Shown: positions 1 through 64,000 of the stretch, piece after piece
How positions within the stretch are numbered: position 1 is the first letter of the stretch
Layout: each line of letters begins with the position of its first letter
Assembly (NCBI GenBank): GCA_947494975.1
Contig: CANLXA010000003.1
Span: 806,001-870,000 of the forward strand
Source of the DNA: an uncultured Roseicyclus sp.
GTDB taxonomy: Bacteria; Pseudomonadota; Alphaproteobacteria; Rhodobacterales; Rhodobacteraceae
Direction of reading: 5' to 3'
Length of the DNA: 64,000 nucleotides
Translations under genes and position numbers: made by a program
Notes under the pieces: model-generated
The model's input: only the letters and a program-made list of their open reading frames with translations
Told to the model about the DNA's origin: nothing
The model's database searches: none

Positions 1-284
1 GGCGAAACCCCGAACTGCGCGCCCGCCGCCTTGGCGTTTTCGACGTCCTGGGGGGTGAGCAATGTCCCCGCCCCGACAACGCCGCCCTCGACACGCGCCA
101 TCTCGGCGATCACCTCCAAAGCCACCGGGGTGCGCAACGTCACCTCAAGGGCCGGCAGGCCACCATCGACCAGCGCCTGGGCGAGCGGCCGCGCCTGGGC
201 GGCCTCCTCCACCACGAGGACGGGAATGATCGGGGCCAGGGCCGCGATGCGACGGGCGGCGAGGGATTGGGCGGCTGGGGTCAT
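1..284 (-). CDS. eda: 2-dehydro-3-deoxy-phosphogluconate (KDPG) aldolase, 3' part beyond the edge
   Basis: The last Entner-Doudoroff step splits KDPG into pyruvate and glyceraldehyde-3-phosphate in the cytoplasm. Only the first 94 codons lie in the window. They begin with an ATG at 282-284 and show the class I aldolase pattern: IIPVLV strand, then GLPALEVTLRTP, which contains the conserved catalytic Glu of the family, then VGAGTLL. The Schiff-base lysine lies beyond the edge. It is downstream of edd on the same strand, separated by 124 bp that hold a dispersed repeat, so co-transcription with edd is likely but not proven. The partner gene makes the identification firm. Confidence 0.88.
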   Translation of the reverse strand, partial: MTPAAQSLAARRIAALAPIIPVLVVEEAAQARPLAQALVDGGLPALEVTLRTPVALEVIAEMARVEGGVVGAGTLLTPQDVENAKAAGAQFGVS

Positions 285-331
285 GGATCGGCTTTCTGAC
301 GTCTGCGGTGGCGGGGGACGCGAAGGCGGGC

Positions 332-363
332 GCCTCCGGCGGGAGTTTTTGGGCCAAGATGAA
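332..363 (+). repeat. Dispersed 32-bp intergenic element, copy 1
   Basis: This 32-bp sequence in the edd-eda gap matches 59872-59903 at 31 of 32 positions. Read on the plus strand it has a short CTCC/GGAG hairpin followed by a run of T and then GGCCAAGATGAA. The plus-strand reading opposes edd/eda transcription. It lies outside coding sequence. The hairpin plus T-run suggests a terminator-like role, but near-identity along the whole length, beyond the hairpin, points to a mobile or conserved repeat unit. Confidence 0.75.
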
Positions 364-408
364 CGGGCGCGGCGTGTTAACCTTAAGGTGGGATTACTTC
401 GGACGGGG

Positions 409-2214
409 TCAGACCACAACGCCCGCACCGCTTGTGGCGCGGCCCGCGGTCTGGCGGAAGATCTCGAACAATTCGCGACCGACGCCATGGCTGTTGGCCG
501 ACAGGTCCGGCTCGGCGGCCGGGCGGTCGGCGACGCCTTCGGTCAGCACATCAATGCGGCCCTTCACGGCATCGACACGGATCAGGTCGCCATCGTCGAG
601 TTTGCCGATCAGCCCGCCGTCCAGCGCCTCGGGGGCCACGTGGATGGCGGCAGGCACCTTGCCCGATGCGCCGGACATGCGGCCATCGGTGACGAGCGCG
701 ACCTTGTGGCCGCGATCCTGCAGAACCGCGAGGACGGGGGTGAGGGCGTGAAGTTCGGGCATGCCGTTGGATTTCGGCCCCTGGAAGCGGACGACCACCA
801 CAACGTCGCGGTTCAACTCGTTGTTTTTGAATGCTTGTTTCACCGCATCCTGGCTATGGAAGATCGCCGCCGGTGCCTCGATCACGTGGCGCTCGGGCGC
901 GACGGAGGAGACCTTCATCACCCCGGTGCCGAGATTGCCGCGCAATTCGCGCAGGCCGCCGCTGGCCTGGAACGGATCCGAGGCGGGGCGCAGGATCCTG
1001 GCGTTGAGGCTGTCGGTCGGGCCGTCGCGGTATTCGACGCTGCCATTGCGCAGTTCGGGTTCGGACCGGTAGAGGCTCATCCCGTCACCGGCGACGGTTT
1101 TGACATCTTCATGCATCAGCCCGGCATCGAGCAACTGGCCGATCATGTATTGCAGCCCACCCGCCGCGTGGAAGTGATTCACGTCGGCCAGACCGTTGGG
1201 ATAGACACGCGCCATCAGGGGCGTGATCTCGGACAGGTCGTTGAAATCGCTGCATTCCACGATCACGCCCGCCGCCCGCGCCATGGCGATCAGGTGGATG
1301 ACGAGGTTGGTGGACCCGCCCGTGGCCATCAGGCCGACAATGCCGTTCACAAAGGCCTTTTCATCGAGGATATCGCAGACCGGCGTGTAGGCGTTGCCAA
1401 GCGCCGTGATCGAGGCGGCGCGTTCGGTCGCGGCCTCGGTCAGCGCGTCGCGGAGCGGGGTGCCGGGATTGACGAACGAGGCGCCGGGCATGTGCAGGCC
1501 CATGAATTCCATCAGCATCTGGTTGGAATTGGCAGTGCCATAAAAGGTGCAGGTGCCCGGCCCGTGATAGGAGGCCATTTCCGCCTCCATCAGCTTGTCC
1601 CGCCCCACCTCGCCCGCCGCGAATTGCTGGCGGACCTTGGCCTTTTCGTCATTCGGCAGGCCCGAGACCATGGGCCCGGCGGGCACGAAAAGGCCCGGAA
1701 GGTAGCCGAAGGTGGCCGCCGCAATCACGAGGCCGGGCACGATCTTGTCGCAGACGCCGAGGTAAAGGGCGGCATCGAAGGTGTTGTGGCTGAGTGCCAC
1801 GCCGGTGGCGAGCGCAATCACATCGCGGGAAAACAGGCTCAGCTCCATGCCCACCTGGCCCTGCGTGACGCCATCGCACATCGCCGGCACACCGCCCGCC
1901 ACCTGCGCCGTGGCCCCGGCCCTGCGCGCCGCCGCCTTGATCTTTTGGGGATAGGTTTCAAAGGGTTGGTGAGCAGACAGCATGTCGTTATAGGCCGTGA
2001 CGATCCCGATATTCGGGGCGCGCGCCGCGACCAGCGCCTCCTTGTCCCCCGCCATCGCGGCATAGGCGTGGGCCTGGTTGCCACAGGTCAGATGCGCCCG
2101 CCGCGGGCCGTCCTCGGCCAGTTGGCGCATCCGATCCAGATACGGCTCGCGGGTCGGGCGGGACCGCTCGATGATGCGGTCGGTGATGGTGGCGATACGG
2201 GCGTCGAGGGGCAT
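409..2214 (-). CDS. edd: 6-phosphogluconate dehydratase
   Basis: Converts 6-phosphogluconate to KDPG, the signature step of the Entner-Doudoroff pathway, using a [4Fe-4S] cluster. The 601-residue product has the usual length of the IlvD/Edd family. It shows the N-terminal [12 protein letters not shown] segment, the [13 protein letters not shown] stretch with a cluster cysteine, [19 protein letters not shown] in the middle, and a C-terminal [20 protein letters not shown] block, all hallmarks of this dehydratase rather than of dihydroxy-acid dehydratase. It starts at ATG 2212-2214 and ends at TGA 409-411. It precedes eda on the same strand, and a perfect palindrome upstream at 2259-2276 suggests LacI-type control. 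Confidence 0.96.
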
Positions 2215-2258
2215 GGGGTACTCTCGGTTACGGGCTTTTGTGTTGAAGCCGATGATAT

Positions 2259-2276
2259 CATGTTAGCGCTAACATG
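2259..2276. promoter_or_regulatory. LacI-type operator upstream of edd
   Basis: The 18-bp sequence CATGTTAGCGCTAACATG is a perfect palindrome with a central CG, the form expected of LacI-family operators. It is centred about 53 bp upstream of the edd start, in the 176-bp gap between edd and the divergent AraC-type gene. It differs from the AAGCGCTT-core sites near aglE/aglR, so a different LacI-family protein, not encoded here, probably binds it. Confidence 0.6.
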
Positions 2277-2390
2277 TCCAGACGGGATCACCCCTTCCCG
2301 CGCGGGTTCATCCCGCAAAAAGTCACGCCCGATCAAGCGCGGCCCGGCTAGGATGGGCCAGACAGGCCCCACGACCTTTCGGAGACCCTG

Positions 2391-3224
2391 ATGAGCCTTC
2401 TCGACAAACTGATCTGGCAGATCGAGTGCCACATGGATGAGCCGCTGACGCTGCAGCTTCTGTCGCAGCGTTGCGCGGTGAATGTGCACCACATGTGCCG
2501 GACCTTTCAGTTGGGCACGGGCATGTCGATCATGGCCTATATCCGCGCCCGCCGTCTGAGCGAGGCGGCGCGGGTGATTGCGGGCGGTGAGGCGGACATC
2601 CTGAACACCGCTCTGGCGGCGGGCTACGGGTCCCACGAGGCGTTCACGCGGGCCTTTTCCGCCTATCTCGGGGTTCCGCCCCGGGCGGTGAAACGGGCGC
2701 GCGATCTGAGCAACCTTAGATTGATGGAGCCTTTGGAAATGAACAAGGACATGATGATCGATGTGGCCAAACCCGAGATCCGGGAGCGGGGTGCGATGCG
2801 TGTTGTCGGGATCGGAGCCACGTGCCGCAGCGGGGATATCAGCGGGATCCCCGCCCTCTGGCAGGCCCTGAACGCCCGCGCCTACGAGATCGGGGATGGC
2901 CCGGCTTACGGCGTCAGCCACGATATGGAGCCGAGCGGGGATTTCCACTACCTCGCCGGAATGGAGTCCAAGGGCACACCCGATGGCATGACGGCGCTGG
3001 ACATCCCGGCCCATCGCTATGCCGTCTTCACCCATGACGGGCATATCGCCGACCTGCCCCGCACGATCTACACGATCTGGAACAAGGCCCTGCCCGATGC
3101 CGGGTTGGAACCCGCCCCCGCCCCGGAATTCGAGCTGTATGATCACAGGTTCGATGCCGGGACCGGGCGCGGCGTGGTCGAGATCTGGGTGCCGATCGCC
3201 GGTCAGGCCCAAACCAAAGCTTGA
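2391..3224 (+). CDS. AraC-family regulator with GyrI-like effector domain
   Basis: A 277-residue regulator. Residues 1-105 form two helix-turn-helix units of the AraC/XylS type (LQLLSQRCAVNVHHMCRTF, then IMAYIRARRLSEAARVI and AAGYGSHEAFTRAFSAYLGVPP). Residues 120-270 form a GyrI-like small-molecule-binding domain, recognisable by ISGIPALWQALN, YGVSHDM and a C-terminal EFELYDHRFD...VEIWVPI. This order matches the Rob/SoxS-related regulators that bind hydrophobic ligands. It is divergent from edd, and the gap holds the edd operator. The next gene starts 65 bp downstream. The ligand and regulon are unknown. Confidence 0.9.
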   Translation: MSLLDKLIWQIECHMDEPLTLQLLSQRCAVNVHHMCRTFQLGTGMSIMAYIRARRLSEAARVIAGGEADILNTALAAGYGSHEAFTRAFSAYLGVPPRAVKRARDLSNLRLMEPLEMNKDMMIDVAKPEIRERGAMRVVGIGATCRSGDISGIPALWQALNARAYEIGDGPAYGVSHDMEPSGDFHYLAGMESKGTPDGMTALDIPAHRYAVFTHDGHIADLPRTIYTIWNKALPDAGLEPAPAPEFELYDHRFDAGTGRGVVEIWVPIAGQAQTKA

Positions 3225-3288
3225 CCTGAAGCTGCTCCAGCCCGGTAGCGTGCCTCACAAGTTTGATCTGGCACGAGGTATTCGGCCC

Positions 3289-3654
3289 ATGAAAATTGGC
3301 GAAGTGGCGGGACGATGCGGGCTGAGCATCGATACGATCCGATATTATGAAAGGGCCGGCCTCTGCCCCGCCATCGCGCGCGGGGCAGATGGGCAGCGGC
3401 ACTTCACCCCGGAAAATCTCGACTGGCTGACGCTTCTGGCCTCGTTGCGGGATACGGGGATGCCGACGCGCGAGATGAAGCGCTTTGCCGCGCTCTATCG
3501 CGCGGGCGACGAGAGCGTGGCGGAGCGTAAGGAGACCCTGCTGGCCCATGGCACCGCGTTGGAGGCCCAGGCGGCGCGGTTGGCCCGGTGCAAGGCGCTG
3601 CTGGCCCACAAGATCGCGCGATACGACAGCATTCTGAGCGGAGAGAGACCATGA
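3289..3654 (+). CDS. MerR-family transcriptional regulator
   Basis: A 121-residue protein starting at ATG 3289 with MKIGEVAGRCGLSIDTIRYYERAGL, the classic winged-helix N-terminus of MerR proteins, followed by a long coiled-coil dimerisation helix (about residues 75-115). The family's effector-binding cysteines of metal sensors are not apparent: the only Cys residues are in the HTH and the helix. It overlaps the SDR gene by ATGA at 3651-3654, so the two are translationally coupled and the SDR is a plausible target or partner. Regulators of this type often respond to electrophiles or aldehydes; that is inference here. Confidence 0.88.
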   Translation: MKIGEVAGRCGLSIDTIRYYERAGLCPAIARGADGQRHFTPENLDWLTLLASLRDTGMPTREMKRFAALYRAGDESVAERKETLLAHGTALEAQAARLARCKALLAHKIARYDSILSGERP

Positions 3655-4250
3655 GGATCATCGTTGTCGGCGCTTCGGGCGATATCGGCCGGGCGGTTTG
3701 CGCGGCCCTGTCCCCACGCCACGACCTGATCCGGGTTGGCCGGACCAGCGGAGATATCCGGGTGGACCTGACGGACCGGGCCAGCGTGGCGGCGATGTAT
3801 GCGCAGGCGGGCCCGGTGGATGCGGTGATCTCGACGGCCGGGGACGTGCATTTCGCGCCACTTTTGGAGCAGAGTGAAGCAACGCTAGGCCTTGGGCTAC
3901 ACCAGAAGGTCATGGGACAGGTCAGCCTGGTGCTGGCGGGGCTGGATCACGTGACCGAGGGCGGGTCCTTCACCCTGACCAGCGGCATCCTTGATCGCGA
4001 CCCGATCCGGTCGGGCGTGGGGGCCGCGATGGCCAATGGCGCGCTTGGGGGTTTCGTGACCGGCGCGGCCATCGAAATGCCGCGGGGCCTGCGGATCAAC
4101 GTGGTCAGCCCCGGCCTGCTGGACGCCTCGGCCAAGCGCTATGGCGCGTGGTTCCCGGGCCATGTGCCGGTCTCATCCCTCCGCGTCGGGCTGGCCTATG
4201 TCAAAAGCGTCGAGGGCGCGGGCAACGGGCAGGTGATCTGTGTGGATTGA
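3651..4250 (+). CDS. Short-chain dehydrogenase/reductase-like protein lacking the catalytic Tyr
   Basis: A 199-residue Rossmann-fold protein. The nucleotide site VVGASGDIGRAV lies at residues 4-15, and the fourth-strand segment DAVISTAGDVHF follows. The conserved Ser strand is present (FTLTSGIL), but the stretch that normally carries YxxxK reads VGAAMANGALGGFV, with no Tyr or Lys. The product is short for a classical SDR (about 250). Related short SDRs with this AMANGAL segment exist, so this is probably a subfamily trait and not decay. It overlaps the MerR gene by 4 nt. Substrate unknown. Confidence 0.8.
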   Translation: MRIIVVGASGDIGRAVCAALSPRHDLIRVGRTSGDIRVDLTDRASVAAMYAQAGPVDAVISTAGDVHFAPLLEQSEATLGLGLHQKVMGQVSLVLAGLDHVTEGGSFTLTSGILDRDPIRSGVGAAMANGALGGFVTGAAIEMPRGLRINVVSPGLLDASAKRYGAWFPGHVPVSSLRVGLAYVKSVEGAGNGQVICVD

Positions 4251-4265
4251 GCCGCCGATCTGCGC

Positions 4266-4877
4266 CTAGGCCCGGCGTCTGCGCCGCGCCATCAGGCCAA
4301 GCCCGCCAAGGCCCACAAGCAGCAATGGCAGCGCAGCCGGAAGCGGCACAACCGCCAGCGTGAAGGCCAGATTGTCGAGGGCAACCGATGTGGATCCTGA
4401 CGGGGCCAGGCGGACCTCATCAAACCGGATGTCCCGGAAGCCGAAGAAATTGTCCCCGTTCGTTGCCGTGGTGTTCAGCGGGAACGTATGGCTGAAGCTC
4501 TCGACGACGGTCCCGTCCAGCAACGCGGTCAGCGTTATGCTTCCGAAATTCGCGGTCAGGGCCGCTGACATCGCAGCCACGTCATCGGCAAACAGGATCG
4601 ACACGTCCGTCCCGAAAAAGTTGATCACCGCGGCCCCTTCGAAATTGGGCCGTGACGAGACGCTTTCGAAATAGGTGACGCTCGGCGTGAAGGTGACGCC
4701 AAGGGGGGCAAATTGATCCGTCACATCGGTGCCGGTGGTCAGCGCGACCTCTTCAAACCCGATCGTCGTATCCGGCGCGGCAAGCCCGGCCCCGACCGCG
4801 GTGATCGGCGTTGCGTTGGCCGACACCGCGCCGAACGCACCGACCAGCATCGCGATGGCCGTCATCTTCTTGAACAT
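4266..4877 (-). CDS. VPLPA-CTERM secreted protein
   Basis: A 203-residue exported protein. The start at ATG 4875-4877 is preceded by a GGAG Shine-Dalgarno sequence and begins a signal peptide (MFKKMTAIAMLVGAFGAVSANA). The body is a beta-rich, Asp/Thr/Ser-rich domain with a FGFRDIRFDEVRL segment. The C-terminus has VPLPAALPLLLVGLGGLGL then an Arg cluster (RRRRR), the VPLPA-CTERM sorting signal common in Rhodobacterales. Such proteins are thought to be processed by an exosortase-type system, and no exosortase is in the window. The stop overlaps nothing; the SDR gene ends 15 bp away on the other strand. Confidence 0.87.
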   Translation of the reverse strand: MFKKMTAIAMLVGAFGAVSANATPITAVGAGLAAPDTTIGFEEVALTTGTDVTDQFAPLGVTFTPSVTYFESVSSRPNFEGAAVINFFGTDVSILFADDVAAMSAALTANFGSITLTALLDGTVVESFSHTFPLNTTATNGDNFFGFRDIRFDEVRLAPSGSTSVALDNLAFTLAVVPLPAALPLLLVGLGGLGLMARRRRRA

Positions 4878-5057
4878 CTGTGTCTCCAAACAAGACCTTG
4901 GTCGACCCGGCGGAGACGAAACGCCTCCCCCGCAAACCTCGGTTAAAGCTACGCAATCGGTTATACGTTGGCAAATCACGCTTTGGTGGCGGGCCATCGT
5001 TGTATCGCAACACATGACGGGGGCGAAGCTCCTCCGCCCCCCCGTGCTTTGCCGTGC

Positions 5058-6188
5058 TCAGTGCGGCTGCACACCTGGCAGGAACACGTCTTCGTCGCGG
5101 TAAAGCAGGCTGATGCCATCGCGGAACACATGCACCTTTTCGGGCGCGGCCCCCAGCTTCACATCGGTCCCGCGCAGGTTCTTGTGGATGCCCGCAAGCT
5201 TGCCGATCACCGGATCATGGTCCGGCGCGCTCTTCTCGAAATAGAGCAACGTGACCTCCCCCAGCGCTTCGGTGATCTCCACCTTGCCGTGGAACGCGAA
5301 ATCGGCGGCATCGGTTTCCACCATGTCTTCGGGCCGGATGCCAACCTCGACGGCGGCACCCATATCCGCCTCGGTGGAGGGATAGGTGGAGGTGATCACG
5401 CCGCCCTCATTCATCTGAAGCGTCGTGACGGCCCCGGTGCCGACAATCTTGCCCCCCAGAAGGTTCATCGCGGGGGAGCCGATGAACTTGGCCACGAAGG
5501 TCGAGTTCGGCTTCTCGTAAAGCGTCAGCGGGCTGCCCACCTGGGCCACGCCGCCACCGGCCAGAACCACGATCCGCGAGGCCAGCGTCATCGCCTCCAC
5601 CTGGTCGTGGGTCACGTAGATCATCGTCGATTCGGGCATCTCTTCCTTGAGCTGCGCAATCTGGATGCGGGTGGCGACGCGCAAGGACGCGTCAAGGTTG
5701 GAGAGCGGTTCGTCGAACAAATACACCTTCGGGTCGCGCACGATGGAGCGCCCGATGGCGACGCGCTGCCGCTGCCCGCCGGAGAGCGCCTTGGGCAGAC
5801 GGTCGAGGAAGTTCTCAAGCTGCAGCTTCTCGGCGGCGGCCTTCACCTTGCGGTCGATCTCGTCCTTGCTGTCGCCCGCGATCTTGAGCGCGAAGGCCAT
5901 GTTGTCGCGCACCGTCATATGCGGATAAAGCGCGTAGCTCTGGAACACCATCGCGATGCCGCGCTCGGAGGGCGGCACATCGTTGACCACCATGTCATCG
6001 ATCACCAATTCCCCCCCGGTGATCTTTTCCAGCCCCGCGATCATCCGCAGAAGCGTGGACTTGCCGCAGCCCGAGGGGCCCACGAACACGATCAGCTCGC
6101 CCTGTTCGATATCGAGATTGATATCGCGCAGGACCTGAACAGTTCCGCCATAGGTCTTTTCGACATCGGTCAGTTTCAGATTGGCCAT
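5058..6188 (-). CDS. aglK: Alpha-glucoside ABC transporter ATP-binding protein
   Basis: The 376-residue ATPase that powers the AglEFG importer at the inner face of the membrane. Walker [10 protein letters not shown] is at residues 37-45, the Q-loop at [10 protein letters not shown], the signature LSGGQ at 135-139, Walker B VYLFDE at 155-160 and the H-loop at YVTHDQ. A C-terminal MalK/UgpC-type regulatory (TOBE/OB) domain fills residues 240-376. It is the last gene of the aglE-F-G-A-K order, 19 bp after aglA, as in other alphaproteobacterial agl operons. The protein alone could be called UgpC or MalK; the operon makes AglK the better name. Confidence 0.92.
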
Positions 6189-6207
6189 GGTCCCGGCTCC
6201 CTCCCCG

Positions 6208-7878
6208 TTATTCTGTGCGCGCGGTTTCGTCGGCCGCGAAAAAGGCCTGATAGGGCGGAAGCGTCACGGTGCCGTCCTGATCGAAGCTGGTGAATGGTGC
6301 GCCCTTGTCCTGGCGCCACTGGCCGTCTTCCGGCGGCGTGATGGCGTGGGCGGCGTTGGTCATGTTGAAGGCGCAGAAGATCCGCTCGCCCTCATGGGTG
6401 CGGACAAAGCTCAGCACGCCGTCATTGGCGGCAAAATCGGCGATCTCCCCCTTGGCAAGGGCCGGATAGCTGCGCCGGAAGCCGATCATCTGCTGATAGA
6501 AATGCAGGATCGACGTGTCGTCGCCGCGCTGTTCGCCCACCGCCCATTGCAAATGCTCCACCGCCATGGGCAGCCACGGCTTGCTGTCCGAGAAGCCGCC
6601 ATTCTGGTTGTCGGAGATCCACGGCATCGGCGTGCGGCAGCCATCGCGGCCCTTGAACTTGGGCCAGAAGCGGATGCCGTAGGGGTCCTGAAGATCCTCG
6701 AAGGCGACATAGGCCTCGGTCAGGCCAAGCTCCTCGCCCTGGTAGAGGCAGACCGAGCCGCGCAGGCTGAGCAGCAATGCGGCATACAAACACCGCGCCT
6801 CCTCGCCGAGGTTCCAGCGGCTGGCATGGCGCACAACATCGTGGTTGGAAAACGCCCAACAGGCCCACCCGTCGCCGATTTCGCGCTCATATTCCACCAG
6901 CACATCATGGAAATGGTCCGCCGTGGGGGCGAGACCCGACAGGAACTCGAACGAATAGCACATATGCACCTTGTCATCGCCCGAGGTGTATTGCGCCTGG
7001 ATCTGCATTCCGTATTGGCCGTCCCCCACCTCGCCCACCGCGGTGACGGCGGGATATTCCTCCATCACGGCGCGCAGGCGGCGGAGGAAGTCGAGGTTCT
7101 CGGGCTGATTCTTGTCGTAGAGGTGATCCTGCCAGTTATAGGGGTTCACCTCGGGCGCGATGGTGGCGTTGCGCGCCTCGGGGGCCAGCGCGGGATTGTC
7201 GCGCAGCTCCTTGTCGTGGACGTAGAAGTTGATCGTATCCAGGCGGAATCCGTCCACGCCGCGATCCAGCCAGAATCGCGCCACGCTGAGCAATTCGTCC
7301 TGCACCGCCGGTTCATGGAAATTCAGATCCGGCTGTTCCTTGAGGAAATTGTGCAGGTAATACTGCATCCGCTCACCCGACCATTCCCAGGCCGAGCCCC
7401 CGAAGATCGACAGCCAGTTGTTGGGCGGTGAGCCATCGGGCTTGGCATCGGCCCAGACATACCAATCGGCCTTGGGATTGGTGGCGCTGGACTGGCTTTC
7501 CTGGAACCACGGATGCTGGTTCGACGTGTGGCTCAGAACCAGGTCGATCAGCACCCGGAGCCCCAGCGTATGGGCCCGGTTGATCAGCGCGTCGAAATCC
7601 CCCAGCGTGCCGAACATCGGATCGACATCGCGATAATCACTGACGTCATAACCGAAATCCAGCATCGGCGAGCGGAAGAACGGGCTGATCCAGATCGCGT
7701 CAACGCCAAGCTCGGCAATGTGATCGAGCCGGTGGATGATGCCCGCCAGATCGCCGATGCCGTCGCCATTGCTGTCCTGGAAGCTGCGGGGATAGATCTG
7801 ATAGATCACCGCCCCGCGCCACCAATCCTTGTCGGGCGCGATGATATCGCCTTGCGGCAGGTCTTGCATGAGGTTCAT
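6208..7878 (-). CDS. aglA: Alpha-glucosidase, GH13
   Basis: A 556-residue cytoplasmic glycoside hydrolase of family 13 that releases glucose from imported disaccharides such as maltose, sucrose or trehalose. The barrel opens with [21 protein letters not shown] (the calcium-site motif lies in it). Catalytic residues by position are the nucleophile D214 in GFRLDTIN, the acid/base E283 in VGEVGDG and D347 in FSNHDVVRH. No signal peptide is present, so hydrolysis follows uptake. The gene sits between aglG (14 bp) and aglK (19 bp) in one transcription unit. The exact substrate cannot be read from the sequence. Confidence 0.93.
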
Positions 7879-7892
7879 CGCCGGGTCGTCCC

Positions 7893-9068
7893 TTACTTGA
7901 CCGAGCCAGCCAGAAGGCCGCGCACGAGGTAGCGCTGCATGGTGAAGAACACCACAAGCGGCACCGCAATGGACACGAAGGCCGAGGTTGCCAGGATTTC
8001 CCAGTCACCGCCGCGTGTGCCGAGCAATTCGACGATCTGGCGGGTCATCACGGTGGTCTCACCCGAACTGTCGATCAGGAACACCATCGCCACCAGCAGG
8101 TCATTCCATGTCCACAGGAACTGGAAGATCGCGAAGCTGGCCAGTGCCGGGAAGGACAGCGGCAGGATGATCTTGGTGAAGATCTGGAAATCCGTCGCCC
8201 CGTCAACCTTGGCGCTTTCGATGATGTCGCGCGGCAGGCCAACCATGTAATTGCGCAAGAGATAAATCGCGAGCGGCAGGCCAAAGCCGGTATGGGCCAG
8301 CCAGACACCCAGATATCCCTTTCCGATCCCGATATCATTGTGCAGCGACAGAAGCGGGATCAGCGCCAGTTGCAGCGGCACCACCAGCAGGGCCACCACG
8401 GCGGCCACCAGAAGCGCGCGGCCCGGGAAATCCATCCACGCCAGCGCATAGGCCGCGAAGGCCGCGATCAGGATCGGGATGATCGTGGCCGGGATCGTCA
8501 CCGTCAGGGTGTTCATGAATGCCCGGCTCATGCCCTCGCGGTTGGCCGGGTCGAACAAGACGCCCCGGTAATTGTCGAGGGTGAATTCCGGCGGGCTTTC
8601 GGCCGTCACGAAAACGCGCTGCCCCCGGCCACTGAGCTGCTCTTCATCGCCGACCCACAGGTAGTCGCCGTTCGACTGCACGGTGATCATCTCACCATCA
8701 CCCAGATCAGCGGTGTCGCCGGCCACGTAATCATCGATGGCGCGGGAGGATGTGCCCCAGGCCGAGATTTCGGCGGGCACGTCCGCCGCGTCGTCAACCG
8801 AGCCGTCGACCACGTAGAGGTTGCCCTCCACCACGAACATCCCGTCCCGCGCGACACGGAAATCGTCGGGATCCGCCGTGCGCAGCGTTTCATTCTGAAC
8901 CGCCGGGAACAGCGCGGCCCACCAGCCCGACGTCACGATCTGGTCGGTCGTGCGGAACGACGAGATCAGCAGCCCGACAGTGGGGAAGATCCACAACAGG
9001 ACCAGCGCCGCGACGGAGATGTGAACAGCCCAGGTCAGGCCGCTTTTCTTGCCAGCGATACTATCCAT
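7893..9068 (-). CDS. aglG: Alpha-glucoside ABC transporter permease AglG
   Basis: A 391-residue inner-membrane permease of the MalG type. A first membrane helix (about 12-34) is followed by an unusually long periplasmic stretch of about 110 residues (50-165), characteristic of AglG/ThuG-type proteins, then five helices with the EAA loop at ESAKVDGATDFQIF, which contacts the ATPase. The ATG at 9066-9068 was chosen because it starts the membrane helix and shares one base with the aglF stop (TGATG), giving translational coupling. A longer upstream reading would overlap aglF. Confidence 0.92.
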   Translation of the reverse strand: MDSIAGKKSGLTWAVHISVAALVLLWIFPTVGLLISSFRTTDQIVTSGWWAALFPAVQNETLRTADPDDFRVARDGMFVVEGNLYVVDGSVDDAADVPAEISAWGTSSRAIDDYVAGDTADLGDGEMITVQSNGDYLWVGDEEQLSGRGQRVFVTAESPPEFTLDNYRGVLFDPANREGMSRAFMNTLTVTIPATIIPILIAAFAAYALAWMDFPGRALLVAAVVALLVVPLQLALIPLLSLHNDIGIGKGYLGVWLAHTGFGLPLAIYLLRNYMVGLPRDIIESAKVDGATDFQIFTKIILPLSFPALASFAIFQFLWTWNDLLVAMVFLIDSSGETTVMTRQIVELLGTRGGDWEILATSAFVSIAVPLVVFFTMQRYLVRGLLAGSVK

Positions 9069-10069
9069 CAGCGCATCTCCTTGCGGGCGTTGTAGACATT
9101 CCAGACAAGGATCGGCGTCACCATCAGCATGATGATCATGGCCGCTGCCGAACCGACGCCCCAATCATTGGCGCGGAACATTTTGTCGTACATGTAATTG
9201 GCGAGAACCTGCGTTTCCCATTGGCCGTTTGTCATCGCGAACACGATGTCGAAGACCTTGAGGACAACGATGGTGATTGTCGTCCAGACCACCACGATCG
9301 TGCCCGAGATCTGCGGCATCTTGATCTTGAAGAAGATCTGGAACGGGTTTGCGCCGTCCACGATGGCGGCCTCCACCGTTTCCTCGGGGATACCGCGCAG
9401 GGCCGCCGACAGGATCACCATGGCAAAGCCGGTCTGGATCCAGATCAATACGATCATCAGGAAGATGTTGTTCCAGAATGGAATGGTGAGCCACGTGATC
9501 GGGGCGTCGCCACCCAGTTGCAGGTAGACCGCGTTCAGAATGCCGATCTGGGCCACATCTTCGGGCCGCGCGTCGTAGATCAGCTTGAAGATCACCGCCG
9601 CGCCCACGAAGGAGATCGCCATCGGCATGAAGATCAGCGATTTGGCGATATTGCCCCAGCTGATCCGGTCGGTCAGCTGTGCCGCCAGAAGGCCAAAGGC
9701 CGTCGACATGGCCGGCACGATCAGGAGCCACAGGAAGTTGTTGCGCACCGCCTCCCAGAATTTGCCGTCCTGGGCCATCTGCGTGTAATTGTCCATGCCC
9801 ACAAACGCCCCGCCGGCGGAGCGGTCCGTCAGCGACAGGCGCAGGGTCTCGAACACCGGATAGGCGAGATAGAGGCCAAGCGCCAGGATCGCGGGGCCCA
9901 TGAACAGCCAGGGCCGGATCGCATTGGCGCGGTTGATATTGCGCCCGGCATCGGGGCCGCGCGGCGGGAACAGAACCTTATCGAGGAGCTGGTTGGAAAA
10001 GTAGAAATAGGCAACACATCCGCCGACACCGATGATGATCGTCACCAACCCTTGCAATGCTGGACTCAT
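9068..10069 (-). CDS. aglF: Alpha-glucoside ABC transporter permease AglF
   Basis: A 333-residue inner-membrane permease of the MalF type. The first helix (about 5-27) is followed by a soluble segment and a second helix at WLFMGPAILALGLYLAYPVF, typical of AglF. The EAA loop is EAAIVDGANPFQIFFKIKMP. It partners AglG to form the translocation channel. It lies 121 bp downstream of aglE, a gap that holds a strong hairpin (10134-10165), and overlaps aglG by one base. Confidence 0.92.
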   Translation of the reverse strand: MSPALQGLVTIIIGVGGCVAYFYFSNQLLDKVLFPPRGPDAGRNINRANAIRPWLFMGPAILALGLYLAYPVFETLRLSLTDRSAGGAFVGMDNYTQMAQDGKFWEAVRNNFLWLLIVPAMSTAFGLLAAQLTDRISWGNIAKSLIFMPMAISFVGAAVIFKLIYDARPEDVAQIGILNAVYLQLGGDAPITWLTIPFWNNIFLMIVLIWIQTGFAMVILSAALRGIPEETVEAAIVDGANPFQIFFKIKMPQISGTIVVVWTTITIVVLKVFDIVFAMTNGQWETQVLANYMYDKMFRANDWGVGSAAAMIIMLMVTPILVWNVYNARKEMR

Positions 10070-10133
10070 GGCCCTGTCCCCCCTCTGAAATCATGGATCC
10101 GACCGCGTGTGCTTTCCGGCGGTTCGGTTGGTG

Positions 10134-10165
10134 GACCCGGCCGCGATCAAACGCGCGGCCGGGTC
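10134..10165 (-). terminator. Intercistronic hairpin between aglE and aglF
   Basis: A perfect 12-bp stem GACCCGGCCGCG (10134-10145) pairs with 10154-10165 across an 8-nt loop. There is no T-run on the minus strand, so full termination is unlikely. Its place right after the binding-protein gene fits an mRNA-stabilising or partial-attenuation hairpin that lets aglE be made in excess of the permeases, as known for malE-malF in enterobacteria. That role is inferred. Confidence 0.6.
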
Positions 10166-10190
10166 GGTGTCTTGGCGTCAGGCCAGCCGC

Positions 10191-11546
10191 TTACTGCGCG
10201 GCATCCCAGGCCGACTGGATCTCGGCGGCCACGGTGGCGGCATCGGCGCCGCCCGCGTAATCCACCATGCCGGTCCAGAAGGCGCCCTGCCCCACAGCGG
10301 CGGGCATCAGGTCGGAGGCGTCGAACCGGAACGTGGTCGAGTTCAGCAAGATCTCACCCTGGCCCGCTTCCACATCGGTGGAGTAGGTGTCGAGATTCAC
10401 GCCGGAATGCGGGGTCAGGAACCCGCCCTGCGCCATCATGATCTCATGGGCGAACGGAGTTTGCAGGAATTCCACGAAGCCCATCGTCGCATCGCTCATG
10501 TCGGTCACGGCCATCAGCGTGCCGCCACCCAGAACCGGGTTGCCCAGATCTTCGCCTTCGAAGGACGGGAAGTAGAAGAAGTCCGCATCCTCACCCACAA
10601 CCGTGCCATCGGGGAAGAAGGCCGGGATGAACGACGCCTGGCGGTGCATGTAGCAGCCCGGAGGCGACGCGAAGAGGCCCGCGGGGCTCTCGCGGAAGTC
10701 GGTGGTGGCCACTGCACCCGGGCCGCCCTGCACCCAGCCATCGGTCCGGGCGAACATGCCGAACGTGTCGATGGCGTTCAGCACGCGCTCGTCGTCGAAC
10801 GGGATCTCGTTGGACACCCATTGGTCATAGACGTCGGGCGATTGGGTGCGCAGCATGATGTCCTCGACCCAGTCGGTCGCGGGCCAGCCGGTCGCGGCAC
10901 CGGATCCCAGACCGATGCACCACGGCGTCTCGCCATCGGCCACGATCTGTTCGCTCAGCGCGATCAGCTCTTCCATGGTCTCGGGCACTTCGTAGCCCGC
11001 ATCCTCGAAGTTTTCCGGGGCATACCAGACCAGCGACTTCACGTTCACGTTGAAGAAGAAGCCATAGAACTGATCGGCGCCATCGGCGTCGGCATAGGTG
11101 CCCAGATCCACCCAGGACTGACCGGCGGCGTAGTTTTCACCAACCCACGCGGCCATCTCGTCGCCCAGGGGCTCAAGCAGGCCATTGCCCGCCAGAACCG
11201 CGGCGAGGCCGGGCTGCGGGAAAACGGCGAGGTTGGGGGCAGACCCCGCCTCGGCATCGATCACGATCTGCTGCTCGAAGCTGTCAGACCCGGTATAGGT
11301 TGCGTTGGCGCCGGTGGCCTCTTCGAAATAGTTCAGCAAAATGTCGAACCGTTCGGCCTCGGGCGACAGCCACGGGCCGGAAATCGTCACGGTCTCCCCG
11401 GAATAATCATTGGCCTCGGCATAGGCCGCGTAGCTATCCCAGTTGAATCCGCCTTCGCCCTCGGCGAACGGCAGGTGGCCATCGGCCAATACACCACTCG
11501 CGGAGAATGCCAGTGCCGCGGCACTGGCGAGATACATCTTTTTCAT
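10191..11546 (-). CDS. aglE: Alpha-glucoside-binding periplasmic protein
   Basis: A 451-residue extracytoplasmic solute-binding protein of the family 1 (MalE-like) group that delivers alpha-glucosides to AglFG. The ATG at 11544-11546 follows a strong GGGAGG and opens a signal peptide (MKKMYLASAAALAFSASGVLA). The mature part is Asp/Glu rich, with NLAVFPQPGLAAVLAGNG in the hinge region and a long C-terminal lobe. First gene of the agl operon. A palindromic operator lies 69 bp upstream of the ATG, and aglR is divergent. Confidence 0.93.
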   Translation of the reverse strand: MKKMYLASAAALAFSASGVLADGHLPFAEGEGGFNWDSYAAYAEANDYSGETVTISGPWLSPEAERFDILLNYFEEATGANATYTGSDSFEQQIVIDAEAGSAPNLAVFPQPGLAAVLAGNGLLEPLGDEMAAWVGENYAAGQSWVDLGTYADADGADQFYGFFFNVNVKSLVWYAPENFEDAGYEVPETMEELIALSEQIVADGETPWCIGLGSGAATGWPATDWVEDIMLRTQSPDVYDQWVSNEIPFDDERVLNAIDTFGMFARTDGWVQGGPGAVATTDFRESPAGLFASPPGCYMHRQASFIPAFFPDGTVVGEDADFFYFPSFEGEDLGNPVLGGGTLMAVTDMSDATMGFVEFLQTPFAHEIMMAQGGFLTPHSGVNLDTYSTDVEAGQGEILLNSTTFRFDASDLMPAAVGQGAFWTGMVDYAGGADAATVAAEIQSAWDAAQ

Positions 11547-11614
11547 AGGTGACCTCCCAGTCAGTTTGCCGGACCTCTCGTCCGGCGCGTGTTCTGTCCC
11601 GCCGCGCGGTCTCT

Positions 11615-11628
11615 CCAAAGCGCTTTGG
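11615..11628. promoter_or_regulatory. AglR operator 1
   Basis: CCAAAGCGCTTTGG is a perfect 14-bp palindrome with the AAGCGCTT core typical of LacI-family sites, 69 bp upstream of the aglE start. It pairs with a weaker copy near aglR. Centre-to-centre spacing of about 163 bp would allow looping by a tetramer or control of both promoters. Confidence 0.65.
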
Positions 11629-11778
11629 GTTGGCGATACCCTTGCGCAAGCAAAGGTCGCTGTCAATGAGACTCTGCCCACTTCAAAAAATACAGGTGAT
11701 CTCTGACCAAACAGTCAGGAAAAACAAATTCGCCCTTTGACATCCCGACCTCGGGCTGGATAGCTTCGGGCCGATATC

Positions 11779-11790
11779 CGAAGCGCTTTG
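11779..11790. promoter_or_regulatory. AglR operator 2
   Basis: CGAAGCGCTTTG differs from a perfect palindrome at one position pair and shares the AAGCGCTTTG core of operator 1. It ends 16 bp before the aglR start, a position suited to autorepression. A 7-bp inverted repeat (GCTTCGG at 11763-11769, CCGAAGC at 11777-11783) overlaps it. Confidence 0.55.
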
Positions 11791-11806
11791 AAAGCTCGTT
11801 GGCCCC

Positions 11807-12841
11807 ATGAACCTCAAGCAATTGTCGCAATCGCTTGGCCTCAGCCAGACCACCGTCAGCCGCGCGCTGAACGGCTACCCCGAGGTGCGCGAGGAAACCC
11901 GGCAGCGCGTCGTGGCCGCGGCGGCGGCCGCCAACTATACCCCCAATTCCCGCGCCCGTCGCCTCGCCACCGGCCGCGCCATGGCCATCGGCCACGTGAT
12001 GCCGCTCACCGGCCGGGAGGAGATGGTGAACCCGATCTTCGCCGACTTCATCGCCGGCGCGGGCGAGGTCTATGCCCGCGAGGGATACGACCTGCTCCTG
12101 TCCATGGTGCCCGCCAACGGGACCGAGGCCGCCTATCGCCAGATGGCCTCCAACGCATCGGTCGATGGCGTCATGGTGCAGGCCCCCACGCTCGACGATC
12201 CGCGCGTTCCGCTCCTGCAGGAACTGGGCCTGCCCTTCCTGGTCCATGGCCGCACCGCATCGCCCGAGGCCTATAGCTGGCTCGATGTCGCCAATGTGCG
12301 GGCGTTCCGGCGCGCCACCGACTTCCTGCTGGATCTGGGCCACCGCAAGATCGCGCTCCTCAACGGGCAGGAAAGCCTGGACTTTGCCCTGCGCCGCCGC
12401 CGGGGCATGGAGGAGGCGCTGGCCGAACGGGGCCTTGCGCCCAACCCGCTCTGGATGCGGTCGGACATTATGACGGAGCAATATGGCTACCGCACGGCGG
12501 GCGAATTGCTCGACAGCGATACGCCGCCCACCGCCTTCCTGGTCTCCTCGATCATCCCGGCCATCGGCGTACGCCGGGCCGTGAGCGAACGGGGCCTGCG
12601 GACCGGCCGTGATATCTCCATCGTCTGCCACGACGATGCGCTGAGCTACCTGGACAATGACGGGCTCAACGCGCCCGAAGGCCCGGCCTTCACCTCCACC
12701 CGCTCGTCGATTCGGGCGGCGGGGCGGCGCTGTGCCGAGATCCTGCTGGACCTGATCGACAATCCCGACCAGCCTTTCGTGCAGGAGTTGTGGGAGACCG
12801 ACCTGACCCTGGGCCGCTCGACCGGCCCTGCCCCGACCTGA
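11807..12841 (+). CDS. aglR: LacI-family regulator of alpha-glucoside use
   Basis: A 344-residue repressor. Residues 1-55 carry the LacI helix-turn-helix and hinge (LKQLSQSLGLSQTTVSRALNGYPEV, then TPNSRARRLATGRA). The rest is a periplasmic-binding-like effector domain with MAIGHVMPL, GVMVQAPTLDDP and ISIVCHDDALSYLDNDG. It is divergent from aglE and followed 9 bp later by a GH1 glucosidase and then glucokinase, so it likely controls both arms. Two matching operators flank the intergenic region. The inducer is probably an alpha-glucoside or glucose phosphate, by analogy. Confidence 0.9.
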   Translation: MNLKQLSQSLGLSQTTVSRALNGYPEVREETRQRVVAAAAAANYTPNSRARRLATGRAMAIGHVMPLTGREEMVNPIFADFIAGAGEVYAREGYDLLLSMVPANGTEAAYRQMASNASVDGVMVQAPTLDDPRVPLLQELGLPFLVHGRTASPEAYSWLDVANVRAFRRATDFLLDLGHRKIALLNGQESLDFALRRRRGMEEALAERGLAPNPLWMRSDIMTEQYGYRTAGELLDSDTPPTAFLVSSIIPAIGVRRAVSERGLRTGRDISIVCHDDALSYLDNDGLNAPEGPAFTSTRSSIRAAGRRCAEILLDLIDNPDQPFVQELWETDLTLGRSTGPAPT

Positions 12842-12850
12842 GGATATTCC

Positions 12851-14158
12851 ATGGATTTCACCCGTGCCGATTTCCCCGACGGCTTCCGCTTCGGGGTCGC
12901 GACCTCTGCCTATCAGATCGAAGGCCACCAGTTCGGCGGCGCCGGGCAAACCCATTGGGACAGCTTCGCCGCCACGCCCGGCAATGTCGTGCGCTTCGAA
13001 AACGGGGCCGTGGCCTGCGATCATTATCACCGCATGGACGAGGATCTGGACCTGATCCAGGGCCTCGGCGCGGATGTCTACCGGTTCTCCACCTCCTGGG
13101 CCCGCGTGATGCCCGAGGGGACCGGCGCGGCGAACGCGGAGGGGCTCGATTTCTATGACCGGCTGGTCGATGGCCTTCTGGCCCGCGGCATCTCCCCCGC
13201 CCTCACGCTCTACCATTGGGAGCTTCCCCAGGCCCTGGCTGACAAGGGCGGCTGGCGCAACGCCGACATGCCCGATTGGTTCGCCGATTACACCGAAACC
13301 ATCATCGGGCGGATCGGCGACCGGATCTGGTCCGCCGCGCCGATCAACGAGCCGTGGTGTGTGGGCTGGCTCAGCCATTTCGACGGTCACCACGCGCCGG
13401 GCCTGCGCGACATCCGCGCCACCGCGCGCGCCATGCACCATGTGCTGGTGTCCCACGGCCGCGCCACGCAGGTGATGAAGGCGATGGGCGTCGGCAATCT
13501 CGGGGCCGTGTGCAACATGGAATGGGCCACACCGGCCAGCGACGCGCCCGAAGATATCGCCGCCGCCCGACGCTACGACGCGATCTACAACCGCTTCTTC
13601 ATGGGCGGCCTCTTCAAGGGTGCCTATCCCGACGACGTGCTGGAGGGGTTGGAGCCGCACCTGCCCCATGGCTGGCAGGACGATTTCCCGGTGATCCAGT
13701 CGCCGCTCGATTGGGTCGGCGTGAATTACTACACCCGCAAGCGCATCGCCGCCGTGGAGGGCGCGCCCTGGCCCGCCTATGCCGAGGCGCCGACCGAAGG
13801 GCCGACGACGGATATGGGGTGGGAGATCTACCCCGATGCCCTGTGTGATTTCCTGACCCGCACCGCCCGTGAATATACCGGCGATCTGCCGCTTTTCGTA
13901 ACCGAAAACGGCATGGCGAGCGGCGCAGCCCCCGACGAGGATCGCATCCAATACCTGGCCGAACACCTGATGGCGGTGCGCGCCGCCGTGGCCGACGGGG
14001 CGCCTGTCGCGGGCTATTTCGTCTGGTCACTGATGGACAATTACGAATGGGCGCTGGGGTATGAGAAGCGGTTTGGCCTTGTCCATGTGGATTTCGAGAC
14101 CTTGGCAAGGACGCCCAAAGCATCCTATCACGCATTGGCAGATTGGTGGCGGCGCTAG
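12851..14158 (+). CDS. Beta-glucosidase, GH1
   Basis: A 435-residue cytoplasmic retaining glycosidase of family 1. It opens with FRFGVATSAYQIEG. The acid/base Glu is E167 in APINEPW and the nucleophile is E352 in FVTENGM. YHWELPQAL and a C-terminal WSLMDNYEWALGYEKRFGLVHVD stretch are also family hallmarks. There is no phosphate-binding signature of 6-phospho enzymes evident, consistent with ABC rather than PTS uptake. It lies between aglR (9 bp) and glk (27 bp), giving free glucose for the kinase. Substrate could be cellobiose, a beta-glucoside or a galactoside. Confidence 0.92.
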   Translation: MDFTRADFPDGFRFGVATSAYQIEGHQFGGAGQTHWDSFAATPGNVVRFENGAVACDHYHRMDEDLDLIQGLGADVYRFSTSWARVMPEGTGAANAEGLDFYDRLVDGLLARGISPALTLYHWELPQALADKGGWRNADMPDWFADYTETIIGRIGDRIWSAAPINEPWCVGWLSHFDGHHAPGLRDIRATARAMHHVLVSHGRATQVMKAMGVGNLGAVCNMEWATPASDAPEDIAAARRYDAIYNRFFMGGLFKGAYPDDVLEGLEPHLPHGWQDDFPVIQSPLDWVGVNYYTRKRIAAVEGAPWPAYAEAPTEGPTTDMGWEIYPDALCDFLTRTAREYTGDLPLFVTENGMASGAAPDEDRIQYLAEHLMAVRAAVADGAPVAGYFVWSLMDNYEWALGYEKRFGLVHVDFETLARTPKASYHALADWWRR

Positions 14159-14185
14159 GGCCGGGACGCGAGAAGGACACGGCAC

Positions 14186-15133
14186 ATGACTTCCTCAGCC
14201 CTTTCGCTGGTGGCCGATATCGGCGGCACGAATACCCGCGTGGCCCTGGCCGAGGAGGGCGTGGTGCGCACCCCATCCGTCAACCGCTTCCGCAATGCCG
14301 AACATGACGGCATCGCCGATGTGATTAACCGCTATCTGGAGAAAACCGGTGTTGGCGCGGCGCAGATCACCGGCGTCTGTGTGGCGATGGCGGGCCCGGT
14401 CCATGACGGCGTCGGCACGCTGACGAATCTGGATTGGCGGATCGACAAGGATGTGCTGGCAGAGGCGCTGAGCGCGGAAAAAGTGGCCGTCCTGAATGAT
14501 TTGCAGGCCCAGGGCCATGCGATCGGCCATATCGCCGATGAGGATCTTCAGGTGGTTTTGCCCCAGCCCGAGGCGAGCCCCAACGCGGCCAAACTGGTGA
14601 TCGGCCTTGGCACCGGCTTCAACGCCTGCCCCGTCTTCGATACCGCCGCCGGGCGCTTCGTGCCGCCGTCCGAGGCCGGCCATGTAAGCCTGCCCACCTC
14701 AATCGCGGCCCTTCATCCGCTTTTGGATCAATTAAAGGATTCGGGCGGCTACCCGTCGGTGGAAGAGGTCCTGTCGGGCCGCGGCGTCAGCCATCTGCAC
14801 CGCGCGCTGCACGGTGAGGTGGCCGAGCCGTCGGCCATCCTTGAACGCATCGGCTCAGGGGAGGCGACGGCCGAGGCGACGGGCGCGCTTTTCGTGCAGG
14901 TGATGGGCGATGTGGCCGGCAATCTGGCGCTGTCTCACCTGCCGTTCGGCGGCATTTCCTTCGTGGGCGGCGTGACCCGCGCCTTCGCCCCGCATCTCGA
15001 CCGGTTCGGCTTTGCCCGCGCCTTCCGCTCCAAGGGCCGATTCTCCGGCTTCATGGAGCAATTCGGTGTGAATGTGGTGAGCGACGATTACGCCGCGCTG
15101 ACCGGCTGCGCGACGCATCTGTCCCACCTCTGA
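14186..15133 (+). CDS. glk: Glucokinase (Glk/ROK-unrelated bacterial type)
   Basis: A 315-residue hexokinase-fold enzyme that makes glucose-6-phosphate with ATP. The phosphate-1 motif is LVADIGGTNTRVAL (about residues 7-20), the sugar-binding segment is VLNDLQAQGHAI with the catalytic Asp, and KLVIGLGTGFNACPV and EAGHVSLPT form the adenosine and sugar contacts, as in E. coli-type Glk. The start at ATG 14186 follows AGAAGGA. It is the last gene of the aglR-GH1-glk run and supplies substrate for the Entner-Doudoroff genes at the left edge, via Zwf/Pgl not present here. The neighbouring gene is convergent, 6 bp away. Confidence 0.93.
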   Translation: MTSSALSLVADIGGTNTRVALAEEGVVRTPSVNRFRNAEHDGIADVINRYLEKTGVGAAQITGVCVAMAGPVHDGVGTLTNLDWRIDKDVLAEALSAEKVAVLNDLQAQGHAIGHIADEDLQVVLPQPEASPNAAKLVIGLGTGFNACPVFDTAAGRFVPPSEAGHVSLPTSIAALHPLLDQLKDSGGYPSVEEVLSGRGVSHLHRALHGEVAEPSAILERIGSGEATAEATGALFVQVMGDVAGNLALSHLPFGGISFVGGVTRAFAPHLDRFGFARAFRSKGRFSGFMEQFGVNVVSDDYAALTGCATHLSHL

Positions 15134-15139
15134 CCGGGC

Positions 15140-16042
15140 TCAGGCCACCTCGTGGCCAAGCGCGGCGGTGTAGATCTCGAACCAGTCCACCCGGCTCAGT
15201 TCCACCTTCGCCGCATCCCCCAAGGCCCTGATCCGCTTGAGGTTGTTTGTCCCCATCACCGGCAGGATGCGCGCCGGATGCTTCAAAAGCCACGCCACCG
15301 CCACGGCATCGAGGCGCACACCCTGCTCCGTGCCCATCCGCTCCAGCACGGCGCGCATAGCGGCGCCGTCATCGCCAAAGAGCGCCCCCCCGGCCAAGGG
15401 CGACCAGGCCATGATCGGCTGGCCATTCTTCTGGTGGAACGCCACGTCGCCATTGGTGAACGGCACGTGATGCAGAACGGAGGCTTCGATCTGATTGGTC
15501 GCAAGCTTCGTGGACATCGCCGATTGCAGCAGGTCCCAATCCCACGGGCGGAAATTCGAGACACCCACCGCGCGCACCTTGCCCGCCGTCACCAGCCCGT
15601 CGAGGCATTGGCCGGTTTCCTCATGATCCATCAGCGGATCGGGGCGGTGGATCAGGAGCAGATCGATGGCATCAATATTCATCAGTTTCAATGACATATC
15701 GACCGACGTTGAGATATGTTCTGCCGAGGTGTCGTAATACTTCACCCTGGCATCCGAGTGCCGCCCGATCGGTGCCACGATATCGCATTTCGTGACGATC
15801 TCGATCTTGTCACGCAGATCCGGTGCGGCTTTGAGCGCGTCGCCCAGGATCTCCTCCGCCGCGTAGGCACCGTAGATATCGGCCTGATCCATCGTGGTGA
15901 TGCCCTGCTCCAGGCAGGCTTCGATCTTGGCCTGAACGTGGGATGGCGAGGTATCGTCCGCATCGCCCAGACGCCACATGCCATAGACGATGCGCGACAT
16001 CTCCACCCCGCCCACATCGATGCGATCCACTTGGTTGGCCAT
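15140..16042 (-). CDS. Aldo/keto reductase, YdhF/SmoB-like
   Basis: A 300-residue NAD(P)H-dependent TIM-barrel reductase. The full AKR catalytic tetrad is visible: D52 and Y57 in MDQADIYG, K85 in VTKCDI and H132 in LLIHRPDP. ATG 16040-16042 was chosen because it begins the barrel (RIVYGMWRLGD) and shares one base with the upstream stop (TGATG). It is translationally coupled to an SsuD-like monooxygenase. That pairing resembles smoB-smoC of Agrobacterium, where SmoB reduces 6-oxo-glucose, the product of sulfoquinovose desulfonation, to glucose. The AKR assignment is firm; the SmoB role is inferred from recalled family similarity and from context. Confidence 0.85.
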   Translation of the reverse strand: MANQVDRIDVGGVEMSRIVYGMWRLGDADDTSPSHVQAKIEACLEQGITTMDQADIYGAYAAEEILGDALKAAPDLRDKIEIVTKCDIVAPIGRHSDARVKYYDTSAEHISTSVDMSLKLMNIDAIDLLLIHRPDPLMDHEETGQCLDGLVTAGKVRAVGVSNFRPWDWDLLQSAMSTKLATNQIEASVLHHVPFTNGDVAFHQKNGQPIMAWSPLAGGALFGDDGAAMRAVLERMGTEQGVRLDAVAVAWLLKHPARILPVMGTNNLKRIRALGDAAKVELSRVDWFEIYTAALGHEVA

Positions 16043-17196
16043 CAGCGTCTCTCCCCCACGCCAAGCGGCGTTTGCGGTGCCGAGGCGGGCACGCGCCCGT
16101 AAACCTCTGGCAATGAACATGTTTTCAGCTCGGGCATCACAAGCCGCCCGAAATGCTTACACTCCTCCATATGCGGATAGCCCGAGAAGATGAAGGCGCG
16201 GATGCCCATTTTCTTGTACTCTTCGATCTGGCTCAGGACCTGATCAGCCGACCCCACCAGCGCCGCGCCGCAGCCCGACCGCGCGCGGCCAATCCCCGTC
16301 CACAGATGCGGCTCCACATAGCCATATTTGTCCGCCAGCTCCCGCGCCTTGGCCTGATGGCTGACGCCAAGCGAGCCGGAATCGAGCGCGCGTTCGCGGA
16401 TCAACTGGCCGTATTCGTCATCCAGCTTGGAGGTCAGATGCTCGGCATAGTCCCGTGCCTCCGCCTCGGTATCGCGTACGATCATGTGCACGCGCAGGCC
16501 GTAGTCAAGCGTTCTATCATATTTTTCAGCAACTTGATGGACGTCCTTCATCCGCTGCGCCAGAGCCTCTTTCGGCTCGGGCCACATCAGGTAGACGTCA
16601 CAATGCTGGCCGCACAATTCCAGCGCGGGGGGCGAGTAGCCGCCGAAATACAGAAGCGGCCCGCCGGTCTGGTAGGGTTTCGCTGGATCGGTGGTTAAGC
16701 CTGCGAAATCGTAGACGTCACCCTTGTAGTTGATCTCATCCCGGGTCCAGGCCTGCTTGAGGATCTCCACAACCTCGCGGCTCCGCTGATAGCGATAACC
16801 GCTTTCGGCTTTCTCCCCCGGGAAGTCGCTGGAGATAATGTTTACCGTTAAACGACCTTCCAGCATGTGATCGAGCGTGGCGATGGTGCGCGCCAGCATG
16901 ATGGGCTGCATCTCACCGCACCGCACGGCGGCCAACATGTTGATCTTGCTGGTAATCGGCGCACATCCGGCCACGAAACTCAGCGTGTCCTGCCCCACCT
17001 GATAGGACGACGGGCACAGGATGTTGCGAAAGCCCTGCGCCTCCGCCTCCTTCACGATGCCCGAGCAATGGGCCCAGGAGGACCGCAACGTGCCGTCCGG
17101 CACCCCCAGATATTCATAATCATCCGAGCAGAGCGCCGCGAACCAGCTGACCTCTGCGCCATCGAGATCCGCCGATGTGACCGGAACAACAGACAT
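16042..17196 (-). CDS. SsuD-like flavin-dependent monooxygenase, candidate sulfoquinovose monooxygenase
   Basis: A 384-residue luciferase-like (LLM) enzyme that would use FMNH2 and O2 to cleave a C-S bond, releasing sulfite and an aldehyde. Family signs are WFAALCSDDYEYLG near the N-terminus, ILCPSSYQVGQDTLSFVAG, TVNIISSDFPGEKAES in the flavin/phosphate region and the C-terminal RARSGCGAALVGSADQVL. A GGGAGGG Shine-Dalgarno precedes ATG 17194-17196. It is coupled to the AKR downstream, and divergent from a GntR regulator across 96 bp with a tandem operator. No flavin reductase or sulfonate transporter is adjacent. Alkanesulfonate monooxygenase remains an alternative; the adjacent SmoB-like AKR favours a sulfo-sugar. 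Confidence 0.82.
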   Translation of the reverse strand: MSVVPVTSADLDGAEVSWFAALCSDDYEYLGVPDGTLRSSWAHCSGIVKEAEAQGFRNILCPSSYQVGQDTLSFVAGCAPITSKINMLAAVRCGEMQPIMLARTIATLDHMLEGRLTVNIISSDFPGEKAESGYRYQRSREVVEILKQAWTRDEINYKGDVYDFAGLTTDPAKPYQTGGPLLYFGGYSPPALELCGQHCDVYLMWPEPKEALAQRMKDVHQVAEKYDRTLDYGLRVHMIVRDTEAEARDYAEHLTSKLDDEYGQLIRERALDSGSLGVSHQAKARELADKYGYVEPHLWTGIGRARSGCGAALVGSADQVLSQIEEYKKMGIRAFIFSGYPHMEECKHFGRLVMPELKTCSLPEVYGRVPASAPQTPLGVGERR

Positions 17197-17245
17197 CGCC
17201 CCCTCCCTTGATCTTTCGTCACCGCTTGGGTAGCAAGCGGGAAGC

Positions 17246-17267
17246 GGTATATCAATGGTATATCAAT
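17246..17267. promoter_or_regulatory. Tandem 11-bp repeats, likely GntR operator
   Basis: GGTATATCAAT occurs twice head to tail with no spacer (17246-17256 and 17257-17267), in the 96-bp gap between the monooxygenase and the GntR gene. An 11-bp period is close to one helical turn, so two dimers or monomers would sit on the same DNA face. It ends 25 bp before the GntR start and could control both directions. Confidence 0.5.
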
Positions 17268-17292
17268 TCTTGGCACAGCGGGGGAGGACGCG

Positions 17293-18027
17293 ATGCCGGA
17301 CCGCCGGGACCAGGCCCTCGACCAGGGGGCCCTGCCCACCTATCTGCGCATTGCCGAGGCGCTGACCATCGATATCGGTGGCGGGCGGCTTGCGGCGGGC
17401 GACAAGCTGCCGCCGGAACGCCGGATGGCCGCGGATCAGGGCGTGGCGGTGGCGACGCTCCGCAAGGCGCTGCAAGTGCTGGCCGATCGCGGGCTGATCG
17501 AGCGGCGCCAGGGCTCAGGCAATTATGTGCTCGGCGGCAAGGCGAATGTCGGAACCTACGCACTTTTCCGGCTGGAGCTGGCCGGTGTCGGCGGCGGGCT
17601 GCCCACCGCGCGGCTGCTGGACCTGAAGAAGACCAAGAAGCCCGATAGCCTGCCGAATATCGGCACGGCCTTCGATACCGGGATCCGGATCCGGCGCCTG
17701 CGTTACCTCGCCGATCTGCCCGTCGCGGTTGAGGAGATCTGGCTCGACCTGCGCTGGCATGACGACAACGGCCTGAACCCGCGCACGATCTCGGAATCGC
17801 TCTATCGCACCTATGCCGACCGCCTAGGCCTGAAGATCCGCGAGGCCGAAGACGTCATCGGCGCGGGCGACCTGCCCGATTGGTCCCCCGACGAATTCGG
17901 CATCGCCCCGGGCACGCGCATGATCCGTATTGAACGCCGCGCCTATGACCAATATGGCGAGCCGTGCGAGGCCTCCTGGACGTGGTATGACCCAGGCCGC
18001 GCCCAGTATTACGCCAGGGTGCCATGA
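17293..18027 (+). CDS. GntR-family regulator with UTRA domain
   Basis: A 244-residue regulator. Residues 15-80 are a GntR winged helix (TYLRIAEALTIDIGGGRLAAGDKLPPERRMA then LIERRQGSGNYV), and residues 95-240 form an HutC/UTRA effector domain (IRRLRYLADLPVAVEEIWLDL, MIRIERRAYD). This architecture is that of NagR/DasR-type sugar-phosphate sensors, which fits NagA downstream. GGGGAGGA precedes ATG 17293. It starts a plus-strand run with the Gfo/Idh/MocA, kinase and NagA genes, and is divergent from the monooxygenase-AKR pair, so it may regulate both. Confidence 0.88.
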   Translation: MPDRRDQALDQGALPTYLRIAEALTIDIGGGRLAAGDKLPPERRMAADQGVAVATLRKALQVLADRGLIERRQGSGNYVLGGKANVGTYALFRLELAGVGGGLPTARLLDLKKTKKPDSLPNIGTAFDTGIRIRRLRYLADLPVAVEEIWLDLRWHDDNGLNPRTISESLYRTYADRLGLKIREAEDVIGAGDLPDWSPDEFGIAPGTRMIRIERRAYDQYGEPCEASWTWYDPGRAQYYARVP

Positions 18028-18052
18028 CATTTTCAGCAGCGGGAATAGCAAG

Positions 18053-19141
18053 ATGACGCGATACGGCCTCGTGGGCGCCGGCATGATGGGCCAGGAGCAT
18101 ATGCGCAATATCGCGCTTCTGGCGAACACCGCCGTCACCGCGTATCTGGAACCCGACGATGAGATGGCGGCCCGTGCGCAGGCGACAACGCCCGGCGCGG
18201 CCCGGTGCGCCGATCTCGACGCGCTGGTGGCGCGCGAGGATGTGGATGCGCTTGTCATCGCGTCGCCCAACCACACCCATGTGGATCTCCTGCACCAGAT
18301 CGCGGCGCGGCGCGCTCTGCCGATCCTGTGCGAAAAGCCGCTCTTCACCGATCCCGGCGACTTGGGCGCGGTCACGGCCTTCGCCAAAAGCTATGCCGCG
18401 CCGGTCTGGGTGGCGATGGAATACCGCTATATGCCGCCCATCGCGAAATTCCGCGAAATGGTGGATTCCTCCACCGGCGGGATCAAGATGCTGTCGATCC
18501 GCGAACATCGCTTTCCGTTTCTGGAAAAGGTCGGCAACTGGAACCGCTTTAATGCGAATAGCGGTGGCACGTTGGTGGAGAAATGCTGCCATTTCTTCGA
18601 TCTGATGCGCCTGATCCTGCGTGACGAGCCGATCCGGGTGATGGCCAGCGCAGGCCAGGCGGTGAACCACCTCGATGAGCAATATGACGGGCAGGTGCCC
18701 GATATCTGGGATTGCGGCTATGTGATCGTGGATTTCGCCAGCGGTGCCCGCGCCCTGCTCGATCTGTGCATGTTTGCCGAGGGCAGCGAATACCAGGAGG
18801 AGATCAGCGCCGTGGGCCCGGCGGGCAAGATCGAGGCCAAGGTCCCCGGCCCCACCCGGTTCTGGAATTTCGATATCGGCCCCGCGCCGATGCCCAAGGT
18901 GATCGTCAGCCCGCGCAATCCGACAACCGGCAAGGTTGTCCATGACTGCCCCGTCGACAAGGATCTTCTGACGGCTGGGGATCACCACGGCTCCACCTAT
19001 TATCAGCATGTGCGGTTCCTTGAGGTGGTGCGCAAAGGCCGCACGCCCGAGGTGACGCTGGCGGACGGGGCGGCGGCGGTGCGTATGGGTCTGGCGGCGC
19101 AGGAGGCCGCGATCACCGGCCAGGCGGTTTCCTTGATCTAG
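18053..19141 (+). CDS. Gfo/Idh/MocA-family protein (oxidoreductase or NAD-dependent glycosidase)
   Basis: A 362-residue two-domain protein. The N-terminal Rossmann domain has YGLVGAGMMGQEH (GxGxxG) and the family motif CEKPLFTDP. The C-terminal alpha/beta domain holds NSGGTLVEKCCHFFDL, where an active-site His normally sits. It starts at ATG 18053, 25 bp after the GntR stop. It could be a sugar dehydrogenase of amino-sugar metabolism. Because a monooxygenase/AKR pair typical of sulfoquinovose degradation lies next to it, an NAD-dependent sulfoquinovosidase of the kind recently placed in CAZy family GH188, which also has this fold, should be considered. The fold is certain; the reaction is not. 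Confidence 0.8.
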   Translation: MTRYGLVGAGMMGQEHMRNIALLANTAVTAYLEPDDEMAARAQATTPGAARCADLDALVAREDVDALVIASPNHTHVDLLHQIAARRALPILCEKPLFTDPGDLGAVTAFAKSYAAPVWVAMEYRYMPPIAKFREMVDSSTGGIKMLSIREHRFPFLEKVGNWNRFNANSGGTLVEKCCHFFDLMRLILRDEPIRVMASAGQAVNHLDEQYDGQVPDIWDCGYVIVDFASGARALLDLCMFAEGSEYQEEISAVGPAGKIEAKVPGPTRFWNFDIGPAPMPKVIVSPRNPTTGKVVHDCPVDKDLLTAGDHHGSTYYQHVRFLEVVRKGRTPEVTLADGAAAVRMGLAAQEAAITGQAVSLI

Positions 19142-19154
19142 TCCGGGGCGTAAG

Positions 19155-20000
19155 ATGCGCGCCATGGAGGAGCGCATCGATATCGGCATGGATGGTGGCG
19201 GCACCGGCTGCCGCGTCGTGGTGTGCCATCGTGGTGCCGAGGCCCGCGCCGAGGGCGGGCCTGCCAATGTCGTCAGTGATCCCGCCGCCGCCGAAGCGGC
19301 CTTGCGTCTGGCCCTGACGGATGCGCTGGCGCAGCTTGGCCTGACCATGGAGCATCTTACCGGTGCGCGGATCGTGGCGGGGCTCGCCGGGTGCCGTCTG
19401 CCCGGCGCGGCCGACGACTTCGCGATGCGCCTGCCCTACCTCGCCTATGTCACCGACGACAGCGTGACGGCGCTTGAGGGCGCCTTGGGCGGCACCGATG
19501 GCAGCCTGATAAGTTTGGGCACCGGATCCTTCTTCATCCGCAAGTCGGGCACCGATCTGGTGCATCACGGCGGCTGGGGCTTTCACCTCGGCGATGAAGG
19601 CTCGGCGGCGTGGCTCGGGCGGCGGGCCCTACAATGGGCGTTGCGCGCTTGCGATGGTCGCGCGCCGGACGACCCGCTTGTCGCGTTTCTGCTGGACTTC
19701 CTGCCAACACATCCGGTGGTGTGGGCCCAAACCGCGCGACCGGCGGATTACGCGGCCCTGGGCCGCCGCGTGACGGAAACGGCAAGCCCGATGGCAACGG
19801 ATTTATTGAAGGAATGTGCCGGCGTGGTGGAAGACGCGCTTGAGCGACTGGCCCATCCGCCCGGAGCGGCCTGGGCCTTGACGGGGGGGCTGGGGCCATT
19901 CGTGGTACCGCACCTGCCCGCCGCGCTGGCGCGCACCCGGGTCGAGCCCGCCGCCTCCGCCCTGCACGGCGCCCTGGCGATGGCGCGGGCCCTGCCATGA
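19155..20000 (+). CDS. N-acetylglucosamine kinase-like protein, BadF/BadG family
   Basis: A 281-residue ASKHA-fold ATPase. DIGMDGGGTGCRVVVC near the N-terminus is the phosphate-1 motif, DDSVTALEGALGG carries the catalytic Asp, and SLISLGTGSFFI and GGWGFHLGDEGSAAWLGRRAL are BadF/BadG/GspK hallmarks. It likely phosphorylates GlcNAc or a related amino sugar to the 6-phosphate, the substrate of NagA. Its stop overlaps the nagA start (ATGA, 19997-20000). A second possible start is the ATG at 19164. Substrate assignment rests mainly on the nagA neighbour. Confidence 0.85.
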   Translation: MRAMEERIDIGMDGGGTGCRVVVCHRGAEARAEGGPANVVSDPAAAEAALRLALTDALAQLGLTMEHLTGARIVAGLAGCRLPGAADDFAMRLPYLAYVTDDSVTALEGALGGTDGSLISLGTGSFFIRKSGTDLVHHGGWGFHLGDEGSAAWLGRRALQWALRACDGRAPDDPLVAFLLDFLPTHPVVWAQTARPADYAALGRRVTETASPMATDLLKECAGVVEDALERLAHPPGAAWALTGGLGPFVVPHLPAALARTRVEPAASALHGALAMARALP

Positions 20001-21124
20001 CAATCCTCTATCTCAACGCCGCGGTGATGACCCCGCAGGGCCTCGAAGCCCGCGACATCCATGTGCGCGATGGGCGGATCGCGGCGTTTTATCCGTCGGG
20101 CGAGGAACATCGGGCGCGCAAGACGATGGATCTGCAGGGCCAGTTGGTGACCCCGCCGATGTGCGATCTGCAGGTCAATGGCGGCGGTGGCCTGATGCTG
20201 GGGGCGTGCCAGAGTGTGGAGGACCTTCGGCAGATCGTGGATGCGCATCAATCCGACGGCGTCGCCCATATCCTGCCCACCCTGATCAGTGACACCGAAG
20301 AGCAGATCATCCGCATCGCCGACCTGGTCGCCGCGGCCCGGCGCGACGGCCTGTGGCAGATCCAGGGCCTGCATCTGGAAGGGCCGCACCTGACCCGGGC
20401 CGGGGCCCACGATCCGGACATGTTCCGCCCGCTGGAGATGGCCGACCTGGCGCTCTACCGCGAGATCGCGGCCAAGGTCGGGCGCCTGATGATCACCCTC
20501 GCGCCCGAGCTGGTGCCGGTGGAGACCATCGCCGAATTGACCCGCGCGGGCATCATCGTGGCCCTCGGCCACAGCGAGTGCGACAGTGAAACGGCCTGGG
20601 CCGCCTTCGATGCGGGGGCGCACTGCGCCACCCATCTGTTCAACGCGATGTCGGGCCTCGATCACCGCCATCCGGGCCTCGCCGCCGCGGCGCTCGCGCG
20701 CGGCACATTCGGCCTGATCGCCGATGGCATCCATGTGCATCCCGATATGCTGCGCCTCGCGGGGCGGCATCATTCCGGCGCGTTTCTGGTCAGCGACGCG
20801 ATGGCGGTGGCGGGCACGGATCTCGACCAGTTCCACCTGAACGGCCGCCGGATCGAGCGGCGCGACGGCCGCCTGACGCTGGAGGATGGAACCCTTGCGG
20901 GCGCGGACCTGACGCTGGCGCGCGCGGTGGACATCATGACAAGGGCGAGCGGCCTGCCCCGTGTCCAGGTGATCTCCATGGCAACGCAGGTTCCGGCGGC
21001 GCTTCTCGGTCAGCCGAAGGGCCTGACCATCGGACGCCGCGCGGTGTTCCAGGCCTGGCCCACACGCGGAAAGCCCCGCCTGCACCTGCCCGATGGCTGG
21101 ACCGACCAGCCGCCGCTCGGCTGA
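19997..21124 (+). CDS. nagA: N-acetylglucosamine-6-phosphate deacetylase
   Basis: A 375-residue amidohydrolase that removes acetate from GlcNAc-6-phosphate. Metal and substrate ligands are visible in GLHLEGPHL (Glu), ALGHSECDSE (His), CATHLFNAMSGLDHRHPG (His and loop) and FLVSDAMAVAG (catalytic Asp). The N-terminal composite domain is present. It is translationally coupled to the kinase. The next expected step, glucosamine-6-phosphate deaminase, is not in the window, nor is an amino-sugar transporter. The VIT gene is convergent, 18 bp away. Confidence 0.93.
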   Translation: MTILYLNAAVMTPQGLEARDIHVRDGRIAAFYPSGEEHRARKTMDLQGQLVTPPMCDLQVNGGGGLMLGACQSVEDLRQIVDAHQSDGVAHILPTLISDTEEQIIRIADLVAAARRDGLWQIQGLHLEGPHLTRAGAHDPDMFRPLEMADLALYREIAAKVGRLMITLAPELVPVETIAELTRAGIIVALGHSECDSETAWAAFDAGAHCATHLFNAMSGLDHRHPGLAAAALARGTFGLIADGIHVHPDMLRLAGRHHSGAFLVSDAMAVAGTDLDQFHLNGRRIERRDGRLTLEDGTLAGADLTLARAVDIMTRASGLPRVQVISMATQVPAALLGQPKGLTIGRRAVFQAWPTRGKPRLHLPDGWTDQPPLG

Positions 21125-21142
21125 CGCAATAACGGCTGTGTC

Positions 21143-21868
21143 TCAGATCGACTGGCCCACCAGCCCGCCAATGGCGCTGGTGGCGGCCATCGCCAGTGCC
21201 CCCCAGATCATCACCCGCATCGCCGCCCGGCCCCGAGGCGCGCCCCCGGCCTGGGCGCCAAGCGCGCCGAGCGAGCCAAGGGCGGCCAGCGTGCCCGCCC
21301 CCACCCACCACACAAGCGCCCCGAGCGGCGCGGCAAAGGCCACGCCAAGCGGCACTGCCGCCCCCAAGGCAAAAGTCAGCGCCGAGACCACAGCCGCCTG
21401 CACCGGGCGCGGGGGAGACAGGTCCGTCAACCCGATCTCATCGCGCAGATGGGCGGACAGCGCGTCCTTCTCGGTCAATTCGCGCGACACCTCCGCTGCC
21501 AGATCCGGGCTCAGGCCGCGGCCCTCATAGATCGCCGTCAATTCCGCCAGTTCGGCTTCGGGATTGTCCGCAAGCTCGGCCTTTTCGCGCGCCACATCGG
21601 CGCGCTCGGCATCGGCCTGCGACGAGACGGACACATATTCCCCCGCCGCCATCGACAGCGCGCCCGCCACCATCCCCGCCAACCCGGCCAGGATGATCGT
21701 GGCCTTGTCCCCGGATCCCGCCGCCACCCCCGCAATCAGGGAGGCCGTCGACAGGATCCCGTCATTGGCCCCCATCACGGCGGCGCGAAGCCAGCCCGCC
21801 CGACCGGACAGATGCGGCTCCACATGGGCCGACGGCACGCCGAAATTCTGCGGGCGGTGTTCAGCCAT
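21143..21868 (-). CDS. VIT1/CCC1-family iron/manganese transporter
   Basis: A 241-residue membrane protein. AAVMGANDGILSTASLIAGVAAG and GMVAGALSMAAGEYVSVSSQ are the two signature segments of helices 1-2, followed by a soluble, Glu-rich cytoplasmic metal-binding helix pair (residues 85-150) and three further helices. Bacterial members are thought to export or sequester Fe2+ or Mn2+. The start overlaps the end of the upstream D-lactate dehydrogenase gene by 8 nt, so both belong to one transcript; a functional link between them is not evident. Confidence 0.9.
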   Translation of the reverse strand: MAEHRPQNFGVPSAHVEPHLSGRAGWLRAAVMGANDGILSTASLIAGVAAGSGDKATIILAGLAGMVAGALSMAAGEYVSVSSQADAERADVAREKAELADNPEAELAELTAIYEGRGLSPDLAAEVSRELTEKDALSAHLRDEIGLTDLSPPRPVQAAVVSALTFALGAAVPLGVAFAAPLGALVWWVGAGTLAALGSLGALGAQAGGAPRGRAAMRVMIWGALAMAATSAIGGLVGQSI

Positions 21869-23273
21869 CGGGCAGATGCATCTTGCCGGGATTGAAGATG
21901 TTATGGGGGTCCACGCCCCGCTTGATGGCGGCCATCATCGCCAAGGCGCCGGGCCCAAGCTCACGCTCCAGATACTTGGCCTTGCCCTGCCCGATCCCGT
22001 GCTCCCCGGTGCAGGTGCCGTCCATCGAAATCGCCAGATCGTTGAGCCAGCCGACAAACCCCTCGGCCTTGGCCATCTCATCGGGATTGTCCGTGTCGAT
22101 CAGGAGCAGCGTGTGGAAGTTTCCGTCGCCGACATGGCCCACGACTGGCGCGGTGAAGCCAAGTTCGGCCAGCTTGTCCTGCGCGCGGGTCACGCAATCG
22201 GCCAGGCGGCTGATCGGAACACAGACATCGGTGGACAGGCCCTGCGCGCCGGGCCTGAGTTGCAGCGCCGCCCAATAGGCATCGTGCCGCGCCTGCCAGA
22301 GCGCCGTGCGCTCCTCTTCCCGCGTCGTGAAGGTGAAGCCCGTGCCGCCATGCTCCGCCGCAATCTCGCCAAAGGTCTCGGCCTGTTCCGTCACACCGGT
22401 CTCCGAGCCATGAAATTCCAGCAGCAACAGCGGCGTTTCCGGCAGGGAGAGCCCGGAATAGGCGTTGCAGGCCTTCACCTGGAGCGCGTCCAGCAACTCG
22501 ATCCGCGCCACCGGCAGCCCGAACTGGAAGCTGGTGATGACGGCGTTGCAGGCCGCTTCAACGGACGGGAAGGAACAGATCGCGGCGGAGGTGGCTTCCG
22601 GGATACCCTGCAGCTTCAGGGTCAGTTCGGTGATCAGGCCCAGCGTGCCTTCCGAGCCCACGATCAGGCGGGTCAGGTCATAGCCCGCGGAGGTCTTGCG
22701 CGCCCGCGCCGCGGTTTTCACGATCTCACCCGAGGGCAGAACTGCCTTCAGCGCCAGGATATTGTCCTTCATCGTCCCGTAGCGCACGGCGCAGGTCCCG
22801 CTGGCGCCGGTCGCGGCCATCCCGCCAAGCGACGCATCCGCGCCGGGATCGATGGGGAAGAACAGGCCGGTATCGCGCAGATGCGTGTTGAGCGCCTTGC
22901 GCGTCACGCCGGGCTGGATCACCACGTCCATATCCTCGGTGTGGACGTCGAGGATCGCGTTCATCTGGCTGAAATCGAGCGAGATGCCCCCCGCGGGCGC
23001 ATTCACATGGCCCTCCAGCGAGGTGCCGGTGCCGAACGGAATGATCGGTACGCGGTGGGTGGCACAGATGCGCACGATTTCCTGCACCTCTTCGGTGGAT
23101 TGCGGAAAGATCACCGCATCGGGCGGCTGGTTGCGCAACCAGGTGGTGGTATGGCCGTGCTGTTCCCGGAGCGCCTGCCCGGTTTCCACCCGCGGCCCGA
23201 ACCGCTGGGTCAAGACGCCGATCGCAGTGGCAATACCGTCCTCGTTGCGCGGCAGATCAGCCAACAGGGCCAT
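21861..23273 (-). CDS. FAD-linked D-lactate dehydrogenase (GlcD/LdhD type)
   Basis: A 470-residue flavoprotein of the VAO/PCMH fold. The FAD-binding domain holds VPIIPFGTGTSLEGHV, PGADASLGGMAATGASGT and GSEGTLGLITELTLKL, and the C-terminal cap has VVGHVGDGNFHTLLL and GEHGIGQGKAKYL, the metal/substrate His sites of D-lactate and glycolate dehydrogenases. It oxidises a D-2-hydroxy acid, most likely D-lactate, passing electrons to the respiratory chain. GlcE/GlcF partners are absent, which favours the single-subunit LdhD form. It is followed by the VIT gene. Confidence 0.88.
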   Translation of the reverse strand: MALLADLPRNEDGIATAIGVLTQRFGPRVETGQALREQHGHTTTWLRNQPPDAVIFPQSTEEVQEIVRICATHRVPIIPFGTGTSLEGHVNAPAGGISLDFSQMNAILDVHTEDMDVVIQPGVTRKALNTHLRDTGLFFPIDPGADASLGGMAATGASGTCAVRYGTMKDNILALKAVLPSGEIVKTAARARKTSAGYDLTRLIVGSEGTLGLITELTLKLQGIPEATSAAICSFPSVEAACNAVITSFQFGLPVARIELLDALQVKACNAYSGLSLPETPLLLLEFHGSETGVTEQAETFGEIAAEHGGTGFTFTTREEERTALWQARHDAYWAALQLRPGAQGLSTDVCVPISRLADCVTRAQDKLAELGFTAPVVGHVGDGNFHTLLLIDTDNPDEMAKAEGFVGWLNDLAISMDGTCTGEHGIGQGKAKYLERELGPGALAMMAAIKRGVDPHNIFNPGKMHLPDG

Positions 23274-23781
23274 GTGGATCGCTTCCTTCTCCAGATGGGC
23301 GGGACGCTAACAGGGCCGCATCGATGCCTCAAGGCCACTGCCCGGCGTCAAACATGCGGCGACGGGCCCCCTGAACCAAACCGCACCCCCATTTGGCGGC
23401 CCGATGGGCAAACCGATCGCGTTTGGGGGGCCAGCCCCCCAATCCCCCCGGGATATTTTCAAAACAAGGAAGGGGGCCGTAACCGGTTGTTAACCATGAG
23501 GAGAGATATTGGGCCTGCGGTACAGGCTGGGAAGCCGATGACCGCAAACGAGGAAGGCCCCCGGCTCCGTCTGGGGGCTGACCCTCATGTCCTCGTTTTT
23601 CAAATATCCATTTGAAACATCCCGACCCTGTCGCAACGATCCGGTCAACGCGCCGCCGCGGGTGTGCCCTCTTGGCCGCAGGCCAACGGGCACGCCCGCC
23701 CGGCCCAAAGATCGCCAACATCCCGCGTCAGCGGGTGGCGGCGATCACGGGAGCGCCCGGCCTTCGGGCCACGCGGTGCGG
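23274..23781. other. Gene-free, structured intergenic region
   Basis: This 508-bp stretch between the D-lactate dehydrogenase start and the rhodanese stop has no convincing gene. It holds a hairpin at 23423-23442 (stem TTGGGGGGC/GCCCCCCAA with a 2-nt loop) directly followed by CCCCCCGGGATATTTTC, a form of intergenic element I associate with this bacterial family. A nested hairpin at 23546-23598 follows, ending in TTTTT, and then a short TTTCAAAT/ATTTGAAA stem at 23598-23617. Confidence 0.6.
23546..23600 (+). terminator. Nested hairpin with T-run
   Basis: The outer stem AAACGAGGA (23546-23554) pairs with TCCTCGTTT (23590-23598), the inner stem GCCCCC (23557-23562) pairs with GGGGGC (23573-23578), and TTTTT ends at 23600. 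In form it is a plus-strand Rho-independent terminator, yet no plus-strand gene ends nearby, so it may close an unannotated small RNA. A second stem of 8 bp overlaps its T-run and extends to 23617. Confidence 0.45.
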
Positions 23782-24159
23782 TCAGGCCTCGGTCGGGCCG
23801 CCGGCCTCTTTCCAGGCCGGGAAGCCGCCGATATTGGTGACATTTGTAAACCCCATATCCTGCAGGGTCTTGCCCGCCAGCGCCGCCTGACCGCCCGCGC
23901 CGCAGATCAGGTAGATCTCGGCGTCTTTCTGGAAGATCGGATCGTAGAGCGCCTCCACGGCGGGATCGGCGCGGAATTCGATCATGCCGCGCGGAATGTG
24001 GTGGGCGCCCTTGATCGTGCCGCTCTGCTTGAGGTCAGAACTGTCGCGCACGTCGATGAACGTGCCTTGCCCGCTCGCGTGCCTGGCGATGGCGTCCTCA
24101 GCGGACAGTTTCGGGACGGAGGCATTGGCGGCCTCCATGTAATCCTTGGCAGTCTTCAT
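23782..24159 (-). CDS. Single-domain rhodanese-like protein
   Basis: A 125-residue sulfurtransferase-type protein. GTFIDVRDSSDLKQSG is the substrate-entry motif and the active-site loop YLICGAGGQAAL carries Cys86. No signal peptide. It lies 24 bp downstream of ispG on the same strand, so it is probably the tail of that transcript. Acceptor and donor are unknown; a role in sulfur relay or thiol housekeeping is the usual inference. Confidence 0.9.
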   Translation of the reverse strand: MKTAKDYMEAANASVPKLSAEDAIARHASGQGTFIDVRDSSDLKQSGTIKGAHHIPRGMIEFRADPAVEALYDPIFQKDAEIYLICGAGGQAALAGKTLQDMGFTNVTNIGGFPAWKEAGGPTEA

Positions 24160-24183
24160 CGGTCTCTCCCTGTTCGGCCGGCC

Positions 24184-25317
24184 CTATTCGGCGGCCTGTT
24201 CTGCTGCGGCCTTCTCGGCCTCGATCTGTGCCGCCTTCTTCTCGACCTGTTCGACGATATGCTCGACCATCTGGTCATTGCTCATCTTGTGGCTCTGTTT
24301 GCCGGCCAGATACACCATGCCCGACCCCGCCCCGCCACCGGTAAAGCCCACATCGGTCATCAACGCCTCGCCGGGCCCGTTCACCACGCATCCGATGATG
24401 CTCAGGCTCATCGGCGTCTTGATATGTTCCAGCCGCCGTTCCAGCACCTCGACCGTCTTGATCACGTCGAAGCCCTGCCGCGCGCAGGAGGGGCAGGAGA
24501 TGATGTTCACGCCCCTGTGCCGAAGCCCAAGCGATTTCAGGATCTCGAAGCCGATCTTCACCTCTTCCACCGGATCCGCGCTCAGGCTCACACGCATCGT
24601 ATCGCCGATCCCGGCCCAGAGCAGATTGCCCAGGCCAATCGCGGATTTCACCGTGCCGCCGACGAACCCGCCCGCCTCGGTGATGCCCATATGGAACGGC
24701 GCGTCGGTTTGCTCGGCCAGCTGCTGGTAGGCCGCCGCCGTCATGAAGATGTCGGACGCCTTCATCGAGATCTTGAATTCGTGAAAATCGTTGTCTTCGA
24801 GGATCTTGATATGATGCAGCCCGCTTTCGACCATCGCATCGGGGCACGGCTCGCCATATTTCTCCAGCAGATGCTTTTCCAGCGACCCCGCATTCACGCC
24901 GATCCGGATGGAGCACTTGTTGTCGCGCGCGGCCCGGATCACCTCCTTCACGCGGGCTTCATCCCCGATATTGCCGGGGTTGATCCGCAGGCAGGCCGCG
25001 CCGGCCTCCGCCGCCTCGATCCCGCGCTTATAGTGGAAATGGATATCCGCCACGATCGGCACCGGGCTTTCGCGCACGATCTCGTGGAGCGCCCGGGACG
25101 AGGCCTCATCGGGCACCGAGACGCGCACGATATCCGCCCCCGCCTCCGCCGCCGCAACCACCTGCGCGATGGTGGCCCGGGCGTCGGTGGTCAGCGTGTT
25201 GGTCATCGTCTGGACAGAGATCGGCGCGTCGCCGCCCACCGGCACGTCACCCACCATGATCTGGCGGCTCTTGCGCCGGTCGATATTGCGCCAGGGGCGG
25301 ATGGGGTTGTGGGACAT
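24184..25317 (-). CDS. ispG: 4-hydroxy-3-methylbut-2-en-1-yl diphosphate synthase
   Basis: The penultimate enzyme of the MEP isoprenoid pathway, 377 residues. The N-terminal barrel shows [14 protein letters not shown] and [12 protein letters not shown]; the [4Fe-4S] domain has [13 protein letters not shown] and [10 protein letters not shown], giving three cluster cysteines. A Lys/Glu/Ala-rich tail (about 35 residues) extends past the conserved fold. ATG 25315-25317 was chosen for its fit with the conserved [12 protein letters not shown] start and an AGAGG upstream. It follows the RodZ-like gene by 147 bp and precedes the rhodanese gene. Confidence 0.96.
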
Positions 25318-25464
25318 GCAAGGACCTCTTCGCACCGATTGCCTGTAAGATAGACCTGTCACACGGGTGGAACAATGTGCGGCGGTCGGGTGCTGCAAAA
25401 TGCCCGGCCCGGCTTTGGCCAGGCGCGGGCCAAACCGCCGAGCAATCGGGACGTGGTGACGCTG

Positions 25465-26904
25465 CTACGGCCGCTGAAGCGGGCGCATATCGTCGGGGCC
25501 GGGCGTTAGCACCACCACGGGCAGCGCATTGCTTGCAATGACGGCGGCGGCGACATCGGCGGGCAGATCGGGGAAGAGCGGTTGCGGCCCATCGGTTCCC
25601 GCCCCGGTGGGGTTGTAGACCACCCCCGCCTGCTGCTGCTCCGGCACGACAACCGGCGCGGCGGGCAGCGCCGCGGCATCGAGCACAAGCGAGGCGATTT
25701 CCGGCAGGTCGGGATCGGCGTTGGTATCGGCGATGGCGAAATTGGCCGTCAGCGCATCCGCCGTAAGCTCGATATCCCGAACGATGGAGGCACCCTCACC
25801 CGCCGGGCCAAGCGCCACGCCATTGACCGCGAAATATAGCGATCCCGCATTGCCGGTCCGCAGAAGCGGGGGGGTGCCCGTTTCCGCAACCACATAGCTG
25901 TCGCCCGCATTCAGCGTCATTTCGTCAATCGTGTCGCCGCTGGCCGAGGTCACCCGCACCCAGGTGGGGCGGGTTGCAAAGATCAGGACCTGATCGGGGG
26001 CCTGAGTCACCTGAACGCCCGCCGTGGCTTGCCCGTTGGCGATCAGTTGCGGGGCGGCGCGTGAGGTTGTGGCCTGCACGTTGAGCGCGCCCACCTCGTT
26101 GGGATCAAGCGTCGCCAACGCGCCGTCACGCGGTGTCAGGACCGGCGCTTCCAGCGCTTGCGGGCGGTAGAGACGGTCGACGCTTTCAGGGCCCGGCACG
26201 GCGATGTCGAAGCCCTGGGCCACGTCGAACGCGCCTTCCGTGGCGCCGGCCAGCGGGTCGAGCTGCGCCAGTGGCACGGAGGGGGCCTCATCGATCGGGG
26301 CGATGTTGAGCCGCTGGATATCGTTGAGGATTGCCCAAGCGCCGTAGCCGATGCCCACGGCGAGCACCAGCAGCACCGCGATGGAGCCAAGCGCGCCGGG
26401 CTCGACCCGGGCAAAGATGCTATTGTCTACCGGGGCGTAGGAGATCCGCGTGGTCGACATGACCTCGTTGGGATCAAGCCGCCGGGGCGCATCGGAAATC
26501 GAGCGTTTGACGTCCGCCGCCTGCCCGCCCGCGCTGCCATGGATGCCGCGAAAGCCGGTTTCGTCGCAGAAGCGGCGGAAGGTCCATTCCGGTTCGATCC
26601 CGAGATACTTGGCGTAGGAGCGCACGTAACCCGCGATGAAACCCTGGGACTGGAACGCGCCGACATCGCCGTTTTCGATGGCGGCGATATAGGTGGCGCG
26701 AATCCGAAGCTCGCGCTCGACATCCAGCAGGGATTTTCCGAGGGTCGCCCGCTCGCCGCGGAGCAGATCCCCCAGCGGCACATCCAGAAGGTCATATCCG
26801 TCGAAAGCTGGCGGGGGCGTGGACACAGGGATATCGACCGGATCGAAGGCGCGGGCCCGATCCTGATCTTCGCTGTCCCAATGCTGAGCATTATCCTGGC
26901 CCAT
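25465..26904 (-). CDS. RodZ-like membrane protein with Xre-type HTH
   Basis: A 479-residue bitopic protein. Residues 45-120 hold a Xre-like helix-turn-helix (GDLLRGERATLGKSLLDVE, IRATYIAAIENGD) followed by GYVRSYAKYLGI, the RodZ cytoplasmic domain that binds MreB. One membrane helix lies at about 177-198 (SIAVLLVLAVGIGYGAWAIL), then a long periplasmic Ala/Pro/Thr-rich linker and a C-terminal DUF4115-type domain (WVRVTSASGDTIDEMTLNAG). It likely helps maintain rod shape. Its place between hemA and ispG, with ispG next, is a common alphaproteobacterial arrangement. Confidence 0.88.
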   Translation of the reverse strand: MGQDNAQHWDSEDQDRARAFDPVDIPVSTPPPAFDGYDLLDVPLGDLLRGERATLGKSLLDVERELRIRATYIAAIENGDVGAFQSQGFIAGYVRSYAKYLGIEPEWTFRRFCDETGFRGIHGSAGGQAADVKRSISDAPRRLDPNEVMSTTRISYAPVDNSIFARVEPGALGSIAVLLVLAVGIGYGAWAILNDIQRLNIAPIDEAPSVPLAQLDPLAGATEGAFDVAQGFDIAVPGPESVDRLYRPQALEAPVLTPRDGALATLDPNEVGALNVQATTSRAAPQLIANGQATAGVQVTQAPDQVLIFATRPTWVRVTSASGDTIDEMTLNAGDSYVVAETGTPPLLRTGNAGSLYFAVNGVALGPAGEGASIVRDIELTADALTANFAIADTNADPDLPEIASLVLDAAALPAAPVVVPEQQQAGVVYNPTGAGTDGPQPLFPDLPADVAAAVIASNALPVVVLTPGPDDMRPLQRP

Positions 26905-27202
26905 ATGGCCTGCCCCGATTCTATGGGTTCGGCCACCATGCCTAGTGGTGGCCCGCCCTTCTGTCCCTAGATGTTACCCCATAACGGATGATTCCCAAAG
27001 GAACTCCGCAGACTTTTATCGTGGGTATCACGGGTTTTGGGGGTGTTGCACCCTTTTGAACACCTCCGCGCGCGCTTTCGGCGTGTTTCAGCCCACGATT
27101 TTAACGGAATTTCAGGGACCTGCCCAAAACCGCGCCAATTGCGCGCGGGCGCGCACCCGGTTCGCGCCCGGTTCAGGGGCGCAAATCCCGCAACGCTGGG
27201 GT

Positions 27203-28426
27203 CTAACCCGCCAGTTCCTGCCGATTGAGCGCACAATGCGACCACAGCCCGTCCATCGCCTGCACCAACCCGTCCAGCATCTTGGGGTCATGCACCGGCG
27301 ACGGCGTGAAGCGCAGCCGCTCGGTGCCGCGCGGCACGGTGGGGTAGTTGATCGGCTGCACGTAGATGCCGAAATCCTCCAGCAGCATGTCGGAGATCGC
27401 CTTGGTATGCACCGGGTCGCCCACCATGACCGGCACGATATGGGAGCCGTGATCGATGATCGGCAGGCCGAGGCCCTTGAGCCGCAGCTTGAGTGCGGCG
27501 GCGCGCTCCTGTTGCAGGTCGCGCAGTTCGGGGTGAGTCTTCAGCCAGCGGACAGAGGCCGCTGCACCTGCCGCAACCGCCGGCGGGATCGACGTGGTGA
27601 AGATGAAGCCCGGCGCGTAAGACCTTACGGCATCACACATTTTATCGGATGCCGCGATGTAGCCGCCATGCACGCCGAACGCCTTGCCAAGCGTGCCGTT
27701 GATGATGTCGATCCGGTCCATCAACCCGTCGCGCTCCGCCACTCCGGCCCCGCGCGCGCCGTACATGCCCACGGCATGGACCTCGTCGAGATAGGTCAGC
27801 GCGCCGAATTCATCGGCCAGATCGCAGATCGCCTCGATCGGGCCGAAATCGCCATCCATCGAATAGATCGATTCGAAGGCGATCAGTTTCGGCGCCTCGG
27901 CATCGTCAGCCTCCAGCAACTCGCGCAGATGGGCGACGTCGTTGTGGCGGAAGATCCGCTTCGCCCCGCCATTGCGCCGCACGCCTTCGATCATCGAGGC
28001 ATGGTTCAACGCATCGGAGTAAATAATGAGGCCTGGGAAGAGTTTGGGCAGCGTACTTAAAGTGGCGTCATTGGCGATATAGGCGCTGGTGAAGATCAGT
28101 GCCGCCTCTTTGCGGTGCAGATCGCTCAACTCCGCCTCAAGCGCCTTGTGATACACCGTCGTGCCCGAGATGTTCCGCGTCCCGCCCGACCCCGCGCCGG
28201 TCGCCTCCAGCGCTTCGTGCATGGCGTTGAGCACAACCGGGTGCTGGCCCATGCCGAGGTAATCGTTGCCGCACCAGACGGTGATCTCCTGCTCCGACCC
28301 GTCGGGCTTTTTCCAGACGGCGTGGGGGAATTGCCCCTTGCGGCGTTCGATATCGATGAACGTCCGGTAACGGCCTTCCTCGTGCAATTTGCCCAGGGCG
28401 GCGTCGAGCGCGGTCTCGTAATTCAC
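27203..28426 (-). CDS. hemA: 5-aminolevulinate synthase
   Basis: Condenses glycine and succinyl-CoA to 5-aminolevulinate, the first step of tetrapyrrole synthesis by the C4 route used by alphaproteobacteria. The 407-residue PLP enzyme shows [38 protein letters not shown] and the PLP-lysine segment [14 protein letters not shown]. The start is a GTG (28424-28426) preceded by GGGAGAA, which matches the usual length; an upstream ATG would add 28 unrelated residues. An FnrL-like site lies about 141 bp upstream. It precedes the RodZ-like gene by 298 bp of gene-free, hairpin-rich DNA. Confidence 0.96.
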
Positions 28427-28560
28427 TGGCGGTTCTCCCTTCCGGGGGCGGCAATCCACCCCGTAAGAACGCTGGCTAAGGCGGGGTCGCCCCCGCGATT
28501 GGCCTGACATATGGCGCGAGCGCCGTTTTGGCCAAGTTACAAAATGCCGCGATGGGGGCC

Positions 28561-28574
28561 TTGATCTGGGTCAA
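28561..28574. promoter_or_regulatory. FnrL-like site upstream of hemA
   Basis: TTGATCTGGGTCAA matches the FNR/FnrL half-sites TTGAT-N4-ATCAA with one change (G for A). It lies in the 221-bp gap between hemA and the P460-type cytochrome gene, centred about 141 bp before the hemA GTG. FnrL control of hemA by oxygen is established in Rhodobacter, so the site is credible though distal. Confidence 0.6.
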
Positions 28575-28647
28575 GACGTGACGTCAATCCGCCCGGGGCC
28601 CGCAGATCGGCCCCCTGCTGCGCGCGCGGGGGCCGGAACGCCCTGGG

Positions 28648-29229
28648 TTACTGGCCCAGACGGACCTCAAACGCGGGATAGCCGAGGCTGTCGGAGAATT
28701 CGAAGCCGCCATGGCAATCGTGGCAGAAGCTTTGCGAAATCCCCATCGGATTGCCGTTGGGCTGCACCGCGGAATAGACCCAGCCATCGGTATCGGGGGA
28801 GTCGTCAGTGGCCACGCGCGTCATGATGAAAAGCGGGCCGCGGCGCGGGGCGTTGTCGCGCAAGGTATAGCTTTCCTTGGCGATCACGGTGCCCACGGGC
28901 ATTTCGAAGGTCTCGTCATCCTCTTCATACTGGATATAGGCGTCATAGCCGACCTCGTTGACGAAGGTGTTCAGGAACCGCCCGCCATGGAAGCCGGGGG
29001 CCGCCGGGCCGGTCTGGGCCTGGCCCCAGTCGCGATAGACGGCCGCGACCTCGTTGTCGCCGGCGGTGTAATTGGCCAGCAGATCATCGCGGACACATTC
29101 ATAGAGCGCGTCGATCTGCTCCTGAGTGAAATCGGGGATCTCGGCCTCGAAGGTGCAGTCCTGGGCCTGGGCGGCCCCGGCGCTGAGCGCCATTGCGGCG
29201 GCGGCGGAAAGAAGTAGGCGGGTGGTCAT
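28648..29229 (-). CDS. Cytochrome P460-type periplasmic c-heme protein
   Basis: A 193-residue exported protein. ATG 29227-29229 opens a signal peptide (MTTRLLLSAAAAMALSAGAAQA). The mature protein has GRFLNTFVNEVG and a KESYTLRDNAP segment typical of P460-like domains. A single c-type heme motif SFCHDCHGG lies near the C-terminus. P460 relatives oxidise hydroxylamine or bind NO in nitrifiers; here the role is unknown. It is on the same strand as hemA, 221 bp upstream, and shares the region with an FnrL-like site. Confidence 0.85.
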   Translation of the reverse strand: MTTRLLLSAAAAMALSAGAAQAQDCTFEAEIPDFTQEQIDALYECVRDDLLANYTAGDNEVAAVYRDWGQAQTGPAAPGFHGGRFLNTFVNEVGYDAYIQYEEDDETFEMPVGTVIAKESYTLRDNAPRRGPLFIMTRVATDDSPDTDGWVYSAVQPNGNPMGISQSFCHDCHGGFEFSDSLGYPAFEVRLGQ

Positions 29230-29631
29230 GACGGGTGTCCCTGCTGATTTTGTTGTCCCTCTCACCCCGGTCATGGGGCGACGTGTAGATGCGACGCTAG
29301 ACCAAGGGTGTCGGGAAAAGAAACTCACCACCGATCACAAAGGCGGGAGTTGGGGGTATGGCTTTCCGTCCTTGCCGCGAGACCCCATCTTGCGCCCCGG
29401 TCCGGAACAAAGGCCGCAAGGCCGCCGGACCATCGCCGCCCCGCCCCACCGGGGTGGCGATCTTGCCACCGGGCGCGCATCCTTCGGCGCAAGCGATGAC
29501 GTGGCAGCCATAAAGTGCCCAACCTGAGCCGGTGCACCGCCACCCCGGCGGGCCGACGATGGTCCACCTTGCACCCCCCGGCCCACCTCTCCACTATATC
29601 CGCACCACGCCCCCAACCCGCAGGAGCCAAC
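29230..29631. other. Gene-free divergent intergenic region
   Basis: About 400 bp between the divergent P460-type gene and the M20 peptidase. No credible gene was found in either direction. One hairpin is clear: GGTGGC (29453-29458) pairs with GCCACC (29465-29470) around GATCTT. It should hold the promoters for both flanking genes, but no strong -35/-10 pair stands out. Confidence 0.5.
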
Positions 29632-31005
29632 ATGTCCCTCGACGCCGTCCTTGCCCGCATCGATGCCGATCTTGACCAATCGACCGACCGCCTGATGGAG
29701 CTTCTGCGCATCCAGTCGATCTCGACCGACCCGGCCTTCGATGCCGAGGTGGCCAAGGCCGCGGATTGGCTGGCGGCGGATCTGGCCAGCATCGGCTTCG
29801 ACGCCTCGGTGCGCGACACGACGGGCCACCCGATGGTGGTGGCCCACGGCTCCGATGACGGCCCGCATGTGCTGTTCTACGGCCATTACGACGTGCAACC
29901 GGTCGATCCGCTCGAACTCTGGCACCGTGACCCGTTCGATCCGGCGATCGAGGACCAGAACGGCGTGAAGGTGATCCGCGGCCGCGGCGCCTCCGATGAC
30001 AAGGGCCAGTTGATGACGTTTGTGGAGGCCTGCCGCGCGTGGAAGGCCGTCACCGGGAAACTGCCCGCCAAGGTCACGATCTTCTTCGAGGGCGAGGAGG
30101 AATCCGGCTCCCCCTCCCTGGTGCCGTTCCTTGAGGCCAATGCCGACGAGCTGAAAGCCGAGGTCGCCCTGATCTGCGATACCGGCCTCTTCGCCGAGGG
30201 GGTGCCGGGCATCACCACCCAGCTCCGCGGCCTTCTGGGCGAGGAGATCACCATCACCGGCCCGTCGCTCGACCTGCATTCCGGCATGTTCGGCGGCGTT
30301 GCGATGAACCCGATCCGGGTGCTGAGCCGCATCCTGGCGGGCCTGCATGACGAGAGCGGCGTGATCCAGGTGCCCGGTTTCTACGACGGCATCCCCGAGT
30401 TGAGCGATGAGTTGCGGGCCCAATGGGACGGGCTTGGCTTTGACGTGGCGGGGTTCCTCGGGCCGGTCGGGCTCAGCGTGCCCGCGGGCGAGGCCGACCG
30501 CACGCCGCTGGAGATGATCTGGTCGCGGCCCACGGCGGAAGTGAACGGGATCTGGGGCGGCTATACCGGCGCCGGGTTCAAGACCGTGCTGCCAAGCCAG
30601 GCCCATGCCAAGATCTCCTTCCGGCTGGTGGCGGGGCAAGACCCGCATGTGCTGCGCAAGAGCTTCCGCGCCTGGGTGGAGGCGCAATTGCCCGCCGATT
30701 GCAGCGTCAGCTTCGAGGGCCACGGCGCGTCCCCCGCCAGCCAGATGGACATCTCCCACCCCGCCTTCCAGGTCACGCGGCAGGCGCTCAGCGATGAATG
30801 GCCCAACGAGGCGGCGTTTATCGGGTCCGGCGGGTCGATCCCCGTGGCCGGGTACTTCAAGGAGATTCTGGGCATGGATTCGATCCTGGCAGGCTTCGGC
30901 AAGGATGATGATGCGATCCATTCGCCGAACGAGAAATACGACCTGTCGAGCTTCCATCACGGCATCCGGTCCTGGGCGCGGATCCTCGGCGGGCTGGCCA
31001 GCTAG
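29632..31005 (+). CDS. M20-family metallo-dipeptidase
   Basis: A 457-residue peptidase with two zinc ions. Metal and catalytic residues are seen in VLFYGHYDVQPVDP (His, catalytic Asp), GRGASDDKGQLM (bridging Asp) and FFEGEEESGSPS (catalytic base Glu pair). The dimerisation domain sits at about residues 205-365 with SLDLHSGMFGG. The start ATG 29632 follows CAGGAGCC. Length and motifs fit the CNDP/PepV-like dipeptidase branch. A downstream perfect hairpin at 31059-31080 could end transcription. Confidence 0.92.
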   Translation: MSLDAVLARIDADLDQSTDRLMELLRIQSISTDPAFDAEVAKAADWLAADLASIGFDASVRDTTGHPMVVAHGSDDGPHVLFYGHYDVQPVDPLELWHRDPFDPAIEDQNGVKVIRGRGASDDKGQLMTFVEACRAWKAVTGKLPAKVTIFFEGEEESGSPSLVPFLEANADELKAEVALICDTGLFAEGVPGITTQLRGLLGEEITITGPSLDLHSGMFGGVAMNPIRVLSRILAGLHDESGVIQVPGFYDGIPELSDELRAQWDGLGFDVAGFLGPVGLSVPAGEADRTPLEMIWSRPTAEVNGIWGGYTGAGFKTVLPSQAHAKISFRLVAGQDPHVLRKSFRAWVEAQLPADCSVSFEGHGASPASQMDISHPAFQVTRQALSDEWPNEAAFIGSGGSIPVAGYFKEILGMDSILAGFGKDDDAIHSPNEKYDLSSFHHGIRSWARILGGLAS

Positions 31006-31058
31006 CCTGCCGCGCGTGCTCATGGGCGGATGCCCATTTGCGCCCCGCGACGGCGGTG

Positions 31059-31080
31059 GCGCCGGGCCGGGGCCCGGCGC
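31059..31080 (+). terminator. Perfect GC hairpin after the M20 peptidase
   Basis: GCGCCGGGCC (31059-31068) pairs perfectly with 31071-31080 across a 2-nt loop (a tetraloop in practice). No T-run follows. A smaller ATGGGC/GCCCAT hairpin lies just before (31022-31037). Together they fill the 168-bp gap before the MATE gene. Confidence 0.5.
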
Positions 31081-31173
31081 GGCTGCGCTCCATACCGGGC
31101 GATAGCGCGCGGGGCCTGCAACGCCAAAACGCCGCCCCTTGCCCCCACCTGCCCCCGGGCGTAAGCGCGATCC

Positions 31174-32526
31174 ATGACCTTCACCGATCATATCCGCGCC
31201 ACGCTCAAGCTTGGCTTGCCGCTGATCGGGGGCCAATTGGCGCAGACGGCCATCGGCCTGACGGATACCGTGATGATGGGCTGGTACGGGGTCGAGGAGC
31301 TGGCCGCCGTGGCGCTTGGCGCGTCGTTTTTCCACCTGATCCTGATCCTCGGCATGGGGTTCGGCCTTGCCGTGATGCCGATGGTGGCGGCGGCCTTTGC
31401 GCTCGATGATACGCGGCAGGTGCGGCGCGTCACGCGGATGGGCCTCTGGATCGGGGCCGGGTTTGCCGCGCTGTCCATGCCGATATTCTGGTATTCCGAG
31501 GCGTTGCTGCTGGCGATGGGCCAGACACCCCAGATCGCCCGGGATGCGGGCACCTACCTGATGATCGCGGGGTGGGCGATCTGGCCCGGCGTCCTGCTCA
31601 CCGTCCTGCGCTCCCACCTCTCGGCGCTGGACCGCCCGAACATCGTGCTCTGGGCATGGCTTGGCGGTTTCGTCCTGAATATCGCGCTCAACTGGGTGCT
31701 GATCTTCGGCAATCTCGGCGCGCCCGAGTTGGGGATCAGCGGCGCGGCCATCGCCTCGCTTGGCACCCATCTTCTGATCTTCGCGGTGCTGGCGGTCTAT
31801 GCGGCGCGGGCCGAGGGCCTGCGCGACTATGATCTCTTCGCGCGGTTCTGGCGGCCCGATCCCGGCGCCCTGGCCGAGGTGTTCCGCCTTGGCTGGCCCA
31901 TCGCGCTGACGCTGCTGGCTGAATCCGGGCTGTTCATGGCGACGATGATCATGATGGGCTGGATCGGCACGCTGGAGCTTGCGGCCCACGGCATCGCGCT
32001 GCAGATCACTTCGGCCACCTTCATGGTCCATATCGGGCTCAGCTCCGCGGCCACGATCCGCGCCGGGCGGGCCTGGAGCAAGGGCGATGCCGACGGGTTG
32101 GCGCAGGCCGCACGCGCCGCCCTGCTGCTCTCAGGCCTCATGGTGACCGCGACGATCATCTTCTTCGTCTCCCTCGCCGCGCCCCTTGTGGGCCTCTTCG
32201 TGGACCCGACGGACCCGCTCCGCGACCGGATCATCAGCGTGGGCGCGAGCCTTCTGGTGGTGGCCGCGATCTTTCAGCTGGCCGATGCGGCGCAGGTCAT
32301 GGCGCTTGGCCTGCTGCGCGGGGTGAAGGACACCACCATCCCGATGATCTACGCCTTCATCAGCTATTGGCTGATCGGGGTGCCCTGTGCCTATCTGCTC
32401 GGCCTTCCGCTTGGCTGGGATGGCGAAGGGATCTGGGCCGGTCTGGTGATCGGGCTCGGGATTGCGGGCGTGCTCTTGATCACCCGGTTCGTGCGGATCG
32501 CCCGCCGCGCGGCGCTGACGGCCTAA
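31174..32526 (+). CDS. MATE-family efflux transporter
   Basis: A 450-residue inner-membrane antiporter with 12 predicted helices in two homologous halves. The N-terminal GLPLIGGQLAQTAIGLTDTVMMG and the repeat in the second half (LGWPIALTLLAESGLFMATMIMMGWIG) are the NorM/DinF-type signatures; helix 7-8 carries SSAATIRAGRAWSKGD. It probably exports cationic drugs or metabolites with Na+ or H+. It ends convergently with the NicO gene, overlapping by 4 nt. Confidence 0.93.
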   Translation: MTFTDHIRATLKLGLPLIGGQLAQTAIGLTDTVMMGWYGVEELAAVALGASFFHLILILGMGFGLAVMPMVAAAFALDDTRQVRRVTRMGLWIGAGFAALSMPIFWYSEALLLAMGQTPQIARDAGTYLMIAGWAIWPGVLLTVLRSHLSALDRPNIVLWAWLGGFVLNIALNWVLIFGNLGAPELGISGAAIASLGTHLLIFAVLAVYAARAEGLRDYDLFARFWRPDPGALAEVFRLGWPIALTLLAESGLFMATMIMMGWIGTLELAAHGIALQITSATFMVHIGLSSAATIRAGRAWSKGDADGLAQAARAALLLSGLMVTATIIFFVSLAAPLVGLFVDPTDPLRDRIISVGASLLVVAAIFQLADAAQVMALGLLRGVKDTTIPMIYAFISYWLIGVPCAYLLGLPLGWDGEGIWAGLVIGLGIAGVLLITRFVRIARRAALTA

Positions 32527-33422
32527 AGCGCCGCCAGCGCCAGTTGCGTGGCCAGCGCCGCGATCAGCGCGCCGACGGCCAGCTCCAGAATCGGCTGCGC
32601 GCGCGCAAGAACAACGCTGTCGCTCCACCCCGCCAACACGCCCCGGCGCAGGGTGACGGAGGCGATGGCCACGGCGATGGTGACGGATGCGGTGCCCAGT
32701 GCCATGGCCAGCGTGCCCAGGATCCCGGCCCAGAACACGCCCATCTGCGCCGTCAGGATCAGCAGGAACAGCGCGCCCGTGCAGGGCCGGATCGCCACGG
32801 CGCCGATCAGGGCGGCAACCTCACGCGGGCCCTGCGCCCGGGCCAAGGCAGCGGGATCGGGGGCATGGGCATGGCCGCAGGTGGAACAGGCGTGGTCGTG
32901 TCCCGTATGGTCGTGGTCCGGCACCTGGCCGATCCGCCAAAGCCCCCGCGCCCCGCGCCAGACCAGCCAGAGGCCCACCAGCGCAATCGCAGCAAAGCTG
33001 AGCGGCGCGAACAGGCGGTCGGCCATATCCGTCATCTGCTCCCGCCCCCAGCCGATCAGCCACAGGCCCGCGCCCACCAGCACGATGGCCGTCGCCGCCT
33101 GCCCAAGGCTCGCGGCCAGTGCCACCGCCGAAAGCCGCCCGGCCCCGACGGTCCGCGCCACGCCATAGCCCCCGATCAGAAGCTTGCCATGCCCCGGCCC
33201 GGCGGCGTGAAAGAAGCCATATCCGAACGAGATCGCCATCAGGGCCACAACGGCGGCACTGTCCCCGGATCTGAGCCGCCGCAGGGCGCCGGCCATGGCA
33301 CCCTGCGCCTCGCGCTGGCCCTCCAGCGCCCAGGCGCCAACCACCCGGTCGGCCCCGGCCAGCCACAGACCGAGGATCGCGGCCAGGCACGCCACGGCAA
33401 TTCCAACGATCAGCCAGCGCAT
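32523..33422 (-). CDS. NicO/RcnA-type nickel/cobalt transporter
   Basis: A 299-residue membrane protein of six or seven helices. The HAAGPGHGKLLIGGY motif of the NicO family is at about residues 72-86, with an N-terminal helix and later VAIRPCTGALFLLI. A His/Cys-rich cytosolic loop (residues 169-187, DHDHTGHDHACSTCGHAHA) is a probable metal-binding site. It moves Ni2+ or Co2+; direction is not certain because importers and RcnA exporters share the fold. It overlaps the DUF1007 gene by 13 nt, the usual partner of bacterial NicO proteins. Confidence 0.88.
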   Translation of the reverse strand: MRWLIVGIAVACLAAILGLWLAGADRVVGAWALEGQREAQGAMAGALRRLRSGDSAAVVALMAISFGYGFFHAAGPGHGKLLIGGYGVARTVGAGRLSAVALAASLGQAATAIVLVGAGLWLIGWGREQMTDMADRLFAPLSFAAIALVGLWLVWRGARGLWRIGQVPDHDHTGHDHACSTCGHAHAPDPAALARAQGPREVAALIGAVAIRPCTGALFLLILTAQMGVFWAGILGTLAMALGTASVTIAVAIASVTLRRGVLAGWSDSVVLARAQPILELAVGALIAALATQLALAAL

Positions 33423-34060
33423 TCAAACACCACACGATCCGCGAAATAGGCGCCCACGGCGGGGAAATTGTCCTCCGCCGATACCGCGCCTCCGATCTCC
33501 TCGATGGCGGCCTCCAGCCGCGCATAGGCCGCGTCGAGATCCGCCCGCAGCAGGTTCGCCTCGCACGATGCGCCGTCGCTCACCATTTCACCCGTCATCT
33601 CAAAGGCGATGTAGAACTCCGCGTCATAGATCTGCGCCTCGATGGGCGCGACCCCGCCGGGATCGGTCACCGGACGGCGATGGGTGGTGGTCAGCTGACC
33701 GCCCTCTGTCAGGCCCAGCGACACCGGCTCGGGCGCCCCCACCTCCAGCGCCGCCTCGCCGCGCGACAGGGTCAACCCGCCCTCGAACCCGCTGTTCCAG
33801 TTCAGGTCAAAGCCCAGGGTCGCGTCGATCTCGGCCTCGGTCAGGACCATGTCCAGATCGGGGTCCAGGCCGTAATCTTCCAGCAAGATCAACGTGTAAA
33901 GCTCATCGTACAGCCAGGTCACTTCCACTGCCGTCACCTGCCCGTCCTCGATCACAAGGCGTAGGCCCGCATCGATGAAGATATGCGGATGGGCCGCGGG
34001 CGCGGTGGGCCAGAGCGCAAGGCACAGCACCGGAACAAGGGAAAGACGCGGGCGGATCAT
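33410..34060 (-). CDS. DUF1007 periplasmic protein
   Basis: A 216-residue exported protein. A signal peptide (MIRPRLSLVPVLCLALWPTAPAA) is followed directly by HPHIFIDAGL, the DUF1007 opening with two histidines at the mature N-terminus that could bind metal. YDELYTLILLEDYGLDPDLD and a later FYIAFEM segment follow. It overlaps the NicO gene by 13 nt, so the two form an operon; DUF1007 proteins are thought to feed or assist the NicO transporter. Confidence 0.9.
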   Translation of the reverse strand: MIRPRLSLVPVLCLALWPTAPAAHPHIFIDAGLRLVIEDGQVTAVEVTWLYDELYTLILLEDYGLDPDLDMVLTEAEIDATLGFDLNWNSGFEGGLTLSRGEAALEVGAPEPVSLGLTEGGQLTTTHRRPVTDPGGVAPIEAQIYDAEFYIAFEMTGEMVSDGASCEANLLRADLDAAYARLEAAIEEIGGAVSAEDNFPAVGAYFADRVVFECAG

Positions 34061-34227
34061 GGCGGTGATATTGTCGCTTTGCCTCCGACGAGCAAGCCGA
34101 TTGCCCGCCCGGGCCGCGGATTGTTGCCAAAACCGAAGGTGATTGTCCGCATTTCGGCGTCAATAGGCCTTATTTGCGCCCGGTTTCGGGGCCAAAACAG
34201 AAGGATCGTATTACGAGGACGAAATCC

Positions 34228-34734
34228 GTGTCTGTAGAATTCAAGCCGATTCAATTCCTTGCCGATGAAACCGGCGCGATCACCGTCGACTGGACGGTTC
34301 TGTCCGCCGCGGCCGTCGGCTTGGCACTGGCCCTGACAGCGGCTCTGACCAATACATTCGACGGCGTGTCCGGCATCATGGATGCCGAGCTGCGCTCCCG
34401 GTCCATGTCGGACGATTGGGTCCTCTTCTCCGAAGACCACTTCGAGGACATCTTGCAGACCGGCGCCCTGACGCAAGAAGAGGCCGAAGCCGCCTATGAT
34501 GCCGCCACCCCCCTGATGAACCACGATCTGATCGACGCGCTCGCCAGTGGGATCGAGCTGTTGGAGGAAGGCACGTTGACGGCGGAACAACTGGTGGATC
34601 TCATCGCCATCGCCTCCGTCGCCCATCAGCGTAACGTCGTCGATGACGCCGTGTTGGACTACTATTTCGGCTTCGAAGGATCTGAGCCGTACTACATGAC
34701 CGCGGGCTTGGCCCCGGCGACCCCCACGCTGTAA
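34228..34734 (+). CDS. Flp/TadE-like pilin-related membrane protein
   Basis: A 168-residue protein. The GTG at 34228 is preferred because GAGGA lies 9 bp upstream; an ATG at 34174 would add 18 charged residues. Residues 12-40 read ADETGAITVDWTVLSAAAVG followed by a hydrophobic stretch, a pattern of Flp-pilin and TadE N-termini in Rhodobacterales (conserved Gly-Ala-x-Thr-Val-Asp-Trp). The C-terminal 110 residues are acidic and helical and are not recognised. Divergent from DUF1007, no tad genes nearby. Confidence 0.65.
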   Translation: MSVEFKPIQFLADETGAITVDWTVLSAAAVGLALALTAALTNTFDGVSGIMDAELRSRSMSDDWVLFSEDHFEDILQTGALTQEEAEAAYDAATPLMNHDLIDALASGIELLEEGTLTAEQLVDLIAIASVAHQRNVVDDAVLDYYFGFEGSEPYYMTAGLAPATPTL

Positions 34735-34765
34735 ACGCGCGCACTCCTTTCGCATCGGCGCGTCC

Positions 34766-34787
34766 GGCGCGGCATTCCTGCCGCGCC
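34766..34787. terminator. Bidirectional hairpin
   Basis: GGCGCGGCA (34766-34774) pairs with TGCCGCGCC (34779-34787) around TTCC, a perfect 9-bp stem. It lies between the convergent ends of the pilin-like gene and ppk2, so it probably serves both, although no T-run is present on either side. Confidence 0.6.
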
Positions 34788-34815
34788 CTCTGCCGTTGCT
34801 GAACACCTTCCGGGA

Positions 34816-35757
34816 TCAACCGCCGCGCCGCGACCGGGGATGCAGGGCAGCCCCCAGGATGTGATCGGTGCGGTGGATCACGTGGCCCGCCTGACCCACA
34901 ATCAGCGGATCGGGCTCGATCGCCACCTCCGGATCCTTATCGGGGTAATCCAGGCTCGCCAGGAAATGCAGCATGCAATTGATCCGGGCGCGTTTCTTGT
35001 CATCCGACTTGATCACCGTCCACGGCGCATCGGCGGTGTCGGTGTAGAAGAACATCGCCTCCTTGGCTTCCGTGTATTCATCCCATTTATCAAGGCTCGC
35101 CTTGTCGATGGGCGACAGCTTCCAGCGCTTCAGCGGGTCGGTCTCGCGGCTGGCAAAGCGGCGCTTCTGCTCGTCTTGCGTCACCGAGAACCAGTATTTG
35201 TAGAGCCGGATGCCCGAGCGCGTCAGCATCCGCTCGAATTCCGGGGTCTGGCGCATGAATTCCAGGTATTCGCCCGGCTCGCAAAAGCCCATCACCCGCT
35301 CCACGCCTGCGCGATTGTACCAGGAGCGGTCATAAAACACCATTTCACCGGCGGTCGGCAGATGCTGCACGTAACGCTGGTAATACCATTGCCCGCGCTC
35401 CTCATCGGTGGGTTTGTTCAGCGCGACCACGCGCGCCTCCCGCGGGTTCAGGTGCTCGTTGAACCGCTTGATCGTGCCGCCCTTTCCCGCCGCGTCGCGG
35501 CCCTCGAACAGCATCACGATGCGCTCGCCGGTCTCACCCACCCATTTCTGCACCTTCAGAAGCTCGGCCTGCAATTTGGCTTTCTGCGCCTCGTAATCGG
35601 CGCGGCTGAAGCGATCTGCATAGGGGTATTCACCGGTCTCGAAGGCCTGTCGGATCTCGGTTTGCGTGGGCGCCGGTCTGGGCGTCGCGTCCGGTTCAGC
35701 GACGGGTCCCTCTTGTTGCGCCGGGTCGGCCTGCCGGGTTGCCAGGTCCTTCATCAT
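34816..35757 (-). CDS. ppk2: Polyphosphate kinase 2
   Basis: A 313-residue PPK2-family enzyme that moves phosphate between polyphosphate and nucleotides, usually making GTP or ATP from GDP or ADP. Walker A is GRDAAGKGGTIKRF, and the lid and Walker B regions are WYYQRYVQHLPTAGEMVFYDRSWYNRAGVERVMGF. Two in-frame ATGs sit close together (35757 and 35763); GAGGG at 35764-35768 has proper spacing only for the inner one, so that start is given. An N-terminal 45-residue Pro/Gln/Ala-rich tail precedes the fold. Divergent from the leader peptide/MFS unit. Confidence 0.92.
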   Translation of the reverse strand: MMKDLATRQADPAQQEGPVAEPDATPRPAPTQTEIRQAFETGEYPYADRFSRADYEAQKAKLQAELLKVQKWVGETGERIVMLFEGRDAAGKGGTIKRFNEHLNPREARVVALNKPTDEERGQWYYQRYVQHLPTAGEMVFYDRSWYNRAGVERVMGFCEPGEYLEFMRQTPEFERMLTRSGIRLYKYWFSVTQDEQKRRFASRETDPLKRWKLSPIDKASLDKWDEYTEAKEAMFFYTDTADAPWTVIKSDDKKRARINCMLHFLASLDYPDKDPEVAIEPDPLIVGQAGHVIHRTDHILGAALHPRSRRGG

Positions 35758-35935
35758 ACACATCCCTCGTGATTTTTATGGATGCGGGAGTCTGGCACAT
35801 GTCGGCGTCGCTGGCTTTGAGCCAGGTCAAACCACGGCTGGCGGGCCACATCCGCCACAGGCCCGATCATGTCCCTTGCTTGCCCCTTGCCCGGGGCCTT
35901 TGAACCGCCTAGCGTGGCGGCCAAGGAGACCCGAG

Positions 35936-35986
35936 ATGCCACACCTCACCACCGTATTTGTATGCACCGGGTGTGTGGACCGTTAG
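35936..35986 (+). CDS. 16-aa leader peptide (or remnant of a DUF1636-like gene)
   Basis: ATG 35936 to TAG 35984-35986 encodes MPHLTTVFVCTGCVDR. AAGGAG ends 7 bp before the ATG, among the best ribosome sites in the window, so the peptide is probably translated. A terminator-like hairpin follows 34 bp after the stop and the MFS pump gene 87 bp after it. This is the layout of a translated attenuator. The TTVFVCTGC segment also resembles the start of DUF1636 metal-binding proteins, so it may be the stub of such a gene. Confidence 0.5.
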   Translation: MPHLTTVFVCTGCVDR

Positions 35987-36020
35987 CGGCATCCGTTTCG
36001 CTGGCCCATGCACCCCCCGC

Positions 36021-36040
36021 CCCCCGGTCGGGGGTTTTTT
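36021..36040 (+). terminator. Terminator/attenuator before the MFS gene
   Basis: CCCCC (36021-36025) pairs with GGGGG (36030-36034) around GGTC, followed by six T (36035-36040). It lies between the leader ORF and the MFS start at 36074, so transcripts must read through it. An alternative stem upstream pairs GGTGTGTGG (35970-35978) with CCATGCACC (36006-36014), allowing two G-U pairs, and GACCG (35978-35982) could compete with the terminator by pairing with CGGTC (36025-36029). Confidence 0.6.
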
Positions 36041-36073
36041 ATTGCCTGCCCCCATCTTGTCGAAAGCCCAACG

Positions 36074-37240
36074 ATGACGCCGCCCCGCCTCCTCACCCTG
36101 ATCCTGCTGAGCGGACTGACGACCCTGACGCTCAACATGTTCCTGCCCTCCCTGCCCGCCATCGCCCGCGATCTGGGGGCCGATTATGCCCTCGTGTCCC
36201 TGTCGATTGCGGGCTACCTCGCGGCGACGGCGGTGACGCAGCTTGTGGTCGGCCCGCTCTCCGACCGGATCGGGCGGCGGCCCGTCGTCTTGGGCGGGCT
36301 GGCGATCTTCGTGGTGGCCTCGGTGATCTGCGCCTGCGCGCAATCGATCTGGGTGTTTCTGGCGGCGCGCCTGGCGCAAAGCGCGATAACGGCGGGCTAT
36401 GCGATGTCGCTGGCCATCACCCGTGACACCACCGCGCCCGAGGCCGCCGCCGCGCGCATCGCCACGATTGCCATGTTCATGGCGGTGGCCCCGATGTTGG
36501 GCCCGGTTCTGGGCGGCGTCATCGACACGTGGTTGGGCTGGCGCGCCAGCTTCGGCGCCTATGCGCTGGCCGGTGCCGTGATGTTGGCGTGGTGCTGGCG
36601 GGATCTGGGCGAAACCGCCGCCCGGGGCGATGGCGCATCCGCCCCCGCCCCCTACGCCGCCTTGCTCGGCCTGCCCCGGTTCTGGGCCTTCGCGCTCTGC
36701 ACCGCGTTTTCGACCGGGGCGTTCTACATCTTCATCACCGGCGCGCCGCTGGTGGCCGATGCGGAATTCGGCATCACTGCCGCCGGGATCGGCGTGGCCA
36801 TCGGCTCCATCACGGCGGGCTACATGACCGGCTCGTTCATCACCACCCGCGCCGCCCCGCGCCTTGGCCTGACCCGCATGATCCTGATCGGGCGCGGCAC
36901 CGCCTGCCTGGGCCTGACCCTCGGCCTCGTGGTCCTGTGGTCCGGCATCCTGACGCCCTGGACGTTTTTCGGCGCCACCATTTTCGTGGGGCTCGGCAAC
37001 GGCCTGACCATGCCGTCCAGCAATTCCGGCGCCCTGTCGGTGAGGCCCGAGCTGGCCGGAACCGCCGCGGGCGTCATGGGCGCGCTGACCGTCGGAACCG
37101 GCGCCGCCCTGACCGCCCTGACCGGCGCGTTTGTCTCGGTCACACCCTCCCCGTCCCTCGTGCTGATCCTGATGCTGGCGGCCTCGGCGGCGGGTCTCGT
37201 CGCAGGCCTCGCAGCCAGATCCGCGCCGCACGCGGCCTGA
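36074..37240 (+). CDS. Bcr/CflA-type MFS drug efflux transporter
   Basis: A 388-residue inner-membrane proton antiporter with 12 helices. LTLNMFLPSLPAIARDLGADY in helix 1 and GPLSDRIGRRPVVLGGL in the helix 2-3 loop (motif A) are typical of the Bcr/CflA branch, as is LGPVLGGVIDTWLGWRASF (motif C). Start ATG 36074 opens the first helix. Expression may be gated by the leader peptide and terminator just upstream, which would fit a drug-inducible pump. Substrate unknown. Confidence 0.9.
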   Translation: MTPPRLLTLILLSGLTTLTLNMFLPSLPAIARDLGADYALVSLSIAGYLAATAVTQLVVGPLSDRIGRRPVVLGGLAIFVVASVICACAQSIWVFLAARLAQSAITAGYAMSLAITRDTTAPEAAAARIATIAMFMAVAPMLGPVLGGVIDTWLGWRASFGAYALAGAVMLAWCWRDLGETAARGDGASAPAPYAALLGLPRFWAFALCTAFSTGAFYIFITGAPLVADAEFGITAAGIGVAIGSITAGYMTGSFITTRAAPRLGLTRMILIGRGTACLGLTLGLVVLWSGILTPWTFFGATIFVGLGNGLTMPSSNSGALSVRPELAGTAAGVMGALTVGTGAALTALTGAFVSVTPSPSLVLILMLAASAAGLVAGLAARSAPHAA

Positions 37241-37319
37241 CTGCGCCACCCCCCCCGGACATCGCGCGGCAAGGTCCGTCAAAGACAAGGCCCCGGCCAA
37301 GCAGCTGGCGGCGCCGCGA

Positions 37320-38042
37320 TCAGTGCCCCAGGACTGAGGATTTGAGGCGCGAAAAAAGACCGCCGATGCGATGCCCGTCCACCTTCGTCAAAAACGACGT
37401 CATGTTCGACGGATCGCCATAGACGACCTTCATCGACAATCTCGTCTCCTCTGACGTGTTCGCCGTCGAGGCGTGGGGTTCGAAGGCGTCAAAAACGACG
37501 ATATCGCCCCGTTTCATAGGAACGGACTTCAACAGCGGCTCGATGTCGGCGACGGCTGCCTCCGGCAGGGTGATGGTGAACCCACCACCTCCATAGGCGT
37601 CGTCCTGATGTTCCATCATCGTCCCGTTCCGGTAGCCCATGAAGAACGTCTTGGGATCGACGCGGGTTTCAGGGTTCAGGGTCAACGCTCCCATCTCCTC
37701 TTCCACATCGCCAAGGGCAATCCACACCGTGAACATCGAACACGTCTCTTCAACATCCAGCCAGTAAGGGCGATCCTGATGGCACCGCGTTGCCGGTCCG
37801 GGACCCGACTTATAAAGCAAGAAGGCGTGGTTGATCGCCAGGGGGGCTGCATATTGCGGCAAACCGATCGCGTGGGAAACGGCGCGATGGACCGATTTCA
37901 GAAAGCGTGGATTGTCCTCGAAGAACGTCTTGCCAGCTTTCACGAAATGCCGATCTTCGACGGCGTTTGCGATAACACCGGATGCTTCCAGGATCGGATC
38001 GATTGTCGCATCGTCGACAGCGTTTTCAACATGAAACCACAT
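37320..38042 (-). CDS. Phytanoyl-CoA dioxygenase (PhyH)-family oxygenase
   Basis: A 240-residue Fe(II)/2-oxoglutarate-dependent oxygenase. The iron facial triad is H88 and D90 in CHQDRPYW and H190 in FEPHAST; R201 in ETRLSMKVV would hold 2-oxoglutarate. The start at ATG 38040-38042 shares a base with the stop of the upstream methyltransferase (TGATG), so the two are coupled. Substrate unknown. The pair could modify a sugar, lipid or small metabolite; PhyH and TylF-type enzymes together are seen in biosynthetic clusters. Confidence 0.85.
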   Translation of the reverse strand: MWFHVENAVDDATIDPILEASGVIANAVEDRHFVKAGKTFFEDNPRFLKSVHRAVSHAIGLPQYAAPLAINHAFLLYKSGPGPATRCHQDRPYWLDVEETCSMFTVWIALGDVEEEMGALTLNPETRVDPKTFFMGYRNGTMMEHQDDAYGGGGFTITLPEAAVADIEPLLKSVPMKRGDIVVFDAFEPHASTANTSEETRLSMKVVYGDPSNMTSFLTKVDGHRIGGLFSRLKSSVLGH

Positions 38043-38782
38043 CAGGACGTCCTTACCGCGTACCATTTCCAGGGCATCGACTGGACGCGCTTGATTTCAA
38101 GGGAAATCTGGTTGGCCGCATCATTGTAGATCTCCCAGAACGCCGCCGTCTCCCCCGGATAATCCCGATGAAACACCTCGTCGAACAGGATCACCCCGCC
38201 GGGCGCCAGCCGTTTGATGGTCGGAGACAGCGCGTCGCGCGTACTCTCATAAAGATCGCAATCGACATGCAGAAGGCTGAAAACCGCATGCGGCCGTTTT
38301 GTCAGAAATTCGGGGACCGTGTCGGAGAACCAGCCCTTGAACAACTCGCAATTGTCATGGGCGGCGACAAACTCCAGAAGAGTGGAATAGGTTCCGGAAC
38401 TGTCGAAGCCGCCGGCCCGCATGTCGTCATTGCGCCGCGCCTCCTCCGTGGCCAGGTCGATTGCGGAGTCCAGATCGGGCAACCCCTCGAAACTGTCGAA
38501 ACCGAATACATGCTTCTTCGCGACGGGATGCGGACGCAGCTTGTTGAAGATATTGTTCATCCGCACGAACGCCATCAACGACGTCCCGCTCGCGACGCCG
38601 AACTCCGCAATGTCACCGGGAATGTCGCGCGTCAGTTCCATGACATGGGCATACATCATCAATTGGTGCCAATCGCGGTCGCGCCCGTCCCGCTCCAGCG
38701 CTTCCAGGGCATCCCGACGCGTGCCCGGAACGCCCGAGGGCCGTCGCCGGCTGACGCCCAGCATCTTTCTTAGAGAGACCAT
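38042..38782 (-). CDS. TylF/MycF-family O-methyltransferase
   Basis: A 246-residue SAM-dependent methyltransferase. IAEFGVASGTSLMAF is the SAM-binding motif, and HVDCDLYESTRDAL and VILFDEVFHRDYPGE hold the metal-binding Asp residues of the macrocin-O-methyltransferase family. ATG 38780-38782 is chosen; a reading from a TTG at 38869 is possible but lacks a ribosome site. It is coupled to the PhyH gene downstream. TylF relatives methylate sugar hydroxyls; here no glycosyltransferase is adjacent, so the substrate is open. Divergent from parE across 262 bp. Confidence 0.85.
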   Translation of the reverse strand: MVSLRKMLGVSRRRPSGVPGTRRDALEALERDGRDRDWHQLMMYAHVMELTRDIPGDIAEFGVASGTSLMAFVRMNNIFNKLRPHPVAKKHVFGFDSFEGLPDLDSAIDLATEEARRNDDMRAGGFDSSGTYSTLLEFVAAHDNCELFKGWFSDTVPEFLTKRPHAVFSLLHVDCDLYESTRDALSPTIKRLAPGGVILFDEVFHRDYPGETAAFWEIYNDAANQISLEIKRVQSMPWKWYAVRTS

Positions 38783-39044
38783 CCGTTCAACCTTGTGTTT
38801 TACCGGACCTCTCACAGGCCGGTCGGATTGGTCAAGCAATTGCTGGATCGATCCCGGCGGACCTACCAATTCGGCAAACAGATATGCCGCTTCCCGACAA
38901 TGCGCCCCGGCGTCTCACCGCATTGCCGCGTCGGGTTCGGCTCCCGGGGTCCGCATCCGGTATCTCATCCGGTCCGCGCACCCTTCCCCCTCCCCCCCAA
39001 ACCTGCCATTATTGGGCAAACGGCACACAAGATAGAGCAGAGCC

Positions 39045-41006
39045 ATGGCCGACGACCTCCTTTCCGGCACCCCGGACCCTTCCGCCTATGACGCCTCCTC
39101 CATCGAGGTGCTGGAGGGCCTTGAACCCGTGCGCAAACGGCCCGGCATGTATATCGGCGGCACCGATGAGCGCGCGCTGCATCACCTGGTGGCCGAAGTG
39201 CTCGACAATTCGATGGACGAGGCCGTCGCGGGCCACGCCACCCGCATCGAGGTCACGCTGAACGCCGACCACTCCGTCACCATCACCGACAATGGCCGCG
39301 GCATCCCCGTCGACCCGCACCCGAAATTCCCCGACAAATCCGCCCTTGAGGTCATCCTCTGCACGCTCCACGCGGGCGGCAAATTCTCCGGCAAGGCCTA
39401 CCAGACCTCCGGCGGCCTGCACGGCGTCGGCATTTCGGTGGTCAACGCGCTCTCCGACCATGTCCGCGTCGAAGTCGCCCGCAACCGCGAGCTCTTCGCC
39501 CAGGAATTCTCGCGCGGCATCCCGCAAGGGCCGGTCCAGGCCGTCGGCACCACGCCCAACCGGCGCGGCACCACCATCACCTTCCACGCCGATGAGCAGA
39601 TCTTCGGCTCCCACCGCTTCAAACCCGCCCGCCTGATGAAGATGGTCCGCTCCAAGGCCTACCTCTTCTCCGGGGTCGAGATCCGCTGGAAAACCGCGAT
39701 CGACGATGGCGAAACCCCGACCGAGGCCATTTTCCACTTCCCCGGCGGCCTCTCCGATTACCTGATGGAGACGCTCGGCAACGCCGCCACCTACACCGAC
39801 AAACCCTTCGCCGGCAAAGTCGAGTTCCAGCCCCGCTTCAACGTGCCGGGCTCCGTCGAATGGGCGATGTCGTGGACGCCCGCGCGCGACGGGTTCATCC
39901 AGTCCTACTGCAACACCGTCCCCACGCCCGAAGGCGGCACCCATGAAGGCGGGTTCTGGGCCGCGATCCTCAAGGGCATCCGCGCCTATGGCGAGTTGGC
40001 GGGCAACAAGAAGGCCGTGCATATCCGCGGCGACGATCTGTCCTCGGGGGCCTGCGCGCTGGTCAGCTGCTTCATCCGCGAGCCCGAATTTGTCGGCCAG
40101 ACCAAGGACCGCCTTGCCACAAGCGATGCGCAGCGCCTGGTGGAACAGGCCGTGCGCGACCATTTCGACAATTGGCTGGGATCGAACACCAGGGAAGCCG
40201 GGGCGATCCTGGATTTCCTCGTGCTGCGCGCCGAAGAACGGCTGCGCAGGAGAGCCGAGAAGGAAACACAACGCAAATCCGCCACTAAGAAACTCCGCCT
40301 TCCCGGCAAACTGGTGGACTGCTCGACCGCAACGCGCGACGGCACCGAATTGTTCATTGTCGAGGGTGATTCAGCGGGCGGGTCGGCCAAGATGGCCCGC
40401 GACCGCAAGCTTCAGGCGCTCCTGCCGCTGCGGGGCAAGATCCTCAACGTGCTCGGCGCGGCCTCGGGCAAGCTCACCTCCAATGCCGAGATTTCCGATC
40501 TGTGTCAGGCCCTTGGGGTGGGGATGGGCACGAAGTTCAACATCGACGATCTGCGTTATGACAAGGTCATCATCATGACCGACGCCGATGTCGACGGCGC
40601 CCATATCGCGGCGCTCCTGATGACGTTCTTCTTCAGCCAGATGCGCCCGATGATCGACCAGGGCCACCTCTACCTGGCCTGCCCGCCGCTCTTCCGGCTC
40701 ACCCAGGGCGCCAAGCGCGTCTATTGCCTCGACGAGGCCGAGCGCGACGAATGGCTGGCCAAAGGCCTGGGCGGCAAAGGCAAGATCGACGTCTCCCGCT
40801 TCAAGGGCCTGGGCGAGATGGACGCCAAGGACCTCAAGGAAACCACGATGGACGTCAAAACCCGCAAGCTGATCCGGGTGAGCGTGAACGACGACGTGCC
40901 CGGTGAAACCGCCGATCTGGTCGAGCGCCTGATGGGCAAGAAGCCCGAGCTGCGGTTCCAGTATATCCAGGAAAACGCGCGGTTCGTGGAGGAGTTGGAT
41001 GTCTAA
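39045..41006 (+). CDS. parE: DNA topoisomerase IV subunit B
   Basis: The 653-residue ATPase subunit that with ParC decatenates daughter chromosomes. GHKL motifs are EVLDNSMDEAVAG (catalytic Glu and Asn), TDNGRGIPVD and GGLHGVGISVVNALS; the transducer follows, then the Toprim domain with IVEGDSAGGSAKMARDR and DADVDGAHIAALLM. Length (about 650) and lack of the GyrB insert favour ParE over GyrB. The lipoprotein gene overlaps its end by 8 nt. Confidence 0.94.
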   Translation: MADDLLSGTPDPSAYDASSIEVLEGLEPVRKRPGMYIGGTDERALHHLVAEVLDNSMDEAVAGHATRIEVTLNADHSVTITDNGRGIPVDPHPKFPDKSALEVILCTLHAGGKFSGKAYQTSGGLHGVGISVVNALSDHVRVEVARNRELFAQEFSRGIPQGPVQAVGTTPNRRGTTITFHADEQIFGSHRFKPARLMKMVRSKAYLFSGVEIRWKTAIDDGETPTEAIFHFPGGLSDYLMETLGNAATYTDKPFAGKVEFQPRFNVPGSVEWAMSWTPARDGFIQSYCNTVPTPEGGTHEGGFWAAILKGIRAYGELAGNKKAVHIRGDDLSSGACALVSCFIREPEFVGQTKDRLATSDAQRLVEQAVRDHFDNWLGSNTREAGAILDFLVLRAEERLRRRAEKETQRKSATKKLRLPGKLVDCSTATRDGTELFIVEGDSAGGSAKMARDRKLQALLPLRGKILNVLGAASGKLTSNAEISDLCQALGVGMGTKFNIDDLRYDKVIIMTDADVDGAHIAALLMTFFFSQMRPMIDQGHLYLACPPLFRLTQGAKRVYCLDEAERDEWLAKGLGGKGKIDVSRFKGLGEMDAKDLKETTMDVKTRKLIRVSVNDDVPGETADLVERLMGKKPELRFQYIQENARFVEELDV

Positions 41007-41433
41007 CCGCCTGACCGCACTGGCGCTGTGCGCCGCGCTCACCCTCACCGCCTGCGGCGCCGGCCCCGAAACCCTGATCATGAGCCGCCGGACCGGCCTC
41101 ACCGGCACGGGGGAGATCACGGCGGGCGTCCTGCGCAATTCCGGCGATATGCGGATCGAAACCCGCTATGAGACCTTCACGGGCCGCTGGGTTGCCGTGC
41201 GCGAGGGCGCCAATCAGGGCCTCGAATTGCTGCAATCCTATGGCCGCGGCTCCATCCTGCGCTCCACCGCCGAGGTCCTGTCCTAGACCGAAGCGGGCTT
41301 CGGCACGGCGATTTTGACGTCAGACGGCGGCCGCTCCATGCGCTGCGAGTTCCGCTACACGGGCGTGAACATCAACGCGATTGGGGTGTGTGAGACGACG
41401 GATGGGGAAGTGTTTGATTTGCAGGTGAGTTGA
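40999..41433 (+). pseudogene. Small lipoprotein interrupted by an in-frame amber codon
   Basis: ATG 40999 opens a lipoprotein signal (LALCAALTLTACG, lipobox Cys about residue 18). The frame meets TAG at 41284-41286 after 95 codons, then stays open for another 48 codons to TGA at 41431-41433. The second part reads TEAGFGTAILTSDGG then MRCEFRYTGVNINAIGVCE, with balanced composition and a Cys pair, as expected of real protein. So either a recent nonsense mutation has truncated a 143-residue lipoprotein, or the 95-residue form suffices. The function is unknown. It is coupled to parE by an 8-nt overlap. Confidence 0.7.
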
Positions 41434-41492
41434 GGGGGAGGTCCACGTCATTTTTACGCAAATAAGTATTTCGAAGGAATCAGAAGCAGGAA

Positions 41493-42461
41493 ATGAGATT
41501 TAGCATCCAAAATTTTGTGCGGGAGATGCTCCGCCAAGAGCCGGAGACGCGATTCACGGCGAGGCAAATCGCGGAGTGGATAATCGAAAATTTCCCCGAG
41601 GCGGTTGAAGACAAGCGCCAAAGAAGCCGTGCACGAAAAACCCCATTAGACACTAATCATGCGATGCTCCAACAGATTATTGCCGAAATCGGCGCGCAAC
41701 GCCCGAACTTGGAGGCAAAATTTTCCAACCTTCGGACTACTGAGGGTCGGCCAAGGAAATACTTTTGGACAACAAAGTCGATTGAGGCAGAGGCTTCAGA
41801 TGTCGCAGAAATTGACACGGTAATTAGTTCTAGTGTGCTCGCGTTACGCGATGAGACTTCCAGATTTTCGGAGCATGATCTTTACCCCATTCTATCGGAA
41901 TACCTGTTCAATGAGCTGGGTATTCACAGCAAAAGAGTTGATGAAAGAAAATCGCGGAACCTTCGAGGAAAAGGCGGGAACAAGTGGCTGTTTCCCGATC
42001 TCGTCGGGATGGAAGATCTAAGCAAGAACTGGTCACGCGAAACGCTTGAGACCGCTCGAGAATACCAAAACAAAAGGTCCAAGCTTTGGTCATTTGAGGT
42101 AAAGCTCATCGTTAACACCTCCAATGTAAGAGAAGTCTACTTCCAAGCGGTGAGCAATTCTTCGTGGGCAAACGTTGGCTACCTTGTAGCTTCAGAAATC
42201 CAGGGTAGCCGTGCACTTCGAGAGCTTCAGGTTCTTTCAAACTCCCACGGCATAGGAGTGATCAAACTTGACCCAGAGAATGTCACTGAAAGCCAGATAC
42301 TGATTCCTGCAAATGAACGCCCAGATGTTGATTGGGACTCAGCCAATAGATTGATTGAGGAAAATAAGGACTTTGTTGAATTCATCAGGCTGGTTCGACA
42401 ATTCTATCAGACTGGGGACCCTCGACCAAAAGACTGGGACTATCACTCTATAACATCGTGA
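41493..42461 (+). CDS. HrgA-like protein: winged helix plus PD-(D/E)XK nuclease-like domain
   Basis: A 322-residue protein with clearly lower GC and different codon use than its neighbours. Residues 1-95 look like a HARE/winged-helix domain (RFTARQIAEWIIENFPEAV, then KFSNLRTTEGRPRKYFW). The C-terminal domain has FPDLVG (D169) and WSFEVKL (E202, K204), a PD-(D/E)XK active-site pattern, followed by YFQAVSNSSWANVGYLVAS. This order fits the COG2958/HrgA group, first noted as a gene replacing a restriction enzyme in Helicobacter. No methylase or other partner is next to it. Horizontal origin is likely. Confidence 0.75.
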   Translation: MRFSIQNFVREMLRQEPETRFTARQIAEWIIENFPEAVEDKRQRSRARKTPLDTNHAMLQQIIAEIGAQRPNLEAKFSNLRTTEGRPRKYFWTTKSIEAEASDVAEIDTVISSSVLALRDETSRFSEHDLYPILSEYLFNELGIHSKRVDERKSRNLRGKGGNKWLFPDLVGMEDLSKNWSRETLETAREYQNKRSKLWSFEVKLIVNTSNVREVYFQAVSNSSWANVGYLVASEIQGSRALRELQVLSNSHGIGVIKLDPENVTESQILIPANERPDVDWDSANRLIEENKDFVEFIRLVRQFYQTGDPRPKDWDYHSITS

Positions 42462-42571
42462 CCCGCGGGGCGGCGCATCCACGCTCCAAACCTCCCACTT
42501 TATCCCTGCCAAGCCTTTCCCAGCCATCAGCCTCACACCCAACCTCCCCAAAGCGCCGCCCCATTGGGGCG

Positions 42572-42826
42572 GGTCGGCGCTGGCCCCGGGCACCTTCGGT
42601 GCTGTTCCGGGGCCGAAATCTCCCATCCACCGGTCGAAAACGGGCGCCTCTCGCGCTCGCAAGCAAGCGCTGCCGGTCACGCGCGCAAAGCGCGCTGAGG
42701 TCGGCGCTGGCCCCGGGCACCTTCGGTGCTGTTCCGGGGCCGAAATCTCCCATCCACCGGTCGACAACGGACGCCTCTCGCGCTCGCAAGCAAGCGCTGC
42801 CGGTTCCGCGCGCAAAAGCGCGCTGA
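42572..42826. repeat. 127/128-bp tandem duplication
   Basis: Unit 1 spans 42572-42698 and unit 2 spans 42699-42826. They differ by four substitutions and one inserted A. A third copy begins at 42827 but diverges after about 15 bp. Each unit contains nested hairpins: GCCCCGG...CCGGGGC enclosing GCACC-TTC-GGTGC, and GCGCGC-AAA(A)-GCGCGC at its end. Confidence 0.85.
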
Positions 42827-43034
42827 GGTCGGCGCTGGCCCGGCGCGCTGCGCGCGTGGTTCCGGGCCCGGGTTCACCGAACAACCGGTAGACTGGGCTT
42901 CAGCCCGGGACACCGCCGCCAGCCACCCGGGCCAACGCCCGGTTACCCGTCGGGCGCGACTTGTCCCGCCGTTCCGTCCCGGCGGGGTCAAACCCTGCTT
43001 GTCCACAAACCCTGGGCTCCGCCCGTTCACGGCT

Positions 43035-43057
43035 GAAACGCTCCACCGGAGCGTTTC
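43035..43057. repeat. Perfect 10-bp stem hairpin
   Basis: GAAACGCTCC (43035-43044) pairs with GGAGCGTTTC (43048-43057) across ACC. It is the cleanest hairpin in the repeat tract. It lies far from any coding end, so it is part of the repeat structure more than a simple terminator. Confidence 0.6.
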
Positions 43058-43234
43058 CGGGACGCCGTTCACCAACTTCCCAACCCCTTAACAAACCGTA
43101 AACAAAAATCCCTTTCCCAAACGAAACCAACATCTTAACCCCCTTGTGCAAGCGTGCACAAACCCACCCCCTTGCCTCCCCCCACCGCCTCCGCGCACAC
43201 TCGCCCCCGACGCCCCAACGGAAGGCCCCCCTCT

Positions 43235-43666
43235 ATGCGCGCCCTTGTCCTGACCCTGCTGCTCACGCTCCTGCCCGCCGCCGTCCCGGCCCAGACCAAC
43301 GACACCTCCAACCCCATCGTCGCCCGCATCGCCGACCTCGTGGCCGCCTACAATGCAGGCGACCTGCAGGCCATCGGCGCGATCTATCACCCCGAGGCCG
43401 CCCTGTTCCCGCCCGGCGAGCCCGCCATCCTCGGGCGCGACGCGATCGTGCAGCACTACGCCGACGCCATCGCCGCCGGGGCCAGGGACGTGCAATTCGT
43501 GACCCTCGATATCCGCCCGTCCGAGATCATGGCCGTCGCCACCGGCGAAACCGTGGTGCAGGTCGGCGAGACCGGCTTCGTGACGCGCTACATGCATGTG
43601 TGGGAGGTTGTCGGCGATCAGCTCCTCCTGACCCGCGACATGTATCACCTCCTCGCCACCCAATGA
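43235..43666 (+). CDS. Exported SnoaL/DUF4440-like (NTF2-fold) protein
   Basis: A 143-residue protein with a signal peptide (MRALVLTLLLTLLPAAVPAQ) starting at ATG 43235, with GGAAGG upstream. The mature part fits the NTF2-like cone fold: IADLVAAYNAGDLQAIGAIY, HPEAALFPPGEP, ILGRDAIVQHYADAI and a C-terminal YMHVWEVVGDQLLLTRDMY strand pair. This is the SnoaL/DUF4440 group, which binds or transforms small molecules; the function here is unknown. It overlaps the thioesterase gene by ATGA. Confidence 0.85.
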   Translation: MRALVLTLLLTLLPAAVPAQTNDTSNPIVARIADLVAAYNAGDLQAIGAIYHPEAALFPPGEPAILGRDAIVQHYADAIAAGARDVQFVTLDIRPSEIMAVATGETVVQVGETGFVTRYMHVWEVVGDQLLLTRDMYHLLATQ

Positions 43667-44067
43667 CCCCCGCCGAGGCCCAGACCGCGCTGACGGATCA
43701 TTTCGCGCCCTGGGTGCTCGACCTGAACCTGTCGGTCACCGAGATCACCGAGGCGCACACGATCACCCGCATGCCGCTCTCGCCGCGACTGGCTCGGGTG
43801 GGCGGCATTGTGTCGGGCCAGGCGCTGGCGGCGCAGGCCGATACCACGATGGTGCTGGCCCTGGCGGGCTATGTGGGGGATTTTGTGCCGGCCGGCACCG
43901 TCACGCTCGACACGCAGTTCCTGCGCCCCGGCACCGGCGCCGCGATCCTGTGCCGCGCCACGATCATCCGGGCCGGTAAATCGCTGGCCTTCGCCCGGGC
44001 CGACCTGACGGCCGAGGATAGCGGCAAGCCGGTCGCCACGGCCACCGCAACACTCGCCCTGCCCTGA
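43663..44067 (+). CDS. PaaI-type hot-dog thioesterase
   Basis: A 134-residue hot-dog fold protein of the PaaI/YbgC group. ARVGGIVSGQALAAQADTTMVLAL is the helix bearing the conserved Gly and catalytic Asp, and GDFVPAGTVTLDTQFLRPG the central strands. It probably hydrolyses an acyl-CoA or aryl-CoA ester. It starts within the stop of the NTF2-like gene (ATGA, 43663-43666). The next gene is convergent, 4 bp away. Confidence 0.88.
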   Translation: MTPAEAQTALTDHFAPWVLDLNLSVTEITEAHTITRMPLSPRLARVGGIVSGQALAAQADTTMVLALAGYVGDFVPAGTVTLDTQFLRPGTGAAILCRATIIRAGKSLAFARADLTAEDSGKPVATATATLALP

Positions 44068-44071
44068 CGCG

Positions 44072-44467
44072 CTAATCCTGGATCGACTCCAGATAGAGCA
44101 CGAGATCCACCATTTCGGGGCTGGTGATGATCGTCTGGCCGCCCGGTGAGGTCATGACCTCGGACATGTCATCGAGGATATGGCCAAAGACCGGCATCTC
44201 CCCCCCATGGGCCACCAGCGGATCGCGCCCATCGATCATCCAGGCCACGCCGACGCGCGGAAACACTCCGCGATAGCGCGCGGCGATCTGGGTGAGGTCG
44301 GCGGGCGGGATCACCAGGATCTCGGCCATCGGCCCGGTGCCCCGGTGATCGACGCCGTGGCAGACCGCGCAATTCTCGGCATAGATCCGGGCACCGCGAA
44401 CTAGATCCTGCGCCATGGCCGGAGGGGCGAAAGCCAGGGTCAGCGCAATCAGGGACACATATTTCAT
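44072..44467 (-). CDS. Periplasmic c-type cytochrome, copy 2
   Basis: A 131-residue exported cytochrome: signal peptide (MKYVSLIALTLAFAPPAMA), then the heme motif CAVCHG and a distal MPVFGHIL segment with the likely Met ligand. It ends in a conserved VDLVLYLESIQ helix. It overlaps its upstream paralogue by ATGA and shares its layout (GxxxYxxxCxxCHG, GRDPLxxHGGEMPxFG), so the pair arose by tandem duplication. An electron carrier; partner unknown. Confidence 0.88.
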   Translation of the reverse strand: MKYVSLIALTLAFAPPAMAQDLVRGARIYAENCAVCHGVDHRGTGPMAEILVIPPADLTQIAARYRGVFPRVGVAWMIDGRDPLVAHGGEMPVFGHILDDMSEVMTSPGGQTIITSPEMVDLVLYLESIQD

Positions 44468-44868
44468 TGCTGAACCTCCATCAGGAACGCAACCAGATCG
44501 GCAATCGGGCGGCTCACCAGGATCGGTTGCCCGCCCGGCCCCGCCAGCGCAACGTCCGCCCCGTCGCCCTGAAAGAACCGGCCGAAAATCGGCATCTCGC
44601 CACCATGGGACAGGAGCGGATCGCGCCCGTCGATGCGGCGGACCACATCGAAGATCGGGAATGGGCCGCCCTGCGACAGCATCGTGAGATCGGCGGGCGC
44701 GATGGTGAGCGCCCCGGCCATCGGCCCGTCACCGCGCGCGTCGGCCCCGTGGCACATGATGCAATAATCACCGTAGAGCGCGGCGCCTTCGGTGGCGTCC
44801 TGGGCATGGAGCGCAGGGGCGGGTAATGCCATCGCCAAGGCGAGTGAAACGGATGTGAGATGGTTCAT
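44464..44868 (-). CDS. Periplasmic c-type cytochrome, copy 1
   Basis: A 134-residue exported cytochrome with signal peptide (MNHLTSVSLALAMALPAPALHA), heme motif CIMCHGADARG and GGEMPIFGRFF holding the probable Met ligand. ATG 44866-44868 follows GAGGAGG. An FnrL-like site is centred 66 bp upstream, suited to activation when oxygen is low. The downstream paralogue overlaps by 4 nt. Divergent from a metallopeptidase-like lipoprotein gene. Confidence 0.88.
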   Translation of the reverse strand: MNHLTSVSLALAMALPAPALHAQDATEGAALYGDYCIMCHGADARGDGPMAGALTIAPADLTMLSQGGPFPIFDVVRRIDGRDPLLSHGGEMPIFGRFFQGDGADVALAGPGGQPILVSRPIADLVAFLMEVQQ

Positions 44869-44927
44869 ATTGATCCCTCCTCTGGCCCCACTTTGGCGTA
44901 ATCCCAAAGGCCGCACCTTGATCCGCG

Positions 44928-44941
44928 TCAAGCGGTCATCC
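44928..44941. promoter_or_regulatory. FnrL-like site upstream of the cytochrome pair
   Basis: TTGATCCGCGTCAA matches TTGAT-N4-ATCAA except for one G, the same deviation as the site upstream of hemA. It is centred about 66 bp before the cytochrome ATG and 48 bp before the divergent lipoprotein gene. Confidence 0.6.
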
Positions 44942-44982
44942 CTGGGCTTCTCCTTCCCCGAGAACCGCCCTAAGGTCGCCCC

Positions 44983-45669
44983 ATGCGGATGCTGATCACG
45001 ATGTTTTTGTGCCTTTTTCTGATCGCCTGCGGTCGGCCGCTGACCGAGGCGGAGGCCGCCTATATGGCCGAGTTACAGGGCGACACATTCGACCCGACAC
45101 CGATCCGGATCACCCGCAATCCGCTGGTCGGTGTCTTCACCCAGACGTACCCGGCGCGCCCGCCCACAACCTGCCGCGAACGGATCTTCCCGCCGCCCGA
45201 GGGGGAGTTCATCAGCGCCCAGACCGCCGGCATCGCCTTTTTCAACACGCTGCATCTGCGCGAGGATCTGGTGCTGGACGATTACACCCGGTTTTCCGAC
45301 GGCACGCGGAGCCTTGTCGCGGCGATGTTCTTTGCCCACGAGATGACGCATATCTGGCAATGGCAGAACCGCGAGATCACCGGCTACCACCCGTTCCGCG
45401 CTTTCGCCGAACATGCCCGCATCGAGGATCCGTATTTGTTTTCCAACGACGACCCGCGCCCGTTTCTGAGCTATGGCTACGAGCAGCAGGCCTCGCTTGT
45501 GGAGGAATATGTCTGCTGCCGGGCGACGGACCCGAACGGCGCGCGCACGGCCCGGCTAGAGGCGCTGATCGGCCAGGCGATGCCCGTCACGCCGCTGCGG
45601 GCCCGGGCCGACAGCACCCCCATCTACCTGCCGTGGGAAGACGCCCCCATCGCGGGCATCTGTTCCTGA
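44983..45669 (+). CDS. Lipoprotein with HExxH metallopeptidase-like motif
   Basis: A 228-residue exported protein. MRMLITMFLCLFLIACG is a lipoprotein signal with the lipobox LIAC. Mature residues include MFFAHEMTHIWQWQ, an HExxH zinc motif in a helix, and later YEQQASLVEEYVCC, where a third ligand Glu could sit. Similar HExxH lipoproteins are often called DUF4157-like; I cannot tell whether it is an active protease. It precedes a small membrane transporter gene by 16 bp. Confidence 0.7.
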   Translation: MRMLITMFLCLFLIACGRPLTEAEAAYMAELQGDTFDPTPIRITRNPLVGVFTQTYPARPPTTCRERIFPPPEGEFISAQTAGIAFFNTLHLREDLVLDDYTRFSDGTRSLVAAMFFAHEMTHIWQWQNREITGYHPFRAFAEHARIEDPYLFSNDDPRPFLSYGYEQQASLVEEYVCCRATDPNGARTARLEALIGQAMPVTPLRARADSTPIYLPWEDAPIAGICS

Positions 45670-45685
45670 CCAAAGGCTTACCAAC

Positions 45686-46129
45686 ATGCCCACCCAAGCC
45701 CTGATCATGTTTGCCGCCGGCATCGGCATCCCGCTTCTGGCGGCGCTCAATGCCCGGCTTGGCGCCAATATCGGTTCCCCCGCAGCGGCGGCGACGGTGC
45801 TGTTTCTGGTGGCGCTGATGGCGGCGGCGGTCACCATGGTTCTGACCGGCACCGACGCCTTGCGGGCCATTCCGGGCCAGCCCAAGCACCTGTTTCTGGC
45901 CGGGCTTCTGGTGGCGTTTTACGTGCTCAGCATCACCTATGTCGCGCCGACGTTCGGGGTGGGGAATGCGGTGTTTTTCGTGCTTCTGGGCCAGTTGGCC
46001 AGTTCCGCGGCGATCGACCATTTCGGGCTCTTCGGCGCACAGGTTAATCCCGTTACGGGCCTGCGATTGGCGGGGATTGCCGTCATGACACTTGGTGTTG
46101 CGATCACGCAGATGGGTGCGGCGCGTTAA
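45686..46129 (+). CDS. DMT-superfamily small transporter (DUF606/YdcZ)
   Basis: A 147-residue membrane protein with five predicted helices. The GIGIPLLAALNARLGANIGSP opening and GQLASSAAIDHFGLFG later are typical of the DUF606 (YdcZ) half-size drug/metabolite transporters, which work as dimers. It follows the HExxH lipoprotein gene, probably in one unit. It converges with uup, overlapping by 4 nt. Substrate unknown. Confidence 0.88.
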   Translation: MPTQALIMFAAGIGIPLLAALNARLGANIGSPAAAATVLFLVALMAAAVTMVLTGTDALRAIPGQPKHLFLAGLLVAFYVLSITYVAPTFGVGNAVFFVLLGQLASSAAIDHFGLFGAQVNPVTGLRLAGIAVMTLGVAITQMGAAR

Positions 46130-47937
46130 CCGGCCTTTTCCTCAAGCGTCAGCCATTCGAGTTCCGCCGCCTCAAGCATCGTTTGCCGTTCGGCGAGGGC
46201 GTCTGTCGCCTTCTGCGCCTTCACGGCCTGGGTCGTGTAGATCGCCGGATCCGACAGAAGATCGGAGAGTTTCGCAATCTCCGCTTCCAGTTTTTCGATG
46301 AGTTTCGGCAATTCCTCCAGCCGGTGTTTCTCTGTGAAGGAGAGGCCGGATTTCTTTTCTTTGTCAGCTTGTTCCGGGGCGGTCTTCATCTTCTTTGAGG
46401 ACACCTGGTCAGTGTTCGGGCGCTGCATTGCCCCCCGCTGCGCGACCATGTCCGTCCAGCCGCCCGCATAGACAACGGCCCGTCCATGACCCTCAAGCGC
46501 CACGGTCACGGACGCCACACGATCCAGAAAATCCCGGTCGTGGGAGACCAGCAAAACCGTTCCGGGATACTCCCCCAGCAGATCTTGCAGAAGATCGAGC
46601 GTTTCCACGTCCAGGTCGTTTGTCGGTTCATCGAGGACCAGCAGATTGCTTTCCCGGGCCATGATGCGCGCCAGCAGCAGGCGGGCCTTTTCGCCACCGC
46701 TGAGCGAGCGCACCGGCGCGCGGGCCTGGGCCTCGTCGAACAGGAAATCCTTGAGATAGCCCACCACATGGCGCGGCGCTCCGCGCACCAGCACCTGATC
46801 CGAGCGGCCGGAGACGCCGATGGTCGGGTCATTTGTCAGGCTTTCCCAAAGGGTCGCGTCGGGGTCGAGCGCGGATCGCGTCTGATCGAACACCGCCATC
46901 TCGATGCCGGTTCCATGCACAACGCTGCCCACGTCCGGGTCCAATTCACCGGTCAGGATCTTCAGAAGCGTGGTCTTGCCGGCGCCATTCGGCCCGACAA
47001 AGGCGATCCGGTCCCCGCGCAGTACACGCAGATCGAAGGGCCGCAGGATCACGGTGTCCCCGTAGCTTTTTGATATTCCCCGCGCCTCGATCACCCGCTT
47101 GCCGGATTGGGTGCCCGCCTCCAGCGCCATGGCCGCCGTGCTCTGCCGCCGGATCATCGCGGCCCGTTCATCGCGCAACTCGCCAAGCGCGCGGACCCGG
47201 CCCATATTGCGTTTGCGCCGCGCGCTGATGCCCTCCACCGCCCACCGCGCCTCGGCCTTGATCTTGCGGTCGAGCTTGTGGCGGGCGAGGTCCTCCTCGG
47301 CCCAGATCGTATCGCGCCATTCCTCGAACCGCTCGAAGCCGCGATCCTGGCGCCGGACGACACCCCGGTCGAGCCACAACGTCCCGCGCGCCAACACCTT
47401 GAGAAACGCCCTGTCGTGGGAGATCAGGATGAAGCCGGCCTTGGTGCCGGACAGCTCGCCCTCCAGCCATTCAATCGCCTCGATATCGAGGTGGTTGGTC
47501 GGCTCGTCCAGCAGCATCAGGTCCGGCGCTTCCGCCAGAAGGCGCGCCAGGGCTGCGCGCCGCCGCTCCCCGCCGGAGGCGGCCTCAACCGACGCATCCA
47601 GGCGCAGCTTCAGCCCCTCCGCCGCCGCCTCCACCCGCCACGCTTCCGCGGGGCCCAGATTGGCGAGCGCAAAATCCCCCAGCGTGGAAAACCCCGAGAA
47701 GTCAGGGTCTTGCTCCAGATACCCGACGGAGGCGCCATCGGGCAGAACGCGGCTGCCGGCATCGGCCTCCACCAGCCCCGCCATCACCTTCATCAGGGTC
47801 GATTTGCCAGATCCGTTGCGCCCCACGAGCGCCAGCCGATCACCCGTCTGCACGACGAGATCGAGCGAGGAGAACACCGGATCACCGCCAAAGGTGAGCG
47901 CGATATCGTTGAGCTGCAAAAGGGGGGGACGGGCCAT
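46126..47937 (-). CDS. uup: ABC-F ATPase, Uup type
   Basis: A 603-residue soluble protein with two ABC domains and no membrane segments. First domain: Walker A GRNGSGKST, signature SGGERRRAAL, Walker B LMLLDEPTNHLD. Second: GPNGAGKTT, LSGGEKARLLL, LLVLDEPTNDLD. A charged interdomain linker (residues 220-285) and a C-terminal coiled coil (about 525-600, EELPKLIEKLEAEIAKL) identify Uup, which acts on ribosomes and on branched DNA intermediates. Start ATG 47935-47937. Confidence 0.93.
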   Translation of the reverse strand: MARPPLLQLNDIALTFGGDPVFSSLDLVVQTGDRLALVGRNGSGKSTLMKVMAGLVEADAGSRVLPDGASVGYLEQDPDFSGFSTLGDFALANLGPAEAWRVEAAAEGLKLRLDASVEAASGGERRRAALARLLAEAPDLMLLDEPTNHLDIEAIEWLEGELSGTKAGFILISHDRAFLKVLARGTLWLDRGVVRRQDRGFERFEEWRDTIWAEEDLARHKLDRKIKAEARWAVEGISARRKRNMGRVRALGELRDERAAMIRRQSTAAMALEAGTQSGKRVIEARGISKSYGDTVILRPFDLRVLRGDRIAFVGPNGAGKTTLLKILTGELDPDVGSVVHGTGIEMAVFDQTRSALDPDATLWESLTNDPTIGVSGRSDQVLVRGAPRHVVGYLKDFLFDEAQARAPVRSLSGGEKARLLLARIMARESNLLVLDEPTNDLDVETLDLLQDLLGEYPGTVLLVSHDRDFLDRVASVTVALEGHGRAVVYAGGWTDMVAQRGAMQRPNTDQVSSKKMKTAPEQADKEKKSGLSFTEKHRLEELPKLIEKLEAEIAKLSDLLSDPAIYTTQAVKAQKATDALAERQTMLEAAELEWLTLEEKAG

Positions 47938-48080
47938 GGCTGCCAGCTAAGGGAGGTGGCCAGGATAATCAAGCGATCCTGTCTTCCACTGGGTCCAAAT
48001 ACCCTCGCCGAAGGCGTCCCCCCCCAACTCGACCACCCTGCCGCACGTTATCGGAGCCCGCGGCAGCACGGGCGGGCGAC

Positions 48081-48095
48081 GGCCCCGGCGGGGCC
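48081..48095 (-). terminator. GC hairpin after the DUF3179 gene
   Basis: GGCCCC (48081-48086) pairs with GGGGCC (48090-48095). It lies in the 227-bp gap between the DUF3179 stop and the uup start, which also contains other GC-rich palindromic pieces and no gene. A role in ending DUF3179 transcription is likely but no T-run is present. Confidence 0.4.
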
Positions 48096-48164
48096 CGAGC
48101 CCGGCTGTTTCGCGCCGAGCGCGCAGCGCGAGGCCCCCGGCGGTGCCGAAGGCGGCGCAATCCC

Positions 48165-49133
48165 TCAGCGGTCCAGCATCCAGGTGCCCTCGGGCCAGAA
48201 GGCATGGAAGGCAAAGGCAAACATCACGTCATGGGGCAGGTCCTGTCCGGCCGCGTTCCGCACCCGGATCCGGCCCACATCCCGGCCCGCCGCCACCTGC
48301 GGCGCATCGAGGGCCGAGGCAACACCGGCCTGCCACGTGATTGTCACCCCGGCTTCGGTCACGCTGCCTTCCCGGGCCAGGCGCTCCAGGGTCCAGGCGT
48401 GGTCTTCATACCGCACGACGCGGGCCAGCGGGTCGATCCCGTGGGGCGGTTCCTCCCCTGAATAGAGGAACGGCCAGCCGGACGTGTCATAGCCCACATA
48501 GGGATTGCGGCCATAGGGGCGGCGGTAGCCCCTTGGCTCGGCCATCACCACACCGTCGGGATAAGCCGCGCGGAACGAGTCCCACGATTCAAGCCATCCG
48601 GGCAATTCGCGCAGTTGCGTCCCGGCATGGACCCCGACAATCCCCTCGCCAATCGCCTGCTGCCACCAGCTTTCCGTCTCACGGTCGAACATGATCATGT
48701 CGGAATGGCGCAGATTGCCCGAGACACCGAAGCTCAGCACCTGATCCCCGACCCGGCGGTCAAACACCATCGCGGAGTTGCAAAGCGGGCAATATGTCAC
48801 CGCGAAGGGAAAGCCGCCAACCTCGTCATTCACGATCTCATGCCAAGTCAGGTAGCGCAGCGGATAGGCGCGCGCCGCGGTGCCCTCAAAGGCGACGGTC
48901 AGGACCGGTTCCGCGCCATCTAATCCGTCCTCCCGCGCCGCCTGGATCATGCGTGGCGCATCGAGCGCCGGAATGCCGTCGCGGGGCACTCCGCCGGATC
49001 GAACCTCCGACAGGTCGATTATGGCCGTCGAGAAATCGGTGTTCGGCCAGCCCGCCGTGGGGTCGATGCCCTGGGCTCCGACCGGCGCGGCGATGACCAT
49101 CGCGGCCAGTGTTGCGTGCAGAAGATGTCGCAT
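48165..49133 (-). CDS. DUF3179 exported protein
   Basis: A 322-residue exported protein: signal peptide (MRHLLHATLAAMVIAAPVGA) then a DUF3179 body with YLTWHEIVNDEVGG, VTYCPLCNSAMVFDRRVG, LSFGVSGNLRHSDMIMFDRE and SWWQQAIGEGIVG. The CPLC pair with a following His-rich region could bind metal or a cofactor, but no activity is known for the family. The cyclophilin gene upstream is separated by 118 bp containing a 14-bp perfect stem. Confidence 0.9.
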   Translation of the reverse strand: MRHLLHATLAAMVIAAPVGAQGIDPTAGWPNTDFSTAIIDLSEVRSGGVPRDGIPALDAPRMIQAAREDGLDGAEPVLTVAFEGTAARAYPLRYLTWHEIVNDEVGGFPFAVTYCPLCNSAMVFDRRVGDQVLSFGVSGNLRHSDMIMFDRETESWWQQAIGEGIVGVHAGTQLRELPGWLESWDSFRAAYPDGVVMAEPRGYRRPYGRNPYVGYDTSGWPFLYSGEEPPHGIDPLARVVRYEDHAWTLERLAREGSVTEAGVTITWQAGVASALDAPQVAAGRDVGRIRVRNAAGQDLPHDVMFAFAFHAFWPEGTWMLDR

Positions 49134-49155
49134 GACATGTCCCCTCCATGATGCA

Positions 49156-49188
49156 AACGGGCGCGCCGGTGGCTCCGGCGCGCCCGTT
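49156..49188 (-). terminator. Strong hairpin after the exported cyclophilin
   Basis: AACGGGCGCGCCGG (49156-49169) pairs perfectly with CCGGCGCGCCCGTT (49175-49188) around TGGCT, the longest perfect stem in the window. It lies between the cyclophilin stop and the DUF3179 start, both on the minus strand, so it most likely ends the cyclophilin transcript. Confidence 0.7.
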
Positions 49189-49251
49189 CAGGATGTCAGG
49201 AGATAGCGGGCCGTCACAGCCCCTCTCACGCAGATGTGCGGCCGCGCGAGG

Positions 49252-49851
49252 TTACTCCGTCTCGGCCTCTTCCTCTTCAGGGGGCGGTGGCACCGGATCA
49301 TCCTCGCGGATACGCAGGGCGACCATCCGGTCCGGCTCCCCGACAACGGCGCCATTGCGGCCCCGCCCCCGGCGGATCAGATCCACGATCTCCATGCCTT
49401 CCACGACCTGGCCGAACAGCGTGTAGCCACCATCCAGATGCGGCGCGGGCGCGAACATGATGAAAAACTGGCTGTTGGCCGTATCGGGGCGCTGCCCGCG
49501 GGCCATGCCCAACATGCCACGCTCGAAGGGCAGATCGGAAAACTCCGCCGGAAGATCCTCATATTGTGATCCGCCGCGCCCGGCATAGCGCATGTCCTGG
49601 CCCAGACGGCCAAACTCCACATCGCCGGTCTGCGCCATGAAGCCATCGATCACACGATGAAAGACGACGTCATCGTAGGCGCCCTCCTCCACCAGTGTCA
49701 CGATCCGCTCCACGTGGAGCGGCGCGACCTCTTCGAAAAGGTCGATGATGATCGTACCCTCGGCGTCTCCCGCCACATCGATCTCAAGGCCCGTCGCCCC
49801 GGCAGCCATCGGGGCCACCGCAAGCGACGCGGCCAGCAGCGCCTTACGCAT
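49252..49851 (-). CDS. Periplasmic peptidyl-prolyl isomerase, cyclophilin type
   Basis: A 199-residue exported cyclophilin: signal peptide (MRKALLAASLAVAPMAAGA), then VVFHRVIDGFMAQTGDVEFG, the catalytic Arg-containing stretch, MARGQRPDTANSQFFIMFAPAPHLDGGY and FGQVVEGMEIVD. It ends with an acidic tail rich in Glu (PPPEEEEAETE). It folds proteins in the envelope. It overlaps the cytoplasmic paralogue by 8 nt. Confidence 0.94.
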   Translation of the reverse strand: MRKALLAASLAVAPMAAGATGLEIDVAGDAEGTIIIDLFEEVAPLHVERIVTLVEEGAYDDVVFHRVIDGFMAQTGDVEFGRLGQDMRYAGRGGSQYEDLPAEFSDLPFERGMLGMARGQRPDTANSQFFIMFAPAPHLDGGYTLFGQVVEGMEIVDLIRRGRGRNGAVVGEPDRMVALRIREDDPVPPPPEEEEAETE

Positions 49852-50344
49852 CGGCGGCCACTTTCACCGAGATCATCGCGTCGGGATCGGCAGGGGGCTC
49901 GCCCCGCGCGATTGCATCAACATGCTCCATGCCGCCGATGACACGGCCATAGACTGTGTATTGGCCGTTCAGGAAGTTGTTGTCGGAGAAGTTTATGAAG
50001 AACTGGCTGTTGGCCGAGTTGGGGTTGGAGGACCGTGCCGCACCCAACGTGCCGCGATCATGGGGCAGTTTGGAGAATTCGGCCGGAAGGTCTGGCTTGT
50101 CGGAGCCGCCGGTGCCCGCCATCCGCGCATTGCCACCGGGCTTGCCGTGCTGCACGTCACCGGTCTGGGCCATGAAACCCTCGATCACGCGGTGGAAGAT
50201 CACGCCGTCATAGGCGCCGTCGCGGGCCAGCTCCTTCATCCGCTTGGTATGCTCGGGCGCCACGTCGGGCAGAAGCTCGATGGTGACGGTGCCACCCTTC
50301 AGCTCCATCAGGATGGTGTTTTCGGGATCTTTGATATCGGCCAA
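49844..50344 (-). CDS. ppiB: Cytoplasmic peptidyl-prolyl isomerase, cyclophilin type
   Basis: A 166-residue cyclophilin without signal peptide: VIFHRVIEGFMAQTGDVQHG, AARSSNPNSANSQFFINFSD and YTVYGRVIGGMEHVD. The start is a TTG (50342-50344) read as Met, supported by AAGGAG 8 nt upstream and by the usual ADIKDPENTI opening; no in-frame ATG lies nearby except one 22 codons upstream, inside coaD-proximal sequence. It precedes the exported paralogue, which overlaps by 8 nt, and follows coaD by 34 bp. Confidence 0.9.
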   Translation of the reverse strand: MADIKDPENTILMELKGGTVTIELLPDVAPEHTKRMKELARDGAYDGVIFHRVIEGFMAQTGDVQHGKPGGNARMAGTGGSDKPDLPAEFSKLPHDRGTLGAARSSNPNSANSQFFINFSDNNFLNGQYTVYGRVIGGMEHVDAIARGEPPADPDAMISVKVAADA

Positions 50345-50378
50345 TTCGGCTCTCCTTTTTGATCGGATCTGGCCCGCC

Positions 50379-50873
50379 TCAGCGGGGATATTTTTCATAT
50401 AGGGCGTCACGCACCCGGGGTGTCACGAATTGCGAGACATCGCCGTTCAGGCGGGCGATTTCCTTGACCAGCTTGGAGGCGATTGCCTGGTGCTCGGCCT
50501 CGGCCATCAGGAAGACGGTGGTGATCTCCGCATCGAGTTTTCGGTTCATGCCCACCATCTGGTATTCATATTCGAAATCCGCCACGGCCCGCAGGCCGCG
50601 GATGATGAATCCGGCGCCCACGTCGCGCGCGCAATTGATCAACAGGTTTTCGAAGGGATGGGCCACGATCTCGGTGCCGAAGGCGTCGGTCATCTTGGCG
50701 CATTCGGCCTCGACCATCGCGACGCGTTCTTCCAGCGAGAAGAGCGGCCCCTTATCACGATTGATCGCCACGCCGATCACCAGCTTGTCGACCAGTTTGC
50801 AGGCCCGTTTGATGATATCGACATGACCCAAGGTGATCGGATCGAATGTGCCTGGATATAGCCCGGTGCGCAT
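50379..50873 (-). CDS. coaD: Phosphopantetheine adenylyltransferase
   Basis: A 164-residue enzyme of coenzyme A synthesis that adenylates 4'-phosphopantetheine. The nucleotidyltransferase motif GTFDPITLGHVDII is at the N-terminus. RGLRAVADFEYEYQM and a C-terminal IASKLVKEIARLNGD, with the usual Ser, are present. ATG 50871-50873 follows GGGGAGG. It precedes ppiB, a common order in the group. Confidence 0.95.
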   Translation of the reverse strand: MRTGLYPGTFDPITLGHVDIIKRACKLVDKLVIGVAINRDKGPLFSLEERVAMVEAECAKMTDAFGTEIVAHPFENLLINCARDVGAGFIIRGLRAVADFEYEYQMVGMNRKLDAEITTVFLMAEAEHQAIASKLVKEIARLNGDVSQFVTPRVRDALYEKYPR

Positions 50874-50976
50874 GGCCGCCTCCCCCCGGAATCTTGGGTC
50901 GTGTTCTGGTCGCAGACGCAAACACGAAGACGGCCCGGTTGCAACCGGATCGCGTGGCGCGCGGCCTGCGGGGCGG

Positions 50977-51411
50977 TCAGAAGCCCTTGATCATGCCTTC
51001 CAGCGCTTCCTTTTCCATGGAAAGCTCCGCCAGCTGCGCCTTGACCACGTCGCCGATGGAAATCAGGCCGATCATCTCGTCCCCGTCCATCACGGGCATA
51101 TGGCGGAACCGGCCCTCCGTCATCTTGGCCAGGACGCTATCGACCGTTTCGTTGCGCGTGGCCGAAATGATCCTGGAGGTCATCAGGGTTTCGACCGGGT
51201 CGGCCAGGCAGCCCGGGCCGTTCGCGCCGATGGTCCGCACGATGTCGCGTTCCGACAAGATGCCGTTCATCGCCTTGCCATCGGGCGAGATCACGACCGC
51301 GCCGATGCGGCGGGAGGAGAGCAGTTTGGCCGCGTCCCCCACGCTTGACCCCGGCGCCACCGAGACCACGCCGTCACCGGTCTTATCCTTCAGGATTTGT
51401 TGAACCAGCAT
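50977..51411 (-). CDS. Two-CBS-domain protein
   Basis: A 144-residue protein made of tandem CBS domains: VVSVAPGSSVGDAAKLLSSRRIGAVVI plus GILSERDIVRTI, then TRNETVDSVLAKMTEGRFRHMPVM plus LISIGDVVKAQL. Such stand-alone pairs bind adenine nucleotides and sense energy state. ATG 51409-51411 follows AAGGAG and starts at the conserved MLVQQIL. Single gene, about 100 bp from coaD. Confidence 0.92.
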   Translation of the reverse strand: MLVQQILKDKTGDGVVSVAPGSSVGDAAKLLSSRRIGAVVISPDGKAMNGILSERDIVRTIGANGPGCLADPVETLMTSRIISATRNETVDSVLAKMTEGRFRHMPVMDGDEMIGLISIGDVVKAQLAELSMEKEALEGMIKGF

Positions 51412-51491
51412 GGGCGCGCTCCTTGGTTGTTGTCTTGGCGTGTGTGCCAAGCGTTCCCTGCGATGGGCGTTCTGTCAAGTTGTCCGCGGGT

Positions 51492-52385
51492 TTATCGGCA
51501 ACTGAGCGCTTCAAGCCGCGCAATCTCGGCCCGTATGCCGTCGCGCAGAAGATGCGTCACCCGGTCCAGCCGCGCATCGCGCTGCCCGGCATGGCGGGTG
51601 AGCCAGAAGGTGCGCGTCAGGGCCACGGCATCGGGCAGAACACGGGCCAGTTCCGGTGCGGCGGGCAAGGCAAAGTCGTGCACCACGGCCAGGCCGCCTC
51701 CGGCCCGCGCCATCTGGAGTTGGACGGAGATCGACGTCGACGCCATCGGAACCCGCGTCACGCCAAGCTCCGACAGGTAATCAAGCTCCGCATCGAAAAT
51801 CATGTCGGGGATGTAGCCGATCATCCGCGCGCCTTTCAGGTCCGGCAGGCTGCGTGGGGCGCCATGGATCGCGAGCCAGTCGCGGGAGGCTGCCAGCGAC
51901 AGGCGATAATCGCTGAGCTTCTCGGCCAGGAGGCGGTCAGTCTGGGGGCGTGAGACGCTGATCGCCAGATCTGCCTCTCGCCGCGACAGGTTGACGATGC
52001 GCGGCAGGGCCAGGATTTGCAAGTCGAGATCGGGGTGCTGGTCCGCGATGCGGGCACAGACCTGCGGCAGAAGGTAGGTGGCGCAGCCATCCGGCGCACC
52101 GATGCGGATCGGGCCGGACAGGCTTTCGCCCGCGCCGGTCAGCACGCCAAGGCCGCGACCGAGCGCCGCCTCCGCCTCCTCGGCATGGGTCAACAGGCGC
52201 TGGCCCGCTTCGGTCAGGCGGTAGCCCTGGGGCGATTTCAGGAACAGGGACGCGCCCGCATCCTCCTCCAACCGGGCGATGCGCCGGGCAATCGTGGCTG
52301 GGTCCATCCGCAGGAACCCGCGCGCTGCCGTCAGGCTTTCTGCTCGCGCCGTGGCGAGGAAAACGCGCAGATCATCCCAGTTCAT
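51492..52385 (-). CDS. LysR-family regulator, probably of mmsA
   Basis: A 297-residue LysR protein. The N-terminal winged helix is LRVFLATARAESLTAARGFLRMDPATIARRIARLEEDAG, followed by the two-lobed inducer-binding domain (GPIRIGAPDGCATYLLPQV and IRIGSAD-like strands). It is divergent from mmsA across 113 bp with a 15-bp palindrome at 52401-52415, so it likely activates mmsA in response to a valine-derived compound. Confidence 0.9.
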   Translation of the reverse strand: MNWDDLRVFLATARAESLTAARGFLRMDPATIARRIARLEEDAGASLFLKSPQGYRLTEAGQRLLTHAEEAEAALGRGLGVLTGAGESLSGPIRIGAPDGCATYLLPQVCARIADQHPDLDLQILALPRIVNLSRREADLAISVSRPQTDRLLAEKLSDYRLSLAASRDWLAIHGAPRSLPDLKGARMIGYIPDMIFDAELDYLSELGVTRVPMASTSISVQLQMARAGGGLAVVHDFALPAAPELARVLPDAVALTRTFWLTRHAGQRDARLDRVTHLLRDGIRAEIARLEALSCR

Positions 52386-52400
52386 GCGGCCTTATCCTTG

Positions 52401-52415
52401 CATTTTTGCAAAATG
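52401..52415. promoter_or_regulatory. LysR-type box between the LysR gene and mmsA
   Basis: CATTTTTGCAAAATG has perfect 6-bp arms (CATTTT, AAAATG) around TGC, and a second, looser inverted pair CCTTGCA (52396-52402) and TGCAAGG (52449-52455) brackets the promoter. Both lie in the divergent gap, as expected for recognition and activation sites of the LysR protein. Confidence 0.5.
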
Positions 52416-52498
52416 ATCCTGCGAACCTGTCTCTTTTCCCGGCACATTTGCAAGGCTATTGTCCGGCGCGACAGTCACCGCCCTTGGGAGAGCGCAAG

Positions 52499-53995
52499 AT
52501 GCAGCAGATCGGACATTGGATTAACGGCAAACACGTCGCGGGCGCGGGCCGAACGGCGGACGTGTGGAACCCGGCCACAGGCGAGGTGCAGGCGCAGGTG
52601 GCGCTGGCCTCCAAAGCCGAACTGGATCAGGCCGTGGCCGACGCCGCTGCGGCGCAACCCGCCTGGGCCGCGATGAACCCGCAGCGCCGCGCCCGCGTGA
52701 TGATGAAATTCGTCGACCTCCTGCACCGCGACATGGACAAGTTGGCTGAGGCACTCAGCCGGGAACACGGCAAGACGATCCCGGACGCAAAGGGCGACGT
52801 GCAGCGCGGCCTCGAGGTGGTGGAATTCTGCATCGGCGCGCCGCATCACCTGAAAGGCGAGTTCACCGACAGCGCGGGCCCCGGCATCGACATGTATTCC
52901 ATGCGCCAGCCGATTGGTGTGGCGGCAGGGATCACGCCGTTCAACTTCCCGGCGATGATCCCGATGTGGAAAATGGCCCCTGCGCTGGTCTGCGGCAACG
53001 CGTTTATCCTCAAGCCGTCCGAACGCGATCCTTCCGTTCCGATGATGCTGGCCGAGCTGCTGCAGGAGGCGGGCCTGCCCGATGGCGTCCTACAGGTGAT
53101 CAACGGCGACAAGGAAAGCGTCGATGCGATCCTCGATAACGACACGATCTCGGGCATCGGCTTCGTCGGCTCCACGCCGATCGCCGAATACATCTACAGC
53201 CGCGGCTGCGCCAACGGCAAGCGCGTGCAATGCTTTGGTGGTGCCAAGAACCACATGATCATCATGCCCGATGCCGATCTGGATCAGGCCGCCGATGCGC
53301 TGGTGGGCGCGGGGTACGGTGCGGCGGGCGAACGCTGCATGGCGATCTCGGTGGCCGTTCCGGTGGGTGAAGAGACGGCGGATCGGTTGATCGAGAAGCT
53401 GGTGCCGAAGATCGAGGCCCTGAAAGTCGGCCCCTACACGTCTGGCGACGATGTGGATTATGGCCCCGTCGTCACGCCGATGGCGAAGGAGAACATCCTG
53501 CGGCTGGTGCAGACAGGCGTGGATCAGGGCGCGGAGCTGGTCGTGGATGGCCGCGATTTCTCGCTCCAAGGTTACGAGGATGGCTTCTTCGTGGGGCCGC
53601 ATCTGTTCGACCGCGTCACACCGGATATGGATATCTACCAGCAGGAGATCTTCGGCCCGGTCCTCAGCACCGTGCGCGCGGGCTCCTACGAGGAAGCGCT
53701 GAAGCTGGCGATGGACAACCAATATGGTAACGGCACCGCGATCTTTACCCGCGACGGCGATGCCGCGCGCGATTTTGCGGCGCGTGTGAACGTGGGCATG
53801 GTGGGCATCAACGTGCCAATCCCGGTGCCGCTGGCCTATCACACGTTCGGTGGCTGGAAGAAATCGGCCTTCGGCGACCTGAACCAGCACGGGCCGGATG
53901 CGTTCCGTTTCTACACCAAGACGAAAACCGTCACCTCCCGCTGGCCCTCGGGGATCAAGGAAGGCGGGGAATTCACCATACCGGTGATGGATTGA
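52499..53995 (+). CDS. mmsA: Methylmalonate-semialdehyde dehydrogenase (CoA-acylating)
   Basis: A 498-residue aldehyde dehydrogenase that converts methylmalonate semialdehyde to propionyl-CoA with NAD+, the end of valine degradation. GVAAGITPFNFPAMIPMWKM and VLQVINGDKESVDAIL fit MmsA. The catalytic Cys is in GAAGERCMAIS. VGINVPIPVPLAYHTFGGWKKS is a further MmsA signature. ATG 52499 follows GGGAGAG. A terminator-like stem follows at 54006-54035. The other valine genes lie 4.7 kb downstream. Confidence 0.95.
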   Translation: MQQIGHWINGKHVAGAGRTADVWNPATGEVQAQVALASKAELDQAVADAAAAQPAWAAMNPQRRARVMMKFVDLLHRDMDKLAEALSREHGKTIPDAKGDVQRGLEVVEFCIGAPHHLKGEFTDSAGPGIDMYSMRQPIGVAAGITPFNFPAMIPMWKMAPALVCGNAFILKPSERDPSVPMMLAELLQEAGLPDGVLQVINGDKESVDAILDNDTISGIGFVGSTPIAEYIYSRGCANGKRVQCFGGAKNHMIIMPDADLDQAADALVGAGYGAAGERCMAISVAVPVGEETADRLIEKLVPKIEALKVGPYTSGDDVDYGPVVTPMAKENILRLVQTGVDQGAELVVDGRDFSLQGYEDGFFVGPHLFDRVTPDMDIYQQEIFGPVLSTVRAGSYEEALKLAMDNQYGNGTAIFTRDGDAARDFAARVNVGMVGINVPIPVPLAYHTFGGWKKSAFGDLNQHGPDAFRFYTKTKTVTSRWPSGIKEGGEFTIPVMD

Positions 53996-54005
53996 GCAGG
54001 TTATT

Positions 54006-54038
54006 CGGGGGCGAGGCGGCCATCGTCCGCCCCCGTTT
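54006..54038 (+). terminator. Terminator after mmsA
   Basis: CGGGGGCG (54006-54013) pairs with CGCCCCCG (54028-54035) and is followed by TTTC. It lies 11 bp after the mmsA stop and 17 bp before the next start. Confidence 0.6.
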
Positions 54039-54054
54039 CATCTGCTGAGGTCTC

Positions 54055-54480
54055 ATGCCGCTTTCATTCGAGATTTTTCCCAAACGCGGCCTTGCCGTGA
54101 TCACCTATTCCGGGGTGGCGGGCATCGCCGAGACCGGCGAAGTCTTCGCCCAATACGCGGCCCATCCCGATGCGGCGCCGGGGCAGAAACACCTGCTGGA
54201 CCTGTCCCGTGTAACGGATGTGGAGCAGGATTTTCTGCGCCTGATGGCGTTTCAGGCGCGCGCGGCCGGCGCAGTCGGGCAACCCGTCATGCCGGCGATG
54301 CTGGTCTACTATGCGCCCACGCCGATCTCCCAAAAAATGGCGAACATGGCCTACCGCAGTTGGAATGGCGTGGGGGATATCGCCTTGGCCGTGGTGGCCG
54401 ACGAGGCGGAGGCCTTGGGCCTGGTCGGCTGTTCCGAAACGCGGATCGCCGATCTCAAACGCCGCGTCGCCGAGGAGTGA
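54055..54480 (+). CDS. Conserved hypothetical protein, SpoIIAA/STAS-like size
   Basis: A 141-residue soluble protein with no signal peptide and no membrane segments. LSFEIFPKRGLAVITYSGVA and HLLDLSRVTDVEQDFLRLM alternate strands and helices in a way reminiscent of SpoIIAA-like STAS domains, but I find no decisive motif. It follows mmsA after a terminator and converges with the EF-hand gene, separated by a small GGCCC-AGA-GGGCC hairpin. No function proposed. Confidence 0.7.
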   Translation: MPLSFEIFPKRGLAVITYSGVAGIAETGEVFAQYAAHPDAAPGQKHLLDLSRVTDVEQDFLRLMAFQARAAGAVGQPVMPAMLVYYAPTPISQKMANMAYRSWNGVGDIALAVVADEAEALGLVGCSETRIADLKRRVAEE

Positions 54481-54512
54481 CCGGCCCAGAGGGCCGATCT
54501 GGGTTTAATGAC

Positions 54513-55304
54513 CTAGTGGCTCAGGTATTCCAGCAAGCTGACGCTGCCGGACCGGTCGATATCGTATTGCGCCAATTCGGCGCGGCCCTCGGCCTCGAAC
54601 CCGCAGGTCGCCGCGATGCCGGGAAGCGCTTCAGCCTCTAACTGGGCCAGGCAGGCGGCGCTCAGGGTGAGCTCTTCGTCGGCCATCGCCTCCGCATCCT
54701 GGGACAGCCAGTAAAGCTCCGCCCCCACAATCTCATCGACGGTCAGCATGCCGTTCTCATCGAAATCGGCATCGAGGAATTCCTCGGCCCGATCCCGCAA
54801 CATGATGGCCTCGAATTCCGGGTAGGACACGGCACCCGAGCCATCGGCATCGGCGCGGCCGAGTTGCTCGGCCGCAAAGGCGGCCAGCGTGCAGGGTTCG
54901 GACATTGCCGCACAATCCGGCTCCGCGCGCCATCCGTCAGCGGCGGCGAAGGCCTCGATTTCCGGGCCTGTGATCTGGTCGTCGCCATCGGCGTCGACCT
55001 CGGCGAAGAAAATGCGAATCTCGGCGCTGGCCGTTGCCGTGGATTGGGCCGAGAGCAGGTAGACGAAGGCCAGCGCGATGATCGGCAGGGCAATGATGGC
55101 GCCGCGCCAAAGGCGGGCTGAAGTGGCTTTGAGCATGATCGTATCTCCGGGGGTTGGGGGTGAAACCCGCCCCGCCACTTCCCCTTCGATCAGGTCGCGC
55201 ACCGTTTCGGACATCGTGCGCCCCTTGCCATCGCTGACCCGCGACAGGGCGGATTTCAACTCGGGCGAGACACGGATTTCGATGCTTTCGGTCTTCTTGG
55301 ACAT
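54513..55304 (-). CDS. Membrane protein with ribbon-helix-helix domain and four EF-hands
   Basis: A 263-residue protein. Residues 5-45 read as a ribbon-helix-helix DNA-binding domain (IEIRVSPELKSALSRV, MSETVRDLIEGEV). One membrane helix lies at 68-86. The remainder, predicted periplasmic, has four canonical 12-residue EF-hand loops starting at D104 (DADGDDQITGPE), D152 (DADGSGAVSYPE), D180 (DFDENGMLTVDE) and D248 (DIDRSGSVSLLE). Cysteines at about 131/138 and 218/234 could form two disulfides. An internal ATG at 55134-55136 (Met57) has GGAG 8 nt upstream and may give a shorter form without the RHH. A calcium-sensing, membrane-bound regulator is plausible. Confidence 0.8.
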   Translation of the reverse strand: MSKKTESIEIRVSPELKSALSRVSDGKGRTMSETVRDLIEGEVAGRVSPPTPGDTIMLKATSARLWRGAIIALPIIALAFVYLLSAQSTATASAEIRIFFAEVDADGDDQITGPEIEAFAAADGWRAEPDCAAMSEPCTLAAFAAEQLGRADADGSGAVSYPEFEAIMLRDRAEEFLDADFDENGMLTVDEIVGAELYWLSQDAEAMADEELTLSAACLAQLEAEALPGIAATCGFEAEGRAELAQYDIDRSGSVSLLEYLSH

Positions 55305-55446
55305 GGCATGCGGCCTTCTTCACGAACAGCAAGGGCGGGGTCGGCCAGATCATGCTGACTACACCGCCGCCTCCAATATAGGCCCATTCGCGCCCCGACG
55401 GGACAGATTTCGTGTCCGGACAGGTTGTTTTGCTGGCTGTCCGGGC

Positions 55447-55478
55447 AAAAAAGAGCCCCCGGAGGGAGGTCCGGGGGC
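55447..55478 (-). terminator. Rho-independent terminator of the small exported protein gene
   Basis: On the minus strand GCCCCCGGA (55470-55478) pairs with 55455-55463, and TCTTTTTT follows (A-run 55447-55452 on the plus strand). It sits 30 bp after the stop of the 54-codon gene. A second stem, CCGGACAG (55416-55423) with CTGTCCGG (55437-55444), lies just beyond. Confidence 0.75.
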
Positions 55479-55507
55479 AAGTCCAACAGGGAGGGAGGGT
55501 CGTGAGG

Positions 55508-55672
55508 TTAGCGGCTGGCCCAAGGGGTTCCGGGCGGAGCGACGCCATCGATCTGGGCGGTCAGGCCGCCATCAAACCGGGTGTTTTCGGGGCGCTGTTC
55601 GGTGGCCTGTGCGGCGGCGCCAAAGACAAAGCTGCCAAGGACGGCGATGGTGAGGATCGAGCGGATCAGCAT
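55508..55672 (-). CDS. Small exported protein, 54 aa
   Basis: ATG 55670-55672 is preceded by AAGGA at 9 nt and encodes a 54-residue protein: a signal peptide (MLIRSILTIAVLGSFVFGAA, cleavage about AQA) then a mature peptide of about 30 residues ending PPGTPWASR. The frame ends with TAA at 55508-55510 and a good terminator follows. Its signal peptide, ribosome site and terminator all support a real gene. Function unknown; no homologue recognised. Confidence 0.65.
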   Translation of the reverse strand: MLIRSILTIAVLGSFVFGAAAQATEQRPENTRFDGGLTAQIDGVAPPGTPWASR

Positions 55673-55928
55673 GGCGATGGGTCCTTGGTCATGTTGGATT
55701 AACCTTACGCCACCCGGCGTTGCGGCGCGACTGCGGGAAACCCTACCTTCGGCTCATCTGTGCTCCGCGGCAGGAGGGCCGTTCAGCCTGCTATGAGAGC
55801 TGCGCAATCCACCGCACGGTTGCCCAATGGCGGCGGGGCTGACGCAGTATTCTCGCCCCTGACCGTCGCGGCCCTTGCCAAATCCCCCCGCCCCGGACCA
55901 CGCTGGGGCCACGGGGAGGGCCGACATC

Positions 55929-57065
55929 ATGGCGACCACATTCAGCGACGATCACTTCACCCTTGGCCTTGAGGAGGAATACCTTCTGGTCAACCGGGAG
56001 ACATTCGATCTGGCTGAAGCCCCGGAGGACCTGATGGAGGCCTGCAAAGGCAAGCTGTCGGATCAGGTGAGCCCGGAATTCCTGAAATGCCAGATCGAGG
56101 TGGGCACCGGCATCTGCCCCCGGATCGCGGATGCGCGGGAGGATTTGCGCCGCCTGCGCGCCACGGTGGCGGAATGTGCAGACGGGTTCGGCCTTGCGCC
56201 GATCGCTGTCTCTTGCCACCCCTTCGCCGACTGGAAGGATCAGCCGCATACGGACCGCGACCGCTACAGGCAGTTGGCCCGCGACCTTGGCGGGGTCGGC
56301 CAGCGCATGCTGATCTGCGGCGCTCATGTCCATGTCGGCCTGCCGGCGGACGATATCCGCGTGGACGTCATGCGACAGATGACGTATTTCCTGCCCCACC
56401 TTCTGGCGCTGTCGGCCTCGTCGCCGTTCTGGCAGGGGCGTGACACCGGGTTGGCCTCCTACCGCCTGACGGTGTTCGACAATCTGCCCCGTACCGGCCT
56501 GCCGCCTGATCTGGTGTCGTTCTCGGAATACCGGCGTTCGGTCGACGTGCTGATCGGGCTGGGGCTGATCGAGGATACATCGAAGATCTGGTGGGATCTG
56601 CGCCCCTCCCACAGCTTCCCCACGCTGGAGACGCGGATTTGCGACGTCTCACCCCGCCTGGAACACGCCCTGTCGCTTGCGGCACTGATCCAGTGCCTGA
56701 CGCGGATGTTGATGCGATTGCGTCAGGTGAACCAGCGCTGGCGGGTCTATGATCGGTTTTTGGTCAATGAAAACCGCTGGCGGGCGCAGCGCTATGGCGT
56801 CACCGAGGGGTTGATCGATTTCGGGCGTGGCGCGGTTGTGCCGATCCCTGAACTGGTCGACGAGTTGATCGCCCTGACCGCGGAGGACGCCGAGGCGCTG
56901 GGATGTGAGGCCGAGATCGCGCGGTTGCGCGAGATGGCGACGGAGACCAGTGCGGATCGCCAACGCAAAGTCTATGACGGCACACGAGAGGCGGGCGGCG
57001 ACCACGGCGCGGCCATGCGGTCGGTTGTGCAGCACCTCATTGATGAATTCCACGTCGATTTATGA
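55929..57065 (+). CDS. Carboxylate-amine ligase, YbdK/GCS2 family
   Basis: A 378-residue enzyme of the glutamate-cysteine ligase type 2 fold. [15 protein letters not shown] holds the metal-binding Glu residues, [16 protein letters not shown] the substrate strand, [16 protein letters not shown] the ATP site, and [15 protein letters not shown] a later motif. ATG 55929 fits the conserved start. YbdK shows weak glutamate-cysteine ligase activity; the physiological product is unknown. Next to a DUF1304 gene (26-bp gap). Confidence 0.9.
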
Positions 57066-57091
57066 GCCCCCCCCTTTCCAGGAGAGCCAGG

Positions 57092-57469
57092 ATGTATCGT
57101 GCCGCTGCCATCGTGATCGCGCTTGTCGCCGCTCTTCACCTTTACATCGCGTGGTTCGAGATCTTCGCCTGGACCACACGGGGGCCGGTTGTCTTTTCCT
57201 CCTTCCCGGAGGATCTGTTCGAGCCGACAATTGCGCTGGCGGCCAATCAGGGGATCTACAACGCGTTTCTTGCGGCGGGCCTGATCTGGTCTCTGCTGAT
57301 CCGCGACACGACATGGCGGATCAATGTCGGCGCGTGTTTCCTGATTTTCGTGGCAATCGCCGGGATCTTCGGGGCGATTACCGTCTCGCCCCGGATCATG
57401 GTTGTGCAGACCCTGCCCGCTGCCGTTGGGCTGGTTTTGCTTGTCCTGGCCAGCCGCCGAAAGGCCTAG
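57092..57469 (+). CDS. DUF1304 membrane protein
   Basis: A 125-residue protein with four predicted helices, recognisable by ALHLYIAWFEIFAW in helix 1 and ALAANQGIYNAFLAAGLIW in helix 2, typical of DUF1304. ATG 57092 is favoured by AGGAG seven nt upstream; an ATG at 57062 would overlap the ligase gene by 4 nt. Function of the family is unknown. It converges with the VPLPA-CTERM gene, overlapping by 4 nt. Confidence 0.88.
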   Translation: MYRAAAIVIALVAALHLYIAWFEIFAWTTRGPVVFSSFPEDLFEPTIALAANQGIYNAFLAAGLIWSLLIRDTTWRINVGACFLIFVAIAGIFGAITVSPRIMVVQTLPAAVGLVLLVLASRRKA

Positions 57470-58119
57470 CGGCGCTTACGTAGAGCGATCAAGCCGCCAA
57501 GCCCCAAAACCAACATCCAGCCAGCGGCGGGCAGCGGCACCGGGGTGGGGCCGCCGAACGCGACGTCGCTCGTCACATTGCCATCGTCAAGACGCTGAAA
57601 CCGGACCGCGAATGGCCAGGAGTTGTTACCCCCTTGTGAAACGAGGTCGAGAAAGCTGCTTTCGGTCAGGGAGGCCAGCAAGCCCGCATCACCCAAAAGC
57701 TTGAACGTGAACGTGCCGGTGGTGTTAACGGCAATGCCCGAATTTGGGGAGCCTCCGTTAAGATTAGGTCCTGTGATCCCACCGACGTCAAAAGAGCCGT
57801 TGGATCCCGGCGTGTTTACACCGTCAGGATCGAAGTCTGCCCCCCAATCGCCATCGTTCTGCGTGCCACTCGCGGAAAATGCGGCAACGCCGGTCACGAT
57901 TGTCGGCGCATTGAACGCGAAGCCCGTAATCCGAGGGTCCGTCGAGTTGGACGCGGTGTTAAGGATCCCGATCGTGAGCGTATCCACACCGTCGTAGGAA
58001 AAATCGATTGTCGCGGTCGTGTTGGACGAACTGACACCGATAACACCAAATGTAACAGCATTGACGGCCCCAGATGCCATCATTCCAACGCTCAAAGCAG
58101 CAGCAAAAAGTAGTCTCAT
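57466..58119 (-). CDS. VPLPA-CTERM secreted protein, second in the window
   Basis: A 217-residue exported protein: signal peptide (MRLLFAAALSVGMMASGAVNA), a Thr/Asn/Asp-rich beta domain (SSNTTATIDFSYDGVDTL, GSFDVGGITGPNLNGG) and the C-terminal sorting signal VPLPAAGWMLVLGLGGLIAL with RKRR. ATG 58117-58119 is used; an ATG two codons earlier is possible. Surface or matrix protein likely. GC is lower than in the flanks. Two palindromes lie in the gap upstream. Confidence 0.85.
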   Translation of the reverse strand: MRLLFAAALSVGMMASGAVNAVTFGVIGVSSSNTTATIDFSYDGVDTLTIGILNTASNSTDPRITGFAFNAPTIVTGVAAFSASGTQNDGDWGADFDPDGVNTPGSNGSFDVGGITGPNLNGGSPNSGIAVNTTGTFTFKLLGDAGLLASLTESSFLDLVSQGGNNSWPFAVRFQRLDDGNVTSDVAFGGPTPVPLPAAGWMLVLGLGGLIALRKRR

Positions 58120-58451
58120 TATCATCCACCCACAGCGCTCAAGCGCCGAACAAAGTACTTCCAAGCTCTATATATTAGCGTCTGCCACATTTTCGCCACA
58201 AGCCCCTTGCTACGAACCTGTCCAAAAGGACATGTATTGACCCCTGTTTTGTGAACAAAACAGCGACAATCGCCGCCTCTGTTTCACCTCAGGAGCGGTT
58301 TGGGAGCCAAATCGACACGGATTCGCGGCAAGACACGCAGTCTAGGGGAGGCTCAAGCCAACGAACTTAGGATCAGTCACTGCAATCAGCTTGAAACATT
58401 GCTGAAAGACTCGTTAATTAAACAAGCGTTCAATTCTTGCGGGAGGGATAT
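58120..58451. other. AT-richer gene-free region with palindromes
   Basis: About 330 bp with visibly lower GC. It holds TGTCCAAAAGGACA (58219-58232) and CTGTTTTGTGAACAAAACAG (58244-58263), both perfect inverted repeats, close together upstream of the VPLPA-CTERM gene. No convincing gene. Confidence 0.6.
58244..58263. promoter_or_regulatory. 20-bp perfect inverted repeat
   Basis: CTGTTTTGTGAACAAAACAG has 9-bp arms around GA. It is about 125 bp upstream of the VPLPA-CTERM start and about 190 bp before the small membrane ORF. It could be an operator; the regulator is unknown. Confidence 0.5.
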
Positions 58452-58685
58452 GTGGCTGGCCTTGATCTGCTCCTAGCTTTCCTTGCCTTTGGAGGGTTCG
58501 TCGTTTTGCTTGCTTTAAACTTTCGTGACGAAGACCATGCCAAGGCGTATCGCGGCTGGATGTCCTTCCGAGCCCCGCTTGGCTTGCAGCCATGGAGCAA
58601 CCTTGGCCGGCGGCACGTTCGGCCGCTTGGCGTTGCTGTTCCCGTAATCTTGGTTGGCGTTTCTCATAGGGAGTATTGGGGATGA
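58452..58685 (+). CDS. Possible small membrane protein
   Basis: A 77-codon frame from GTG 58452, with GGAGG five nt upstream, whose stop overlaps the acyl-CoA dehydrogenase ATG (ATGA). Residues 3-22 (GLDLLLAFLAFGGFVVLLAL) look like one membrane helix; the rest is basic. Coupling with the downstream gene supports translation. Composition differs from the neighbours and no homologue is recognised, so it remains doubtful. Confidence 0.35.
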   Translation: MAGLDLLLAFLAFGGFVVLLALNFRDEDHAKAYRGWMSFRAPLGLQPWSNLGRRHVRPLGVAVPVILVGVSHREYWG

Positions 58686-59827
58686 ATTTCGCATTGAGCG
58701 ACGAGGCGGAGGCCATCCTCGACATGGCGCGCGCCTTTGGTGACGCCGAGATTGCGCCCCATGCGCGCGATTGGGAGCGCGAGGGCACCATCCCCAAGGC
58801 GTTGTGGCCAAAACTGGCGGAGCTTGGCTTTGCGGGGCTATATGTGAGTGAAGAGAATGGCGGATCGGGCCTCAGCCGGTTGGAGGCGACGCTGGTCTTC
58901 GAGGCCTTGTCGGAGGCCTGCGCCTCGGTCGCCGCGTTCCTGTCGATCCACAACATGTGCGCCAAGATGATCGAGATGTTCGGCTCGGATGAGGTGAAGG
59001 CCCGGTTCCTGCCCGCCGCCCTCAGCATGGAGACGGTCTTTTCCTATTGCCTCACGGAACCCGGCAGCGGGTCGGATGCCGCGGCCCTGAAGACCCGCGC
59101 GGAGCGGACCAATGACGGCTACACACTGACCGGAACCAAGGCGTTCATCTCGGGCGGCGGATATTCCGACGCCTATATCGTGATGTGCCGCACCGGGGAG
59201 GAGGGCCCACGGGGCATCTCCGCGATGATCGTCGAGGATGGCGCCGAGGGGCTCTCCTTCGGCGGGCTCGAGGACAAGATGGGCTGGCGATCCCAGCCCA
59301 CCCGCGCGGTGCAGCTGGATGCCTGCGCCGTGTCCGCGGGCAATCTGCTTGGCGAGGAGGGCAAGGGGTTTCGCTACGCCATGGCCGGGCTTGACGGCGG
59401 GCGGCTGAACATCGCGGCCTGCTCGCTTGGCGCGGCGACGGCGGCCCTGAAGGCTACGCTGGATTACATGGGCGAGCGCAAGGCGTTCGGACAAAGCATC
59501 GATCAGTTCCAGGCGCTGCAATTCCGGCTGGCAGACATGGAGATCGAGTTGGAGGCCGCCCGCGTCTTCCTGCGCCAGGCGGCCTGGAAGCTCGACACCG
59601 GCGCGCCGGATGCGACCAAGGCCTGCGCGATGGCCAAGAAATTCTGCACCGAGGCCGGCAGCCGGATCGCGGATCAATGCCTGCAGCTTCATGGCGGCTA
59701 CGGATATCTGGCGGATTACGGGATCGAAAAGATCGTGCGTGACCTGCGCGTGCATCAGATCCTGGAGGGCACGAACGAGATCATGCGGATGATCGTGGCC
59801 CGCCAGATGCTGGCGGAGCGAGGATGA
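58682..59827 (+). CDS. Isobutyryl-CoA/short-chain acyl-CoA dehydrogenase
   Basis: A 381-residue flavoprotein. YCLTEPGSGSDAAALKT and YTLTGTKAFISGGG line the FAD site, FGQSIDQFQALQFRLADME is the dimer helix, and LEGTNEIMRMIVARQ near the C-terminus carries the catalytic Glu. In valine breakdown it oxidises isobutyryl-CoA to methacrylyl-CoA; the hydrolase and mmsB downstream support this substrate. ATG 58682 follows GGGAG. It starts a three-gene run ending with mmsB. Confidence 0.92.
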   Translation: MNFALSDEAEAILDMARAFGDAEIAPHARDWEREGTIPKALWPKLAELGFAGLYVSEENGGSGLSRLEATLVFEALSEACASVAAFLSIHNMCAKMIEMFGSDEVKARFLPAALSMETVFSYCLTEPGSGSDAAALKTRAERTNDGYTLTGTKAFISGGGYSDAYIVMCRTGEEGPRGISAMIVEDGAEGLSFGGLEDKMGWRSQPTRAVQLDACAVSAGNLLGEEGKGFRYAMAGLDGGRLNIAACSLGAATAALKATLDYMGERKAFGQSIDQFQALQFRLADMEIELEAARVFLRQAAWKLDTGAPDATKACAMAKKFCTEAGSRIADQCLQLHGGYGYLADYGIEKIVRDLRVHQILEGTNEIMRMIVARQMLAERG

Positions 59828-59871
59828 AGTGCCTGAACCGCTGATCGCCGCGCGGATCGCGACATTCGGAT

Positions 59872-59903
59872 GCCTCCGGCGGGAGTTTTTTGGCCAAGAT
59901 GAA
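59872..59903 (+). repeat. Dispersed 32-bp intergenic element, copy 2
   Basis: Matches the copy at 332-363 at 31 of 32 bases. Here it lies in the 93-bp gap between the acyl-CoA dehydrogenase and the hydrolase genes, in the direction of transcription, so its hairpin and T-run would face the RNA polymerase reading the valine operon. Confidence 0.75.
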
Positions 59904-59920
59904 AAAGAGTGCGCGCCCAG

Positions 59921-60955
59921 ATGAGTGACGACATCCACATCCGTGTCCAGGGCCGGGCGGGCCGGATCACGCTGAATCGGCCCAAGGCACTGAACGCGGT
60001 GACGTACCAGATGTGCCTGTCGATCGAAGCCGCGCTGGATGAATGGGCCGCGGATGACGCCGTGGCGCTGGTGCTGATCGACGCTGTGGGAGACCGGGCC
60101 TTCAGCGCGGGCGGCGACATACAGGAGATGTATGACACCGGCACGGCGGGCGATTTCGACTATGGCCGACGGTTCTGGGCCGATGAGTACCGGATGAACG
60201 CCAAGATGTTCCGGTTCCCTAAGCCGGTGGTGACATTCCTGCAGGGCTTCACGATGGGCGGCGGCGTGGGCGTCGGGTGCCACGGGTCACACCGCATCGT
60301 GTGCGACAGCGCGCAGATCGCAATGCCGGAGGTCGGCATCGGGTTGGTGCCCGATGTAGGAGGGTCGCTCCTGCTGGCCCGCGCGCCGGGGCGGTTAGGG
60401 GAATATCTGGGCGTGACGGCTGCTCGGATGGGCCCCGGGGATGCGATCCATGCGGGATTTGCCGATTACTACCTGCCGGACGCGGCATGGGATGCGTTGA
60501 AGGCCGAGGTGATCGAAACCGGGGAGTGGGAGGCGGTGGACCGCGCGGGGCAGCCGCCGCCGGATAGCCCGATGGCGGGCCGTCAGGACGAGATCGATCG
60601 CCTGTTCAGCGGTGAAAGCCTGCGGGATGTGATGGTTGATCTGCGCCACAGCGACAGCGCATTTGCCCGCGAGGCCGAGACGATGATGGCGCGAAACGCG
60701 CCCCTGTCGATGGCCTGCGCGATCGAACTGGTGCACCGCGCGCGGGCCAGCGACGACATCGTGCGCGCCCTGACCCAGGAATACCGGTTCACGGCGCGGT
60801 CGATGGAGCATGGCGATTTCCTGGAAGGGATCCGGGCCGCGATCATCGATAAGGACCGGTCGCCGAACTGGCGGCACGGTGCGGCGGAGGACGTCACCCC
60901 GATGGAGGTGGCCCGGATGTTGCAGCCGCTTGGGCCGCAGGAATTGAAGATCTGA
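59921..60955 (+). CDS. 3-hydroxyisobutyryl-CoA hydrolase
   Basis: A 344-residue crotonase-fold enzyme. RITLNRPKALNAVTYQM and AFSAGGDIQEMYDTG form the CoA site and first oxyanion loop; FTMGGGVGVGCHGSHRI is the second, and PEVGIGLVPDVGGSLLLAR follows. The long C-terminal region beyond residue 220 separates HIBYL-CoA hydrolases from ordinary enoyl-CoA hydratases. It yields 3-hydroxyisobutyrate, the mmsB substrate. ATG 59921 chosen; a GTG at 59909 would add four residues. Confidence 0.9.
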   Translation: MSDDIHIRVQGRAGRITLNRPKALNAVTYQMCLSIEAALDEWAADDAVALVLIDAVGDRAFSAGGDIQEMYDTGTAGDFDYGRRFWADEYRMNAKMFRFPKPVVTFLQGFTMGGGVGVGCHGSHRIVCDSAQIAMPEVGIGLVPDVGGSLLLARAPGRLGEYLGVTAARMGPGDAIHAGFADYYLPDAAWDALKAEVIETGEWEAVDRAGQPPPDSPMAGRQDEIDRLFSGESLRDVMVDLRHSDSAFAREAETMMARNAPLSMACAIELVHRARASDDIVRALTQEYRFTARSMEHGDFLEGIRAAIIDKDRSPNWRHGAAEDVTPMEVARMLQPLGPQELKI

Positions 60956-60973
60956 CATTAGGGGACGTTTGCG

Positions 60974-61849
60974 ATGAAAATCGGATTTATCGGATTGGGC
61001 AATATGGGCGCGCCGATGGCGGCCAATCTGGCGGCGGCGGGCCACGCCGTGGCCGGGTTCGACACGGTGGCGGACGCCCCGGACGGGGTGATACAGGCCG
61101 GGTCGGCGGCGGAGGCCGCATCGGGGGCGGATGTGGTCATCACGATGCTGCCCAATGGCGCGATCCTGCGCGCAGTGGCCGACGAGCTGATCCCGGCCAT
61201 GCAGAAGGGTGCCGTTTTCGTGGATTGCTCGACCGTGGAGGTCGACGCAGCGCGCGCGGTGGCGGCGCAGGCCGCGGCGGCGGAGCTTGGCTGGCTCGAC
61301 GCGCCGGTGTCCGGAGGCGTCGGCGGTGCGGCGAGCGGAACGCTCACCTTCATGGTCGGCGGTGAACCCGCCGCGTTCGAGACGGTCTCCCCGCTGTTCG
61401 ATATCATGGGCCAGAAAGCCGTTCTGTGCGGGCCTGCGGGCAACGGTCAGGCCGCCAAGATCTGCAACAACATGATCCTGGGCGTCACCATGATCGCCAC
61501 GTGTGAAGCCTTTGCCCTGGCCGACAAGCTCGGGCTGAGCCGGCAGAGCATGTTCGACGTGGTCTCCACCTCCAGCGGGTATTCGTGGAGCATGAACGCC
61601 TATTGCCCGGCGCCCGGTATTGGCCCGAAAAGCCCCGCCGATAATGGGTACATGCCCGGGTTCGCGGCGGAATTGATGGTGAAGGACCTCGGGCTGGCGC
61701 AGGCCGCGGCGGAGGCCGCGAATGCCGACACGCCGATGGGCGCGGCCGCGCTCGATCTCTATCGCCAATTCGTGGAACACGAAGATGGTCGGGGCCGCGA
61801 CTTTTCCGCCATGTTGCCGCGGTTCGAATCACGGGACCGAAGCACCTGA
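60974..61849 (+). CDS. mmsB: 3-hydroxyisobutyrate dehydrogenase
   Basis: A 291-residue NAD-dependent dehydrogenase that makes methylmalonate semialdehyde, which MmsA consumes. The nucleotide motif is IGFIGLGNMGAPMAANL; FVDCSTVEVD and DAPVSGGVGGAASGTLTFMVGG are the substrate and hinge motifs, and GNGQAAKICNNMILG holds the catalytic Lys. Last gene of the valine run; a terminator lies at 62004-62032. Confidence 0.95.
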   Translation: MKIGFIGLGNMGAPMAANLAAAGHAVAGFDTVADAPDGVIQAGSAAEAASGADVVITMLPNGAILRAVADELIPAMQKGAVFVDCSTVEVDAARAVAAQAAAAELGWLDAPVSGGVGGAASGTLTFMVGGEPAAFETVSPLFDIMGQKAVLCGPAGNGQAAKICNNMILGVTMIATCEAFALADKLGLSRQSMFDVVSTSSGYSWSMNAYCPAPGIGPKSPADNGYMPGFAAELMVKDLGLAQAAAEAANADTPMGAAALDLYRQFVEHEDGRGRDFSAMLPRFESRDRST

Positions 61850-61896
61850 AACTGCACGATTTGTTTTTCTTCTATTTGTTGCCGAAATGTGGCACA

Positions 61897-62032
61897 TTGA
61901 CGCCAGACACTCCAAGATATGTCCGCTTCAACGATCCAGTGCGCAGCATATAGAAGGTGCACCTCGTACATGCAGCCCCGGATCGCGGCCCATCGTGTCA
62001 GAGAACGCCCCGTTATCGAGCGGGGCGTTTTT
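61897..62032 (+). ncRNA. Possible small RNA downstream of mmsB
   Basis: TTGACG at 61897-61902 could be a -35 element, with TATGTC (61918-61923) a weak -10 at 15-nt spacing. About 110 nt follow, holding CGATCC/GGATCG and AGGTGCACCT pairing, and end in a textbook terminator. The tract is 183 bp beyond the mmsB stop, longer than needed for termination alone. Evidence is structural only; it may just be the mmsB 3' end. Confidence 0.3.
62004..62032 (+). terminator. Rho-independent terminator
   Basis: AACGCCCCG (62004-62012) pairs with CGGGGCGTT (62021-62029) and is followed by TTTTTC. It ends transcription of mmsB or of a small RNA before the convergent SRPBCC gene. Confidence 0.85.
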
Positions 62033-62046
62033 CTTTGGGGGCTGAC

Positions 62047-62541
62047 CTAAGCTTCGTCGGCGAACAGGGCGTCCAACCGGGCATAGGACATCTCCATCCC
62101 GTCCGTCGCGCCCTGGGCCAGGAACCCCTCCATCTGCTCCGGGGCCGCGAAGATCATCCGGGAGGTCACACATGTGCCATCTTGCGTGCCCTCGAACGTG
62201 ACGATGTTGGTGGTGGGATCGCCCATCGGTTGTGAGTGGTTGCCCTGATCGAACGTCTGGGTGTCTTCCGTCCGCTTGCCCTCCACCACAAGGGTATACT
62301 GGCCCGTGAAGCCGAACTCCTCCCCTGTTTCGGCATTGCGCCAACGCCACCGATAAGAACCACCGGTGCGCACATCCATCTCGCACACATGCATCTCCCA
62401 TCCCGGGGGGCCGAGGAGCCAGCGCGTCAGAAGCGCGGGATCGGTGAAGGCCTGCCAGACCTTGGCGGGCGGTGCATCGAAATGCCGGGTGACCAGCACC
62501 GAGCGGTCGGTATCGCGGGCGACTTGGGCGGGATCGGGCAT
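62047..62541 (-). CDS. SRPBCC (AHSA1-type) domain protein
   Basis: A 164-residue START-like fold protein with LVTRHFDAPPAKVWQAFTDP at the start, GPPGWEMHVCEMDVRTGGSYRWRW next and EQMEGFLAQGATDGMEMSYARL as the long C-terminal helix, the AHSA1 pattern. It probably binds a hydrophobic ligand. It is 6 bp downstream of an ArsR regulator on the same strand, a frequent pair. Confidence 0.9.
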   Translation of the reverse strand: MPDPAQVARDTDRSVLVTRHFDAPPAKVWQAFTDPALLTRWLLGPPGWEMHVCEMDVRTGGSYRWRWRNAETGEEFGFTGQYTLVVEGKRTEDTQTFDQGNHSQPMGDPTTNIVTFEGTQDGTCVTSRMIFAAPEQMEGFLAQGATDGMEMSYARLDALFADEA

Positions 62542-62547
62542 GTCAAG

Positions 62548-62883
62548 TTACTCCTTGGGGTCGGGTGTGTCGGGCATGTCGGCCAGCAGCGCGTCGAGAC
62601 GCTGATAATTTCCCTCCATGATCGTCTGCAGGCGGGCCAGCCATGCATTCATCTCGTCCAGCGCGTCGGGTCTCAGGCGGCGCGGACGGGTCTGGGCGAC
62701 GATCGAGGTTTCGATCAGATCCGCCGCCTCCAGCACCTTGAGGTGGTGCGACAGGGCCGGCTGGCTGATCGGCGCGATATCCCTGAGGTCCTGCACCGTC
62801 GCGGCCCCCTGCCCCAGCCGTTCGAGAATGGCGCGGCGCGTCGGATCAGACAGGGCCGCAAATCGACGATCCAGGACAGACAT
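62548..62883 (-). CDS. ArsR-family regulator
   Basis: A 111-residue winged-helix repressor: RFAALSDPTRRAILERLGQGAATVQDL and SQPALSHHLKVLEAADLIE. The metal-binding Cys pattern of ArsR/SmtB is absent, so this belongs to the group paired with SRPBCC proteins. ATG 62881-62883; upstream AT repeats at 62899-62921 may be its operator. Confidence 0.9.
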   Translation of the reverse strand: MSVLDRRFAALSDPTRRAILERLGQGAATVQDLRDIAPISQPALSHHLKVLEAADLIETSIVAQTRPRRLRPDALDEMNAWLARLQTIMEGNYQRLDALLADMPDTPDPKE

Positions 62884-62898
62884 GGCGGAAGCGTCTCC

Positions 62899-62921
62899 TT
62901 ATATAAGTGATTCTTTATATA
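62899..62921. promoter_or_regulatory. AT-rich inverted repeat upstream of the ArsR gene
   Basis: TTATATAA (62899-62906) and TTTATATA (62914-62921) form an imperfect inverted repeat in an otherwise GC-rich region, 15 bp before the ArsR start. It could be the ArsR operator, overlapping its promoter. Confidence 0.45.
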
Positions 62922-63055
62922 CATCGCTCAGCAAAAAACTGCAAAATGTAAAAAAGATTCACTTAACCTCTTGCCTAGACCGCGCAGTCTCCCATATGAG
63001 TTAATGTGATTAACATTTACATTCACGGAAACAGGAAACAGAGGAGACATACCCG

Positions 63056-63463
63056 ATGACAACCACCTCAACCACCGCCATCGCCCATGAGGCGCAAGGC
63101 TGGTTTTCGAAGGCCGAGGGCTGGCTCGACGCCCGTGGCAAAGGCGCATGGATCGCCGCCATGGTGCTTGGGTTCATCTTCTTCTGGCCGATCGGCCTCG
63201 CCCTTCTGGCCTATATGATATGGAGCAAACGCATGTTCAACGGATCGTGTTCTTCCCGCCGCACCCACGGGCGCAAATTCCGGACCTCGGGCAACACCGC
63301 GTTCGACGCCTACAAGGCCGACACGCTGCGCCGCCTGGAAGAGGAGCAAGGCGCGTTCGAGAGCTTCTTGCAGCGCCTTCGCGACGCCAAGGACAAGTCC
63401 GAGTTTGACCAGTTCATGGAAGATCGCGCCAAGGCCGCGAAAGACGACGAGCAAACGGCGTGA
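63056..63463 (+). CDS. DUF2852 membrane protein
   Basis: A 135-residue protein. One or two membrane helices at about residues 30-55 (AWIAAMVLGFIFFWPIGLALLAYMIW), then KRMF and a Ser/Arg stretch, then FDAYKADTLRRLEEEQGAF and RLRDAKDKSEFDQFMEDRA. This is the DUF2852 pattern. The C-terminal 45 residues recur in the next gene. Function of the family is unknown. A 12-bp stem follows at 63471-63500. Confidence 0.88.
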   Translation: MTTTSTTAIAHEAQGWFSKAEGWLDARGKGAWIAAMVLGFIFFWPIGLALLAYMIWSKRMFNGSCSSRRTHGRKFRTSGNTAFDAYKADTLRRLEEEQGAFESFLQRLRDAKDKSEFDQFMEDRAKAAKDDEQTA

Positions 63464-63470
63464 TGCCGCG

Positions 63471-63500
63471 AACCGGGCCCCGGAACATCGGGGCCCGGTT
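63471..63500 (+). terminator. Hairpin between the DUF2852-type genes
   Basis: AACCGGGCCCCG (63471-63482) pairs with CGGGGCCCGGTT (63489-63500) across GAACAT, a perfect 12-bp stem. The sequence after it is only moderately T-rich, so it may weaken rather than stop transcription into the next gene. Confidence 0.6.
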
Positions 63501-63544
63501 CTGTTATGTTCAAAACACACACTCTGACAGGAAAGGACGCAGCC

Positions 63545-64000
63545 ATGCCCCGCGACACCACATCCCATGACTATCCGGCACATCCCTCCCGGGCGATCCC
63601 CGTTTCGGTGCAGATCCTGTCGATCCTTGCCTATAGTGGCTTTGCGATCTCCTCCTCCATCGTGGCCATGGCCATGTTCGGGCAGATCGGCATGCTGCTG
63701 GCGCTGCTCTTCGCTTGGCAATGGAGCCGGATCCCCACGCTCAGCGGCCGGATGAAGATGGACGAGGCCGTCGATCTCCTGCGCCCCGACGTGACCGATA
63801 CGGTCCCCAAATCCAGCGGCAATTCCAGCTTTGACGCGTACCGCGCCGAGCTTCTGGGCCGCCTCGAGAAGGAGCAGACGGAATTCGAGGGCTTCCTCAC
63901 CCGCCTGCGCGACGCAAAAGACACATTCGAGTTTGACCAGTTCATGGAAGATCGCGCCGAAGCGCGCTCCCGTGATCGGGCTCTGGCTCCGGCCGTGGTG
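63545..64000 (+). CDS. DUF2852-related membrane protein, cut by the right edge
   Basis: 152 codons from ATG 63545 reach the edge without a stop. Two hydrophobic segments lie at about residues 24-57 (ILSILAYSGFAISSSIVAMA onward). The C-terminal half has FDAYRAELLGRLEKEQTEF and RLRDAKDTFEFDQFMEDRAEA, nearly the same as the gene upstream, while the N-terminal half differs. AGGAAAGGA lies upstream. It arose by duplication with divergence of the membrane part. Function unknown. Confidence 0.82.
   Translation, partial: MPRDTTSHDYPAHPSRAIPVSVQILSILAYSGFAISSSIVAMAMFGQIGMLLALLFAWQWSRIPTLSGRMKMDEAVDLLRPDVTDTVPKSSGNSSFDAYRAELLGRLEKEQTEFEGFLTRLRDAKDTFEFDQFMEDRAEARSRDRALAPAVV

What the first reader, a model, noticed from the sequence alone, without database searches (positions are those of the whole stretch)
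54513..55304. Membrane protein joining a ribbon-helix-helix DNA-binding domain to four EF-hands
All four EF loops have the canonical D-x-D-x-[DSN]-x(6)-E spacing, and paired cysteines support a periplasmic location, while the N-terminal 45 residues read as an RHH domain on the cytoplasmic side. This would be a one-component calcium-sensing regulator with a ToxR-like layout, an architecture I do not know as described. An internal start (Met57, with its own GGAG) could make an EF-hand form without the DNA-binding part.
Basis: partly seen in the sequence, partly recalled or inferred. Interest (0 to 1): 0.8.

Follow-up and report, generated by a model that had tools for sequence, protein, structure and literature searches.

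The report
Self-regulating gene for exported calcium-binding protein
One bacterial gene joins a small DNA-binding domain to a calcium-binding part that looks exported from the cell, and distant relatives keep nearly the same repeated DNA site in front of this gene, so the protein most likely controls its own production.

Summary
[quoted passage not shown] The fusion is conserved: 16 full-length rows (window included; the others 28-98% identical) plus a more distant one (L100), in several families of its class; 8 of 295 genera sampled in its own family carry it.

First, 16 of 16 upstream regions hold TGTCCGGACACGAAA or a variant (0-4 mismatches), with a second, degenerate copy 22 bp downstream. 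The tandem site occurs once in 12 of 16 carrier genomes, always at this gene, and 22 of 22 EF-hand-only proteins lack both the RHH and a site within 3 mismatches. This points to binding of its own promoter, probably autorepression. Second, the internal Met57 start is kept with a GGA-containing ribosome site in 16 of 18 sequences. It would begin a form with a signal-peptide-like start.

So I read it as one gene with two nested products: a regulator-bearing long form and an exported EF-hand form. A ToxR-like calcium sensor remains possible but is not shown. No binding, expression or topology was measured; no paper listed in ten searches describes this fusion.

The parts
54513..55304 (-). CDS of the long form, 263 aa plus stop
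   Evidence: 16 full-length rows
55167..55304 (-). RHH DNA-binding domain, residues 1-46
   Evidence: RHH_1 in 10 of 15 N-termini at E up to 1; window below cut-off; helices 14-27, 31-43
55144..55148 (-). internal Shine-Dalgarno GGAGA before Met57
   Evidence: at least GGA in 16 of 18 sequences, GGAG in 13 of 18
54513..55136 (-). nested ORF of the proposed short form, from Met57
   Evidence: internal ATG in 17 of 18 sequences; absent in L054; in the broken copy L020 it is out of frame with the rest
55023..55136 (-). signal-peptide-like segment, residues 57-94, ending ATASA; holds the only strongly hydrophobic stretch
   Evidence: hydropathy; invariant A92; [AVS]-x-A by eye output
54960..54995 (-). 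EF loop 1, residues 104-115
54816..54851 (-). EF loop 2, residues 152-163
54732..54767 (-). EF loop 3, residues 180-191
54528..54563 (-). EF loop 4, residues 248-259
55408..55422 (-). operator repeat 1, TGTCCGGACACGAAA (perfect 10-bp palindrome TGTCCGGACA inside)
55386..55400 (-). operator repeat 2, degenerate copy (5 mismatches) exactly 22 bp downstream
55433..55447 (-). possible third, weaker upstream repeat TGCCCGGACAGCCAG (25 bp upstream)
55375..55380 (-). possible -10 element TATATT, five bases after repeat 2
   Evidence: read by eye; a sigma-70 consensus scan found no promoter

Best explanation
This is a self-contained, autoregulated gene with two nested products. Translation from the first ATG gives a long form: RHH domain, short linker, hydrophobic segment, four-EF-hand domain. 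Translation from the internal Met57 gives a short form that begins with what looks like a normal Sec signal peptide, so the EF-hand domain goes to the periplasm, where it can bind Ca2+ and form disulfides. RHH dimers of the long form bind the tandem TGTCCGGACACGAAA sites (22 bp apart, about two helical turns, same face of the DNA) over the gene's own promoter and most likely repress it. Because the long form carries the same export signal, its repressor part is probably drawn to the membrane as the EF-hand part is exported, so repression would track how much protein is made relative to how much is exported or loaded. Shown here: architecture, conservation, the site and its restriction to this gene, and the conserved internal start. 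Inferred: that RHH binds the site, that binding represses, that both forms are made, and that export or Ca2+ changes the activity.
For: RHH and EF parts stay fused in 16 of 16 full-length rows down to 28% identity. In the own family these score E 3.6e-51 or better, against 1.8e-18 for the next, EF-only, match. Operator: TGTCCGGACACGAAA with 0-4 mismatches in 16 of 16 upstream regions, 95-164 nt before the ATG. At +22 the mean mismatch to the same motif is 5.44 over 16 sequences; the next best of 90 offsets tried is 8.62 and the overall mean is 11.18. The exact site is in 8 of 295 genera, 6 of them directly upstream of this gene (8 of the 295 carry the gene); the other 2 equal the reversed-pattern control (2 genomes); hypergeometric p 9e-10. 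The tandem site occurs once in 12 of 16 carrier genomes, all 12 at this gene, reversed control 1. Of 22 EF-hand-only loci of the same family, 0 have the RHH and 0 have a site with 3 or fewer mismatches. RHH strand residues T5, E9 and R11, which alternate with hydrophobics, are invariant. Each of 16 carriers has one match to this RHH at E 1e-3. Internal start: ATG in 17 of 18 sequences in a variable linker, GGAG in 13 of 18 and at least GGA in 16 of 18, kept with different amino acids (G-D, G-E, M-E, R-T). Summed anti-SD energy over 14 rows is beyond all 1000 synonymous recodings (-88.9; null mean -54.8, minimum -79.5); Fisher p 8e-4. Signal peptide: one hydrophobic segment, invariant A92, [AVS]-x-A by eye in the 16 rows; many of the EF-only proteins start with a similar stretch.
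Against: No binding, expression, topology or proteomic data. The window's RHH domain scores below Pfam cut-offs. Per-sequence synonymous-recoding p-values are modest (0.02-0.41) and the rows are related. L054 lacks the internal Met and L100 has it without a Shine-Dalgarno, so the nested start is not universal and could be a fusion relic. In 7 of 16 sequences with both sites, the first start pairs better with the anti-Shine-Dalgarno than the internal one. L100 lacks the paired cysteines of the EF part. Some sites are weak: L054 has 4 mismatches, a level reached or bettered by 29 of 902 background windows, and the second copies in L006 and L100 have 7. The tandem pattern missed 4 of 16 carrier genomes at 3 mismatches. 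L100 escaped the full-length search at E 1e-20, so the gap to other proteins is less sharp outside the family. No sigma-70 consensus promoter was found, so repression rather than activation is an analogy. The signal peptide was judged by eye and hydropathy, without a dedicated predictor or a control for alanine-rich ends.
Confidence: 0.62

Rival explanations
1. ToxR-like one-component calcium sensor: the long form stays uncleaved in the inner membrane, periplasmic EF-hands sense Ca2+, and the signal passes through the single helix to the RHH dimer, which switches its own promoter.
For: Layout RHH, one hydrophobic helix (62-88 in the model), four EF-hands; own-promoter site; conserved linkage.
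Against: The hydrophobic segment ends in a signal-peptidase-like motif and has modest hydropathy in several rows (best 19-mer mean 1.4-2.4). The internal start would make copies without RHH. External Ca2+ is high and steady in seawater (recalled).
Confidence: 0.25
2. Export-coupled autorepressor: the signal sensed is export itself. When Sec export of the EF-hand domain lags, uncleaved long form stays soluble and represses; when export runs, RHH is tethered or removed.
For: RHH joined to a signal-peptide-like segment in 16 of 16 rows and L100; single-gene regulation. Trifunctional PutA shows that an RHH protein can swap between DNA and membrane (abstract of PMC5293562).
Against: No direct test; membrane tethering need not stop DNA binding (CadC is a membrane-integrated regulator that binds DNA; abstracts).
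Confidence: 0.3
3. Fusion relic: an RHH gene was joined in front of an ordinary secreted EF-hand gene; only the short EF-hand protein matters now, and the internal start is the old gene start.
For: Met57 with Shine-Dalgarno and signal-peptide-like segment looks like the start of the EF-only secreted proteins of the family; the first start has a weak Shine-Dalgarno in several rows.
Against: The RHH part has 11 invariant residues of 46 against 13 of 169 in residues 95-263, and its putative site is conserved across families. The long frame is open in all 16 rows of A2.
Confidence: 0.08
4. The upstream repeats are bound by an unrelated regulator, and the RHH domain serves only for dimerisation.
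For: Co-conservation does not identify the binding protein.
Against: The site is at control level outside carrier genomes and elsewhere in carriers; an unrelated regulator would be expected to have other targets.
Confidence: 0.1

Closest known systems
Trifunctional proline utilization A (PutA)
   Same: N-terminal RHH domain fused to an unrelated functional part; autogenous repressor; switch between DNA-bound repressor and membrane-associated enzyme (abstract of PMC5293562).
   Different: PutA carries enzyme domains and associates with the membrane reversibly; this protein has a signal-peptide-like segment and EF-hands, and a nested start.
ToxR/CadC-like membrane one-component regulators
   Same: Cytoplasmic DNA-binding domain, one hydrophobic helix, exported sensor-like domain (search listing and abstracts).
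   Different: They use a winged helix-turn-helix (recalled); here the DNA-binding fold is RHH, the segment looks cleavable, and the only tandem site found is at the own promoter.
Caulobacter CaBP (periplasmic EF-hand protein with the sigV circuit)
   Same: Sec-exported EF-hand protein of an alphaproteobacterium in a regulatory loop (abstract of PMC13171946).
   Different: 133 aa with three EF-hands; the abstract mentions no DNA-binding domain, and regulation runs through the sigma factor SigV.
EfhP of Pseudomonas aeruginosa
   Same: Bacterial EF-hand calcium sensor (search listing and abstract starts only).
   Different: Two EF-hands; no DNA-binding domain is mentioned in the abstract starts seen.
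Eukaryotic DREAM/KChIP3
   Same: EF-hand protein that acts as a Ca2+-dependent transcriptional repressor (recalled; a paper on KCNIP repressors appeared in the listing).
   Different: Eukaryotic, without an RHH domain or export signal (recalled).

Membership tests
Ribbon-helix-helix (CopG/Arc/MetJ) domain | About 45 residues: one strand with alternating hydrophobic residues, then two helices | tested here: met
   Helices 14-27 and 31-43 (strand not formed in the monomer model), strand pattern 5-11, RHH_1 in 10 of 15 N-termini at E up to 1; the window's own score is below cut-off (14.7 of 20.5 bits)
Ribbon-helix-helix (CopG/Arc/MetJ) domain | Binds short repeated operators as dimers | tested here: inconclusive
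   Tandem 22-bp-spaced site co-conserved with the gene; binding and dimerisation not testable here
EF-hand superfamily | 12-residue loops between helices | tested here: met
EF-hand superfamily | Ca2+ binding | not testable with these tools
   Needs biochemistry
ToxR-like one-component regulators | Winged helix-turn-helix DNA-binding domain (recalled) | tested here: not met
   The N-terminal domain is RHH
ToxR-like one-component regulators | Uncleaved single transmembrane helix | tested here: inconclusive
   One hydrophobic segment, but a signal-peptidase-like end
PutA | Proline and P5C dehydrogenase domains | tested here: not met
   None among the Pfam matches of the window protein
Lanmodulin | NCBIfam NF053806 curated cut-off (135 bits) | tested here: not met
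   27.9 bits
XopAW family | NCBIfam NF041410 curated cut-off (120 bits) | tested here: not met
   32.7 bits, residues 84-195 only

The most novel reading that the evidence does not exclude
A single gene carries its own export-coupled feedback: the repressor is the N-terminal part of the exported protein, a nested start makes the bulk calcium-binding product, and repression is set by how much of the long form is pulled to the membrane or loaded with Ca2+. This would be a self-contained control unit of a kind not seen in the papers listed by the searches.
Probability: 0.3. Interest if true: 0.85.

Novelty: new variant of a known kind. Interest (0 to 1): 0.66.

Why it matters
It joins two things usually kept apart: a transcription factor domain and an exported calcium-binding protein. 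If the nested-start autorepressor holds, one gene measures and limits its own exported product without any partner gene. The unit is small and has a defined operator, so bacterial calcium or export sensing at the envelope becomes directly testable with one promoter fusion.

Tried and rejected
Regulon: exact TGTCCGGACA occurs at 3 places in the own genome, against 5 for the reversed control (about 4 expected by my arithmetic). With 1 mismatch over 15 bases, 16 carriers gave 11 sites at this gene and 5 elsewhere (one of those exact, in G010), against 6 for the reversed control, so no regulon was claimed. The nine loci around off-target sites hold no match to the RHH profile at E 1 (the longer listing was cut). 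Weaker or differently arranged sites were not searched.

Partner gene: neighbours in 13 loci were compared by eye and by BLAST. They are shared within Roseicyclus and partly with G118; G112 and G122 share flanking genes with each other. No immediate neighbour common to all was seen. In the window the gene is flanked by a terminator-like site upstream and a convergent gene downstream; in G112 a same-strand gene follows about 180 nt later, so single-gene transcription is not shown everywhere.

Mobile origin: protein searches of plasmids and phages gave no match; the collections may leave out near relatives.

Lanmodulin and XopAW: below curated cut-offs. Foldseek and VIA lists dominated by calmodulin test only residues 89-263; the RHH part was not searched by fold. 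A sequence-profile search of solved structures with the RHH gave only weak matches (best E 0.019). Searches covered one genome each and add nothing. Genome searches score only a few candidates per genome, so carrier counts are lower bounds. L020/G008 is a broken copy in a metagenome-assembled genome and was left out of A1 and A2, but its N-terminus is in A3 and its start region in the 18-sequence count. L100 was found later and is not in A2. L002 (98% identical to the window protein) is in A2 but not (recoding test).

Searches, with ribbon-helix-helix and EF-hand, gave 0 papers. The other listings showed only the top rows of up to 507 papers; no listed title or abstract start described this fusion. 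Only open-licence papers are held. Of two papers I saw the abstract and outline, of the rest listings only.

Full report

Conservation. Same-genus relatives (named Roseicyclus in the records of L017 and L018) and genera of the same family carry the full protein: 8 of 295 sampled genera, with full-length matches at E 3.6e-51 or better, while the next, EF-only, matches are at 1.8e-18 or weaker. A class sample of 385 genomes gave 4 full-length matches at E 1e-20, two of them in other families, G037 and G522. The RHH profile on the same sample found one more with the same order, G487 (L100), which that search had missed, plus weaker matches; of those I looked at four, and none had the EF-hands. 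Named records outside the genus are Thalassovita mediterranea and Nitratireductor sp. XY-223. All 16 rows of alignment A2 contain the RHH part; identity to the window protein is 28-98%. Each of 16 carrier genomes has a single match to this RHH at E 1e-3 (one of them, G008, carries a broken copy).

EF-hand proteins without RHH. The family is rich in them: 194 of 295 genomes match the profile at E 1e-6, mostly over the EF part only. Of 22 such loci examined, 0 contain the RHH and 0 have an upstream site with 3 or fewer mismatches (best 4, in 3 of 22). Many begin with a signal-peptide-like stretch. They look like ordinary secreted EF-hand proteins. The fusion gene probably arose by placing an RHH domain in front of such a gene (inference), and the RHH and the operator go together.

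Operator. Upstream of the gene lies TGTCCGGACACGAAA, with the palindrome TGTCCGGACA inside. In 16 upstream regions (15 genes plus L100) the best match has 0 mismatches in 8, 1 in 1, 2 in 5, 3 in 1 and 4 in 1. In 902 background windows of 200 nt, with operator-bearing ones not removed, 10 had 3 or fewer mismatches and 19 had 4, so the 4-mismatch site of L054 is not significant alone. A second, more degenerate copy (4-7 mismatches) lies at +22 in 14 and +21 in 2. As a control for spacing, mean mismatch at +22 over the 16 sequences is 5.44, against 8.62 for the next best of 90 offsets and 11.18 overall. Among 295 genera the exact 15-mer occurs in 8, of which 6 have it directly upstream of this gene; the two others (G061, G162) equal the reversed control (2 genomes). 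The hypergeometric p is 9e-10. The tandem pattern occurs once in 12 of 16 carriers and always at this gene; 4 carriers are missed at 3 mismatches. Proteins about 30% identical thus keep nearly the same DNA site, although most neighbouring genes differ between genera. The simplest reading is that the RHH domain binds it. A 22-bp spacing puts two dimers on one face of the DNA (inference). Repression is inferred from how RHH proteins usually act (recalled; PutA abstract).

Nested start. In a linker of otherwise variable sequence, an in-frame ATG is kept in 16 of 17 sequences and also in L100; in the broken copy L020 it is out of frame with the hydrophobic part. A Shine-Dalgarno GGAG precedes it in 13 of the 18, a weaker GGA or GGGA in 3 more (L028, L029, L030), and none in L054 and L100. 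The Shine-Dalgarno is kept while the encoded residues change (G-D, G-E, M-E, R-T). In a synonymous-recoding test over 14 rows the summed pairing energy was -88.9, against a null mean of -54.8 and minimum of -79.5 in 1000 trials; single-row p-values are 0.02-0.41 and Fisher's combined p is 8e-4. The rows are related, so these figures are approximate. The internal site pairs better than the first in 9 of 16 sequences, the window included (-6.6 against -4.1), and the first is better in 7.

Export. The short form would start MLKATSARLWRG, followed by a hydrophobic core and SAQSTATASA, the pattern of a Sec signal peptide (recalled rule). Position A92 is invariant in 16 rows, and by eye each of the 16 sequences offers an [AVS]-x-A cleavage motif there. 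The exported part is strongly acidic (net -20 to -46). In the 8 two-cysteine rows the cysteines sit one in each of the two long EF linkers, as expected of a disulfide in the periplasm (inference). L100 is an exception: its only cysteine is in the RHH part.

Mechanism and rivals. I take the gene as an autoregulated unit with a long regulator form and a short exported form. How the long form is switched is open: by export or tethering (0.3), by calcium in a ToxR-like way (0.25), or only by its own concentration. These are variants that overlap with the autoregulation claim, so the confidences do not sum to one.

Novelty. EF-hand proteins, RHH autorepressors and membrane one-component regulators are known. 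I found no paper joining RHH and EF-hand (0 papers; 2 papers, neither relevant by title and abstract start). I file it as a new variant of a known kind.

Noticed in passing
window 57466-58164 (-): ORF whose translation ends in VPLPAAGWMLVLGLGGLIALRKRR, which looks like a VPLPA-CTERM sorting signal (recalled motif); no Pfam match at E 0.01 for residues 16-232.
   Followed up: partly
window 55508-55672 (-): 54-aa ORF with a signal-peptide-like start just upstream, similar in Roseicyclus relatives and followed by a terminator-like site at 55455-55478; no Pfam match.
   Followed up: partly
L020 3001-3391 (same genome as G008): Broken copy of the gene in a Roseicyclus metagenome-assembled genome: RHH part and hydrophobic part lie in different frames, while operator repeat 1 is intact.
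   Followed up: no
L010, L011, L015, L016: Same-genus genomes also encode small secreted-looking proteins of about 90 aa with EF-hand loops and no RHH.
   Followed up: no
window 54055-54480 (+): 141-aa protein convergent with the gene, weakly STAS-like (E 0.0072, below cut-off), with similar ORFs in the loci of three relatives.
   Followed up: partly
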